Assembly: GCF_014268275.3 (NCBI RefSeq)
Contig: NZ_CP077084.1
Span: 4,526,001-4,590,000, forward strand
Length of the DNA: 64,000 nucleotides
DNA from: Pseudomonas tritici
GTDB taxonomy: Bacteria; Pseudomonadota; Gammaproteobacteria; Pseudomonadales; Pseudomonadaceae
Direction of reading: 5' to 3'
The notes under the pieces are model-generated. The model ran no database searches. It saw nothing but the letters and a program-made list of their open reading frames with translations, and was not told the origin of the DNA. Positions 1 to 64,000 of this stretch are shown here, one piece after another; position 1 is the stretch's first letter; every line of letters starts with the position of its first letter. A program made the position numbers and the translations under genes.

Positions 1-1
1 A

Positions 2-694
2 CACGGGCTGAACGCCGACGTAGTGCTGGACTACGAGTTGAGCTTCTACGACACCCAAAGTGCCGCCGTGATTGGCCTGAACGGTGACTTCATCGCCGGC
101 GCGCGCCTCGACAACCTGCTGTCGTGCTACGCCGGCCTGCAAGCCTTGCTCACCAGCGAGACCGATGAAACCTGCGTGCTGGTGTGCAACGACCACGAAG
201 AAGTCGGCTCCTGCTCGGCGTGCGGCGCGGATGGCCCGATGCTGGAACAGACCCTGCGTCGCCTGCTACCAGAGGGTGATGAATTCGTACGCACCATTCA
301 GAAATCTCTGTTGGTGTCTGCGGACAACGCCCACGGCGTGCACCCAAACTACGCCGAGAAGCACGACGCCAATCACGGCCCCAAGCTCAACGCGGGCCCG
401 GTGATCAAGGTCAACAGCAACCAGCGCTACGCCACCAACAGCGAAACCGCAGGGTTCTTCCGTCACTTGTGCATGGCACAGGAAGTGCCAGTGCAGAGCT
501 TTGTGGTGCGCAGCGACATGGGTTGCGGCTCCACCATCGGCCCGATCACCGCCAGCCACCTGGGCGTGCGCACCGTGGACATCGGTTTGCCGACGTTTGC
601 CATGCACTCGATTCGTGAGCTGTGCGGCAGCCATGACCTGGCGCATTTGGTGAAGGTACTGGGTGCGTTTTATGCGAGCCGTGACCTGCCCTGA
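2..694 (+). CDS. apeB: M18 family aminopeptidase, C-terminal part (5' end outside window)
   Basis: The reading frame is open from the left edge, so the N-terminal part of the gene is missing. Visible M18 motifs are [12 protein letters not shown] (metal-binding Asp region), NDHEEVGS (the catalytic/metal Glu pair), a HGVHPNY stretch and [12 protein letters not shown] near the C terminus. These fit a cytosolic zinc aminopeptidase that removes N-terminal, often acidic, residues from peptides. A hairpin of terminator type follows the stop codon. The symbol is that used for Pseudomonas M18 enzymes and is assigned by family resemblance only. Confidence 0.88.
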
Positions 695-715
695 TTCAGG
701 GCCGGATGGGGTTTA

Positions 716-749
716 AAATGTGGGAGCGGACTTGCTCGCTCCCACATTT
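716..749 (+). terminator. Hairpin after the aminopeptidase gene
   Basis: A 13-bp perfect inverted repeat (AAATGTGGGAGCG and its complement, 8-nt loop) lies 22 bp after the aminopeptidase stop. The arms end in A and T runs, so it could terminate transcription in either direction. The GTGGGAGC core also recurs in other intergenic repeats of this window (for example 36430-36519), so it may equally be a REP-type element. Confidence 0.55.
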
Positions 750-840
750 GGTTCTGTGCACACCTGATCTGCATCACCTGCACTTTCTGCGATCCGACCT
801 AGACTTGTCAGTATTCCCACTCCGACAAGGCCGTCGCACC

Positions 841-1017
841 ATGATCTCCATGTCCTCTTTCCACGCCATGCTTATCCCGATTCTGATCGGCATGATCCTG
901 TTGGCTGTAGGCTTCAACTTTCGTGACAAGCCCCTCGGCGTCTTCGGCATGTGGGTCGGCATGCTGCTGATCCTGGGCACCGTGGTGTACAAGATCCTCG
1001 CCAAACTGGCCGAATGA
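841..1017 (+). CDS. Small two-helix membrane protein, unknown function
   Basis: 58 residues. The ATG at 841 is chosen over an in-frame upstream start at 706 because translation before 841 gives no sensible protein. Two hydrophobic stretches (about residues 9-24 and 33-49) flank a short NFRDKPLG loop, so it is probably an inner-membrane hairpin protein. It stands between the aminopeptidase and an MscS channel gene on the same strand, with a 52-bp gap to the latter. I recognise no function. Confidence 0.6.
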   Translation: MISMSSFHAMLIPILIGMILLAVGFNFRDKPLGVFGMWVGMLLILGTVVYKILAKLAE

Positions 1018-1069
1018 CGATTGCACTCGTACACTCGCTCAACCCGTCGTTTTCAAGGTTGACCGCCTC

Positions 1070-3235
1070 GTGCTTTCCCGTCTGTTTGCCCTGCCCTGCT
1101 ATTGCCTGATTGCCCTGCTCACCTTGCTGCCGCTCACGCCTGCCCAAGCCGTGGGCCTGCCCGGCCTATTGGGTAACAACAGCAAAACCCAGCCCCAGGC
1201 CGACGTGCCACTGGGGCAGTCGTTGGACGAGGTGATCAAGACCCTGGAAAACGACCAGCAGCGCACTCAGTTGCTGAGCGACCTGAAAAAGCTGCGCGCC
1301 GCCACGCAAAAAGCCCAGCCCGCCGCCGAGCAAGGCGTACTAGGGCTCATCGGCAGTACGCTGTCGGGCTTTGAGCAGCAGTTCTCCGGCGAAGACAGCC
1401 CGGTGGAGCGTTGGTCCAACGAAGTCGACCTGGCCAAAGAAGAACTCAGTGCGCTGATGCTGCCGGCCAACGAATGGCTGCCGATCATTTTCGGGTTCGC
1501 CCTTATCCTGGCGGTGTGGAGCCTGCTCGCCGCCGCGCTGATCTGGCTCAGCCACCGCGTCCGCGAACGCTTCGGCCTGCCCGAAGAATTGCCGCAACAC
1601 CCACGCACCTGGGACATGGTGCGCTTCGCGCTGCGCAAGCTCGGCCCATGGCTGATCGCGCTGGTGATCACGGTCTACCTGAGCTATGCCCTGCCCTCGT
1701 CCCTGGGCAAATCCCTGGCGATGGTCTTGGCCTACGCGCTGGTGGTCGGTACCTGCTTCTCTGCCATCTGCGTGATTGCCTTTTCGGTGCTCGACGGCCC
1801 GCATCGCCATCGCGCGCTGTACATCCTGCGTCACCAAGCGTTCCGCCCCCTGTGGTGGATCGGCAGCTTTGCCGCCTTCGGTGAGGCCTTGAGCGACCCG
1901 CGCCTCGTCCTGGCTCTGGGCCAGCACCTGTCACACACTGCCGCGACGATCGCCAATGTCATGGCAGCACTGTCGACCGGTGTGTTTATCCTGCGTTTCC
2001 GCCGGCCCATCGCCCACCTGATCCGCAACCAGCCGCTGTCCCGTCGCCTGACCCGCAGGGCCCTCAGCGACACCATCGAAATCATCGGCTCCTTCTGGTA
2101 CATCCCGGCCTTGCTGTTGGTGGGCATCTCGCTGTTCGCCACCTTCGTGTCTGCCGGCGATACCAGCACGGCATTGCGCCAGTCGCTGCTGTGCACCGTT
2201 TTGTTGGTGTTGTGCATGGTGATCAATGGCCTTGTTCGTCGCCATGCGCTCAAGCCGCAACGCGGGCACAAACGCCATGCGTTGTACTCCGAGCGGCTGA
2301 AGAGCTTCGTCTATACCCTGGCGCATCTGGTGGTCTGGCTGGTGTTTATCGAACTGGGCCTGCGGGTCTGGGGCCTGTCGCTGATTCGCTTTACCGAAGG
2401 CGACGGGCATGAAATCAGCGTCAAGCTGTTCGGCCTCGGCGGCACGCTGCTGTTTGCCTGGCTGATCTGGATCCTCAGCGACACCGCGATCCACCACGCG
2501 CTCACCCGCTCGCGCAAAGGCCTGGCCAATGCCCGCGCGCAGACGATGATGCCGTTGATCCGCAACGTGCTGTTTGTGACCATCTTTATCATCGCTGCCA
2601 TTGTTGCCCTGGCGAACATGGGCATGAACGTCACGCCGTTGCTGGCCGGTGCCGGTGTGATCGGCCTGGCCATTGGCTTTGGTGCGCAATCGCTGGTGGC
2701 AGACTTGATCACCGGCCTGTTCATCATCATCGAAGACTCCCTGGCCATCGATGACTATGTCGATGTCGGCGGCCACCTCGGTACGGTGGAAGGCCTGACC
2801 ATCCGCACCGTGCGCCTGCGCGATATCGACGGCATTGTGCACACCATCCCGTTCAGCGAGATCAAGAGCATCAAGAACTACTCGCGGGAGTTCGGCTACG
2901 CGATCTTCCGCGTGGCGATCCCCTACAACATGGAAATCGACGACGCCATCAAGCTGATGCGCGACGTCGGCCAGAAAATGCGCAACGACCCACTGCAGCG
3001 CCGCAACATCTGGTCGCCGCTGGAGATTCAGGGCGTGGAGAGCTTCGAGTCAGGCAGTGCGATTCTACGTGCGCGCTTCAAGACGGCGCCGATCAAGCAG
3101 TGGGAAGTGTCGCGGGCGTTCAACCTGTCGCTCAAGCGTCATCTGGATGAAGCCGGGCTGGACCTGGCGACGCCGCGCTTGAGTGTGCAGGTGGTCACCG
3201 CCGGCACTGTGCAGGAGAAAGCGCTACAACAATAA
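1070..3235 (+). CDS. MscS-family mechanosensitive ion channel with long N-terminal membrane domain
   Basis: 721 residues from a GTG start. A signal peptide is visible (about residues 1-27, ending TPAQA). After a hydrophilic, probably periplasmic stretch come many hydrophobic segments. The conserved MscS pore and beta domain follows at about residues 510-610, with the Gly/Ala-rich pore helix (LLAGAGVIGLAIGFGAQ), DYVDVGGHLGTVE and the HTIPFSEI strand. The length matches the large YbiO/YnaI-like members rather than the 286-residue MscS. It should gate in response to membrane tension during osmotic downshift. The downstream amidohydrolase starts 17 bp after the stop. Confidence 0.85.
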   Translation: MLSRLFALPCYCLIALLTLLPLTPAQAVGLPGLLGNNSKTQPQADVPLGQSLDEVIKTLENDQQRTQLLSDLKKLRAATQKAQPAAEQGVLGLIGSTLSGFEQQFSGEDSPVERWSNEVDLAKEELSALMLPANEWLPIIFGFALILAVWSLLAAALIWLSHRVRERFGLPEELPQHPRTWDMVRFALRKLGPWLIALVITVYLSYALPSSLGKSLAMVLAYALVVGTCFSAICVIAFSVLDGPHRHRALYILRHQAFRPLWWIGSFAAFGEALSDPRLVLALGQHLSHTAATIANVMAALSTGVFILRFRRPIAHLIRNQPLSRRLTRRALSDTIEIIGSFWYIPALLLVGISLFATFVSAGDTSTALRQSLLCTVLLVLCMVINGLVRRHALKPQRGHKRHALYSERLKSFVYTLAHLVVWLVFIELGLRVWGLSLIRFTEGDGHEISVKLFGLGGTLLFAWLIWILSDTAIHHALTRSRKGLANARAQTMMPLIRNVLFVTIFIIAAIVALANMGMNVTPLLAGAGVIGLAIGFGAQSLVADLITGLFIIIEDSLAIDDYVDVGGHLGTVEGLTIRTVRLRDIDGIVHTIPFSEIKSIKNYSREFGYAIFRVAIPYNMEIDDAIKLMRDVGQKMRNDPLQRRNIWSPLEIQGVESFESGSAILRARFKTAPIKQWEVSRAFNLSLKRHLDEAGLDLATPRLSVQVVTAGTVQEKALQQ

Positions 3236-3252
3236 ACTCAGGAGAGGTCCTT

Positions 3253-4590
3253 ATGCGTTTAACCGGTCTGACACACCCATGGGTTTTGGGCATGCTGTGC
3301 GGGGTCGCCAGCAGTGCCGTGATTGCCGCCAGCAGCGGCCAGGACAGTGCCCGGGAGGAAATCGCCGCGCAGGCAAAAATCCTTGAACCGGCGTTGCTGG
3401 AAACCCGCCGCGACATTCACGCCCACCCTGAATTGGGCAATACCGAAACCCGCACGGCCGAGCTGGTCGCCAAGCAGCTGCGCGACCTCGGCCTCGAGGT
3501 GAAAACCGGCGTAGCACGCACCGGCGTTGTTGCCGTGCTCAAAGGTGCCCTGCCCGGCCCGACCGTCGCCCTGCGCGCCGACATGGACGCGCTGCCCGTC
3601 AAGGAAGTCGCTGACCTGCCTTTCGCCTCAAAAGCCAAGGGCACCTACCTGGGCAAGGAAGTCGACGTGATGCACGCCTGTGGCCACGACGCCCACGTTG
3701 CCATTCTGCTGAGCACTGCAAAGATCCTGACCGGCATGCGTGAACGCCTGCCCGGTAACGTGGTGTTCTACTTCCAGCCGGCCGAGGAAGGCCCGAGTGA
3801 TTTCATCCCCGACGGCAAAAACACCTGGGGCGCCAAAATGATGGTGCAGGAAGGCGTGATGAAGGCGCCCAAGCCGGACGCGGTGTTTGGCTTGCATGTA
3901 TGGGCCGGTGTGCCCGCCGGCCGGATTGCGTATCGCCCGGGCCCGACCCTGGCAAGCTCCGATGACTTGCGCATCAAGATCCTCGGCAAGCAAACCCACG
4001 CCGGTCGCCCTTGGGATGGCATTGACCCGATTACCGTGGGCGCGCAGACCATTGTCGGCCTGCAAACCGTGGTCAGCCGCCGCACCGACATCTCGTCGTT
4101 TCCGTCGGTGGTGAGCATTGGCACCATCAATGGCGGTACGCGCTACAACATCATTCCTGAGTCGGTGGACATGGCCGGGACCATTCGCTCCTACGACTAT
4201 GGCATCCGCCAGAAACTGCACGCAGACGTACGACAGACCGTGGAGAAAATCGCCGAAAGCGGCGGTGCCAAGGCTGAAGTTACCATCATCGAGAAGTACG
4301 ACCCCACCATCAACAACCCGGCGCTGACCGAGAAGATGCTGCCAAGCCTGCGCTGGGCGGCCCAGGATGATGTGGTGCAGGGCCCGCTGGTGGGCGGCGC
4401 GGAAGACTTCTCGTTTTATGCCAAGGAGGCGCCGGGGCTGTTTGTGTTCCTGGGAGTGACGCCGCGGGATCAGGACATGAGCAAGGCTGCGCCGAATCAC
4501 AATCCAGGGTTCTTTGTGGATGAGTCGGCGTTGGTGGTAGGGGTGAGGACGTTGGCGTCGTTGGCGACGGATTACCTGTACGCCAACTGA
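3253..4590 (+). CDS. Exported M20-family amidohydrolase (hippurate/IAA-amino acid hydrolase type)
   Basis: 445 residues with an N-terminal signal segment (about 1-26, VASSAVIAASS), so it is probably periplasmic. Metal-binding motifs of the M20D amidohydrolase group are visible: RRDIHAHPELGN, RADMDALPV, MHACGHDAHVA, FQPAEEGP and GLHVWAG, and near the C terminus HNPGFFVDESAL. Such enzymes split N-acyl or N-aminoacyl amides; the substrate cannot be read from the sequence. A ribosome site (AGGAGAGG) stands 5-12 bp before the ATG. The gene may be co-transcribed with the MscS gene 17 bp upstream. Confidence 0.85.
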   Translation: MRLTGLTHPWVLGMLCGVASSAVIAASSGQDSAREEIAAQAKILEPALLETRRDIHAHPELGNTETRTAELVAKQLRDLGLEVKTGVARTGVVAVLKGALPGPTVALRADMDALPVKEVADLPFASKAKGTYLGKEVDVMHACGHDAHVAILLSTAKILTGMRERLPGNVVFYFQPAEEGPSDFIPDGKNTWGAKMMVQEGVMKAPKPDAVFGLHVWAGVPAGRIAYRPGPTLASSDDLRIKILGKQTHAGRPWDGIDPITVGAQTIVGLQTVVSRRTDISSFPSVVSIGTINGGTRYNIIPESVDMAGTIRSYDYGIRQKLHADVRQTVEKIAESGGAKAEVTIIEKYDPTINNPALTEKMLPSLRWAAQDDVVQGPLVGGAEDFSFYAKEAPGLFVFLGVTPRDQDMSKAAPNHNPGFFVDESALVVGVRTLASLATDYLYAN

Positions 4591-4598
4591 CCGCTATT

Positions 4599-4732
4599 GT
4601 AGTGAGCGGGCTTGCCCCGCGCTGGGGGGCGAAGCCGCCCCAATCCGGCCACCGCGTTCTGCCAGACAGAATTCAGGCGCCTGGTTTTAGGGCGGCTTCG
4701 CCCCCCAGCGCGAGGCAAGCCCGCTCACTACA
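4599..4732. repeat. Large imperfect inverted repeat (REP-like) between the amidohydrolase and mbtH-like genes
   Basis: The arms begin TGTAGTGAGCGGGCTTGCC and end in the complementary GCTCACTACA. A second paired block, GGGGGGCGAAGCCGCCC, lies inside. It can form a hairpin of more than 40 bp and separates two convergent genes, so it probably doubles as a bidirectional terminator. The style is that of Pseudomonas extragenic palindromes. Confidence 0.75.
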
Positions 4733-4734
4733 GA

Positions 4735-4956
4735 TCAGGCGAGCGTGGCACCGTCCATTTTCTGACGCAGGCTCAGCGGGCGCATGTCGGTCCAGACTTC
4801 TTCGATGTAGGCCAGGCACTCTTTCTTCATGCCGCTCTTACCCACGGTCCGCCAGCCTTCCGGCACGGCTTTGTAGTCGGGCCAGATGGAGTACTGTTCT
4901 TCATGGTTGACCACTACCTGAAACAGGATGTCGTCGCGGTCAAATACTGAGGTCAT
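4735..4956 (-). CDS. MbtH-like protein (NRPS adenylation-domain partner)
   Basis: 73 residues, the normal size of the MbtH family. The family signature is complete: [10 protein letters not shown] near residue 17, then VPEGWRTVG, and [10 protein letters not shown] at the end with the conserved Trp residues. MbtH-like proteins bind adenylation domains of NRPSs and are needed for their solubility or activity; here the partners are the pyoverdine synthetases such as PvdL. A GGAGAA site stands 7 bp before the ATG. Its iron-starvation box overlaps the pvdH stop codon (5018-5041), so it may be transcribed alone as well as with pvdH. Confidence 0.93.
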
Positions 4957-5017
4957 TGCTGTTCTCCATCGCTAAAAGGCCGGCTGCGCACTGCACGCAG
5001 CACTGATATCTGTAGAA

Positions 5018-5041
5018 ACGTATCAAGTTGCAAAAAAATTA
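5018..5041 (-). promoter_or_regulatory. Iron-starvation (PvdS) box for the mbtH-like gene
   Basis: Read on the minus strand: TAATT, then 16 bases, then CGT. This is one base off the TAAAT-N16/17-CGT consensus of PvdS-dependent promoters. The TAA of the box is also the stop codon of pvdH (5039-5041). It lies 62-85 bp before the mbtH-like ATG. The same TAATT variant occurs upstream of pvdG. Confidence 0.65.
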
Positions 5042-6433
5042 GAGGCTGGCGACCGCCGCTGCCAACGCGCGACCGAAGATATCCACCACCCGATCAACTT
5101 CCGCGGCAGTGATCACCAGCGGCGGCAGGAAACGCACGACGCTGCCATGTCGACCGCCCAGTTCCAGGATCAGCCCGCGCTTGAGGCATTCGCGCTGCAC
5201 CAGCGGCGCCAGTTGGCGATGGACGGGTGGGTGGCCTTGGATATCCAGTGCGCCATCCGGCTCAACCAGTTCCACGCCGAGCATCAGCCCGCGACCGCGA
5301 ATATCCCCCAGGTGCGGAAAGTCTCGCTGCAGGATGCGCAGGTGTTCGCCCAGGCGCTCGCCCATGGCGGACGCATGGCCGGCCACGTCGTGGTCCTTGA
5401 GATAGCGCATCACCGCCGAACCCGCCGCCATCGCCATCTGATTGCCACGGAACGTCCCGGCATGCGCGCCCGGCAGCCAGGTGTCGAGCCAGTCGCGATA
5501 GACCACCACCGCCAGCGGCAGGCTGCCGCCGATGGCCTTGGACATCACCACCACATCCGGGATGATGCCGGCGTGCTCGAAGGCGAACATCTTGCCGGTG
5601 CGAGCAAAACCGCTCTGGATTTCATCGACGATCAACGCCACACCCGCTTGCTCGGTGATGCGGCGCAGGCCGCGCAGCCAGTCCAGATCAGCCGGAATCA
5701 CACCGCCCTCGCCTTGCACCACCTCGACAATCACCGCCGCCGGCAGCAACACACCAGCTTCTGGGTCATTCAGCAGGTTTTCCAGGTAATGCAGGTTGAC
5801 CCGCACGCCTTGCGCGCCACCCAGGCCGAACGGGCAACGGTAGTCGTAGGGGTACGGCAAAAATTGCACGCCGTTGCCCAGCAAGGCGCCCAAAGGTTTC
5901 TTCGGCCCCAGGCTGCCCATCAGGCTCAAGGCGCCCTGGCTCATGCCGTGGTAACCGCCCTGGAAGGACAACACGGTGCTACGACCGGTGGCGGTGCGCA
6001 CCAGTTTCAACGCGGCTTCCACGGCATCGGTGCCGGTGGGGCCACAGAACTGGATCTTCGCTTCCCGCGCCAGCGCTGGTGGCAACAGGCCGAACAAGTC
6101 CTGCACGAACTGGTCTTTGACCGGCGTCGTCAGGTCCAGCGTGTGCAGCGGCAGTTCATCGGCCAGCACTTGCTGGATAGCTTCGATCACCACCGGGTGG
6201 TTGTGCCCCAGCGCCAGGGTGCCGGCGCCCGCCAGGCAATCGATGAAACTGCGGCCTTCCACGTCTTCCACGTAAATGCCCTTGGCGCGTTTGAGCGCCA
6301 GGGGAATGCGTCGAGGGTAACTGCGGGCGTTGGACTCCTGCTGGCGCTGGCGGGCGAGCAGCGGGGTTTCGTCGAACTGGTAGAGCGTTTCATGCACCTG
6401 GGCGTCTTCGATACGGCTGGTAGCGACTGACAT
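5039..6433 (-). CDS. pvdH: L-2,4-diaminobutyrate:2-oxoglutarate 4-aminotransferase
   Basis: 464 residues from the ATG at 6433, chosen because GAGGGA lies 8 bp upstream; an in-frame start at 6469 has no such site. It is a class III PLP aminotransferase: FCGPTGTDAVEAALKL, GGYHGMSQGALS, LIVDEIQSGFARTG and the Schiff-base Lys in VVMSKAIGGSLPL. PvdH turns aspartate beta-semialdehyde into L-2,4-diaminobutyrate, which NRPSs load into pyoverdine; the third PvdL module carries a Dab-type pocket. A well-formed PvdS box lies 98-121 bp upstream, and the mbtH-like gene follows on the same strand. Confidence 0.93.
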   Translation of the reverse strand: MSVATSRIEDAQVHETLYQFDETPLLARQRQQESNARSYPRRIPLALKRAKGIYVEDVEGRSFIDCLAGAGTLALGHNHPVVIEAIQQVLADELPLHTLDLTTPVKDQFVQDLFGLLPPALAREAKIQFCGPTGTDAVEAALKLVRTATGRSTVLSFQGGYHGMSQGALSLMGSLGPKKPLGALLGNGVQFLPYPYDYRCPFGLGGAQGVRVNLHYLENLLNDPEAGVLLPAAVIVEVVQGEGGVIPADLDWLRGLRRITEQAGVALIVDEIQSGFARTGKMFAFEHAGIIPDVVVMSKAIGGSLPLAVVVYRDWLDTWLPGAHAGTFRGNQMAMAAGSAVMRYLKDHDVAGHASAMGERLGEHLRILQRDFPHLGDIRGRGLMLGVELVEPDGALDIQGHPPVHRQLAPLVQRECLKRGLILELGGRHGSVVRFLPPLVITAAEVDRVVDIFGRALAAAVASL

Positions 6434-6530
6434 TTCTCGATCCCTCAATACGCTGATGGTGGTGACCAAACTGCCGATCCGCTGGCGTCTGGCCCCGAGG
6501 GAGCGTGCGAACGGATTTACTGTTCTGGAA

Positions 6531-6554
6531 ACGCACCAGCGCCGACGGGATTTA
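6531..6554 (-). promoter_or_regulatory. Iron-starvation (PvdS) box upstream of pvdH
   Basis: Minus strand: TAAATCCCG..., 16 bases between TAAAT and CGT, an exact match to the PvdS promoter consensus. A second TAAATCC block at 6513-6519 lies 35 bp downstream in the same orientation but lacks a correctly spaced CGT. Confidence 0.75.
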
Positions 6555-6743
6555 CTCCTCCGGTCGCGAAAAGCCTATAGACCGCAGCTCGGGCACCCGT
6601 ATCTACACATTTCTCACTGCTACGCGGGTGGCTCGCTTTGGAGGTGTCGATACCTATGCTGTGATGCGGTCAACTCGGCGTATCAGGAAAATCCGGTCGA
6701 TGCCATCGCAGGCAAGCCAGCTCCCACAGAAGAGCAGCCAGTA
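6555..6743. other. Non-coding stretch between pvdH promoter and the amidase gene
   Basis: About 190 bp without a credible gene. Near its right end (about 6706-6731) it carries one arm of the common GCAGGCAAGCCAGCTCCCAC intergenic repeat seen again at 36488-36518 and 44456-44475. No other structure was found. Confidence 0.5.
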
Positions 6744-7511
6744 TCAGAGCCCGCGGTATTTTTCATTCAGCGCATACAAAATCGCGCAGGTCTCGCCATC
6801 CAGAAACCCACAATAATCCCGCGCCCTGAAGTGCATCTGAAACGCTCGCGTGCGCTGTTGAAACCCCTGCGGGTTCTTTGCAGGTGCGTACCCGAACCGC
6901 TGAAACGCCCGCTCCACCTCGGCTTCCGGTGGCAACCCGACACAAAAGCGTCGCTGATACATCGCCCGCGTCGCCTCATCAAACCAGGCCCCCAGCCCCG
7001 CTTCATGCAAGCGCTGCCAAGGCAACCTGGGGCCAGGATCACTCTTGCGCGCGTATGCCACGTCCGAATGCCCGAGGATGTCCGTGGGCCCAACCTGTGG
7101 GTAACGCCCGAGAATGTCGCGCACTAGCGCAATCAACACCTCAATTTGTTCCTCACCGTACTCAGGGAACGTGAACACGCCGCCGACATCCCGCGCCAGG
7201 TTGACGATCTCGATGCCAATCGAGCGGCTATTGAGGTTATCGCGCCCTGCCCAATGGCTGACCCCGGCATGCCAGGCGCGCTTGTCTTCCTCCACCAAGC
7301 GGAAGACACGCAACTCTTCATAGCCAGCCGCGCGGTAGCTGGGATCTTTTGGGTCGGGCAGCAAGTAGTGCGCACTCACCCCGTCCTGGGTGAGGGTGCG
7401 CAGGGAGGAGCCAAAAGGCGCCGCGGTGTAATGCAGGATGACCTGCCCCACAGGCTCGCCGTTACGTTCGTTGAAGCCTGTAGCAGGAAAACTGGTATCG
7501 ATGACCAACAT
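6744..7511 (-). CDS. N-acetylmuramoyl-L-alanine amidase, AmpD/AmiD type
   Basis: 255 residues from the ATG at 7511. The in-frame TTG at 7529 is rejected because the ribosome site AAAAGGACG lies between the two. An amidase_2 domain is visible: zinc ligands in VILHYTAAPFG and GHSDVAYARKSDPGP, the Glu/Tyr region around SIGIEIVN, and a C-terminal peptidoglycan-binding-like helical part (about 180-250). It cleaves the bond between MurNAc and L-Ala in anhydro-muropeptides. No lipoprotein or Sec signal is visible, so it is AmpD-like in location, though its length is closer to AmiD. The gene stands between the pvdH promoter and a terminator. Confidence 0.85.
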   Translation of the reverse strand: MLVIDTSFPATGFNERNGEPVGQVILHYTAAPFGSSLRTLTQDGVSAHYLLPDPKDPSYRAAGYEELRVFRLVEEDKRAWHAGVSHWAGRDNLNSRSIGIEIVNLARDVGGVFTFPEYGEEQIEVLIALVRDILGRYPQVGPTDILGHSDVAYARKSDPGPRLPWQRLHEAGLGAWFDEATRAMYQRRFCVGLPPEAEVERAFQRFGYAPAKNPQGFQQRTRAFQMHFRARDYCGFLDGETCAILYALNEKYRGL

Positions 7512-7567
7512 AAGAACCGTCCTTTTCAATACAGGCAGAGTCGTTCAGCCCGTTCAAGCGCAAAAAA

Positions 7568-7606
7568 ATTACCGCCATCCTGAAGGCTTGAACTTCAGGA
7601 AGGCGG
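7568..7606 (-). terminator. Rho-independent terminator of the two-component operon
   Basis: On the minus strand a stem (TTACCGCC...GGCGGTAA enclosing CCTGAAG/CTTCAGG, about 16 bp with one bulge) is followed directly by a run of seven T. It lies 30 bp downstream of the sensor kinase stop and before the amidase gene. Confidence 0.8.
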
Positions 7607-7635
7607 TAACTATTTGGCACGTGAAAGAAAAGTGA

Positions 7636-8958
7636 TCAGCGCCGCAGCGGCATGCCCAGGTCGACGCGCAGGCCATCCGGTTGACTGTCGAATTTCAAGG
7701 AACAGGAACACCGCTGCACAATGGCTTGCACGATCGCCAGCCCCAGGCCGCAGCCTTCGCTGCTGCCATTACGCCAGAAGCGTTGGGTCAGGTATTGCAG
7801 GTCATCGGCGGAAATCTGCGTGCCGTGGTCACGCACGCGGAACACCACGTTGTCGGTGTCGGTGAATACACTGAGTTCCACCCGCGTATCCGCAGGCGTA
7901 TGACGCAAGGCGTTGTCCAGCAAATTGCGCAGGGCTGCGACTGCCAGGCCCACAGGCATTTCCACCGGGGTGGCCGAAAGGTTGTCCGGCAGGATCAGGT
8001 CAATGCGCGAATTGTCGCCGGCATTCGCATCCTGGATCGCCAGGCGTGCCACTTCTTCGGCGCTGGACTGCAGCCCATCGTCGAATGACAGGCTGCCTTC
8101 CACGCGGGCCAGCAACAGCAACTGCTCCAGGGTGCGATGCAAACGGTCGGCGCCCGCCTCGGCATGGGCCAGGGACTGATCGCGGGCCGCGCCGTCGGTC
8201 ATGCGCGCCACTTGCAGGTGGGTCTTGATCGCCGTCAAGGGGCTGCGCAGTTCGTGGGCGGCGTCGCCAGTGAGGCGGCGTTCGCGCTCGATGGTCTTGG
8301 CGATACGCTGCAACAGTTGATTCTGAGTGTCGAGCAGCGGTTTGAGTTCGCTGGGCAATGGGTGGATCTGCAGCGGTTCGAGAGAGTCGGCGCTGCGCCG
8401 CATCAAGGCGTCACGCATGCGGTTGAGCGGCAGCAGGCTCTGGCCGATGCCCAGCCACAACAAGCACAGGCAGCCGAGCATCGCCACACCCACCGGCACC
8501 GACGCGGCCAGCAGGATCGACAGGTTCAGCGCCTCGCGTTCCACTTGGCGGTCGGCGGTGGTGATCAACAGGTCGCCACGGGACAGGGTAAAACTGCGCC
8601 AGTTGACGCCATCGATCACCTGGTCACGAAAACCACTCTGGCGCGATTCCAGCCCTTCATCCGGCGTGGCGTGGCTACGCGCCAGTACTTCACCGCGCAA
8701 GGAGCTGACCTGGCACGCCATGCCCCCCGGAACATTCAGTTGTGCCCCATGGAAATGCGCGCCGCCGCCCACACTGGCGAGGCCCGGCATCTGCTCGGTC
8801 AGCCCCGCCACCATGCGCGCCGACGCCACCAGGCGTTGGTCGAGGGAGAACATCATCTGGTTGCGCAGGTCACTGAGCATCCAGGCCGCCGCCAGGGCCC
8901 AGATCAGCACAAAAGCGGCGCCCAGCTTGAACGTCAATCGCAGGCGCAGGCTTTTCAC
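7636..8958 (-). CDS. Two-component sensor histidine kinase (QseC/PmrB class)
   Basis: 440 residues from a GTG start that overlaps the regulator's stop (GTGA). Two transmembrane helices (about 10-30 and 150-172) bracket a periplasmic sensor domain of about 120 residues that contains an HFHG motif. A HAMP-like linker follows, then the phospho-acceptor His in GDAAHELRSPLTAIKTH, an N box (LRNLLDNALRHT), and G boxes (FRVRDHGTQI, GLGLAIV). It should phosphorylate the OmpR-type regulator encoded upstream. Its divergent neighbours are dsbD-tlpA-dsbG, an arrangement like PA2476-PA2480 of P. aeruginosa as I remember it, so the signal may concern envelope thiol status or metals. Confidence 0.88.
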   Translation of the reverse strand: MKSLRLRLTFKLGAAFVLIWALAAAWMLSDLRNQMMFSLDQRLVASARMVAGLTEQMPGLASVGGGAHFHGAQLNVPGGMACQVSSLRGEVLARSHATPDEGLESRQSGFRDQVIDGVNWRSFTLSRGDLLITTADRQVEREALNLSILLAASVPVGVAMLGCLCLLWLGIGQSLLPLNRMRDALMRRSADSLEPLQIHPLPSELKPLLDTQNQLLQRIAKTIERERRLTGDAAHELRSPLTAIKTHLQVARMTDGAARDQSLAHAEAGADRLHRTLEQLLLLARVEGSLSFDDGLQSSAEEVARLAIQDANAGDNSRIDLILPDNLSATPVEMPVGLAVAALRNLLDNALRHTPADTRVELSVFTDTDNVVFRVRDHGTQISADDLQYLTQRFWRNGSSEGCGLGLAIVQAIVQRCSCSLKFDSQPDGLRVDLGMPLRR

Positions 8959-9635
8959 GACGCGTCCTCGCCCCCGTCGGCCGAGCCCAGGCGATAGCCG
9001 AGGCCGCGCACGGTCTCGACAATGCCATTGCCCAATTTTCGCCGCAGGTGGTGGATATGCACGTTGAGCGCGTTGCTTTCCAGCTCATCGTTGAAGCCGT
9101 AGACGCTGTCCTTGAGTTGCTCGCTGGAAAGCACACGGCCTTTGTTATGCAGCAGGGCTTGCAACAGCGCCTGTTCGCGGCGTGACAGGTCCACTGGCTG
9201 GCCGCCCAGGAAAGTTTCGCGGCTGCTCGGATCGTAGGCCAGGCGACCGTGCTCAATCAGGTTGACGCTGCGCCCCGCCATCCGCCGCAGCAGAGTTTGC
9301 AGGCGCGCGGCAAGTTCGCGCAGGTCGAAGGGCTTGAGCAGGTAGTCGTCGGCGCCGGCTTGGAGGCCGTCGACGCGGTTGGTCACCGAGTCCCGTGCGG
9401 TCAGGATCAGTACCGGGATTTCCAGGCCCTGGCTGCGTAGTTGTTGCAGCAGCTTGAGGCCATCTTCGTCCGGCAGGCCGAGGTCGAGCACCATGATGTC
9501 GAATGTCGCCGCCTTGAGCATGGCGCGCGCCGCGCCAGCCGAGGCCACGCGCTCGACGGTAAAACCCTGGGCGGTAAGGCCGGCCACGATGCCGCTGGCG
9601 ATCAGTTCGTCGTCTTCACAGACCAGTACGTGCAT
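8955..9635 (-). CDS. OmpR/PhoB-family response regulator
   Basis: 226 residues: receiver domain at 1-115 (acidic pair EDDE, phospho-Asp in MVLDLGLP, Lys in LLKPFD) and a winged-helix DNA-binding domain at 125-220 (VNVHIHHLRRKLGNG, VRGLGYRLG). It is the partner of the kinase encoded directly downstream, with a 4-bp overlap. An AGGG site precedes the ATG. It probably binds the perfect 11-bp direct repeat at 9731-9752 in the divergent intergenic region and so may control dsbD-tlpA-dsbG and itself. Confidence 0.9.
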   Translation of the reverse strand: MHVLVCEDDELIASGIVAGLTAQGFTVERVASAGAARAMLKAATFDIMVLDLGLPDEDGLKLLQQLRSQGLEIPVLILTARDSVTNRVDGLQAGADDYLLKPFDLRELAARLQTLLRRMAGRSVNLIEHGRLAYDPSSRETFLGGQPVDLSRREQALLQALLHNKGRVLSSEQLKDSVYGFNDELESNALNVHIHHLRRKLGNGIVETVRGLGYRLGSADGGEDAS

Positions 9636-9730
9636 GGTGAACCCTTCATGAAAGATGGGGGTGATTAGAAGTGCAGCGGATTAAGCGCAGATTATGCCGC
9701 TAAATGGTCCACACTCCCTCTAGAATAGCC

Positions 9731-9752
9731 TCGGTTAATCATCGGTTAATCA
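9731..9752 (+). promoter_or_regulatory. Tandem direct repeat, likely response-regulator binding site
   Basis: TCGGTTAATCA occurs twice back to back. The 11-bp period is one helical turn, as in OmpR/PmrA/PhoB-type sites. It lies 46 bp upstream of the dsbD ATG and about 100 bp from the divergent regulator start. Confidence 0.6.
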
Positions 9753-9797
9753 ACGCCACACATTGTGTGCCTACTTGCATCGAACTAAGGCTTGACC

Positions 9798-11525
9798 ATG
9801 CGGCATCTGTTTACCTTTCTGCTGGTGTTGTTCGCAGGGTTTGCCCAGGCCGCGCCTGGTAACCCGTTTGAGACCAAACCCGATTTCCTTCCGGTGGGCA
9901 AAGCCTTCACCTTTACCTCCGAACGTCTTGAAAGTGGCGAGACCCAGCTGTATTGGCAGATTGCCGACGGTTATTACCTGTACAAGCAGCGCATGAAGTT
10001 CGATGGCTTGGCTGAAAAGCCCACGCTGCCGCAAGGCGAGGCCCATAGCGATGAATTCTTCGGTGACCAAGAGGTGTATCGCCAAGGCCTGGAAGTGAAG
10101 ATCCCGGCCGGCGCAACCGGCCAGATCAAGCTCGGCTGGCAGGGCTGTGCCGATGCGGGCCTGTGTTATCCGCCGCAGTCGATCACCGTGGACCTTGGCG
10201 GCAACCCGGCCGTCGCAGCGACCGCCGAAGCTCAGGACCAAAGCCTGGCCAGTGGCCTGCAACAACGCAGCCTGGGTTGGAGCCTGTTGCTGTTCTTCGG
10301 CCTAGGCCTGTTGCTGGCGTTTGCCCCCTGTTCGCTGCCGATGCTGCCGATCCTCGCCGGTCTGGTCGTCGGCAGTGGCGCCAGCCCACGTCGCGGTTTT
10401 GCCTTGGCCAGCAGCTATGTGGTGTGCATGGCGCTGGTGTATGCCGCACTGGGCGTGTTGGCCGCGCTGCTCGGCAGCAATCTAGCCGCGCTGCTGCAAA
10501 CCCCGTGGATCCTCGGCAGCTTCGCCGCCTTGTTCGTGATCCTTGCCCTGCCGATGTTCGGCTTCTTTGAACTGCAACTGCCCGCCTTCCTGCGCGACCG
10601 CCTGGACAACGTCAGCCGCCAGCAAAGCGGTGGCAGCCTGGTCGGCGCCGGGGTTCTCGGCGCACTGTCCGGCCTGCTGGTGGGCCCATGCATGACCGCG
10701 CCGCTGGCCGGCGCCTTGCTCTACATCGCCCAGAGCGGCAATGCGCTGCACGGTGGCCTGATCCTGTTCGCCATGGGCATCGGCATCGGCATCCCACTGT
10801 TGCTGCTGGTCACCGTGGGTAATCGCTTCCTGCCCAAGCCAGGCACCTGGATGAACGTGCTCAAGGGGGTCTTCGGCTTCCTGTTCCTCGGCACCGCCGT
10901 GCTGATGCTGCGCCCGGTGGTTGGCGAAAGCCTGTGGATCGGCCTGTGGGGCGTACTCGCGCTGGTGATGGCTTACTGCGGCTGGACGCTGGCCCGCGAA
11001 TACGGCCTCGCGGCCAAGGTGTTTGGCGCCGGTTCCCTGGTGCTGGGCCTGTGGGGCGCCGTGCTGATGGTCGGCGCAGCCGGTGGCAGCGATGACCTGT
11101 GGCAACCGCTGAAAGTCTACAGCGGCTCGCGGACCGTCGCTGCACCGACCGCCCACGACGCGTTCATGACCATCAACGATCCCGCCGTGCTGCAAAGCCA
11201 ACTCGACAGCGCCAAGGCTCAGGGCCAATGGGTGCTGGTGGACTACTACGCCGACTGGTGCGTGTCGTGCAAGATCATGGAAAAACAGGTCTTCGGCAAA
11301 CCCGAGGTCATGGACGCCCTGAAGGACGTGCGCCTGCTGCGCCTGGACGTTACCGCCGACAACGCCGCCAGCCGCGCGCTGCTCGGCCGCTACAAAGTCC
11401 CTGGCCCACCGAGCTTCGTGTGGATCGGCCCGGACGGTGAAGAGCGCCGCGCCCAACGCATCACCGGCGAAGTCGATGCCGTCACCTTCCTGCAACGCTG
11501 GACGCACACCCGGGACGCCCTCTGA
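9798..11525 (+). CDS. dsbD: Thiol:disulfide interchange protein DsbD
   Basis: 575 residues from the ATG at 9798 (TAAGG 7 bp upstream; an in-frame TTG at 9792 is less likely). A signal peptide (FAGFAQA) is followed by an N-terminal alpha domain with the Cys pair in GCADAGLCYPPQ. Next comes a central membrane domain with about eight helices and its two Cys (FAPCSLPMLP, GPCMTAPLAG). Last is a C-terminal thioredoxin domain with the WCVSCK centre. All six redox Cys are present. It passes electrons from cytosolic thioredoxin to periplasmic acceptors, here probably DsbG and the TlpA-like protein encoded directly after it. The stop abuts the next ATG. It resembles the second DsbD of P. aeruginosa. 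Confidence 0.93.
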   Translation: MRHLFTFLLVLFAGFAQAAPGNPFETKPDFLPVGKAFTFTSERLESGETQLYWQIADGYYLYKQRMKFDGLAEKPTLPQGEAHSDEFFGDQEVYRQGLEVKIPAGATGQIKLGWQGCADAGLCYPPQSITVDLGGNPAVAATAEAQDQSLASGLQQRSLGWSLLLFFGLGLLLAFAPCSLPMLPILAGLVVGSGASPRRGFALASSYVVCMALVYAALGVLAALLGSNLAALLQTPWILGSFAALFVILALPMFGFFELQLPAFLRDRLDNVSRQQSGGSLVGAGVLGALSGLLVGPCMTAPLAGALLYIAQSGNALHGGLILFAMGIGIGIPLLLLVTVGNRFLPKPGTWMNVLKGVFGFLFLGTAVLMLRPVVGESLWIGLWGVLALVMAYCGWTLAREYGLAAKVFGAGSLVLGLWGAVLMVGAAGGSDDLWQPLKVYSGSRTVAAPTAHDAFMTINDPAVLQSQLDSAKAQGQWVLVDYYADWCVSCKIMEKQVFGKPEVMDALKDVRLLRLDVTADNAASRALLGRYKVPGPPSFVWIGPDGEERRAQRITGEVDAVTFLQRWTHTRDAL

Positions 11526-12371
11526 ATGCTGACCCTGACCATCGGCACCTTCGCCATCGCCCTGAATCACTTGCTGCTGATTACCGCGCTGATTCTCGCC
11601 ACTCTGGTGGGCTGGCGCGTGGCCAAGCGTGGCGGTGAAAACCCGGAATCGGTGCTGTTCAGCCTGTTCCTGCTGGCGATGCTGGTAGCTCGCGTCAGCT
11701 TTGTACTGATGTACTGGAGTGATTACCGCCACGACCCGTTGCAGATGGTCGACCTGCGCGACGGCGGTTTCCTCGCCTGGCCCGGCGTGATCGCTCTGGT
11801 CGTCGGCGCCCTGGCCTACGGCTGGCGTCGTCCGGCCCTGCGCAAGCCCCTGAGTGCCGGGGTGATCACCGGCCTGGTGTTCTGGGGCATGACCAGTTTA
11901 TCCCTGAGCCTCTACGACAAAGGCTCGCAACTGCCGGACATCACCCTGCGCAATGCCAACGGCGACGTGGTGCAACTGGCCGACTACAAGGGCGGCCCGC
12001 TGGTGATCAACCTGTGGGCGACCTGGTGCCCGCCGTGCCGTCGCGAAATGCCGGTATTGGAACGCGCCCAACACCAACGCCCCGACGTAACCTTCCTGTT
12101 CGTCAACCAGGCAGAAAACATGCAAAGCGTCAGCACCTTCCTCGCGACTCAGGGCCTGACCCTCGACAACGTGCTGTTCGACGCCAGCGGCCGCCTCGGC
12201 CAGGCCGTGGGCTCGATGGCCTTGCCAACCACCTTGTTCTACAGAGCCGATGGACGCCTGATCAACAGCCACTTGGGCGAACTGTCGCAAGCCAGCCTGG
12301 CCCGCGCCATGGAACCCTTCGATACCGCTCCAATAAGGAAACCGACATGCCCCGCCTCCGCCACCTGCTGA
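11526..12371 (+). CDS. TlpA/ResA-like membrane thiol-disulfide reductase
   Basis: 281 residues. The N-terminal third has four hydrophobic segments (about 8-28, 38-62, 78-97, 107-128) resembling a truncated prolipoprotein diacylglyceryl transferase-like membrane part. A periplasmic thioredoxin-fold domain follows, with WCPPC at about residue 165 and a cis-Pro motif (MALPTTLFY). It probably receives electrons from DsbD and reduces envelope thiols. The ATG is adjacent to the dsbD stop, and the 3' end overlaps dsbG by 25 bp, so the three genes form one operon. Confidence 0.88.
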   Translation: MLTLTIGTFAIALNHLLLITALILATLVGWRVAKRGGENPESVLFSLFLLAMLVARVSFVLMYWSDYRHDPLQMVDLRDGGFLAWPGVIALVVGALAYGWRRPALRKPLSAGVITGLVFWGMTSLSLSLYDKGSQLPDITLRNANGDVVQLADYKGGPLVINLWATWCPPCRREMPVLERAQHQRPDVTFLFVNQAENMQSVSTFLATQGLTLDNVLFDASGRLGQAVGSMALPTTLFYRADGRLINSHLGELSQASLARAMEPFDTAPIRKPTCPASATC

Positions 12372-13108
12372 CCCTGCTGCCGCTGACGCTCGCCGCCACC
12401 TTGGCCCAGGCCGAAGACTGGCCGGCGCCGATCAAACAGATCGAGGCCAAGGGCGCGAAGATCCTCGGCAAATTCGACGCCCCCAGCGGCCTCACCGGCT
12501 ACGCCGCGCAGTACCAGAACCGCGGCATGGCCCTGTACCTGACCGCCGACGGCAAAAACGTGATCGCCGGCAACCTGTACGACGCCCAGGGCAACGACCT
12601 CAGCACCGCGCCCCTCGAAAAACTGGTGTACGCACCGATGGCCAAGGAAGTCTGGGCCAAGATGCAAAAAAGCAGCTGGATCCAGGACGGCGACGTCAAC
12701 GCGCCGCGCACCGTCTACCTGTTCAGCGACCCCAACTGCCCGTACTGCAACATGTTCTGGGAACAGGCACGCCCGTGGGTAAAAGCCGGAAAGGTGCAAT
12801 TGCGCCACATCATGGTCGGCATCATCCGCGAAGACAGCCCAGGCAAATCCGCCGCGCTGCTCGCCGCCAAGGACCCGCAAAAAGCTCTGGAAGAACATGA
12901 AGCCGCCGGTAAAGGCAGCAAGTTGCAGGCACTGGACAAGATTCCGGCGGATATCGAGGCCAAGCTTGATGCCAATATGAAGTTGATGGAGGAGCTGGAA
13001 TTGTCGGCGACGCCGGCGATTTTCTATCTGGATGACAAGGGCGGGCTACAGCAACAGCAAGGGGCGCCTTCGCCGGAGAAGTTGGGGAAGATTATGGGGC
13101 CCAAGTGA
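12347..13108 (+). CDS. dsbG: Periplasmic thiol:disulfide isomerase/chaperone DsbG
   Basis: 253 residues from the ATG at 12347, preceded by AAGGAA and overlapping the upstream gene by 25 bp. Signal peptide ends LAATLAQA. The N-terminal dimerisation part is followed by a thioredoxin-fold domain with CPYC (FSDPNCPYCNMFW) and the cis-Pro loop SATPAIFY. It keeps single Cys residues reduced and isomerises wrong disulfides, using electrons from DsbD. A strong terminator follows. A decayed copy of its last 45 or so bases is found 3 kb away at about 16030-16086. Confidence 0.92.
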   Translation: MPRLRHLLTLLPLTLAATLAQAEDWPAPIKQIEAKGAKILGKFDAPSGLTGYAAQYQNRGMALYLTADGKNVIAGNLYDAQGNDLSTAPLEKLVYAPMAKEVWAKMQKSSWIQDGDVNAPRTVYLFSDPNCPYCNMFWEQARPWVKAGKVQLRHIMVGIIREDSPGKSAALLAAKDPQKALEEHEAAGKGSKLQALDKIPADIEAKLDANMKLMEELELSATPAIFYLDDKGGLQQQQGAPSPEKLGKIMGPK

Positions 13109-13109
13109 G

Positions 13110-13142
13110 AAAAATGCTCCTGCAACAGGCAGGAGCATTTTT
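13110..13142. terminator. Bidirectional terminator after dsbG
   Basis: AAAAATGCTCCTGC and its complement with a 4- to 5-nt loop. A and T runs on both sides allow function on both strands: it ends the dsb operon (+) and could end the convergent paralogue gene (-), whose stop lies 22 bp away. Confidence 0.85.
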
Positions 13143-13163
13143 CACGGTAAAACGACTTTTCGA

Positions 13164-15830
13164 CTATCCGCTCACTCGAATATCAGTGATCGCATAGTCA
13201 TTGCCGGAAGCGCCTGACGACTCATGGCTGCGTATCTCCAGTTGCATCGTTGGTGCATTCGCAACAAACGTGCCCCTCAGCAGTGTCCATGCCATGTTGT
13301 AAAAGGTCGTGACCGGCGTAACAGCACCTGCGCTGGCCCACAGAGACAACCTTGGCAATGGAGCGGCGCCGTTGTAGGTGCAGGCGAGAATGCTGAAATC
13401 ATACGTCGCACCGACTACTAGCCCCGTGAAGACTTTATACAGGACGTTGCCCACGCCAGCAGTACTCGCGGTGCCATTTGCCACGCAGGTCTTGCCAAAA
13501 AACGAGGCATACCTCATCTCGCCAAGGGCTGCTGGTCCGGGAATCCATCCGTTCCAGTTATTGCCGGCAAACGGTGTGAAATCATCCAGCGGCGAAAGCA
13601 CCTGCAGCACCCGCTGAGGGCACACCACATTCGCAGTCGAACTGCCGTTTGTAGCTACGCTGTAAGTTAAGGTCAGGTTGCTTTCGTCCTTCAACTTGTC
13701 CAGCTCGGATCGTAGTACAGGACTCGCCACCCCAGCGGTCTCCTCTGCCACCTTAATCGCTCTGGCCGCGTACACATTGAACGAGTAAGGATTACCGTTT
13801 TTATTCGTCCCGGCTGCCTGCAGCCAGCACTTCTGCCCTGCCCGCAAGAACCACATAGCCTTCATGTGTGAATTGGCATTCCCAGCAAATGTTCTCAGGT
13901 CCAGAGAGGCATTCTGAGTCTCGGGCGGCGTAGCCTCCGGCACGTTCGGCGTTTCCAGGCGCACTGGCAGACTGATATTCAAGTGCAAAGGCGGTGAAGT
14001 CTGCACCTTGCAGGCGGTGGTGACAGTAAACGTGATCTCCACCACTTTACCCAAGCTCTCGATCACGGCCTCCGACGGCAGCAACCAGATCACCGCGCCC
14101 GTCGTGCTACCAGGTTGGGAGGTCACCAACCAGCAAGAACCGTTCGGTCTCTCCCAGCAGATAATGATGGAGTGCTTGGGATTGCTGCCGGTGTACTTCA
14201 CTTCAACATGTACGCCGTTGCGCCCATTGTATGCGGTCAATTGGTCAGCCACCGCCTCCCTCACTGACGGCTCGATCAGTGCCAAAGGCTCCTGCTCGAT
14301 TTTGAAAGTCTGAACAGGAAATTCGTGGGCATCCTCCAGCTCACACTTGCCACAGAAACTCGCCGCAAAGTGCAGCTCAAATTCGCTGCAGTCTGCCAGC
14401 TTTTGCAGCTCGACCCTTGGTATCGAGGCAGCGACTCCATTAGTTTTTCTGGCATCCTTAACAGGGGCATCCACCAAAATATCAATGCGGATAGCACTGC
14501 CGTCTTCACGCTCACCCGTGATCCACATCCAGCGACATTCCGAGCACTCGGCATAATCCCATTCAGCCACAAAAGCTGTCGCTTCCTCCGTAAATGTGCC
14601 GAGGTCCAGGATATGACCCGTTGCATCTTCAATCCCTGGATGAGTGAATTGGGGCAACAATACGTTGACCACCTGCTCAGGTGATTGCTGTGCTTCACCG
14701 CTACTGGCGAATTGAACGGTATAAGTCAGCGTCATCGACATGCTGAAAAAACAAGCAATATCACAGGCAGAAAGCTCGATGGTTGCCGGATCCCCGTCAT
14801 TTTTAATTGTCACGCAGCCGAGTGGCTTTTTTTCGTGACCGGGCCCGCCCACATAAAAACAGATCTGGTCGCCTGCATAGGTTTCCAAGTCGGGGACGTC
14901 TACATTTCCGCGATCTTTGGTGAGCGCAGAGTTAAGGCACCACTCATTGTTGTAAAACGTCGACTGTCGTAGATGAGGGGCCGGCATATTTCCCATGCGA
15001 GGATCGACAATCAGGGCACTGGTAGGGCGAGGACGACCTTCAAGTGCGTTTTCCGGGAGACGCGTCTCATGGATAGGATCGACACTAGCCGGAGGGCGTG
15101 GGTGGCGACCATCGCAAATCCATCCCCAATGAATCGTCAACGCCCCCCAGGGTCGACGACGTCCCATCCAACTGCGTTTCAAAGAAAGTCTGAACTCATG
15201 ACCCGGCACCGCTTCATCAGCAGTCACAACGCGAGAAAAAGCCACTGTCTTGAATGCAAAGGGCGTGCTGTCCTGATCACCCGCTACGTTCACGAATAGT
15301 TGATCGCGTGCTTTAACGAGAGGATGGGCATACGCCACGATCGTTTCATCCCCGGTAAACGTATACATGTCCAAGGTATCCGTGTTGTGAACAGACTTGG
15401 AGTGGACAAACCGGGGCACATAACCTTCAAGGTCTATTTCATCGTAAAAACGTACTTCCACCTCTGCTACCCGAGACTCTGCGGCCTTCCCTCCCACCTT
15501 CCCTCTATACTTGAACAACAGCGTGTGACCCATACCGGATGTAATGATGTTCAGGGGGATTGGGATTTTCCGGGCGCCACCAATACCACTTCTATCCACA
15601 ATCTCTTCGAATACGGGTCCGCCGCCATCCTCAACCCAAATTGTGACGACAATATCCGAGTCATCCATGTCCGGATCCGTGGTCAGGTGCGGGTCATCTT
15701 TCGCATCGAGCGGATATATGCTTCCGCCTTCCCCTTTGTAAACCACTGGGGCTAAAACCTCGATAGCCTTGGGTTTGCGCGTATTAACCGGTTTTAAAGA
15801 AGCATTAGGCGCCGTTATTTTTTTAGCCAT
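13164..15830 (-). CDS. Multidomain beta-rich protein of unknown function, paralogue 1
   Basis: 888 residues. The ATG at 15830 is chosen because it has a GGAG site and matches the start context of the two paralogues. There is no Sec signal and no transmembrane segment; the first 25 residues are basic and Lys/Pro-rich (MAKKITAPN...). The rest reads as alternating Ig-like modules of two kinds: one with SVREAV...NGRNGVHVEVKY, the other with LDLRTFAGNANSHMKAMW and ...W-G-G- patterns. About three pairs are present. The C-terminal ~140 residues look like a jelly-roll carbohydrate-binding fold (GNNWNGWIPG ... NDYAITDIRVSG). It is Cys-rich (CSEC, CGKC). GC is visibly lower than in the neighbours. Similar modules occur, as I recall, in large uncharacterised Pseudomonas proteins. 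No function can be assigned. Confidence 0.8.
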   Translation of the reverse strand: MAKKITAPNASLKPVNTRKPKAIEVLAPVVYKGEGGSIYPLDAKDDPHLTTDPDMDDSDIVVTIWVEDGGGPVFEEIVDRSGIGGARKIPIPLNIITSGMGHTLLFKYRGKVGGKAAESRVAEVEVRFYDEIDLEGYVPRFVHSKSVHNTDTLDMYTFTGDETIVAYAHPLVKARDQLFVNVAGDQDSTPFAFKTVAFSRVVTADEAVPGHEFRLSLKRSWMGRRRPWGALTIHWGWICDGRHPRPPASVDPIHETRLPENALEGRPRPTSALIVDPRMGNMPAPHLRQSTFYNNEWCLNSALTKDRGNVDVPDLETYAGDQICFYVGGPGHEKKPLGCVTIKNDGDPATIELSACDIACFFSMSMTLTYTVQFASSGEAQQSPEQVVNVLLPQFTHPGIEDATGHILDLGTFTEEATAFVAEWDYAECSECRWMWITGEREDGSAIRIDILVDAPVKDARKTNGVAASIPRVELQKLADCSEFELHFAASFCGKCELEDAHEFPVQTFKIEQEPLALIEPSVREAVADQLTAYNGRNGVHVEVKYTGSNPKHSIIICWERPNGSCWLVTSQPGSTTGAVIWLLPSEAVIESLGKVVEITFTVTTACKVQTSPPLHLNISLPVRLETPNVPEATPPETQNASLDLRTFAGNANSHMKAMWFLRAGQKCWLQAAGTNKNGNPYSFNVYAARAIKVAEETAGVASPVLRSELDKLKDESNLTLTYSVATNGSSTANVVCPQRVLQVLSPLDDFTPFAGNNWNGWIPGPAALGEMRYASFFGKTCVANGTASTAGVGNVLYKVFTGLVVGATYDFSILACTYNGAAPLPRLSLWASAGAVTPVTTFYNMAWTLLRGTFVANAPTMQLEIRSHESSGASGNDYAITDIRVSG

Positions 15831-15921
15831 GGTCAGAACTCCGTGTTCCAAGGGTTGTAACCCAAAGCCAGTCTAAGGCCGAGGTCTCCTATTAGTGAGC
15901 ACTTTTAACGCTTCTTCGCCT

Positions 15922-15939
15922 ACTGTCAAAATTAACAGT
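15922..15939 (-). promoter_or_regulatory. Degenerate lux-box-like palindrome upstream of paralogue 1
   Basis: ACTGTCAAAATTAACAGT: the outer half-sites match the perfect palindromes of the two other paralogues (ACTGTCAGATCTGACAGT), the centre has diverged. It keeps the CT-N12-AG frame of lux/las boxes. It lies 92 bp upstream of the ATG; the others lie 95 and 97 bp upstream. Confidence 0.5.
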
Positions 15940-16029
15940 TTTGACGAATTTCCCTTGCTCTCCGATCAATGACCATCCCACAACGCCATAACTTCATTAT
16001 TGTGCTACCCCCAATGTGAATCGAGTAAT

Positions 16030-16086
16030 CAGCAACGAGCGCCTTCGCGGAATAATTGGGGAAGATTTTGGAACCGAGGTAAGTTA
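16030..16086 (+). pseudogene. Decayed fragment of the dsbG 3' end
   Basis: The stretch aligns with the end of dsbG (13051-13108). Allowing one missing base and a short gap, it reads A-P-S-P-E-stop-L-G-K-I-L-E-P-R-stop, against A-P-S-P-E-K-L-G-K-I-M-G-P-K-stop in the intact gene. A block of 15 bases (TTGGGGAAGATT-TGG, one mismatch) is almost identical. Homology fades upstream. It has the same orientation relative to the adjacent paralogue (convergent) as intact dsbG, so it probably came along in a tandem duplication of 'dsbG end plus paralogue'. Confidence 0.65.
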
Positions 16087-16104
16087 CTCAACGGCCTTAC
16101 GAAA

Positions 16105-16129
16105 AGGGCCTTCACACAGTGAAGGCCCT
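16105..16129. terminator. Terminator after paralogue 2
   Basis: An 11-bp perfect stem (AGGGCCTTCAC) with a 3-nt loop. On the minus strand it is followed by TTTTCG, so it probably ends transcription of paralogue 2, whose stop lies 23 bp upstream. Its place relative to the dsbG remnant mirrors that of the terminator after intact dsbG. Confidence 0.7.
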
Positions 16130-16151
16130 ATCTTTACATCGTCTCGGAAAA

Positions 16152-18869
16152 TCAGAGTGTTCCCTCAAACACCCTGATCCATGTCACATCAAAATCATTG
16201 GCGGGATCTATTCCCATCCTGCGATTATCAATGCCAAGCCTGGCCGTACTTGAATCAGCAACAAACTTGCCCTCCAGTAAAAACCAGTTTGTGCCAGGTT
16301 CGATTACTGGGGTTATGTCTTTCCCATTCACTGTGAGTGCCATGCGAGGCGGCAAGGGTAGGCCAACAGAATCGCGGATCCATGCATGGAACGTATAGGA
16401 GTTCCCCGGCTCCAGGTTGGTGAAAATCCTGAACAGTTTCTCACTTTGCGTTGCCGGGTTGGATGTATTCGTATATCCCCAGTCTACCAACCAATAACCC
16501 ATCCCCGTTTCCCAAGGATAAGGACCGTACTTGAGCACCAGATCCCTGGGATCGGTGGCGCCCGCACCTCTCTGCCAACCATTCCACCCTTTCCTGTTTG
16601 GATCGAAGGGCGTTTGGTCAAGCAAGCGCTTGCGAAAGATCAACTTCAACGGTGGAAAAGGGATAGCCTCATCGATATTAGCGCTGCCATCCGCGGTCAG
16701 CCTGAATGTGAAGGTCAATTTAGCGCCGGTTTCGTATTTATCCAATTCGAGCCGTTTGAGTACACGCGACAAACTGTTGGTGACATCCGTTGCAGTAATC
16801 ACCTCGGCGTCCATCACCTTAAAGGTATGGACCGATCCATCCCACAGCGGGCCCGAGCACTCCAGCCAGCCCCGTTGCCCGACCAGCATGAACCACCAGT
16901 CCGGCACGCCTATGCGAGCGTCCCCGGCAAACGTACGTAAATCCAGAATGCCGCCTTGGGTGGCGGGTGGCGTTGCCTGCTGCACTTCCGGCGTCGTCAG
17001 ACGTACAGGCACGCTGACCTCCAGATCCAAATCCCCCGATGTCTGAAGCTTGCACGCACTGGTAACGGTGTAGTTGAGCGTCAGCGTCTTGCCAGCGGCA
17101 TGAATCACTTCTTCGCGGGCAACGCTGAAGTCCACATAACCCGGATTGGAGTTGCCCGGTTTGGGGGGTAACGGCACATCAGTGCCATCTGATCGTTTCC
17201 AGTTCAACTGGATCTGATGCCTGCTGCTCATGTGTGGGTAGGCCACCCGGACGGTGACCCCGTCCCGCCCGTTGTAAATCGTCAGTTGATTGCCCACAGC
17301 TTCGCGCACTTCAGGCGGATTCAACGCAAAATCTACCTGATCGATACTGAAGGTCTGAACCGGAAATTCGAGGGCCGTCGCCAGATCGCAGTTGCCATCG
17401 AAGCTCACCGCCGCATGCAGCTCAAAGTCACTGCAATCTTCCAGTTTTTGCAGTTCAGCCCTGGGAATGGGGGCGTCGACGCCATTAGTCATCCAGCCTG
17501 CAGTCAGCGGCTCATCCATCAGGATGAAGAATTGGTAAGAGCTGCCGCCCTCCAGGGTTCCGCTAATCCAAACCCAGACACATTGCCCGACAGCAGCGTA
17601 GTCCCAGATAGGCACCAGCACCGTTGCATCGTCGTCGAATGTCTTGAGGTCGAGGGTGTCACCCGTTGCTTGTTCGATACAGAGCTTGGTCAACTGAGGA
17701 CCAAGTACCTGGATTACACACCCGGGAGAGTTCTGAGGCAGGTAATTGTTAAATTGAACGCTATAGATCAGTGTCAACGTTTGGCAGAACAGGGCTGCGA
17801 AAATCTCAGGGGCGACTTCGAATGAAAGACTTACATCGCCCAGCTTCACGTCCTGGCAACCGAGCGATAAGGGCCCATAATTCGGCCCCGAGGCTTGCAT
17901 ACAAACATGATCACCTTCGGTCATGCCGGGGTAGGTCACTAATGCATGGCCGCCCTGGGTGGTGTTGGCCGGGTTGACCTGCCAGTTACCCGGGGATATC
18001 TGCACCGCTTCCTGTAGACGAGGCGGATTCAAATCCAGCGCAGGATCGACGCGCAGCAGCACCGTAGAACGCTGGTGGAAATCCTGAGCGTTTCTAGGCA
18101 GCGGGTTCACATTCGACACCGGAGCCTCAGGGTGACAACCGTCCCAGATAACCCCCAGATGGCAGGTACAGGACGTGTAATCATCCAAGTGTGCTAACCA
18201 TGGGCGCGACAAGAAGAACTCAAACACGTAGTCCTCATGCGCTTCCTCGTCAGTTACTACGTGATCAAAGGCTGCCCAGCAAAATTCAGGTGGTACATTT
18301 TGCTCATTACCGGCGACAACAACAAACAATCGCGAGCCCGCCCGAATCATCGGCCAGGCCTTGACCCGGATCGTTTCATCCCCCGTGAAATTGAACATGT
18401 TCAACCACAACGTGCCCCACTCCAATTCGGCATGCGCGAACCCAGGCATTGACGCACGCAGATCCTCTTCGCGGACGTCCTGAATCTCAAGCTCCAGTAC
18501 CAGTGACTCTTTGTGTGCACCACCGACAACGGCCTCGTACCAGATCAGCACGGTATGCCCGATACAGGTACTGATCCATTGCCAGGGAATATCGGCTACA
18601 TCACCGCTTGCGACACTGATCGGCGGGAACGTCGCACAGGCCTGGCCTTTAATAGCGAAATGCACAATGACCTGCGTGCTCCCTGCGGGAAGCGTCAGTG
18701 TCGCGGTCGTACCTTGGGCTGAATCCAGAGGGTAAAGCAGACTATTGTTCGTAGCGTACTGGATGATTGCAAAGGGTAATTCAGCCGTGGCCACCTTGGT
18801 TGATGGGGCGGGCGCAACGCTCATAGCCTGAGCTGGGGAGGTTTTTTTAGAGATCGGTTTTTTAGCCAC
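16152..18869 (-). CDS. Multidomain beta-rich protein of unknown function, paralogue 2
   Basis: 905 residues from the GTG at 18869 (AGGAGT 8 bp upstream; an in-frame ATG at 18887 would place the ribosome site inside the gene). It has the same plan as its neighbours: a basic Lys/Pro/Ala/Thr-rich leader (VAKKPISKKTSPA...), no signal peptide, then alternating Ig-like modules. Shared landmarks are FAHAELEWGT / FNFTGDETIRVKAWP near 140-165, then LDLKTFDDDATVLVPIW, PEVREAVGNQLTIYNGRDGV and TPPATQGGILDLRTFAGDA. The C terminus is a GWNGW-containing jelly-roll of the paralogue 1 type (GKFVADSSTARLGID ... NDFDVTWIRV), typical of carbohydrate-binding modules. The role is unknown; a surface, adhesive or toxin-like function is only a guess. 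Confidence 0.8.
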   Translation of the reverse strand: MAKKPISKKTSPAQAMSVAPAPSTKVATAELPFAIIQYATNNSLLYPLDSAQGTTATLTLPAGSTQVIVHFAIKGQACATFPPISVASGDVADIPWQWISTCIGHTVLIWYEAVVGGAHKESLVLELEIQDVREEDLRASMPGFAHAELEWGTLWLNMFNFTGDETIRVKAWPMIRAGSRLFVVVAGNEQNVPPEFCWAAFDHVVTDEEAHEDYVFEFFLSRPWLAHLDDYTSCTCHLGVIWDGCHPEAPVSNVNPLPRNAQDFHQRSTVLLRVDPALDLNPPRLQEAVQISPGNWQVNPANTTQGGHALVTYPGMTEGDHVCMQASGPNYGPLSLGCQDVKLGDVSLSFEVAPEIFAALFCQTLTLIYSVQFNNYLPQNSPGCVIQVLGPQLTKLCIEQATGDTLDLKTFDDDATVLVPIWDYAAVGQCVWVWISGTLEGGSSYQFFILMDEPLTAGWMTNGVDAPIPRAELQKLEDCSDFELHAAVSFDGNCDLATALEFPVQTFSIDQVDFALNPPEVREAVGNQLTIYNGRDGVTVRVAYPHMSSRHQIQLNWKRSDGTDVPLPPKPGNSNPGYVDFSVAREEVIHAAGKTLTLNYTVTSACKLQTSGDLDLEVSVPVRLTTPEVQQATPPATQGGILDLRTFAGDARIGVPDWWFMLVGQRGWLECSGPLWDGSVHTFKVMDAEVITATDVTNSLSRVLKRLELDKYETGAKLTFTFRLTADGSANIDEAIPFPPLKLIFRKRLLDQTPFDPNRKGWNGWQRGAGATDPRDLVLKYGPYPWETGMGYWLVDWGYTNTSNPATQSEKLFRIFTNLEPGNSYTFHAWIRDSVGLPLPPRMALTVNGKDITPVIEPGTNWFLLEGKFVADSSTARLGIDNRRMGIDPANDFDVTWIRVFEGTL

Positions 18870-18887
18870 GATAAGACTCCTGTCCAA

Positions 18888-18942
18888 CGTTAGATAACCG
18901 TCGAGGCTGGCCAGGCCAGCCAGAAACTTCGGTTATCTAACG
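18888..18942. repeat. Nested perfect inverted repeat in the leader of paralogue 2
   Basis: Outer arms CGTTAGATAACCG (18888-18900) and its exact complement (18930-18942) enclose a second perfect palindrome, GGCTGGCC-A-GGCCAGCC (18905-18921). It lies between the lux-like box and the start codon, so it would form a long hairpin in the mRNA leader. A weaker version (TAGATAAC ... GTTATCT with a GC-rich inner stem) is found in the leader of paralogue 3 at about 21769-21817. Confidence 0.75.
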
Positions 18943-18963
18943 CTCGGTTCAGAAATCTTGGCT

Positions 18964-18981
18964 ACTGTCAGATCTGACAGT
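18964..18981 (-). promoter_or_regulatory. Perfect lux-box-like palindrome upstream of paralogue 2
   Basis: ACTGTCAGATCTGACAGT, an 18-bp perfect palindrome whose core has the CT-N12-AG layout of LuxR/LasR-type operators. It lies 95 bp before the GTG start. The identical sequence occurs upstream of paralogue 3. Confidence 0.7.
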
Positions 18982-19043
18982 TCTGCCGCCAATTCACGAC
19001 TTCCCCGACCAACGGCAAACTCAAAATCTTCGACGTCATAACT

Positions 19044-21746
19044 TCAGTCTCGATAGCAGGCATGGAAGTTATCGATAAACGAATAGTCGCGCACAAGAAT
19101 GGTCAACCAACTGATAGCCGTCCCCGGTTCTGTCACATGCTCGACCCAGAAACCTCCTCGCCAATCGTCAGGATAATCGACACTGGTTATGACCTTACCG
19201 CCTTCATCATAATAGACGACCGTCGCGGGTTGTTGTTTCCAGGCCCAGGCAAACTTGACGGACTCCAATGGCCGGACGAAGTCAATTCGGTGCAGTTGTG
19301 GCGGAACTTGATTATCGACGTTTTCACACATGACAAAGTGCTTGCCCGAATAGAACTCATCATTAGCGTACGTGACAATACCCGCCACACCAGAGCCCGA
19401 CGCAAAGGTGATCTTCATCAAAGAAGTCTGCACACTCCCACCCACGCCAAAAGTACCCAGCGGCAGTGATTCGAAACGCTCGATGCCACAAATCAAAGGT
19501 CGCTTGATAGTCAGCTTCAGCGCTGGGAAAATGGTCGCACCGCTCTCATGCTCGCTGCCATCGGATGCGACAAGACAGGTGACGGTCAGAGAGGAATCGT
19601 GTTTCAACCCATCCAGCTCTGCTCGGATCAAAGGTGCTGCCAGCCCGTTCAGGACCTCGTCGTGCGTGAGCCGTCTGCCTTGCACCGCGTAGAACGTGCG
19701 GGGGCTCCCGTCCTTATTTGTGCCCGTGCATTTCAACCAGGCGTGGTGTCCCGCCAGAGCGAACCACCAGGCCGAAACGGTGATTGATGCATCGCCAAGA
19801 AAGGAGGCCAAATCCAGAATGCCACCCTGCGTCGCAGGCGGCGTAGCTTGAGGCACTACCGGCGTCGGCAGGCGCACAGGCACACTGATCTCCAACTCAA
19901 GATCCGGCGACGTCACGTGCTTGCAACGGCTAACGACACTGAAGCGGATCGGCACTGTTTTGCCAATCCCATGAATGACCGCTGCGCGAGGGATATGGAA
20001 GTCCACATAGCCCGCAACGGAGTCTCCCGGCTGGGGAGCTAACGCCAGGCAACCACCCGCTTGCTCCCAGCACAACGCGATGGTATGGCGATCGCACATG
20101 CCGTCATAGGCCACTCTCACCGTCACGCCATCACGGCCATTCCAGACGGTCAATAAATTACCGACTGCCTCTCGCACCGAAGGCGCCACCAGCTCGAGGT
20201 CTTTCTGAACCATTTCCAATGACAACGGTAGGAATGCAATTGCGTCCTCCATCTGGGTCGAGCCGCTGAAGCTCACTGAAAAATGAATCTGGAATACCTG
20301 GCAGTCGGCCAGTTTTTCCAACTCATCCCGAATCAGTGCCGCACTCACGCCAGCGGTCACCCACTCGGGTTTTACGGTCTCAGCAGTGAGTATGTCCCAG
20401 TGAAATGGGCTGCCGTCTCCTAGTTCTCCCGTTATCCACAAACAAACGGTTTGCCCTAAGGCAATGTAATCCCAAATCGAAACCCTGACCGTAGCGTCAC
20501 CGGGAAAAGTGTTGAGGCAAATCTTACCGCCGGTTTTTTCATCAACGTCTATACCGCTCAATCCGGTGGGCTCAAGCACCCGAGCCAGTAACTCCGACGA
20601 AGGCCACACACTGCCACGAAGGACGGTGTAAGACACCTTAATGGGTTTACCGAAGTTCGCACTGATGGCCGAAGCAGGCACGCCGAACAACAGGCTGGTC
20701 TCTCCCTGCTGCACGACCTGACACGCCAATACCGGAGTGCCTGGGCCCGGCGTACCTGCCAACTCTACACATACCTTATCACCGGGTTTAATGCCGTCGT
20801 ACGCCACCACGACATGGGCCCCATTGACGGTATTCGCCGGGTTGATCAAATACCCTTTCCCCTCGACATACACGGCTTCCCGGATAGTCGGCGCATACAG
20901 CGTCAACTCCGGCTCACGCACTCGCAGGTTAGCCGTGGCTCGTCGAGACAACTGCGCGTTCCCCGGGAGCCGGGAAATTCGCGGGTCCTCAGGTGCGGTG
21001 GCCTCAACATCTGAGTAGATGATGCCCACCCCCGTGGTGACGGACGAATAATCGTCATTTTCAGCCAGCCACGCGCGCAGGATGCCCAACAGGAAACAGA
21101 AGCCACTCTGCGCCTCCTCTTCCGTCACGACATGATTTTCAAGAATCCAGAAGAAACGCGGTTGTGCATGGTGTTCATTGCCAACCGCTTCAAACCATAT
21201 GCGCTGCCCGGCAGCGATAAAGGGCAAATCGCACAATTCGACGCCGGCATCGCCTGGAAAAGTGGCCATGTCCAGCCACCAGGAGCCGTCAACGAAGGAC
21301 AGGTCGGTGAACCTGGGAACAGGCATGTCATCAGGCTTGATCACTTCAATGAAGAGTTCCAGCCGGAAGGACTCACCCACCGCCGTCTTGTACCAAATGA
21401 TCACGGTCAGGCCGATGCAATAGCCAATGACCCATGCGGGAACATTTACCTCGACATTGGGCGCTCCGGTGCCTTGGGTCATGGCGGTGAAAACGGGATT
21501 GGCTTCTTGGCCCTTGATCGCCACGCTCAGCGTAATTTGAGTGCCTGCGGGAATCGCTGACGGGCACGTTACCGTCGTCCCCGCCGTTGCATCTATCGGA
21601 TACAACGTGTTGTTAGTCGTGGCGTTCTTTACAGTCGGCAACAGGTATTGGTTGGCTGGTTTTTTGGGAACGCCGGCCGAGCTGCCCCGGCCCGAAGCCG
21701 TTGTATTCGCTGAGCCTGTTGTGTTTGGTTTAGTCGGTTTAGCCAC
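19044..21746 (-). CDS. Multidomain beta-rich protein of unknown function, paralogue 3
   Basis: 900 residues from the GTG at 21746, preceded by GGGAGT as in paralogue 2. The leader is Lys/Pro/Thr/Ser/Gly-rich (VAKPTKPNTTGSANTT...). The six Ig-like modules follow the same order as in paralogues 1 and 2 (WWLDMATFPGDAGVEL, APTIREAVYVEGKG, ICLNTFPGDATVRVSIW, PSVREAVGNLLTVWNGRDGV, TPPATQGGILDLASFLGDA). The last ~140 residues differ completely: ERFESLPLGTFGVGG ... SFIDNFHACYRD reads as another beta-sandwich, so the C-terminal module has been exchanged. It stands directly downstream of pvdL, with no T-run terminator between, and could be reached by pvdL transcripts as well as from its own lux-like box. 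Confidence 0.8.
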   Translation of the reverse strand: MAKPTKPNTTGSANTTASGRGSSAGVPKKPANQYLLPTVKNATTNNTLYPIDATAGTTVTCPSAIPAGTQITLSVAIKGQEANPVFTAMTQGTGAPNVEVNVPAWVIGYCIGLTVIIWYKTAVGESFRLELFIEVIKPDDMPVPRFTDLSFVDGSWWLDMATFPGDAGVELCDLPFIAAGQRIWFEAVGNEHHAQPRFFWILENHVVTEEEAQSGFCFLLGILRAWLAENDDYSSVTTGVGIIYSDVEATAPEDPRISRLPGNAQLSRRATANLRVREPELTLYAPTIREAVYVEGKGYLINPANTVNGAHVVVAYDGIKPGDKVCVELAGTPGPGTPVLACQVVQQGETSLLFGVPASAISANFGKPIKVSYTVLRGSVWPSSELLARVLEPTGLSGIDVDEKTGGKICLNTFPGDATVRVSIWDYIALGQTVCLWITGELGDGSPFHWDILTAETVKPEWVTAGVSAALIRDELEKLADCQVFQIHFSVSFSGSTQMEDAIAFLPLSLEMVQKDLELVAPSVREAVGNLLTVWNGRDGVTVRVAYDGMCDRHTIALCWEQAGGCLALAPQPGDSVAGYVDFHIPRAAVIHGIGKTVPIRFSVVSRCKHVTSPDLELEISVPVRLPTPVVPQATPPATQGGILDLASFLGDASITVSAWWFALAGHHAWLKCTGTNKDGSPRTFYAVQGRRLTHDEVLNGLAAPLIRAELDGLKHDSSLTVTCLVASDGSEHESGATIFPALKLTIKRPLICGIERFESLPLGTFGVGGSVQTSLMKITFASGSGVAGIVTYANDEFYSGKHFVMCENVDNQVPPQLHRIDFVRPLESVKFAWAWKQQPATVVYYDEGGKVITSVDYPDDWRGGFWVEHVTEPGTAISWLTILVRDYSFIDNFHACYRD

Positions 21747-21842
21747 GATCGGCACTCCCATCCAAGGAAAGATAACCACCCGGCCCGCCTCTGCAGGCCA
21801 GGAAACAATAGTTATCTAAACCTCGTATGAGCCCACTTGCCT

Positions 21843-21860
21843 ACTGTCAGATCTGACAGT
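21843..21860 (-). promoter_or_regulatory. Perfect lux-box-like palindrome between pvdL and paralogue 3
   Basis: ACTGTCAGATCTGACAGT, identical to the palindrome at 18964-18981. It lies 17 bp after the pvdL stop and 97 bp before the paralogue 3 start. In RNA it would form an 8-bp hairpin, but no T-run follows. Confidence 0.7.
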
Positions 21861-21877
21861 TTTGATAAATGGTCCGC

Positions 21878-34759
<12,882 letters not shown>

Positions 34760-35669
34760 GGGGTTCCTGCCTGAAATCGGCTTGCGGGAAATTCGGGAAT
34801 TGGGGGGCTTTTAGCCGGCGGCCAGTTGCCGCGCCGTTGCGCCAGCGGGCCAGGTGTTCGTCGGCGTAGCGCCGCACGCAGCGCAGCACGGCGCTTTCGT
34901 GTTGGATGAGGAAGAAGTGGTGGCCGTCGAACATGTCCAGGGAAAAGCCACTGGCGGCGTCGAGTTGCCAGTCGAGCAACTGGTCGGCGCGCACGCTGTC
35001 CTGTTTGCCGCCAAATACATGAATCGGCATGCCCAGCGGCGCCCGCTCGCCATAGGTGAAGCTGCCGCACAAGAGAAAATCGGCGCGCAGGATTGGCAGC
35101 ATCAACTGCATCAACTCGGGGTTGGCCAGGGCTTCTTCGGCGGTGCCTTGCAGCTCGCGCAGGCGGGTGATCAGTTGTTCGTCGGTCTTTTCGATGGCGT
35201 ATTCGCTCACGTCACGACGTGCCGGCCCGGCTGTACCGGAAGCGAACAGCGCCAACGGCGCAGGCACATTGCGTGCATTCAGCGCGTGGGCCAGTTCGAA
35301 GGCGAGCAGGCCGCCGAGGCTGTGGCCGAACAAGGCATAAGGGCCGTTCAAGTCACGGCTGATTTCATCCGCGAGCTGCGCGGCCAAGGCTTTGATATCG
35401 CGCTGCAACGGTTCGTCCATGCGCATGCCACGGCCAGGCAATTCCAATGGGCACACGTGCAACCACTCTGGCAGGGCCCGGCGCCAACGCGCGTAAACCA
35501 TGGCGCTGGCGCCCGAATAAGGCAGGCAGAACAGGCGCAGTCGAGCCGGCGTACTCATCAGGCGACGACTCCAAACTGAAACACGCTGTGTGCACGATGC
35601 AAACCCATCTCGTCCTCCTGCGGGTGCTGATCCTTGGTCGTTTTACTAACGGACCTGTCACCCAGAAGA

Positions 35670-35693
35670 ACGGACGGCACCGACAAATAATTA
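35670..35693 (-). promoter_or_regulatory. Iron-starvation (PvdS) box upstream of pvdG-pvdL
   Basis: On the minus strand CTAATT, 16 bases, CGT; one mismatch to CTAAAT-N16-CGT. It faces pvdG and lies within the pvdG-pvdS intergenic region, so the product of the divergent gene should activate it. Confidence 0.65.
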
Positions 35694-35763
35694 GTCGTCG
35701 GGTACAAGCGAGACGCGGTTCACACCTAACCAGAAAGCATAAGATTAGTTCGTCTTCTCATTT

Positions 35764-35782
35764 GACAATCATTATCATTCAG
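35764..35782. promoter_or_regulatory. Fur box upstream of pvdS
   Basis: GACAATCATTATCATTCAG; its complement matches 14 of 19 positions of GATAATGATAATCATTATC. It lies about 80 bp before the pvdS ATG, where Fur-Fe(II) would repress sigma factor synthesis in iron-replete cells. Confidence 0.75.
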
Positions 35783-35860
35783 CATAATTTGTTGCCCGAT
35801 GTGTAGGAGGCCTCAGCAAGGACGCCCTCCCCTAACCTCTTTTGCGACAAGGTGATTTCC

Positions 35861-36412
35861 ATGACGGAACAAGTATCCACAGGCAGGTGCGACTCACCGC
35901 TTCTCCAGGCGTTCGTCGATAATCGACTGATTCTGGTGAAGATTGCGGCACGTATTACCGGGTGCCGCTCCCGGGCCGAAGACGTAGTGCAGGATGCCTA
36001 CTTCCGCCTGCAGTCGGCGCCGACGATCACCTCATCGTTCAAGGCCCAGCTCAGCTATCTGTTCCAGATCGTGCGCAACCTGGCGATCGATCACTACCGC
36101 AAGCAGGCCCTGGAGCTCAAATACTCAGGCACCGAAGAGGAAGGCTTGAATGTGGTTATTCACGGCGCTTCACCGGAAACCTCGCACATCAATTTCAATA
36201 CCCTGGAAAACATCGCCGACGCCCTGACGGAGTTGCCGCAGCGCACCCGCTACGCGTTCGAGATGTACCGCCTGCATGGCGTGCCGCAAAAGGATATCGC
36301 CAAGGAACTCGGCGTATCGCCGACCTTGGTGAATTTTATGATTCGGGATGCGCTGGTGCATTGCCGCAAAGTGTCGGGCAACCACAGCGATACGTTTGCG
36401 CGGCGGGTCTGA
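35861..36412 (+). CDS. pvdS: ECF sigma factor PvdS (iron starvation sigma)
   Basis: 183 residues from the ATG at 35861; AAGGTG lies 6 bp upstream and includes the in-frame GTG at 35852, which is therefore not used. Sigma region 2 (ITGCRSRAEDVVQDAYFRL, LSYLFQIVRNLAIDHYRK) and region 4 (LTELPQRTRYAFEMYRLHGVPQKDIAKELGVSPTLV) are both complete. PvdS directs RNA polymerase to TAAAT-N16-CGT promoters; three such boxes are present in this window (pvdG, pvdH, mbtH-like). The Fur box upstream gives the iron control. In known strains the anti-sigma FpvR restrains it; no such gene is seen here. Confidence 0.95.
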   Translation: MTEQVSTGRCDSPLLQAFVDNRLILVKIAARITGCRSRAEDVVQDAYFRLQSAPTITSSFKAQLSYLFQIVRNLAIDHYRKQALELKYSGTEEEGLNVVIHGASPETSHINFNTLENIADALTELPQRTRYAFEMYRLHGVPQKDIAKELGVSPTLVNFMIRDALVHCRKVSGNHSDTFARRV

Positions 36413-36429
36413 CACGCCGCTGTAAACAA

Positions 36430-36519
36430 TGTGGAAGCTGGCTTGCCTGCGATAGCGGTGGGTCAGCTACCCATGTTTTCCCTGATACACCGCTATCGCA
36501 GGCAAGCCAGCTCCCACAG
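36430..36519. repeat. Long inverted repeat (REP-like) between pvdS and the binding-protein gene
   Basis: Arms of about 30 bp (GTGGAAGCTGGCTTGCCTGC... and ...GCAGGCAAGCCAGCTCCCAC) enclose a short spacer. It lies between convergent genes and probably also ends their transcripts. The same arm occurs alone near 6706 and 44456. Confidence 0.75.
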
Positions 36520-36540
36520 TTTTGATCTGTGTTGTGCCTG

Positions 36541-37329
36541 TCAGGGTACCGGCGTCACATCAATCCGATACGGCTCGAAAATCTTCAACATCTCGCCATT
36601 TTCGCGCAAGCGCTTGAGCAACGCGGAAAACGCTTCCCCCGTGATCGGCGCTTGGGGGCGCAGCAATGCGTAGTGGTGATACACCTGGTCGATACGCTCC
36701 GACACCAGGAACTGCCCGGCCATGTCCACGTTGCGCACCATGAAATCACTCAGGTAAGAACGGGTCACCAAGGCGATGTCGGCCCGCCCGCGCGCGACCA
36801 TCAACAGGTTGCTGTCATGGGAGTAGGTCAACGTGGCGTTGAAGTGCTCAGCCATGTACTTGGGATCGGGGTTGAAATGTGCGAAGGCGTAGTGGTAACC
36901 GCTGAATACCGCCAAATGCTTGCCGTTCAGGTCAGCGAAATAGGCCTGGTCGCGACCAGGCTCACGCTGGGCGACGAAAATTTCCGCGTCTTCCAGGCCC
37001 ATGTCGACTGTCGTGTGGGGGATCTCCTGCCAGCCCCAGTCGGGGTTCTCGAAGATGGCCATATCAATCCGGCCCTGCTCGAAATCGCGAAAACGTCGCG
37101 GAATTGAGGTGGGCACCAGCACAAATTTATAATCGGTCTGCGAGGCGTTCAAGGCCTCGACCAGTTGCGGCAGCAAACCGGTGTCAGCGCCCTGCTCCGG
37201 ACGCACGGTGTAAGGCGGGAAATGCGCCGCGCCGATCCTGACCAATTGGGCAGCCGAAGCCGGCATCCACCACGCGGCGCCCACTGCCCAAAAAGTTAGT
37301 CCTGCAGCCAGCCGCCATGGCGAAAACAT
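36541..37329 (-). CDS. Periplasmic substrate-binding protein (SBP_bac_3 type)
   Basis: 262 residues from the ATG at 37329; a GTG at 37341 is an alternative, and neither has a strong ribosome site. The signal peptide runs to about MPASAA. The mature part has the two-lobe pattern of family 3 solute-binding proteins (VRIGAAHFPPYTVRP, GLLPQLVEALNAS, FRDFEQGRIDMAIFENPDW, LNGKHLAVFSGYHYAF, GRADIALVTRSY). No ABC permease or ATPase gene is adjacent, so it may be an orphan binding protein. The ligand is unknown. Confidence 0.8.
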   Translation of the reverse strand: MFSPWRLAAGLTFWAVGAAWWMPASAAQLVRIGAAHFPPYTVRPEQGADTGLLPQLVEALNASQTDYKFVLVPTSIPRRFRDFEQGRIDMAIFENPDWGWQEIPHTTVDMGLEDAEIFVAQREPGRDQAYFADLNGKHLAVFSGYHYAFAHFNPDPKYMAEHFNATLTYSHDSNLLMVARGRADIALVTRSYLSDFMVRNVDMAGQFLVSERIDQVYHHYALLRPQAPITGEAFSALLKRLRENGEMLKIFEPYRIDVTPVP

Positions 37330-37422
37330 CAAGGCACACACCGTTCAACACGCTAATGGCGATAAGCTAGGCGTTTTTGTCTGGCGAGACAACTTTTCTC
37401 CGGCAAATTAATACCTTGCGCC

Positions 37423-38046
37423 TCAATCGGCCTTCAGAACCATCAGCAGGGCTTCTTCGGCTAATTGCTCGAGGGTCATGCTGCCCTCGGCGCGGAACCA
37501 AGTGGTGGTCCAGGACAAAGCGCCGGTCAGGAAGCGCCGGGTGATAAACACATCGCCACGGATATAGCCGGCGTCCTTGGCCTCGCCCAGCACTTGCAGC
37601 CACAGCGCCTCGTACACATCGCGCAGGGCCAGCACCTGAGCCTGGCCTTCAGCCGACAGCGAGCGCCATTCGTACACCAGCACCGCCATCGCTTCGCCGC
37701 TGCCGCCCATGATCGACTGCAATTCGCAGCGGATCAGCGCCAACACACGTTCGCGCACGTCGGTGGCTTCCTCAAGAGATGCGCGCATCATCGCGGTGTT
37801 GTAGTGGATGGTTTCTTCCATCACCGCGCGCAGGATCTCGTCCTTGCTCTTGAAGTGATGAAAGATGCTGCCGGACTGGATACCCACGGCGCTGGCCAGG
37901 TCGCGCACGGTGGTGCGCTCGAAGCCCTTGTTGCGAAACAGGTGGGCCGCCGTTTGCAGCAGCTTGCCACGAGCGCTTTCGGGGTCGGTCAATTGGCCGC
38001 CGTCGATCATGGTGCGCATCACCCGCAGGGCTTTATGCTCATCCAT
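37423..38046 (-). CDS. atuR: TetR-family repressor AtuR
   Basis: 207 residues from the ATG at 38046 with GGAGAG upstream; the frame stays open far into atuA on the other strand but that part is not coding. The N-terminal helix-turn-helix is typical (LLQTAAHLFRNKGFERTTVRDLASAVGIQSGSIFHHF split over residues ~29-65), and the C-terminal helical domain binds a ligand. It is divergent from atuA. AtuR of P. aeruginosa represses the atu operon by binding two inverted repeats in the atuR-atuA region; two identical 16-bp elements are visible there (38105-38120, 38148-38163). Confidence 0.88.
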   Translation of the reverse strand: MDEHKALRVMRTMIDGGQLTDPESARGKLLQTAAHLFRNKGFERTTVRDLASAVGIQSGSIFHHFKSKDEILRAVMEETIHYNTAMMRASLEEATDVRERVLALIRCELQSIMGGSGEAMAVLVYEWRSLSAEGQAQVLALRDVYEALWLQVLGEAKDAGYIRGDVFITRRFLTGALSWTTTWFRAEGSMTLEQLAEEALLMVLKAD

Positions 38047-38104
38047 GCCTCTCTCCTCTACTTCCACGGACGTCTTGGCCGGCAATTTAGGCCGTGACAG
38101 CCAC

Positions 38105-38163
38105 CCAAGCAAGCGCTTGGCTAAAACTTGTGCATGGAGTTTACAAACCAAGCGCTTGCTTGG
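38105..38163. promoter_or_regulatory. Twin AtuR operators in the atuR-atuA intergenic region
   Basis: CCAAGCAAGCGCTTGG at 38105-38120 occurs again in exact inverted orientation at 38148-38163, 27 bp apart. Each contains the palindrome CAAGCGCTTG. The layout agrees with the two-operator model known for AtuR. They lie 37 bp from the atuA start and 59 bp from the atuR start, so both promoters could be covered. Confidence 0.8.
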
Positions 38164-38199
38164 TAGTCTCGCTAACAGCCATTCGAGGAAGGATTTCTC

Positions 38200-39978
38200 A
38201 TGAGCAAGACGGTTCGTATCGGCTGTGCCAGCGCCTTCTGGGGCGACACGTGTACCGCTGCCGCGCAGTTGGTGCACGGCGGTGAGCTGGATTACCTGGT
38301 CTTCGACTACCTGGCGGAAGTCACGATGTCGATCCTGGCCGGTGCGCGGATGAAAGATCCCCAGGCCGGCTACGCCACGGATTTTGTCGACGTGCTCACG
38401 CCGTTGCTGGGCGATATCCAACGCCAGGGCGTCCGTGTGATCAGCAACGCTGGCGGCATCAACCCCCAGGCCTGCGCCGCCGCTCTGCAAGCAGCCTGTG
38501 ACCATGCGGGCGTTGCACTGAACATCGCCGTGTTGCTGGGGGATGACCTGCAGCCTCAGCTCAAACGGCTGCACGGCATCACCGATATGTTCAATGGCGC
38601 ACCGCTGCCGCCGATGTGCGTGTCCGCCAATGCTTACCTCGGCGCACCGGGCATTGCACAGGCGCTGGCATTGGGCGCGGACATCGTCATCACCGGCCGC
38701 GTGGTGGACAGTGCGGTGGTCAGCGCGGCGTTGGTGCATGCGTTCAACTGGTCCTGGCAGGACTACGACCGCCTCGCCCAGGCCGCACTGGCCGGGCATA
38801 TCATCGAATGCGGCGCGCAGTGCACCGGCGGCAATTTCACCGATTGGCGCGAGGTACCGGACTACGAGCACATCGGCTTTCCTATCGTAGACGTCAGCGC
38901 CGACGGCCAGTTTATTGTGAGTAAAGTCGACGGCAGCGGTGGGCTGATCAGCGAACTCAGCGTGGCCGAACAGTTGCTGTATGAAATCGGCGATCCGCAT
39001 GCCTACCTGCTACCGGATGTCATCTGCGATTTCAGCCAGGTCAAATTGCAGCAGCAAGGTAAGAACCGGGTGCGCCTGCATGGCGCCAAGGGCTCGCCCC
39101 CAACCGACCAGTACAAAGTCAGCGCCACCTACCCGGAGGGTTTTCGCTGCACCGCCAGTTGCCTGATCGCCGGAATCGATGCGGTGGCCAAGGCCGAACG
39201 GGTCGGCCAGGCGATCATCAACAAAACCTCGGAGCTGTTCAGCCAACGCGGCTGGGCGCCCTACACCGAGGTGAATATCGAACTGCTGGGGAGCGAAGCG
39301 ACTTATGGCGCCCATGCGATGCGCCAGGACTGCCGCGAAGTGGTGGTGAAATTGGCGGTGCGACACCCCAGTAAACAGGCGCTGGTGCTGTTCGCCCGCG
39401 AGATTGCCCAGGCCGCCACCGGCATGGCGCCAGGGCTGACCGGCATCGTCGGCGGGCGGCCAACGGTGTATCCGCTGATTCGGCTGTTTTCGTTCCTGAT
39501 CGACAAATCCGCCTGCGAGCTGGAAATCGACCTCCGAGGCGAACGCCACACCTGCGCACTGCCGATTGCCGACGCCCCCACCCTGCCCGCTGCACCGATC
39601 GTCCCACCCAAACCCCAAGGCCGCGCCGACGCCAGCGTGCCTCTGGTGAAACTGGCCGTGGCGCGCTCCGGCGACAAGGGTAACCACAGCAACATCGGCG
39701 TAATCGCCCGTGACCCCGACTACCTGCCGTGGATCGCCGAGGCGCTGACCCCGGAGGTGATTGTCGATTGGATGGGCCACGTACTGGATCCCGTGCATGG
39801 CCGCGTCGAGCGCTGGTATTTGCCCGGCAGCCACAGCCTCAACTTTTTGCTGGAAAACGCACTCGGTGGTGGTGGCATCGCCAGCCTGCGCATTGACCCG
39901 CAAGGTAAAGCCCTCGCCCAGCAACTGCTGGAAATCCCGATTGCCGTGCCGCAGCACATAGCCGATCAACTCGTATAA
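38200..39978 (+). CDS. atuA: AtuA, acyclic terpene utilization protein (DUF1446)
   Basis: 592 residues; GAGGAAGG lies 7 bp upstream of the ATG. The N-terminal ~450 residues form the AtuA/DUF1446 domain ([63 protein letters not shown]). The last ~100 residues form the additional AtuA-associated domain ([19 protein letters not shown]). The gene is required for citronellol/geraniol use in P. aeruginosa, but its biochemical role is not settled. First gene of the operon, under the twin AtuR operators. Confidence 0.9.
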
Positions 39979-39992
39979 CCAGGAGCGTTGCC

Positions 39993-40865
39993 GTGGCCTT
40001 CGACTCGATCTTCAAAGCCGACCTGTTTCAGGGGCAAACCGTGATTGTCACCGGCGGTGGCAGCGGGATTGGCCGTTGCACTGCACACGAATTGGCAGCC
40101 TTGGGCGCCCAGGTGATTCTGGTGGGACGCAAGCCGGAAAAGCTGCAAGCGGTCGCAGCGGAAATCGCTGAAGACGGTGGCATCGCTCATTGGCAGGCCT
40201 GCGACATTCGCGATGAGGAGGCGGTGAAGACGCTGGTCAGCCAGATCCTGAGTGATCACGGCCCGATCCACGGTTTGGTGAATAACGCCGGCGGCCAGTA
40301 CCCGTCACCATTGGCCTCGATCAACCAGAAAGGCTTTGAAACCGTGCTGCGCACCAACCTGGTCGGCGGTTTCCTGATGGCCCGTGAAGTGTTCAACCAA
40401 TCCATGAGCAAGCACGGTGGTGCCATCGTCAACATGCTCGCGGACATGTGGGGCGGCATGCCCGGCATGGGCCACTCGGGCGCGGCGCGCGCCGGCATGG
40501 ACAACTTCACCAAGACCGCCGCCTTTGAGTGGGGTTGTGCCGGCGTGCGAGTCAACGCCGTCGCGCCGGGCTGGATCGCTTCCAGCGGCATGGACACCTA
40601 CGAAGGTGCGTTCAAGGCAGTGATTCCAACCCTGCGCGAGCATGTGCCGCTCAAGCGCATCGGCACCGAGTCGGAAGTCAGCGCAGCCATCGTCTTCCTG
40701 CTCAGCCCCGCCGCCGCCTTTATCAGCGGTAGCACCCTGCGCATTGACGGCGCCGCCAGCCTCGGCAGCCGCGCCTGGCCGTTGCACAAGGCGCAACCGT
40801 CGAGCGAACCGTTCAACGGCTTCCACCGCGCCTACCTGCCGGATGTGCTCAAGGCGGAGAAATAA
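39993..40865 (+). CDS. atuB: Short-chain dehydrogenase AtuB
   Basis: 290 residues from a GTG with AGGAG 7 bp upstream. SDR fold: the NAD(P) Gly motif VTGGGSGIGR (~22), NNAGGQYPSP, and an active site in which the usual Tyr-x-x-x-Lys is replaced by the SGAARAGMDNFTK stretch (Ala/Met at the Tyr position, Lys retained), as in the peroxisomal 2,4-dienoyl-CoA reductase-like SDRs. It probably acts in the oxidation of terpenoid alcohol/aldehyde or acyl-CoA intermediates. It starts 14 bp after atuA and ends 3 bp before atuC. Confidence 0.85.
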   Translation: MAFDSIFKADLFQGQTVIVTGGGSGIGRCTAHELAALGAQVILVGRKPEKLQAVAAEIAEDGGIAHWQACDIRDEEAVKTLVSQILSDHGPIHGLVNNAGGQYPSPLASINQKGFETVLRTNLVGGFLMAREVFNQSMSKHGGAIVNMLADMWGGMPGMGHSGAARAGMDNFTKTAAFEWGCAGVRVNAVAPGWIASSGMDTYEGAFKAVIPTLREHVPLKRIGTESEVSAAIVFLLSPAAAFISGSTLRIDGAASLGSRAWPLHKAQPSSEPFNGFHRAYLPDVLKAEK

Positions 40866-40868
40866 GCC

Positions 40869-42485
40869 ATGCCGGTGATTGAATCCCTGATCGATACCCA
40901 CAGCCCACAGTTCGCGCAGAACCGTGAAGCCATGCTCGCCGCCATCACCCACGTGCGCGAACTGGAACACACCCTGCTGAGCAAGGCACAGGACGCCAAG
41001 CCCAAGTTCGACAAGCGCGGCCAACTGCTGCCCCGCGAACGCCTCAACCTTTTGCTGGACCCCGGCGCGCCGTTTCTGGAGCTGGCCAGCCTGGCCGGCT
41101 ACAAGCTGCACGACGACAAGGACGGCAGCGCCGCCGGCGGTGGGTTGATCGCCGGGATCGGCTACGTCAGCGGCGTGCGCATGCTGGTGGTGGCCAATAA
41201 CAGCGCGATCAAGGGCGGCACCATTTCCCCCACGGGCTTGAAGAAATCCCTGCGCCTGCAACAGATCGCCATGGAGAACAAGCTGCCGGTGGTGACCCTG
41301 GCCGAGAGCGGCGGTGCCAACCTCAACTATGCCGCCGAGATTTTCGTCGAAGGCGCGCGCAGCTTTGCCAACCAGGCGCGCATGTCGGCCATGGGCTTGC
41401 CGCAGATCACCGTGGTGCATGGCTCGGCCACGGCGGGCGGTGCGTATCAGCCGGGGTTGTCGGATTACGTGGTGGTGGTGCGCGGACGCGCCAAACTGTT
41501 CCTCGCTGGTCCGCCGCTGCTCAAGGCCGCGACCGGCGAAGTGGCGACCGATGAAGAACTGGGCGGCGCCGAGATGCACGCACAAACGGCCGGCACCGCC
41601 GAGTACTTGGCGGAAAATGACGCCGACGGCGTACGCATCGCTCGTGAGATTGTCAGCCTGTTGCCTTGGGACGATCGCCTGCCGCCGGTGCCGAAACGCG
41701 CCTTCGCAGAGCCGCTGTACCCCATCGAAGAACTGCTGGGCCTGATCCCCGACGACCCGAAAAAACCCTACGACGTGCGCGAAATCCTCGCGCGCCTGGC
41801 AGACGGCTCGCAGTTCCTCGAGTTCAAAGGCGAGTTCGATGCGCACACTGTCTGCGGCCACCTGCACATCCAGGGCCGCGCCGTCGGCGTGATTGGCAAC
41901 AATGGCCCCATCACGCCGAAGGGCGCGAGCAAGGCCGCGCAATTCATCCAGCTCTGCGACCAGAGCCGCACGCCGCTATTGTTCCTGCACAACACCACCG
42001 GTTTCATGGTGGGCACCGAGTCGGAACAACAAGGCGTGATCAAACACGGCGCAAAGATGATCCAGGCGGTGGCCAATGCCCGCGTGCCTAAACTCACGGT
42101 GGTGGTGGGCGGCTCTTATGGCGCGGGCAACTACGCGATGTGCGGCCGCGGCCTGGACCCGCGTTTTATCTTCGCCTGGCCCAACAGCCGCACCGCGGTC
42201 ATGGGTGGCGCGCAGGCGGGCAAGGTGCTGCGGATTGTCACCGAGGCCAAGCAGTTGAAGGACGGCCTGGTGCCGGATCCCAAAGTGCTGGATATGTTGG
42301 AGCAGGTCACCGCGCAGAAGCTCGACAGCCAGTCCACCGCGCTGTACGGCAGCGCCAACCTGTGGGACGACGGGTTGATTGATCCACGGGATACGCGGAC
42401 CTTGCTGGGCTTTTTGCTGGATACCTGCCACGAGGCCGAGGTGCGTGAGTTGCAAGCCAATACTTTCGGTGTAGCGCGTCTCTAA
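40869..42485 (+). CDS. atuC: Geranyl-CoA carboxylase beta subunit (carboxyltransferase)
   Basis: 538 residues, the usual length. Two crotonase-like carboxyltransferase halves are visible: LAESGGANLNYAAEIFVEGARSF with VHGSATAGGAYQPGLSDYVV, then LLFLHNTTGFMVG and VVGGSYGAGNYAMCGRGLDPRF. With the biotin-bearing AtuF it carboxylates cis-geranyl-CoA to isohexenyl-glutaconyl-CoA. Paralogous LiuB acts on methylcrotonyl-CoA; the atuA/atuB neighbours favour AtuC. Confidence 0.9.
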   Translation: MPVIESLIDTHSPQFAQNREAMLAAITHVRELEHTLLSKAQDAKPKFDKRGQLLPRERLNLLLDPGAPFLELASLAGYKLHDDKDGSAAGGGLIAGIGYVSGVRMLVVANNSAIKGGTISPTGLKKSLRLQQIAMENKLPVVTLAESGGANLNYAAEIFVEGARSFANQARMSAMGLPQITVVHGSATAGGAYQPGLSDYVVVVRGRAKLFLAGPPLLKAATGEVATDEELGGAEMHAQTAGTAEYLAENDADGVRIAREIVSLLPWDDRLPPVPKRAFAEPLYPIEELLGLIPDDPKKPYDVREILARLADGSQFLEFKGEFDAHTVCGHLHIQGRAVGVIGNNGPITPKGASKAAQFIQLCDQSRTPLLFLHNTTGFMVGTESEQQGVIKHGAKMIQAVANARVPKLTVVVGGSYGAGNYAMCGRGLDPRFIFAWPNSRTAVMGGAQAGKVLRIVTEAKQLKDGLVPDPKVLDMLEQVTAQKLDSQSTALYGSANLWDDGLIDPRDTRTLLGFLLDTCHEAEVRELQANTFGVARL

Positions 42486-42529
42486 ATTTCGCCGGGACGC
42501 TCCGCGTCGCGATCAGGAGAACAATAAAA

Positions 42530-43687
42530 ATGATCTTCACCCAGGAACACCAGGAACTGCGCCGCACCGTCCGTGCCTTCGTCGACCGCGAGATCAACCC
42601 CCATGTGGATGAATGGGAAAAAGCCGGGCGCTTTCCCATCCACGAGATCTTCCGCAAGGCCGGCGACCTCGGCCTGCTGGGCATTTCCAAGCCGGAGACA
42701 TTCGGCGGCATGGGCCTGGACTACAGCTACTCTATCGTCGCCGCCGAAGAGTTCGGCACCATCCGTTGCGGCGGTATCCCCATGTCCATCGGCGTGCAAA
42801 CCGACATGTGCACCCCCGCCCTCGCCCGCTTCGGCTCCGATGAACTGCGCGACGAATTCCTGCGCCCGGCCATCAGCGGCGAACAGGTCGGCTGCATCGG
42901 CGTCTCGGAAACCGGCGCCGGTTCCGACGTGGCCGGGCTCAAGACCCATGCGCGCAAAGACGGCGACGACTACGTGATCAACGGCAGCAAAATGTGGATC
43001 ACCAACTCGCCCAGCGCCGACTTTATCTGCTTGCTGGCCAACACCTCCGACGACAAACCGCACATCAACAAATCACTGATCATGCTGCCGATGAACACCC
43101 CCGGCATCAGCGTTAGCCCGCCCCTGGAAAAACTCGGCATGCACAGCTCCGAGACCGCGCAGGTGTTTTTCGACAACGTGCGCGTGCCCCAGCGCAACCG
43201 CATCGGCCACGAAGGCGCAGGCTTCATGATGCAGATGCTGCAATTCCAGGAAGAGCGCCTGTTTGGCGCGGCCAATATGATCAAGGGCCTGGAGCATTGC
43301 ATCGACAGCACCATCGACTACTGCAAAGAGCGCCAGACCTTCGGCAAGGCGCTGATCGACAACCAAGTCATCCACTTTCGCCTGGCCGAACTGTCCACCG
43401 AAATCGAATGCCTGCGCGCGTTGGTCTACCAGGCCACCGAGCAATACGTCAAAGGCAAGGACGTAACCCGCCTGGCCTCCATGGCCAAACTCAAGGCCGG
43501 GCGTCTGGGCCGCGAAGTCAGCGACAGTTGCCTGCAATACTGGGGCGGCATGGGCTTTATGTGGGACAACCCTGTGGCCCGCGCTTACCGCGATGTGCGC
43601 CTCGTATCGATTGGCGGCGGCGCCGACGAAATCATGCTGGGCATCATCTGCAAACTGATGGGCACCCTGCCGGGGAAAAAATCATGA
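42530..43687 (+). CDS. atuD: Citronellyl-CoA dehydrogenase AtuD (acyl-CoA dehydrogenase)
   Basis: 385 residues. The three acyl-CoA dehydrogenase domains are visible, with the FAD-binding signatures GCIGVSETGAGSDVAGLKTHA (split ~120-140) and QYWGGMGFMWDNPVARAYRDVR near the C terminus. It introduces the 2,3-double bond in citronellyl-CoA to give geranyl-CoA. AGGAG lies 12 bp upstream of the ATG. The stop overlaps the atuE start (ATGA). Confidence 0.88.
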   Translation: MIFTQEHQELRRTVRAFVDREINPHVDEWEKAGRFPIHEIFRKAGDLGLLGISKPETFGGMGLDYSYSIVAAEEFGTIRCGGIPMSIGVQTDMCTPALARFGSDELRDEFLRPAISGEQVGCIGVSETGAGSDVAGLKTHARKDGDDYVINGSKMWITNSPSADFICLLANTSDDKPHINKSLIMLPMNTPGISVSPPLEKLGMHSSETAQVFFDNVRVPQRNRIGHEGAGFMMQMLQFQEERLFGAANMIKGLEHCIDSTIDYCKERQTFGKALIDNQVIHFRLAELSTEIECLRALVYQATEQYVKGKDVTRLASMAKLKAGRLGREVSDSCLQYWGGMGFMWDNPVARAYRDVRLVSIGGGADEIMLGIICKLMGTLPGKKS

Positions 43688-44445
43688 ATACCTTGCTGCT
43701 GGAACCGCACAACGGCGTGCTGCACATCACCCTCAACCGACCGGAAAGCCGCAATGCGATGAGCCTGGAGATGGTCAACGAACTGCGCGCCGTATTGGCA
43801 CAGCTGGACAGCCAGGTGCGCGCGCTGGTGATCAGCGGCGCGGGCGGACATTTCTGCGCCGGGGCGGATGTGAAGGACCTGGTCACTGCGGGCAACCAAC
43901 TACAGGCGCTGAATCGGGCGTTTGGCACGTTACTGCAAGAAGTGGAAGCGGTGCCGCAAGTAGTGATCGTAGTGCTGCAAGGCGCGGTGCTGGGCGGTGG
44001 GTTCGGGTTGGCGTGTGTGAGTGATATTGCGATTGCCGATCACCAGGCGCAATTCGGTTTGCCGGAGACCAGTCTGGGGTTATTACCCGCGCAGATTGCG
44101 CCGTTTGTGGTGAAGCGCATTGGCCTGACCCAGGCACGACGGCTGGCGCTGACGGCGGCGCGGTTTGATGGGATGGAAGCGGAGCGACTGGGCGTCGTGC
44201 ACTTCACCGAGCGCGACCCGCAGGCATTGGCGGAGCGTTTGGATGAGGTGTTGGGGCAAGTGCTGCGGTGTGCGCCGGGCGCGAATGGGCGGACTAAAGC
44301 GCTGTTGCTGGCGAGTGTGGATGAACCGCTTGAAGGCGTGCTGGATCGAGGCGCGCAGTGGTTTGCCGAGGCGGTGAGGAGCGAAGAAGGGATTGAGGGG
44401 ACGCAGGCGTTTGTGCAGAAGCGCAAGCCGGGGTGGTGCAGATGA
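43684..44445 (+). CDS. atuE: Isohexenylglutaconyl-CoA hydratase AtuE
   Basis: 253 residues from the ATG at 43684, overlapping atuD by 4 bp. Enoyl-CoA hydratase/isomerase fold: NRPESRNAMSLEM, the oxyanion-hole segments GAGGHFCAGADVKDL and GAVLGGGFGLACVSDIAIA, and FGLPETSLGLLPAQI. It hydrates isohexenylglutaconyl-CoA after the carboxylation step. Codon use in the second half is G-rich compared with atuD. A 368-bp repeat-filled gap separates it from atuF. Confidence 0.87.
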   Translation: MNTLLLEPHNGVLHITLNRPESRNAMSLEMVNELRAVLAQLDSQVRALVISGAGGHFCAGADVKDLVTAGNQLQALNRAFGTLLQEVEAVPQVVIVVLQGAVLGGGFGLACVSDIAIADHQAQFGLPETSLGLLPAQIAPFVVKRIGLTQARRLALTAARFDGMEAERLGVVHFTERDPQALAERLDEVLGQVLRCAPGANGRTKALLLASVDEPLEGVLDRGAQWFAEAVRSEEGIEGTQAFVQKRKPGWCR

Positions 44446-44813
44446 CGCCTTCGCAGGCAAGCCAGCTCCCACATTTTTGACCGCATACGACACACAAAGC
44501 CGGTCGGCCCTAAGGCCGCCGCGCTTTTGCTTTTGATCTGAGGCGCCCCGTCAAACACGCTGGCCGAACGCAGGCTTTGGAGCGTGGGTAACCCGGCAGG
44601 ACGCCGGGTTAGCCGCGCTGGGCCAAGGATGGCCCATCGCGGCGGCAAACGCTCCAAAGCCGGAGTGAGGGCACACCGAGCCTAGGCGAGGTGCCGAGTG
44701 TTGGGGCGAAGGCCTTTTGGTTACTTTTGGGCCTTTCCAAAAGTGACCCGCTGTAAGAGCGGAACCCTAAGTAGCCGTTACCTAAATAACGGATATACCC
44801 ACGGAGCAAAAAA
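44446..44813. repeat. Repeat-filled gap between atuE and atuF
   Basis: No gene is seen. The stretch holds one arm of the GCAGGCAAGCCAGCTCCCAC repeat (44456-44475), a hairpin AACCCGGC...GCCGGGTT (about 44589-44609), paired TTTGGAGCG/CGCTCCAAA blocks (about 44576-44584 and 44649-44657), and at 44720-44810 an element of about 90 bp that recurs at 53417-53506. The last element ends four bases before the atuF ATG and so supplies its ribosome site (ACGGAG). Confidence 0.75.
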
Positions 44814-46697
<1,884 letters not shown>

Positions 46698-46770
46698 CCC
46701 CTAGGCGGAACTACACGGCCGGGCTACGCTCTATCCCCAACAGAAAGGGAAGAGTACGGGAACCTGCGCG

Positions 46771-47313
46771 ATGCCTCATTGGCTGATTATTGACCTTGAA
46801 GCCACAACGGATGAAGGCGGCTGGCCCGTGACGGAGATGGAAGTCATTGAGATCGGCGCGAGCCTGGTCAACCGCCAGGGGCGCGAGCTGGATCATTTCC
46901 AGCGCTTTGTACGCCCGCTGCGCCGGCCATTGCTGACGCCTTTCTGTCGCCAACTGACGCACATCACCCAGGCAAACATCGATGGCGCGGCGCCGATCAC
47001 CGAGGTGTGGCCGCTGTTCGAACGCTGGCTGGGCCAGCATCAGCCGCGCCTGGAAGGCTGGGCCAGTTGGGGCGATTACGATCGCAAGCAGTTGGAGCTG
47101 GAGTGGCAGCGCAATGGCCTGGCCAGCGCGCTCGCCAACACGCCCCATGTAAACCTCAAGCAGCGCTTCGCCAAGGCCCGGCGTCTGGACAAGCCTCTGG
47201 GCCTCAACGGCGCCCTGCAATTGGCGGGGATGCAGTTCCATGGCCAGCAGCATCGGGCGCTGGAGGATGCGCGCAATACGGCGCGCTTGTTACCGCTGAT
47301 TCTGCCGGTCTAG
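46771..47313 (+). CDS. DEDD-type 3'-5' exonuclease domain protein
   Basis: 180 residues, one exonuclease domain. Exo I IIDLEATTDEGG with the Asp and Glu of the DEDDh family, Exo II GWASWGDYDRKQLE, and Exo III QQHRALEDARNTARLL, with the His five residues before the last Asp. It resembles KapD/ERI-1-like exonucleases that trim RNA or single-stranded ends. It is not part of the atu pathway; the 73-bp gap to atuF does not exclude read-through. Confidence 0.85.
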   Translation: MPHWLIIDLEATTDEGGWPVTEMEVIEIGASLVNRQGRELDHFQRFVRPLRRPLLTPFCRQLTHITQANIDGAAPITEVWPLFERWLGQHQPRLEGWASWGDYDRKQLELEWQRNGLASALANTPHVNLKQRFAKARRLDKPLGLNGALQLAGMQFHGQQHRALEDARNTARLLPLILPV

Positions 47314-47376
47314 GCAGCTCCCCTGCCCTTGGGCATACTGGCCGACCTTTCCAGACCCTTTTCCGAGGAATCGCCC

Positions 47377-47661
47377 ATGTTTAAAGTCAACGAGTACTTC
47401 GACGGCACCGTCAAGTCGATCGCTTTCGGCACTGCAGAAGGTCCGGCGACCATCGGCGTAATGGCCCCGGGTGAATACGAGTTCGGTACGGCGCAGCGTG
47501 AAATCATGCACGTGGTCTCCGGCGCCCTGACCGTCAAACTGCCTGACGCCAGCGACTGGGAAACCTTCGCTGCCGGCAGCCAGTTCAACGTACCGGCCAA
47601 CAGCAAGTTCCAGCTCAAGGTCGCCGTGGACACCGCTTACCTGTGCGAATACCGCGGGTAA
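47377..47661 (+). CDS. ppnP: Pyrimidine/purine nucleoside phosphorylase (PpnP family)
   Basis: 94 residues from the ATG at 47377 with GAGGA 8 bp upstream; an in-frame start at 47329 is less likely. It is a small cupin of the DUF1255/PpnP family ([58 protein letters not shown]). PpnP phosphorolyses several nucleosides to sugar-1-phosphate and base in the cytosol. A terminator follows. Confidence 0.9.
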
Positions 47662-47677
47662 GGGTTTTCCAAGGCTC

Positions 47678-47715
47678 AAAAAAATGCCCGTCTCCTGCGA
47701 GACGGGCATTTTTTT
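47678..47715. terminator. Bidirectional terminator between ppnP and the MOSC gene
   Basis: AAAAAAATGCCCGTCT and its complement around a 6-nt loop, with seven A and seven T on the two sides. It serves both convergent genes. Confidence 0.9.
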
Positions 47716-47728
47716 ATGGGCGGGTGAA

Positions 47729-48535
47729 TTACTCGAGAAGGGTCACCGGCATTCCAATCTCCAGTCGCCCAACGCCGTCATTGACCAGGTTCTGGCCGAA
47801 AATCGCGCCATCCTCAGTCTTGCGATAAGTCTCCAGCGTCGCAAAAGGCTCGCGGTCGGCGCTGCGTTCGCCGGTGTGCGGGTCGATGGTGGTAAGAATG
47901 CAGCGCGAGCACGGCTTGACCGCACGGAACTCCACATCGCCAATACGCAGGCGTTTCCAGCCGTCTTCGGCGAAGGCTTCGCTGCCTTCGATCACGAGGT
48001 TGGGACGAAAGCGCAGCATTTCCATGGGGCGGCCGATGCGTTGCGAGAGGTCGTCCAGGGAGGCCTGGCCGATCACGAGCAAGGGGTAACCGTCGGCAAA
48101 CGCGACCTGGTCATCGTCCTTGCCGTAACCCGCCTGGGTGGTACGCGCGCGCTCCAGGGGGATGTGGACCAGTCGCGTCGGTTTGCCGATAAAGTCACTG
48201 ACCCAGGCAGCCGCTGCGTCGCCGGCGTCGGGCACGCGCAGGGTGTCACGCCAGATGGTCACACCCCGCAACGCGTCGTCGCTGGCCGGCAGCGCCACGT
48301 CCAGCGGCGTGTAGCCAGGCGAACTCAGGGTGAGGCCACCGCGGCTGTTCCACAGCGCCGACAGTTGGCTCATCTTCGCCACGGCGCGCTGTGTGAGGAA
48401 ACGCCCGCTGGCTTCATCCACCAGCATCCAGCGTCGATCCCCGTCCACACCGAGTTTATCCAGGCCGACCTGTTGCAGTATTTCGGCCTTGCCGGACTTC
48501 AAAGGGTAACGGTACAACGCGCTGAGACGAAGCAT
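47729..48535 (-). CDS. MOSC-domain oxidoreductase (YcbX-like)
   Basis: 268 residues from the ATG at 48535; an upstream in-frame start at 48568 is less likely. The N-terminal MOSC_N barrel (LSALYRYPLKSG, WMLVDEASGRFLTQR) is followed by a MOSC domain with the molybdenum-cofactor Cys in the PCSRCILTTIDP segment (~212). No C-terminal 2Fe-2S ferredoxin domain is present, unlike E. coli YcbX. These proteins reduce N-hydroxylated compounds. Confidence 0.87.
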   Translation of the reverse strand: MLRLSALYRYPLKSGKAEILQQVGLDKLGVDGDRRWMLVDEASGRFLTQRAVAKMSQLSALWNSRGGLTLSSPGYTPLDVALPASDDALRGVTIWRDTLRVPDAGDAAAAWVSDFIGKPTRLVHIPLERARTTQAGYGKDDDQVAFADGYPLLVIGQASLDDLSQRIGRPMEMLRFRPNLVIEGSEAFAEDGWKRLRIGDVEFRAVKPCSRCILTTIDPHTGERSADREPFATLETYRKTEDGAIFGQNLVNDGVGRLEIGMPVTLLE

Positions 48536-48580
48536 GAGCCTGCATTCCTGAACGAGTAAAGCCCACACTATAACCGCTCA

Positions 48581-49519
48581 CTACATGGCGGGCACTTCGT
48601 CCAGCATCAGACGTTGGCGCACCACGTCCACCAGCTTGTCGGGCTGGAACTTGGACAGGAAGTTGTCACAGCCGACCTTCTTCACCATCGAGTCGTTGAA
48701 GCTGCCCGACAACGAGGTGTGCAGCACCACGTAGAGGCTGCGCAGGCGCGGATCATTGCGGATCTCGGTGGTGAGGCGGTAGCCGTCCATTTCGGGCATT
48801 TCGGCGTCGGTGAAGATCATCAACAGCTTGTCGGTCATCACCTGGCCGCTGTCGGCCCAGGCCTTGAGCATGTTCAAGGCCTTGAGACCATCGCTGGCGA
48901 TGTGCATCTTCACGCCCAGTTGGCCGAGGGTGTCGCGCAGTTGCGAGAGGGCCACGTTGGAGTCATCCACCAGCAGCACTTCACGGCCACGGGCGCGTTC
49001 CAGCACCGGGTCTTCGAGTTTTTCACGGGAGACCTTGGCGTTGTACGGCACGATCTCAGCCAGGACTTTTTCCACGTCGATGATTTCCACCAACTGGTCG
49101 TCGACCTTGCTGATGGCGGTGAGGTAATGCTGGCGCCCGGCGCTGGCTGGCGGCGGCAGGATGGCTTCCCAGTTCATGTTGACGATGCGGTCCACGCCGC
49201 CCACCAGAAACGCCTGCACCGAACGGTTGTACTCGGTGACAATAATGGTGCTGTTGGGCCCCGGCACAAGCGGGCGCATGCCGATGGCCTGGGACAGGTC
49301 GATCACCGGCAGCGTCTGGCCCCGCAGGTTGACCACGCCACATACGAACGGGTGGCGTTGCGGCATCAACGTCAGCTTGGGCAGTTGCAGGACTTCCTGC
49401 ACCTTGAACACGTTGATCGCGAACAGCTGCCGCCCGGCCAGGCGGAACATAAGGATCTCAAGGCGATTCTCACCCACCAGTTGCGTGCGTTGATCTACCG
49501 TGTCGAGAATGCCGGCCAT
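48581..49519 (-). CDS. cheV: Chemotaxis coupling protein CheV
   Basis: 312 residues: an N-terminal CheW domain (about 15-160, INVFKVQEVLQLP, GVVNLRGQTLPVIDL) and a C-terminal receiver domain (about 180-305; LLVDDSN, phospho-Asp in IFTDAEMPEMDG, Lys in FLSKFQPD). CheV couples receptors to CheA and its phosphorylation tunes adaptation. It stands alone, away from the main che operon at 53-62 kb. A sigma-28 type promoter is visible upstream (49568-49594), which ties it to flagellar regulation. Confidence 0.93.
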   Translation of the reverse strand: MAGILDTVDQRTQLVGENRLEILMFRLAGRQLFAINVFKVQEVLQLPKLTLMPQRHPFVCGVVNLRGQTLPVIDLSQAIGMRPLVPGPNSTIIVTEYNRSVQAFLVGGVDRIVNMNWEAILPPPASAGRQHYLTAISKVDDQLVEIIDVEKVLAEIVPYNAKVSREKLEDPVLERARGREVLLVDDSNVALSQLRDTLGQLGVKMHIASDGLKALNMLKAWADSGQVMTDKLLMIFTDAEMPEMDGYRLTTEIRNDPRLRSLYVVLHTSLSGSFNDSMVKKVGCDNFLSKFQPDKLVDVVRQRLMLDEVPAM

Positions 49520-49567
49520 TAAAAGCTCCTGATGCGCTAGGGGATTGTGCAGTTCACATAAGGTTTG

Positions 49568-49594
49568 TTATCGGCGGCGAGCGCCAGACCTTGA
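49568..49594 (-). promoter_or_regulatory. FliA (sigma-28) promoter of cheV
   Basis: On the minus strand TCAA, 15 bases, GCCGATAA, against the consensus TAAA-N15-GCCGATAA; the -10 half is exact. It lies about 50-75 bp before the cheV ATG. The fliA gene itself is in this window. Confidence 0.75.
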
Positions 49595-50058
49595 CCCCTG
49601 TAAAATGCCACGTAAATGCATTGATGTCACACTGACATCATGGTTTACTGCTCTGGCTCTACAAGTAGCGGTGCAGCGACGTTGCGCGACATTAAGTTCG
49701 ACGCAAGGTTCCGCCATGTAAGGGATTCCCCTATGCGCAATCAGGCCCGACCTGATATTCGCAATATCTAATAGCCATTAATGTGACGCCATTCTCAATG
49801 CATGAATGGAGTCAGGCTTTTGTTTGCCATCCCAAGCCCTCAGCCCGCGGGTCTTCCAGACACTCAGATGTCGGCACTTGAAGGTGTGCAATTGACCCCA
49901 TTCATGAGGGCCGCGCACAGCCGTCGCCGTCACTCTAATAAACGTCCTACTGAAATCTCAGAACCAACCTACAGATTTCAGTCATATTTCAGCGCTACTT
50001 TTAAGCCATTCACCCGGTGCGACATCTCATCACCCGACCTTATGTTGTGGAGACTTGC
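49595..50058. other. Non-coding stretch upstream of the small helical protein gene
   Basis: About 460 bp without a convincing gene. It contains an 8-bp inverted repeat TGATGTCA-CAC-TGACATCA (49622-49640) and a pair of 14-bp inverted repeats, CATGAATGGAGTCA (49801-49814) and its near complement (49893-49906), that bound a 106-bp unit. An 86-residue open frame at 49802-50062 is not credible. Confidence 0.5.
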
Positions 50059-50508
50059 ATGATGAACAACGGTAGAGAGTGGCAACTTGCACTTCCCGAA
50101 TTCCTGCACGAGGCGGAAAAGCTGCTGGCCAAATCGGAGGAATGCTTGAGCCACTTGCATTTGATCCGAAACGACAGTGACGCCATCGACTGCATGAAGG
50201 CCAGCCTGATCAAGCTCGCCGAGAGCGCCGATCACCTTGCACTGCAGGCGATCAGCGAGTTCTCGCGGCATATTCAGTACCTGATCGCCAATGCCGAGAG
50301 CCCCTTGCAGTTGCATGATCAAGCCTTGGACGCCCTGGAAGAGTGCTTGAAATTGCTCGCCTGGCAGCTGGAGTTGATTGATGTAAGAACCGGCCAACTG
50401 GCATTGGATGAAGCGGAGCAAACGACGCTGATTGCTACGGTAACTCTGCATATTCCACAAAAGGATTTCAGCTTTAAACCTCAGCAGCGAATGCACCACA
50501 CGTCTTGA
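50059..50508 (+). CDS. Small helical protein, unknown function
   Basis: 149 residues from the ATG at 50059 (an ATG pair; GGAG lies 8 bp upstream). It reads as helical throughout (FLHEAEKLLAKSEECLSHLHLI, LIKLAESADHLALQAISEFSRHIQYLI, LDALEECLKLLAWQLELIDV), without a signal peptide or membrane segment. The four-helix look recalls Hpt domains, but the His-Thr-x-Lys-Gly phosphorylation motif is absent. It stands between cheV and a NarL-type two-component pair. GC is lower than in the neighbours. Confidence 0.65.
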   Translation: MMNNGREWQLALPEFLHEAEKLLAKSEECLSHLHLIRNDSDAIDCMKASLIKLAESADHLALQAISEFSRHIQYLIANAESPLQLHDQALDALEECLKLLAWQLELIDVRTGQLALDEAEQTTLIATVTLHIPQKDFSFKPQQRMHHTS

Positions 50509-50767
50509 GCGGATATCAGGTCGTGTTTAAACCTGAAGGTATCTAAAAACGACATCGCCACCCATCAAATGGAATTGAATCCCACCCACGCAATATCAAT
50601 TAGCCATTAACGGTAATAACGATACAAATTCACGGAAGTAATATAACCCCTCACTTCATGAACTCCGGGAATACCACCTGGAACATTTGCACGTTTAATA
50701 ACCCAGCCAGGCGACCAACGGTAATAGTGGTGGTACTATGCCCCGCTCGAAGTGACCCAACTTCATC
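50509..50767. other. AT-rich non-coding stretch before the sensor kinase
   Basis: No gene, hairpin with T-run or clear operator was found. The AT-rich part (about 50540-50660) may hold the promoter of the following two-component pair, but no -35/-10 pair stands out. Confidence 0.4.
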
Positions 50768-51757
50768 ATGCTTGAAAACGATTCGATAACGCATTCCAAA
50801 CAGAGCCCTGTCAGCCGCCATGACCGGTCTTCCCGCAGCGAACCCTCATTGGCTCCATCCGCTATGTACGCCAGCCTCAAGACACTCATCGCAAGGTCCG
50901 CGTCCCGCAGCAATGCACGCCGTTTGATCCTCGCCCTGTGCCTTGGCTCGCTGTTGCTGAGCCTCTGGACCTATACCCGTTCTGCGCCCTTGCCGCTGCT
51001 GGTGATTGTGCTCAACCTGGCCACCCTGCTCGTGATGGGCCTGCAACAGTGGCGCTCGCGCAAATCCATCAAGTTCCAGCCCCAGGAATTGGCCGACCGC
51101 CTGCTGCAAGTCCAGGAAAACGAACGCCACCGCCTCAGCCGCGAGCTGCATGACGATATCGGCCAACTGCTCACAGCCGCCAAGCTGCAAAGCGAATGGC
51201 TCAAGCGCCGCCTGCCGGACGACCTGCAAAGCCAGTGCACGGTGCTGTGCAACACCCTGAATGAAACCCTGGCCAAGGTGCGCGACGTCTCCGCCATTCT
51301 CAACCCTCGCCAGCTGGCCAGCCTGGGCCTGGAAGCCAGCCTGCGCGCGCACCTGCTCAAGACCCTGGAAAACACCCAGGTGTGCTGGAGCCTGGAATGC
51401 CAGCAACGGCTGACCGGTATTCCGGAAGAAATGGCGGTAGCGGCCTTTCGCATCACCCAAGAAGCGGTGACCAACATGCTACGCCACGCCCAGGCGGGTA
51501 ACCTGCTGGTCCGCCTGCAACGCCTGCCCGAGGGCCTCTCGCTGAGTATCTGCGATGACGGCCAGGGTTTTTCGCCGGCCATCAACCCTGCCCTGGAAGG
51601 CCAACGGGGCATGGCCGGCATGTCCGAGCGGGTTGATCAGCTTGGCGGTTCATTATCCGTCAGCAGCCAGCCAGGCAAAGGGACACGGATCGACGCGCTT
51701 TTCCCCTGGGCGCCCCGCGCCCTTGAACGGGCCAGTTCCCCTAAGGTTATCGAGTGA
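50768..51757 (+). CDS. NarX/DegS-type sensor histidine kinase
   Basis: 329 residues from the ATG at 50768; an ATG at 50864 (MYASLKTL) is equally possible, since neither has a clear ribosome site. Two adjacent hydrophobic segments (about 57-73 and 76-93) are followed by a HisKA_3 dimerisation domain with the phospho-His in LSRELHDDIGQLL and an HATPase_c domain (ITQEAVTNMLRHAQ, ICDDGQGFSP, GMAGMSERVDQLGGSL). There is almost no periplasmic loop, so the signal is probably sensed within the membrane or inside the cell. Its stop overlaps the regulator's start. Confidence 0.88.
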   Translation: MLENDSITHSKQSPVSRHDRSSRSEPSLAPSAMYASLKTLIARSASRSNARRLILALCLGSLLLSLWTYTRSAPLPLLVIVLNLATLLVMGLQQWRSRKSIKFQPQELADRLLQVQENERHRLSRELHDDIGQLLTAAKLQSEWLKRRLPDDLQSQCTVLCNTLNETLAKVRDVSAILNPRQLASLGLEASLRAHLLKTLENTQVCWSLECQQRLTGIPEEMAVAAFRITQEAVTNMLRHAQAGNLLVRLQRLPEGLSLSICDDGQGFSPAINPALEGQRGMAGMSERVDQLGGSLSVSSQPGKGTRIDALFPWAPRALERASSPKVIE

Positions 51758-52413
51758 CCTGCAAATTACTCCTGGTGGATGACCACGCTTTGATCCGGGC
51801 CGGCGTACGCGCGCTGGTCCAGGACATTCCCGGCTACACCGTCATCGGCGAAGCCAGCGATGGCGCGCAACTACTTGAGCAGTTCAGCGCCTTGCTGCCC
51901 GATATCGTGTTATTGGACCTGTCGATGAAGCACACCGGCGGCCTGGATGCCTTGCAGCAACTCAAGCGGGCCTACCCCAAGAGCCGCGTACTGATCCTGT
52001 CGATGCACACTGACCCGGAACTGATCATGCGCGCGCTGGAATCCGGCGCCCATGGCTACCTGCTCAAGGACACCACCGCCAACGAGCTGGAACACGCGCT
52101 GCTGGCCTTGCGCAACAACGAACGTTACCTGAGCCCGGCGATTGCCCACACGGTGATCAACCAGGCGCTGGTCCGTAGCCAGGGGCCCGCCACGCCCGCC
52201 GCGCACAGCCATAACCTCACGGCGCGGCAGCTGGAAATCCTGCGCTTGATCGTGCGCGGCAAGTCCACCCGGGAAATCGCCCACGGCTTGGGCTTGAGCA
52301 TCAAGACCGTGGAAGCGCACCGCTCGCAAATCATGAAACGCCTGCAGATTTTCGACGTGGCCGGCCTGGTGTTATTTGCCGTGCGCGAGCAGATCATCAG
52401 CCTGGACGACTAA
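51754..52413 (+). CDS. NarL/FixJ-family response regulator (LuxR-type HTH)
   Basis: 219 residues from a GTG that overlaps the kinase stop (GTGA). Receiver domain at 1-120 (LLVDDHALIRAGV, phospho-Asp in IVLLDLSMKHTGG, Lys in GYLLKDTTANE) and a LuxR-type helix-turn-helix at 150-215 (LTARQLEILRLIVRGKSTREIAHGLGLSIKTVEAHRSQIMKRL, residues about 152-195). Partner of the kinase just upstream. The 3' end overlaps the convergent lipid kinase gene by 42 bp. It is a phospho-receiver protein and lacks an autoinducer-binding domain, so it is not an obvious reader of the lux-like boxes at 16-22 kb. Confidence 0.9.
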   Translation: MTCKLLLVDDHALIRAGVRALVQDIPGYTVIGEASDGAQLLEQFSALLPDIVLLDLSMKHTGGLDALQQLKRAYPKSRVLILSMHTDPELIMRALESGAHGYLLKDTTANELEHALLALRNNERYLSPAIAHTVINQALVRSQGPATPAAHSHNLTARQLEILRLIVRGKSTREIAHGLGLSIKTVEAHRSQIMKRLQIFDVAGLVLFAVREQIISLDD

Positions 52414-53292
52414 CGGCGAATCCACCGGCAGGTGCACGCGCAAGGCCTTGGGCAAGGCCTCGAAGTGCAGGTCGTCGCCCTCCAGCGGCTCGCCATCCAA
52501 GTTGATGTACAAGCCTTGCGCAACCTTGATATTCACCCACGGCAGCCGTGCACGGACAAACATGGTGTCCAGGCCCCAGCCATTGGTCATCAGCTCACGC
52601 AGCGTGCCGACCACTTCCTGCGGCGCGGGCAGGATACTGACGTCCAGCAGGCCATCATCCGCCATTGCACCGGGGCATAGCTCATGCCCACCCCCCGCCT
52701 GGCGACCGTTGCCGATACCCAAGGCGAGCAACTCGCCCTTCCAGTGAAAATCGGGACCATCCAGCTCGGCGTAGGCGGCCTTCAACTCGCTGAAACGCGA
52801 CAGGCCGGTGAACAGGTATGCGGCGCCGCCGAGCACCTTCTTCAAGTCTTCGGAAGTGTTGGCAGTGACCTGGCTGCCAAAACCGCCGGTGGCCATATTG
52901 AGGAAAATTTGCCCGCCCACCTTACCGAGGTCGATGGCCCGTGGCGGCACGTCCAGCAGCGCCAGGGCCTGGGCGGGTTCCAGCGGCACACCGGCAGCCT
53001 TGGCGAAGTCGTTGGCGGTGCCCAAGGGCATCAGCACCAGGCTGGCGTCGGTTTTGGCCTGGGCCATGGCTTCGGCCACATCACGCAAGGTACCGTCGCC
53101 GCCGCCGGCGATGATATGGGTGTAGCCGTCGGTGAGGGCTTCATTGACCAGGCGCTGGGCGTCACCGCCCTCCCACGTCACCCGCACCGCCAGCTCGCCG
53201 CCCTGCTCGCGCCGGGCCTTCACGGCATCGCGCACATCCTCGTTGAGGGCTTGCTTGCCATGGAGGATCAACAGTGCCTTGGGGGTGGTCAT
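52372..53292 (-). CDS. yegS: Lipid kinase YegS-like (diacylglycerol kinase catalytic domain)
   Basis: 306 residues. The DAGK catalytic domain is visible (IIAGGGDGTLRDVAEAM, LMPLGTANDFAKA, NMATGGFGSQV) with the C-terminal beta-sandwich (LDGEPLEGDDLHFEALPKALRVHLP). YegS phosphorylates phosphatidylglycerol in vitro. AGGAGT lies about 9 bp before the ATG. The last 42 bp overlap the convergent response regulator gene. Confidence 0.9.
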   Translation of the reverse strand: MTTPKALLILHGKQALNEDVRDAVKARREQGGELAVRVTWEGGDAQRLVNEALTDGYTHIIAGGGDGTLRDVAEAMAQAKTDASLVLMPLGTANDFAKAAGVPLEPAQALALLDVPPRAIDLGKVGGQIFLNMATGGFGSQVTANTSEDLKKVLGGAAYLFTGLSRFSELKAAYAELDGPDFHWKGELLALGIGNGRQAGGGHELCPGAMADDGLLDVSILPAPQEVVGTLRELMTNGWGLDTMFVRARLPWVNIKVAQGLYINLDGEPLEGDDLHFEALPKALRVHLPVDSPLVVQADDLLAHGK

Positions 53293-53390
53293 GGGTGGGT
53301 TACTCCTGGATTCAAAGGTGCTTGAAGGATGTGGACCTTTGGCGAGGAGAAAAAAGCCATGGAATGGGAAAATAATTGGATGACTGAGTA

Positions 53391-53506
53391 CCTATCCGTT
53401 TTTTAGGTAACGGCCACTACTTTTGGATCCTTCCAAAAGTGACCCGCTGTAAGAGCGGAACCATAGGTAGTCGTTACCGCAGGAATGGATATGTACGCCG
53501 AGCAAA
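53391..53506. repeat. Palindromic intergenic element, second copy of the atuF-upstream repeat
   Basis: Bases 53417-53506 align over about 90 bp with 44720-44810 (shared core TTCCAAAAGTGACCCGCTGT, then AAGAGCGGAACC, then a TAG-CGTTACC block). The left part (53391-53416) is a rough inverted copy of the right part (TCCGTTTTTTAGGTAACGG against CGTTACCGCAGGAATGGA), so the whole element could fold back. It lies between yegS (divergent) and the end of the che operon. Confidence 0.75.
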
Positions 53507-53514
53507 GCCCACAG

Positions 53515-53907
53515 TCAGCTCTTATGCAGCTTACTCATCAACTGCGCCTCAGCCTGCGTCAACCCACACGACTGCGTCAGCTCATCCACCGTAGCCCCCA
53601 TCCCCACCAACTTGGCGGCCTGGGCAAACGACAGACTCGAGGGATCCCGCTGCTCAATCTGCGCCAGCTTATCCGGGATCGGCGCAAGGATCGCGCGCAG
53701 TTCATGCACCTCATCCCCAACCTTTACCGCACTCTGCTGGTAATGATCGACTCGCTTTACCAACTCAAGCACGCGCCGGTCACGCACAGCATCGCGCTCA
53801 GCCTGCTGCAACAACAACTCGCGTTGCTGGCGCACATAGCGCAGCAGGAATGCCAACGTCCCGGCCCACAACAGGGCCAGGACAATTACCGCTGCTTCAA
53901 GAAACAA
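53515..53907 (-). CDS. DUF2802 protein at the end of the chemotaxis operon
   Basis: 130 residues: one N-terminal transmembrane helix (about 5-24), a coiled-coil-like stretch (25-75), and a C-terminal DUF2802 helical part (SFAQAAKLVGMGATVDELTQSCGLTQAEAQLMSKLH) resembling a helix-turn-helix. The start abuts the cheW stop. It is a constant last gene of this operon in Pseudomonas (PA1465-like position); its function is unknown. Confidence 0.8.
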   Translation of the reverse strand: MFLEAAVIVLALLWAGTLAFLLRYVRQQRELLLQQAERDAVRDRRVLELVKRVDHYQQSAVKVGDEVHELRAILAPIPDKLAQIEQRDPSSLSFAQAAKLVGMGATVDELTQSCGLTQAEAQLMSKLHKS

Positions 53908-54390
53908 TCAGATGTTCTCCAGATCCGACCATTCTTCTTCGCTCATCATCTTGTCCAGCTCAACCAGAATCAGCAGTTCGCCGTTCTTGTTGCACACGCC
54001 CTGGATGAACTTGGCGGACTCTTCGTTACCCACGTTCGGCGCGGTTTCAACTTCGGATTGGCGCAGGTAGACCACTTCGGCCACGCTATCGACCATGATC
54101 CCGACCACTTGCTTGTCGGCCTCGATGATGACGATACGCGTATTGTCGTTGACTTCGGTCGGCACCAGGCCGAAACGCTGGCGGGTGTCGATCACCGTCA
54201 CCACGTTGCCGCGCAGGTTGATGATGCCCAGCACGTAGCTCGGTGCACCCGGTACCGGGGCAATCTCGGTGTAGCGCAGCACTTCCTGCACGCGCATCAC
54301 GTTAATGCCATAGGACTCGTTGTCCAGTTTGAAGGTAACCCATTGCAGGATCGGATCATCCAAACCTTGTGCGGACGCTGACTTGTTCAT
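53908..54390 (-). CDS. cheW: Chemotaxis coupling protein CheW
   Basis: 160 residues from the ATG at 54390; longer in-frame starts are less likely because the family length is about 160. It is a single CheW domain (WVTFKLDNESYGINVMRVQEVL, IINLRGNVVTVIDTRQRFGL, LLILVELDKMMSEEEW). It bridges chemoreceptors and CheA in polar arrays. It is encoded between a second CheW-like protein and the DUF2802 gene. Confidence 0.93.
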   Translation of the reverse strand: MNKSASAQGLDDPILQWVTFKLDNESYGINVMRVQEVLRYTEIAPVPGAPSYVLGIINLRGNVVTVIDTRQRFGLVPTEVNDNTRIVIIEADKQVVGIMVDSVAEVVYLRQSEVETAPNVGNEESAKFIQGVCNKNGELLILVELDKMMSEEEWSDLENI

Positions 54391-54470
54391 ACCCCTGACC
54401 CCTTCAAATGCCGTTTTACACGGCGTGTGTGCTTCGCTGACCGCATTCACATGCGGCCCTTATTGTTCAA

Positions 54471-55262
54471 TCAACTGCGTTTAGTTATTGGCATCGACTT
54501 GGCGGCGCCACTGGCGATCAACTCGGCCAGTTCGGAAACATCAAGCAACGCGCACATGTGTTCAATCACGGTGCCCGCCAGCCAAGGCCGTTGACCCCGA
54601 TGGCTGCGCCATTTGATTTCGTTCGGGTCCAGGCGCAACGAGCGGCTGACTTGATGCACGGCCAGCCCCCACTCGTAGCCCTGCACCGAGATCACGTATT
54701 GCAAGCCCTGGCGGAAGTCGTCGCGGTAACGGTCAGGCATGACCCAGCGCGCGGTATCGAGGACTTTCAGGTTGCCGGCCTGGCTGGGCAGGATGCCGAG
54801 AAACCACTCCGGTTGCCCGAACAGTGGCGTCAGTTCCTGGCCTTCCAGTGAATAAATCGAGCCCAGGCACACCAGCGGCACCGCCAGGGTCAACCCGGCG
54901 ACGTCGAACAGCAGGCATTCAAACGGCTCTGCAGCCCAGCTCGGGCGGCCATCACCGGTCACCGGCGGCGGCGTGATGCTCGGTGGCAGGTGCACTTCCA
55001 CCACCGGCTCGAGCACGACGGGCGCAACCACCACAGGCGCGGTCACAACCGGCGTAATCGGCACCACAACCTGCGCATCTCGGGCTTGCTCTTCCAGCAC
55101 CGCCAACTGGAATTCATCCAGCAAGGCCACTGGTTCGACAGCCGGCTCCAGCACCAGGATCGGTTCCGGCAGTTCTTGCGCGGTCGCATCCTGCAGCAAG
55201 GCATCCAGGTAGGATTCCAGTGCCAGTTGCGGCCGGGTCTTGAGTTTGGTGGGCCGGTTCAT
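54471..55262 (-). CDS. CheW-domain protein with long N-terminal extension (ParP-like)
   Basis: 263 residues from the ATG at 55262, which overlaps the parA stop (TGATG); a GTG one codon earlier is possible. The first ~115 residues are a Pro/Val-rich, probably disordered segment (VVPITPVVTAPVVVAPVV). A CheW domain follows (FECLLFDVAGLTLAVPLVCLGSIYSLE split ~118-145, GNLKVLDTARWVMP, GYEWGLAVHQV). In Vibrio a protein of this plan, ParP, links ParC and CheA for polar placement of arrays; the adjacent parA supports that role. Confidence 0.85.
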   Translation of the reverse strand: MNRPTKLKTRPQLALESYLDALLQDATAQELPEPILVLEPAVEPVALLDEFQLAVLEEQARDAQVVVPITPVVTAPVVVAPVVLEPVVEVHLPPSITPPPVTGDGRPSWAAEPFECLLFDVAGLTLAVPLVCLGSIYSLEGQELTPLFGQPEWFLGILPSQAGNLKVLDTARWVMPDRYRDDFRQGLQYVISVQGYEWGLAVHQVSRSLRLDPNEIKWRSHRGQRPWLAGTVIEHMCALLDVSELAELIASGAAKSMPITKRS

Positions 55263-56050
55263 CACGCCACCTGCGCCACAAGCTGCTGGGACAGCAGGTG
55301 CTTGAGCAATGCGCGGTAGGCAAGGACGCCACGGCTCTTGCCGTCGAACTGCGACGGTGTGAGACCTGCACGGCTGGCGTCACGCAGGCGCGTGTCCACC
55401 GGGATGTAGCCGTTCCAGATGGCCTCCGGATAGGCATCGCGCAATACGCGCAGGGTGCCGAGGGACGCTTGGGTGCGACGGTCGAACAAGGTCGGCACGA
55501 TGCTGTACGGCAGCGCCTGTTTGCGCGAGCGGTTGATCATCGCCAGAGTGCTGACCATGCGCTCCAGGCCTTTAACCGCCAGGTGTTCAGTCTGCACCGG
55601 GATCACCAGTTGCTGGCTGGCTGCCAGGGCGTTCACCATCAACACGCCAAGCAACGGCGGGCTGTCGATGATCGCGTAGTCGAAGTCTTGCCACAGTTGC
55701 GCCAGGGTCTTGGCGATCACCAGGCCCAGCCCGCTCTGCCCCGGCGACTGGCGCTCCAGGGTGGCCAGGGCGGTGCTGGAGGGCAGCAGGGAAATGCTTT
55801 CGTTGCTGGTAGGCAGCAGCAGTTGGCCCGGCAAATCGGCCGGCACGCTGCCTTTATGCAGGAACAGGTCGTAGTTGCTGTGTTCCAGCGCATCCGGGTC
55901 GTAGCCGAAATAGCTGGTCATGGAGCCGTGAGGGTCCAGGTCCACCACGACCACACGCTTGCCCGCCTCAGCGAGCAAACCGGCTAAGGCGATGGAGGTG
56001 GTGGTCTTGCCGACTCCACCTTTTTGATTGGCAACTGCCCAGACTCTCAT
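55262..56050 (-). CDS. ParA-family ATPase of the chemotaxis operon (ParC-like)
   Basis: 262 residues from the ATG at 56050. Deviant Walker A KGGVGKTTT (10-18), Walker A' VVVVDLDPHGSMT, Walker B YAIIDSPPLLG. In polar flagellates this ATPase localises chemotaxis arrays to the cell pole. It is encoded between motD and the ParP-like gene, with a 1-bp overlap to the latter. Confidence 0.88.
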   Translation of the reverse strand: MRVWAVANQKGGVGKTTTSIALAGLLAEAGKRVVVVDLDPHGSMTSYFGYDPDALEHSNYDLFLHKGSVPADLPGQLLLPTSNESISLLPSSTALATLERQSPGQSGLGLVIAKTLAQLWQDFDYAIIDSPPLLGVLMVNALAASQQLVIPVQTEHLAVKGLERMVSTLAMINRSRKQALPYSIVPTLFDRRTQASLGTLRVLRDAYPEAIWNGYIPVDTRLRDASRAGLTPSQFDGKSRGVLAYRALLKHLLSQQLVAQVA

Positions 56051-56101
56051 TCGGTTGGTTCCTCCCGGCGGGCACAGGCGCGACCGAGACATTGCATAGG
56101 G

Positions 56102-56989
56102 TTATTGAGCCGGCGACGGAGAATTGACGGCACTCTGACGAACCGGCGGCTTTGCAGGTGCCGGTGCAGTTTGTGTGCCAGCCCGCTTCAACGCCGCATC
56201 CGGAGTTGCATTGGCAGTGCCGGTACCGGTCAGGCTGCGGCGCACATCCAGGTTGCGCGACACCACCAGCACCACCCGACGATTGCGTGCGCGGCCTTCT
56301 ACCGTGGCGTTATTCGCCACCGGCTGGAACTCGCCGTACCCTACCGACGCCAGGCGCCCGGGGTTCACGCCCTGCATCGCGAGCATGCGCACGATGCTCG
56401 ACGCCCGTGCTGCCGAAAGCTCCCAGTTGGTCGGGTACTGCGCGGTGGCGATCGGGAAATTGTCGGTAAAGCCTTCAACGTGGATCGGGTTTTCGAACGG
56501 CTTCAGAATCGTCGCCACCTTGTCGATGATGGTGAATGCCTGGTCGCTGGGCATCGCATCGGCGCTGGCAAACAGCAGGCTGGAATTAAGCTCGATCTCC
56601 ACCCACAACTCATTACCACGCACGGTCATCTGGTTGGAACTGATCAAGTCGCCAAACGCGGCACTGATGTCGTCGGCGATGCTTTTCAGCGGATCGCTGG
56701 TGCCACCGACGCCGGCAGCGGTTTCATCGCTATCGTTGACCAGCGGCTTGGCCGGGGTCACGGTCTTGGGCCGTTCTTCGCCGATCGGGATCGGCTTGAG
56801 GGCGCGGTCGGCGTCGTTGAACACGCCAATCAGCGCCTGGGAAATGACTTTGTACTTGCCTTCGTTAATCGACGAGATCGAGTACATCACCACGAAAAAC
56901 GCGAACAGCAAGGTGATGAAGTCCGCGTAGGACACCAGCCACCGTTCGTGGTTGACGTGTTCTTCAGGCTCGCGACGACGACGGCTCAT
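56102..56989 (-). CDS. motD: Flagellar motor stator protein MotD
   Basis: 295 residues. The N terminus has a single transmembrane helix with the proton-path Asp in SYADFITLLFAFFVVMYS (Asp ~23), and an OmpA-like peptidoglycan-binding domain follows (about 130-255; VEGFTDNFPIAT, ELSAARASSIVRML, SVGYGEFQPVANN). A Thr/Ala/Pro-rich tail ends the protein. With MotC it forms a stator that in Pseudomonas drives swarming more than swimming. Confidence 0.92.
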   Translation of the reverse strand: MSRRRREPEEHVNHERWLVSYADFITLLFAFFVVMYSISSINEGKYKVISQALIGVFNDADRALKPIPIGEERPKTVTPAKPLVNDSDETAAGVGGTSDPLKSIADDISAAFGDLISSNQMTVRGNELWVEIELNSSLLFASADAMPSDQAFTIIDKVATILKPFENPIHVEGFTDNFPIATAQYPTNWELSAARASSIVRMLAMQGVNPGRLASVGYGEFQPVANNATVEGRARNRRVVLVVSRNLDVRRSLTGTGTANATPDAALKRAGTQTAPAPAKPPVRQSAVNSPSPAQ

Positions 56990-57004
56990 AATCGATATCT
57001 CCCA

Positions 57005-57745
57005 TCAATCCATGAAGCCCTGGAGCTTCAATTCGATGGAACGCGGGTTCTCGCCCTCGGCAATCGACAGAATGCCTTCGAGCAACATTTCGCGGTAACG
57101 CGACTGGCGCATGGCAATCGACTTGAGCTTGCTGGCCACCGGCAACAACACCAGGTTGGCACTGGCCACACCGTAGATGGTGGCGACAAATGCCACGGCA
57201 ATACCGCTGCCCAGTTGCGACGGATCGGCGAGGTTGCCCATCACGTGGATCAGGCCCATCACCGCACCGATGATGCCGATGGTCGGCGCGTAGCCGCCCA
57301 TGCTTTCATAGACTTTGGCGGCGTTGATGTCGCGGCTTTCCTGGGTGTAGAAATCCACTTCCAGGATGCTGCGGATCGCTTCCGGCTCGGCGCCGTCCAC
57401 CAGTAATTGCAGGCCTTTGCGCGCGTAGCTGTCGGGCTCCGCATCGGCCACGCCTTCCAGGCCCAGCAGGCCTTCCTTGCGTGCGGTGAGGCTCCAGTTG
57501 ACCACGCGGTCGATGCCGCCTGGCAGGTCCACGCGAGGCGGAAAAATGATCCATATCAGAATCTGCATGGCGCGCTTGAACGAGCTCATGGGCGATTGCA
57601 GCAACGCCGCGCCCACGGTGCCACCGATCACGATCAGCGCCGCCGGGCCGTTGGCCAGGGCGCCGAGGTGGCCGCCCTCAAGGTAGTTGCCGCCGATAAT
57701 CGCGACAAACGCCATGATGATGCCGATCAGGCTCAAGACATCCAT
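57005..57745 (-). CDS. motC: Flagellar motor stator protein MotC
   Basis: 246 residues from the ATG at 57745 (GGAGG upstream; the in-frame TTG at 57754 stands too close to it). It is a MotA-type protein with four membrane segments (about 4-24, 31-49, 150-172, 182-204) and the proline-containing MotA/ExbB signature (IGIIGAVMGLIHVM). It forms the proton channel with MotD. The start overlaps the cheB stop by one base. Confidence 0.92.
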   Translation of the reverse strand: MDVLSLIGIIMAFVAIIGGNYLEGGHLGALANGPAALIVIGGTVGAALLQSPMSSFKRAMQILIWIIFPPRVDLPGGIDRVVNWSLTARKEGLLGLEGVADAEPDSYARKGLQLLVDGAEPEAIRSILEVDFYTQESRDINAAKVYESMGGYAPTIGIIGAVMGLIHVMGNLADPSQLGSGIAVAFVATIYGVASANLVLLPVASKLKSIAMRQSRYREMLLEGILSIAEGENPRSIELKLQGFMD

Positions 57746-58875
57746 CAGAGGCAAGCCTCCACCAGATGCTTGCCAATGTCGTCCAGGCTGTAGACCGCGT
57801 CGGCCAGGTCCGCTTTGACGATGGCCATGGGCATGCCATAGATCACACAGCTGGCTTCGTCCTGGGCCCAGATGGCGCTGCCGCCCTGCTTGAGCAGGCG
57901 CGCGCCTTCACGGCCGTCGGCGCCCATGCCGGTGAGCACCACCGCCAGAACTTTGTCGCCGTAGGACTTGGCGGCCGAACCAAAGGTGATATCCACGCAC
58001 GGCTTGTAGTTCAGGCGCTCATCGCCCGGCAGGATTTTGATCGCACCACGGCCATCCACCATCATCTGCTTGCCACCCGGGGCCAGCAGCGCCAGGCCAG
58101 GACGCAGGATGTCGCCATCCTCGGCTTCCTTGACGCTGATGCGGCACAGCTTGTCCAGGCGCTCGGCAAAGGCCTTGGTGAAGGCGGCAGGCATGTGCTG
58201 GATCAACACGATCGGCGCCGGGAAATTGGCCGGCAGTTGGGTCAATACGCGTTGCAGGGCAACCGGGCCGCCCGTGGACGTACCAATAGCGACCAGCTTG
58301 TAGGCTTTACGCTTAGGTGCAGGCGAATGCGCACTTGGCGCAGACGCACGTGCCGGCATCACCGCAGGCCGTGCAACCGGGGCCGGGGCCGGAGCTGGGC
58401 GACTGAATGAGGAACTAGCGGGTGCAGCAGGGGCCACCACCGGTGCAGGCGCTGGCGCGCTGAATAAGCTGCGACGGTTACTGCGCGAAATGCTGTGCAC
58501 CTTCTCGCACAGCATCTGCTTGACCTTCTCAGGATTGCGCGAGATGTCTTCGAAATTCTTCGGCAAGAAGTCCACTGCGCCAGCGTCCAACGCGTCGAGG
58601 GTCACTCGGGCGCCTTCGTGGGTCAGCGAGGAGAACATCAATACCGGGGTCGGGCAGCGTTGCATGATGTGCCGAACTGCCGTGATGCCATCCATCATCG
58701 GCATCTCGTAGTCCATGGTGATCACGTCCGGTTTCAACGCAATGGCTTGATCAATCGCCTCTTTACCGTTGGTGGCCGTGCCGACCACCTGGATCGTTGG
58801 ATCAGCGGAAAGAATTTCCGAGACGCGGCGACGGAAGAAACCCGAATCGTCCACCACCAGGACCTTGACTGCCAT
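57745..58875 (-). CDS. cheB: Chemotaxis methylesterase/deamidase CheB
   Basis: 376 residues from the ATG at 58875 with GGAG upstream. Receiver domain at 1-120 ([13 protein letters not shown], phospho-Asp in [12 protein letters not shown]), an Ala/Pro-rich linker (about 140-180), and the esterase domain with Ser in [11 protein letters not shown], His in [11 protein letters not shown] and Asp in GMGADGREG. It demethylates chemoreceptors when phosphorylated by CheA. No cheR is present in this operon part. Confidence 0.94.
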
Positions 58876-58922
58876 AAACACTCCGTTAGGCGGGGCGGGC
58901 TAACCGCCCTGCCCCACCAGAA

Positions 58923-61139
58923 TCAAATACGCCGAGCGGCGTAACGCTTGAGCATGCTCGGAACATCGAGAATCAGCGCGATCCGACCGTCACCGGTGAT
59001 GGTCGCACCCGACATGCCCGGGGTTCCCTGCAGCATTTTGCCCAAAGGCTTGATGACCACCTCTTCCTGGCCAACCAACTGATCGACGACAAAGCCGATA
59101 CGCTGGGTGCCCACGGAGAGAATCACCACATGGCCTTCGCGCTGCTCTTCATGGGCAGCCGAAGCGACCAGCCAGCGCTTGAGGTAGAACAGTGGCAACG
59201 CCTTGTCGCGCACAATCACCACTTCCTGGCCGTCCACCACGTTGGTGCGCGACAGGTCGAGGTGGAAGATCTCGTTGACGTTGACCAGCGGGAAGGCGAA
59301 GGCCTGGTTGCCCAGCATCACCATCAGGGTCGGCATGATCGCCAGGGTCAACGGCACCTTGATGACGATCTTCGAGCCCTGGCCCTTGGTCGAGTAGATG
59401 TTGATCGAGCCGTTGAGCTGGCTGATCTTGGTCTTCACCACGTCCATGCCCACACCGCGACCAGACACGTCGGAAATCTCGGTTTTGGTCGAGAAGCCCG
59501 GGGCAAAGATCAGGTTGTAGCATTCGCTATCGGTCAGGCGGTCGGCGGCGTCCTTGTCCATCACGCCACGCTTGACTGCGATATTACGCAATATGGCCGG
59601 GTCCATGCCTTTGCCGTCATCGGTGATCGACAGCAGGATGTGGTCGCCCTCTTGCTCCGCCGCCAGGATCACCTTGCCGCCACGGGACTTGCCCGAGGCT
59701 TCGCGTTCTTCCGGGGTTTCGACGCCGTGGTCGACGGCGTTGCGCACCAAGTGGACCAGCGGGTCGGCCAGGGCCTCGACAAGGTTCTTGTCGAGGTCGG
59801 TTTCTTCACCCACCAGTTCCAGGTTGATCTCTTTCTTCAACTGGCGCGCCAAGTCGCGAACCAGGCGCGGGAAGCGGCCGAAGACTTTCTTGATCGGCTG
59901 CATCCGCGTTTTCATCACGGCGGTCTGCAGGTCGGCAGTCACCACATCCAGGTTCGACACGGCCTTTTGCATGGCTTCATCGCCGCTGCTCAGGCCCAGG
60001 CGCACCAGGCGATTACGCACCAGTACCAGTTCGCCGACCATGTTCATGATGTCGTCCAGGCGTGCGGTATCAACGCGCACGGTGGTTTCGGCTTCACTGG
60101 CAGGCTTCTCGGCAACCGGTGCCGCTGCAGCACGTGCAGGCGCCGGAGCGGCGGCCGGTGCGGGCGCAGGCTTGGCGGCCGGTGCAGGGGCGGCGGCTTT
60201 GGCGGCAACCGGTGCAGCCGTGGCCACCGCAGCGGCCGGAGCAACTTCGCTGAACTTGCCCTTGCCGTGCAACTCGTCCAACAGGGATTCGAATTCGTGA
60301 TCGGAAATCAACCCATCGCCTGCCGGTGCAGCAGCGGCAGGCGCTGCAGTGTTGGCAGCCGCTGCAGGCGTGGCGGCGACGGCCGGCAAGGCATCGGCCG
60401 CGAAGGTGCCCTTGCCATGCAGTTGGTCGAGCAACGCTTCAAATTCGTCGTCGGTGATGTCAGTGCTGACGGGCGCGGCAGGTGCCGCGGCAGCCGCCGC
60501 CGGTGGCACGGCGTCGGCCGCGAACTGGCCTTTGCCGTGCAACTGGTCGAGCAGGGATTCGAACTCAGCGTCGGTAATGTCTTCGCTGGTCGGCGCCGCT
60601 GCCGGAGCAACGGCGGCCGGTGCTTCTGCCTCGGCCTTGACGGCACTGAGGGAGTTGAGCAGCTGTTCGAACTCGCTGTCGGTCACGTCCGGCTCGGCCT
60701 CAGCCAACGGCTCAGGCGCCGCTTCTGCTACCGGCGCAGCCGACAGGTCGGCGGGCTCCGCATAACGTGCCAGCGCAGCCAACAGTTCCGGCGTGGCCGC
60801 GGTGATCGGGGAACGTTCGCGGACTTCGCTGAACATCCCGTTGACCGCATCCAGAGCTTCGAGAATCACGTCCATCAACTCCGAATCAACGTGACGCTCA
60901 CCCTTGCGCAGGATGTCGAACACGTTCTCGGCGATGTGGCAGCACTCCACCAGCTCATGGAGCTGGAGGAAGCCGGCGCCCCCTTTTACAGTGTGAAAAC
61001 CGCGAAAAATTGCATTGAGCAGGTTCGCATCATCTGGTCGGCTTTCCAGCTCGACCAGCTGTTCGGACAGCTGCTCTAAAATTTCGCCGGCCTCTACAAG
61101 GAAATCCTGAAGGATTTCTTCATCGGCGCCGAAGCTCAT
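58923..61139 (-). CDS. cheA: Chemotaxis histidine kinase CheA
   Basis: 738 residues. P1 Hpt domain with His49 in FHTVKGGAGFL; a very long Ala/Pro-rich linker (about 130-350); dimerisation P3 (RVDTARLDDIMNMVGELVLVRNRL); ATP-binding P4 (HLVRNAVDHGVETPEER, DDGKGMD, FAPGFSTKTEISDVSGRGVGMDVV, split); and CheW-like P5 at the C terminus. No separate CheY-binding P2 is obvious. The linker carries three close copies of a motif ITDxEFExLLDxLHGKG and a fourth, weaker one, spaced 35-50 residues apart. Confidence 0.95.
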   Translation of the reverse strand: MSFGADEEILQDFLVEAGEILEQLSEQLVELESRPDDANLLNAIFRGFHTVKGGAGFLQLHELVECCHIAENVFDILRKGERHVDSELMDVILEALDAVNGMFSEVRERSPITAATPELLAALARYAEPADLSAAPVAEAAPEPLAEAEPDVTDSEFEQLLNSLSAVKAEAEAPAAVAPAAAPTSEDITDAEFESLLDQLHGKGQFAADAVPPAAAAAAPAAPVSTDITDDEFEALLDQLHGKGTFAADALPAVAATPAAAANTAAPAAAAPAGDGLISDHEFESLLDELHGKGKFSEVAPAAAVATAAPVAAKAAAPAPAAKPAPAPAAAPAPARAAAAPVAEKPASEAETTVRVDTARLDDIMNMVGELVLVRNRLVRLGLSSGDEAMQKAVSNLDVVTADLQTAVMKTRMQPIKKVFGRFPRLVRDLARQLKKEINLELVGEETDLDKNLVEALADPLVHLVRNAVDHGVETPEEREASGKSRGGKVILAAEQEGDHILLSITDDGKGMDPAILRNIAVKRGVMDKDAADRLTDSECYNLIFAPGFSTKTEISDVSGRGVGMDVVKTKISQLNGSINIYSTKGQGSKIVIKVPLTLAIMPTLMVMLGNQAFAFPLVNVNEIFHLDLSRTNVVDGQEVVIVRDKALPLFYLKRWLVASAAHEEQREGHVVILSVGTQRIGFVVDQLVGQEEVVIKPLGKMLQGTPGMSGATITGDGRIALILDVPSMLKRYAARRI

Positions 61140-61150
61140 GTGGGTGCTCC

Positions 61151-61939
61151 TTAGAAGCCTAAACTGGATAACAGGTCATCAACATCATCCTGACCCGATA
61201 CAACGTCTTCACGTTTATCGGCATGAATCTGCGGACCTTCACCCTTGGCGAGATGTTTTTGTGGATCTTTTTCCGAGAGGATCGCTTCGCGGTCATGTTC
61301 GATACCGGCAAAACGGTCTACCTGGCCTGCCATAAGCACTAATTTGAGCAAGTTGCTTTCCACTTCGGTGACCAACTGGGTCACACGCTTGATCACCTGG
61401 CCGGTGAGGTCCTGGTAATCCTGGGCGAGCAGAATGTCGTTGAGGTTGCTGGAAACCGTGCGGTTTTCCTGCTCGCTGCGTGACAAGAACCCTTCGACCC
61501 GACGCGCCAGCTCACGAAACTCTTCAGCCCCGACTTCGCGACGCATGAAGCGGCCCCAGTCAACGCTGAGGGCCTGGGCTTCGGTGGCCATGCCATTGAC
61601 CAGGGGCGTGGCATTTTCCACCAGGTCCATGGTGCGGTTGGCCGCCGCCTCAGTCAGCCTGACCACGTAGGACAGGCGTTCGGTGGCATCGGTGATTTGC
61701 GAAATTTCTTCGGCCTGGGGCATATGCGGGTCAATCTGGAAATTGACGATCGCACTGTGCAGCTCGCGCGTGAGCTTGCCCACTTCCTGATACAGGCCGC
61801 GGTCACGGGTCTGGTTGAGCTCATGGATCAACTGCACCGCGTCGCCGAACTGGCCTTTTTCAAGGCTTTCGACCAACTGGTGAGCATGCTTTTTCAGGGT
61901 CGACTCAAAGTCTCCCTGTGACGTTTCTTTATGCTCCAT
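61151..61939 (-). CDS. cheZ: CheY-P phosphatase CheZ
   Basis: 262 residues. Long helical hairpin; the catalytic Gln lies in ILLAQDYQDLTGQVIKRV (~172), the family hallmark. The C-terminal end, DVVSGQDDVDDLLSSLGF, is the CheY-binding helix. It dephosphorylates CheY at the pole. It is encoded between cheY and cheA. Confidence 0.94.
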   Translation of the reverse strand: MEHKETSQGDFESTLKKHAHQLVESLEKGQFGDAVQLIHELNQTRDRGLYQEVGKLTRELHSAIVNFQIDPHMPQAEEISQITDATERLSYVVRLTEAAANRTMDLVENATPLVNGMATEAQALSVDWGRFMRREVGAEEFRELARRVEGFLSRSEQENRTVSSNLNDILLAQDYQDLTGQVIKRVTQLVTEVESNLLKLVLMAGQVDRFAGIEHDREAILSEKDPQKHLAKGEGPQIHADKREDVVSGQDDVDDLLSSLGF

Positions 61940-61957
61940 AGCTCCCCCGCGATGGCA

Positions 61958-62332
61958 TTAGCCGTGGATGCGTTCGAAGATTTTTTCGATCTTCTCTTTC
62001 AAGGCCAATGCAGTGAATGGCTTGACCACGTAACCGTTAACCCCGGCTTGGGCGGCTTCGATGATCTGCTCACGCTTGGCTTCGGCGGTCACCATCAGCA
62101 CAGGAAGGCTGCGCAGCTTTTCGTCAGCACGCACGTGGCGCAGCAAGTCGATACCGGTCATGCCCGGCATGTTCCAGTCTGTTACCAGAAAGTCGATGCT
62201 GCCGCTGTTGAGGATCGGAATGGCTGTGATGCCGTCATCCGCCTCGACCGTGTTAGTGAACCCAAGGTCACGCAACAGGTTTTTTATGATCCGCCGCATC
62301 GTTGAGAAGTCATCAACGATGAGGATTTTCAT
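61958..62332 (-). CDS. cheY: Chemotaxis response regulator CheY
   Basis: 124 residues from the ATG at 62332, a single receiver domain: acidic pair in [12 protein letters not shown], phospho-Asp in [13 protein letters not shown], Thr in MVTAEAKRE and Lys in YVVKPFTA. Phospho-CheY binds the flagellar switch FliM. The 5' leader to fliA is about 170 bp and contains a small GC-rich hairpin (about 62437-62449). Confidence 0.95.
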
Positions 62333-62501
62333 GTTCTTGTCCAATTCGACCTCCAAGCAGTCTTAAACGCGCCCAGCACCTGGACGCGCCATTTCATTCA
62401 ACAGGCATTACACAAAAAGGACTGCCGGGGCCACCACGGGTCGAACCCGCGAAGGTCAATCACCGTCGCGGTATCGTCTGCAGTGCCCCCCACACTGCCT
62501 G

Positions 62502-63242
62502 TCAGCGCGCTCGCCACTCTCCCAAACGCCCCCGCAAGCGGGCTGCGCACTGGCTATGCAACTGGCTGACCCGCGATTCACTGACCCCCAGGACCTCACC
62601 GATTTCCTTGAGGTTCAGCTCTTCGTCGTAGTACAGCGCCAACACCAGCCGCTCACGCTCCGGCAAATTGGCAATCGCTTCCGCCAGCGCCCCCTGGAAG
62701 CGTTCATCTTCCAAGTCGCGCGATGGCTCCATATGAGCGCTCGCGCCGTCTTCGTGCAGCCCTTCGTGTTCGCCGTCCTGCAACAGGTCGTCGAAACTGA
62801 ACAAGCGGCTGCCCAAGGTATCGTTCAAAATCCCGTAATAATCGTCGAGACTCAATTGGAGTTCGGCCGCAACTTCGTGATCTTTAGCGTCGCGACCGGT
62901 TTTTGCTTCAATTGCGCGAATTGCGTCACTGACCATGCGCGTATTGCGGTGTACCGAACGCGGCGCCCAGTCGCCTTTACGCACTTCATCGAGCATCGCG
63001 CCACGGATACGGATACCCGCATACGTCTCGAAACTCGCCCCCTTGCTCGCGTCGTATTTGGTCGACACTTCGAGCAAACCGATCATGCCGGCCTGGATCA
63101 AGTCTTCGACCTGGACGCTGGCGGGCAGGCGTGCCAGCAAGTGATAGGCAATGCGCTTGACCAAGGGCGCGTAGCGCTCGATCAACTCGCCCTGGCTGTC
63201 ACGGGCAGACTTCTTGTAAGCGTTGTAGCCGTTCGCTGTCAT
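62502..63242 (-). CDS. fliA: Flagellar sigma factor FliA (sigma-28)
   Basis: 246 residues from the ATG at 63242, which overlaps the fleN stop by 4 bp; the open frame before it is the overlap with fleN. Regions 2 (YAPLVKRIAYHLLARLP, DLIQAGMIGLLEVSTKYD, FETYAGIRIRGAMLDEVRKGDW), 3 and 4 (LPERERLVLALYYDEELNLKEIGEVLGVSESRVSQLHSQ, split) are complete. It transcribes late flagellar genes; a matching promoter is seen in front of cheV. Confidence 0.95.
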   Translation of the reverse strand: MTANGYNAYKKSARDSQGELIERYAPLVKRIAYHLLARLPASVQVEDLIQAGMIGLLEVSTKYDASKGASFETYAGIRIRGAMLDEVRKGDWAPRSVHRNTRMVSDAIRAIEAKTGRDAKDHEVAAELQLSLDDYYGILNDTLGSRLFSFDDLLQDGEHEGLHEDGASAHMEPSRDLEDERFQGALAEAIANLPERERLVLALYYDEELNLKEIGEVLGVSESRVSQLHSQCAARLRGRLGEWRAR

Positions 63243-64000
63243 AGCACCGGTCCTGCGCTCGTCTGATGCACCAATCGCTCGACGAAAAACTCCAGATGCC
63301 CCCGAGGGTTGGCGGGCAACGGCCAGGTATCGACCTTCTGGGCAATAGCCTTGAACGCCAATGCGCATTTGGAACGAGGGAACGCTTCGTAGACTGCACG
63401 CTGCTTTTGCACAGCCTTGCGCACACACTCGTCGTAGGGAACTGCGCCAACGTATTGTAAGGCGACATCGAGGAAGCGGTCCGTGACCTTGGTCAACTTG
63501 GCGAACAGGTTGCGCCCTTCCTGCGGGCTCTGGGCCATGTTGGCCAGGACGCGGAAGCGGTTCATGCCGTAGTCGCGGTTAAGCAGTTTGATCAGGGCGT
63601 AGGCGTCGGTGATCGAGGTGGGTTCATCGCAGACCACCAGCAAGACTTCCTGCGCGGCGCGCACGAAGCTGACCACTGACTCGCCGATCCCGGCGGCGGT
63701 GTCGATCACCAGCACGTCGAGGTTGTCGCCGATATCACTGAACGCCTGGATCAGGCCGGCATGCTGCGCTGGGCTCAGGTGCACCATGCTCTGGGTGCCA
63801 GAGGCGGCCGGCACGATGCGGATGCCACCGGGGCCCTGCAGCAGCACATCGCGCAGCTCGCAGCGGCCCTCGATCACATCGGCAAGGGTGTGTTTGGGCG
63901 TCAGCCCCAGCAGAACGTCGACGTTCGCCAGCCCCAGGTCAGCATCCAGCAGCATGACGCGACGGCCAAGCTCTGCCAGGGCCAGGGACAAATTCACTGA
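63239..64000 (-). CDS. fleN: Flagellar number regulator FleN, partial (N terminus outside window)
   Basis: About 253 residues are visible. The frame continues past the right edge, where the Walker A (KGGVGKT) part must lie. Visible are VMLLDADLGLANVDVLLGL, VLVIDTAAGIGESVVSF and VVCDEPTSITDAYALIKLL, as in MinD-like FlhG/FleN. FleN antagonises the master activator FleQ and keeps polar flagella at one. It overlaps fliA by 4 bp. Confidence 0.92.
   Translation of the reverse strand, partial: SVNLSLALAELGRRVMLLDADLGLANVDVLLGLTPKHTLADVIEGRCELRDVLLQGPGGIRIVPAASGTQSMVHLSPAQHAGLIQAFSDIGDNLDVLVIDTAAGIGESVVSFVRAAQEVLLVVCDEPTSITDAYALIKLLNRDYGMNRFRVLANMAQSPQEGRNLFAKLTKVTDRFLDVALQYVGAVPYDECVRKAVQKQRAVYEAFPRSKCALAFKAIAQKVDTWPLPANPRGHLEFFVERLVHQTSAGPVL

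Follow-up and report, generated by a model that had tools for sequence, protein, structure and literature searches.

The window analyzed here, a 64,000-nucleotide stretch of the Pseudomonas tritici genome, contains three consecutive minus-strand paralogues encoding proteins of 888, 905, and 900 amino acid residues (genes 1, 2, and 3, respectively) with one domain order (Table 1). Purine-rich sites precede the starts of all three genes. In end-to-end alignments to the 900-residue protein, the other two were 38% and 33% identical. The array is flanked by dsbD/dsbG on one side and by the gene for a 4293-residue NRPS, the pyoverdine NRPS, on the other. The GC content of the array is 0.51–0.57, compared to 0.59–0.66 on both flanks, and looks foreign. 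None of the three proteins matched a family at the curated cut-off in Pfam, NCBIfam, PHROGs, or PADLOC. The sole Pfam match of the whole proteins at E ≤ 1 was a weak, unrelated 22-residue motif, and a match to NF003192 (E = 0.002; 18 of 341 bits) was judged to be due to chance. Comparison of the array with plasmids gave no match; a phage record that carries no annotation, MT838112, was matched. An earlier note on this DNA had described a tandem family of exactly these lengths, lower in GC than both sides, situated between a dsb operon and the pyoverdine NRPS and matching no named family, and all of this agrees with what was found.

Table 1. Coordinates (window numbering) of the three genes, their domains, and their upstream elements.
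Feature	Position	Strand	Description
Gene 1	13164..15830	-	888 aa, ATG (start 15830); tail, six Ig-like domains, EclA-C-like head
Gene 2	16152..18869	-	905 aa, GTG (start 18869); order as gene 1, EclA-C-like head
Gene 3	19044..21746	-	900 aa, GTG (start 21746); same order, jelly-roll head of other class
Gene 3 basic tail, residues 1–30	21657..21746	-	Disordered, pLDDT < 50
Gene 3 D1, residues 31–143	21318..21656	-	Type A by position; sequence support weak
Gene 3 D2, residues 144–262	20961..21317	-	Type B
Gene 3 D3, residues 263–391	20574..20960	-	Type A
Gene 3 D4, residues 392–514	20205..20573	-	Type B
Gene 3 D5, residues 515–624	19875..20204	-	Type A
Gene 3 D6, residues 625–750	19497..19874	-	Type B
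Gene 3 head, residues 751–900	19047..19496	-	Carbohydrate-binding-module-like jelly roll
Gene 2 head	16152..16634	-	EclA-C-like
Gene 1 head	13164..13592	-	EclA-C-like; phmmer E 9.4e-13 to 6yf6, full length
Box of gene 3	21843..21860	-	ACTGTCAGATCTGACAGT, perfect 18-bp palindrome, 96 nt before start
Box of gene 2	18964..18981	-	ACTGTCAGATCTGACAGT, perfect 18-bp palindrome, 94 nt before start
Box of gene 1	15922..15939	-	ACTGTTAATTTTGACAGT, one mismatch, 91 nt before start
Gene 3 -10-like element	21813..21819	-	TTAGATA, 24–30 nt after box
Gene 2 -10-like element	18934..18940	-	TTAGATA, 24–30 nt after box
Gene 1, equivalent position	15892..15898	-	TCACTAA

The structure model of the 900-residue protein was confident (mean pLDDT 85.7) and consisted of a disordered basic tail, six beta-sandwich domains of Ig/Fn3-like fold in which two types alternate, and a C-terminal jelly-roll head. 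Relative to shuffled sequences, the type B domains of gene 3 resembled each other (z = 5.4 for D2-D4, 10.6 for D2-D6, and 11.9 for D4-D6), as did the type A domains D3 and D5 (z = 10.8). D1 was weakly similar to D3 (z = 2.1) and D5 (z = 1.7). The alternating domain pairs proposed in the earlier note are thereby recovered in this protein, weakly so for D1. The module order that it had assigned to all three proteins holds for the tail and the six domains, but not for the C-terminal module, which falls into two classes (the 888- and 905-residue proteins versus the 900-residue protein). The fold of the stalk is like that of the repeats of fibronectin and large adhesins, but occurs here without secretion or anchoring parts and without a Pfam match.

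The heads of the 888- and 905-residue proteins are 31% identical, whereas the head of the 900-residue protein is 12–17% identical to both. The heads of genes 1 and 2 share the fold of EclA-C, the crystallized, fucose-bound lectin domain of the Enterobacter cloacae superlectin (PDB 6YF6; PMC11875179), and are homologous to it over the whole domain. The phmmer match of the gene 2 head had an E-value of 5.4e-8 over 97 residues, and the profile match of this head class reached 4e-27. The EclA ligands of Ca2+ and fucose that we compared were Thr181, Ser269, Gly271, and Asp273, with the published numbering mapped to the chain by counting. The Ca/sugar-binding Asp273 is kept in 16/16 aligned heads. 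The other ligand residues are partly kept: Gly271 is present in gene 1 and replaced by Ala in gene 2, and the rest differ or align uncertainly in these two heads. In EclA, which has two domains, the C-terminal one is joined to a LecA-like domain, whereas here the head caps six Ig-like domains. For D6 and the head of gene 3, phmmer found nothing at E ≤ 1 among the PDB sequences. Gene 2 scored below the cut-off for Pfam CBM_4_9 (12.7 bits, cut-off 25.9; E = 0.17), and some family relatives reached this family at E = 2.6e-7. In contrast to CBM families 4/9 and 22, no glycoside hydrolase is linked to the heads here. The three proteins are probably long rods with sugar-binding tips. Sugar binding is the one tip function to which the sequences point; for genes 1 and 2 it is suggested by homology, and for gene 3 by the modeled fold. 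The label "unknown function" given earlier can accordingly be softened, given that a fucose-bound structure has been solved within the lectin-domain family to which the heads of genes 1 and 2 belong. Elsewhere, a family protein (L047 5337-9890) ends in a YVTN-like beta-propeller (Pfam lactonase/YNCE matches) and has no jelly roll, so that the diversity of heads exceeds two classes.

Comparison of relatives indicates that the tips recombine between stalks. Domains D1-D6 of gene 1 are 70–81% identical to those of a relative (L072 10926-13637), whereas the two heads are 10% identical. At another locus (L061), D6 and the head are 99% identical between two adjacent genes, and D1-D5 are 14–52% identical. 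We compared 39 family loci (35 distinct records, as four pairs represent the same contig by length). The array lay between the same NRPS end and dsbG in 29 of these (26 distinct), a count of sites and not a frequency because the loci were chosen for having the family. In these loci the NRPS end was 87–97% identical and dsbG 80–98%, and the gap between them measured 2.5–6.8 kb, compared to 8.8 kb in the P. tritici window. The NRPS-dsbG interval is a turnover hotspot in which copy number varies. Of 398 genomes drawn evenly across the genus, 229 contained a sequence matching gene 3 at E ≤ 0.001, in many cases a distant one. Three large box-free relatives of 2.3–3 thousand residues (L046 3313-11328, L048 5972-14845, and L049 2318-9124) lie beside cbb3 oxidase genes; the N-terminal half of the first is DUF4329-like (E = 1.4e-5, below the cut-off).

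The palindrome ACTGTCA-N4-TGACAGT (hereafter, the box) is located 91–96 nt upstream of each gene start, with one mismatch in the copy of gene 1. For a 20-base form of the box with up to 3 mismatches, 0.00 chance matches are expected in the window. Alignment of 48 regions upstream of ORFs of at least 350 residues, including a few antisense or unrelated ORFs, gave the conserved frame AACTGTCA-N4-TGACAGTAGGCAA, with a TTAGATA-like element 24–30 nt downstream. LuxR-type operators are palindromes of ~20 bp (CT-N12-AG) that overlap the -35 region. The form of the box, AACTGTCA-N4-TGACAGTA with a conserved -10-like element, resembles lux and TraR boxes. If the TTAGATA-like element acts as the -10 element, the center of the box lies near -44, and the TGACA arm is then too far away for a normal -35 element, which indicates an activator. 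The box would thus occupy the position that lux boxes have in activator-dependent promoters, and from this placement we infer activation. A sigma-70 scan found fewer promoters than in shuffled sequences, and a terminator scan about as many; the promoter reading is therefore based on the upstream alignment. Among genes of at least 250 residues in 37 sources, a box close to the start that matched in 12 or more of its 14 arm bases preceded 46/53 family genes versus 7/229 other genes of the same loci. The shared control region to which the earlier note had drawn attention therefore accompanies the family elsewhere. A distant fourth paralogue of the P. tritici genome (L005 5538-8723) has a degraded box (12 of 14). 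As copy number varies at the site and every gene is preceded by a box of its own, the genes look more like interchangeable variants than like parts of one machine, and the "multi-component" system suggested previously is not supported. The motif given for an XRE regulator in the accessible part of PMC9769523 differs from the box. Our literature search, outside which most subscription journals lay, found no paper describing ACTGTCA-N4-TGACAGT, and such a description may be in print.

The exact box occurred at 873 sites in 217/398 Pseudomonas genomes, compared to 2 for the reversed control. In the P. tritici genome, boxes with no more than one mismatch numbered 15 (control, 1), including the three of the array, and were assigned to the gene starting downstream. 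One precedes a 95-residue lipoprotein (L005 5134-5421) with a chitin-binding Peritrophin-A (CBM_14) domain (E = 5e-5), a domain otherwise typical of animals. Others precede a DUF6252 protein (E = 8.5e-7), a secreted DUF3757-like protein (E = 0.0042, below the cut-off), a BurB-like protein (L095 956-1399, near 1083358), and unnamed genes. At least three one-mismatch sites (L096, L099, and L104) are located within or next to unrelated genes and could be chance matches. The box-preceded gene of L098 was considered as a relative of gene 3, and the comparison showed no relationship. L101 (near 4594337) has a pair of boxes spaced by 343 bp; each precedes a very small gene, one of which appears cold-shock-like by eye. 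Basic starts recur among the box genes, and at L008 / L011 (near 9580) the box precedes a 64-residue gene starting MATKKCTFKSRSNKSKS.

We also examined all 44 loci that the genus-wide box searches returned, of which 42 had a candidate ORF, many without a family name. Two of them (L147 and L159) held relatives of gene 1, and six (L084, L090, L140, L142, L146, and L157) held BurB-like genes. The BurB-like product, a small SET-domain-like protein, matched BurB (PDB 9L4T) with E = 7.8e-34 and was found behind the box in seven genomes. The box also preceded genes for components A, B, and C of Tc insecticidal toxins (L136, L150, and L155; matches to VRP1 at 6.5e-51, SpvB at 4.3e-84, and an RHS repeat at 2.7e-6). 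By sequence, the A and B assignments are firm, and the C assignment is suggested by the RHS repeat and the N-terminus. The Tc genes are not homologous to the array, and their link to the box comes from genomes other than that of P. tritici. The family was present in 175/217 box genomes versus 54/181 box-free genomes (odds ratio 9.8, with kinship ignored). Sharing of the box with insect-toxin genes suggests a common control system, and this shared control region is a larger finding than the array itself.

The candidate regulator, P0004, has an autoinducer-binding domain (PF03472, E = 2.5e-27) and adjoins a ferredoxin-NADP reductase and an rRNA methyltransferase, in the same place in many genomes. 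The latter flank presumably is this methyltransferase, in line with the description in PMC8546723. P0004 shares the domain and both flanking genes with the LuxR solos of subgroup A (PpoR-like), which the accessible part of PMC8546723 presents as the most widespread subgroup, with a mechanism called unknown and no operator given. Linking the box to any autoinducer-type LuxR was too loose, and the candidate was therefore narrowed to the rlmG-fpr locus. In 40 flank-checked genomes (reductase in 40, methyltransferase in 38), the recognition helix read xRT in 36/36 genomes with the exact box and QST in 4/4 without it; 28 of the 40 are the closest homologues of the P. tritici copy and are thus not independent. 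In a second draw, 37 of 40 genomes were readable. The helix was xRT in 19/19 genomes with at least four boxes. The seven one-box genomes comprised five xRT and two SEST, and the 11 genomes without the exact box comprised seven QST, TST, or KST and four SERT. These four SERT genomes held 11, 2, 5, and 8 core boxes, whereas of the ten QST/TST/KST genomes, eight had no core box and two had one. A plain "Arg in helix" rule fails for the SEST genomes G083 (10 core boxes) and G219 (4 core boxes).

We put the rlmG-fpr LuxR at about even odds of being the box regulator, on correlative grounds. The alternative that the box serves another regulator (another LuxR, a CRP/FNR-type protein, or an unknown activator), with the LuxR correlation reflecting shared ancestry only, comes close to an even chance. 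A CRP/FNR-type or other activator would also fit the position of the box, phylogeny confounds the correlation between helix and box, and the number of clades represented by the four flank-verified QST genomes may be small. The SEST exceptions point in the same direction, as does the lack of a P0004-like LuxR at E ≤ 1e-20 in 8/104 genomes with at least four boxes. On the other hand, the helix prediction held for the SERT exceptions, all four of which contained core boxes, and autoinducer-type LuxRs were found in 10/10 Pseudomonas relatives with at least four boxes versus 4/9 with 0–1. The autoinducer-type LuxRs of the eight genomes lie away from the rlmG-fpr locus, and one is below the Pfam cut-off. 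A divergent autoinducer-type LuxR with a SEATVKHH/KYH helix was observed in box-rich genomes lacking a close P0004 homologue (L240, L242-L249) and is a possible alternative regulator. More tentatively, and with a probability that we place clearly below even, the subgroup A solo, the most widespread one of fluorescent Pseudomonas, could be the master switch of a genus-wide host-directed ACTGTCA-N4-TGACAGT regulon comprising Tc toxins, BurB-like enzymes, the chitin-binding lipoprotein, and the new stalk family with its recombining lectin heads, which QST lineages lost or never gained.

The explanation that we favor, with modest confidence, is that the array encodes glycan-binding rods that are co-regulated with host-directed factors and bind eukaryotic host glycans. 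Each gene would give rise to a long rod with a short disordered basic tail, six Ig/Fn3-like stalk domains, and a C-terminal sugar-binding jelly-roll head, the fold and homology being observed and the binding proposed. Heads swap between stalks, as the sequences show, and this would provide one to three binding specificities per strain at the fixed chromosomal hotspot. Each gene would be transcribed from its own activator-type promoter, for which the lux-box-like palindrome near -44 provides the architecture. Because the same palindrome, at single loci of this or other Pseudomonas, fronts Tc-toxin A/B/C, BurB-like, and small secreted or chitin-binding genes, coexpression of the stalk proteins and host-directed factors is most likely. 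Production would take place when the regulator, most likely the rlmG-fpr LuxR solo judging from the correlation, is active. The proteins may subsequently attach to eukaryotic host glycans, for instance in insect gut or tissue, or aid the attachment of toxin or cell. Inspection by eye revealed no start resembling a hydrophobic signal peptide in any of the three proteins, and we therefore assume that they leave the cell through lysis or along the route of the toxin. The 54 box-free genomes that keep a family match and the large box-free relatives (L046, L048, and L049) count against this explanation. So do the search for an export signal or secretion partner, which identified neither, the gene 3 head with no PDB sequence match, gene 2 with its CBM_4_9 score below the cut-off and its Ala in place of Gly271, and the Tc genes, whose boxes come from other genomes.

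It is unlikely that the proteins are ordinary adhesins, surface-anchored rods by whose sugar-binding tips the cell attaches to plants or other surfaces, linked to the toxins only by a general regulator. By eye, the three proteins showed neither an anchor nor a barrel nor a signal peptide, and none matched a Pfam adhesin or autotransporter. The array contains no transporter gene, and the NRPS-dsbG interval holds no gene for secretion or anchoring, so that neither a type I nor a type V secreted adhesin (signal, barrel, linked transporter) is recognizable and the "surface" role proposed earlier is not supported. Polymorphic interbacterial effectors, with a delivery stalk and exchangeable C-terminal toxins, are quite improbable. 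Exchange of C-termini on a conserved body and a hotspot with changing copy number would suit them, but the heads are lectin- or CBM-like folds with no enzyme, no catalytic domain was found in the three proteins, and no immunity-like small ORF lies between the genes among ORFs of at least 150 residues. The "interbacterial" part of the earlier proposal is thus not upheld. Cargo or tail-fiber-like proteins of a contractile or phage-derived particle are the least probable. Foldseek matches to phage minor tail and Ig proteins speak for this reading, but their TM-scores, like those of matches to complement C3, did not exceed 0.29, which is what common Ig repeats would give; no PHROGs family was matched at E ≤ 1, and the array holds no particle genes.

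Stalk-plus-lectin design and LuxR control are of known kinds; what appears new in the literature searched, which left out most subscription journals, is their combination, together with the head exchange and the set of operators. An unnamed three-gene array has become a family with a predicted fold, a solved lectin relative, variation by head exchange, and a precise operator. This operator ties the stalk family to Tc-toxin genes and offers a candidate target set for the LuxR solo. If the favored explanation is true, a link would run from signal sensing to insect-directed genes and to a new lectin family.
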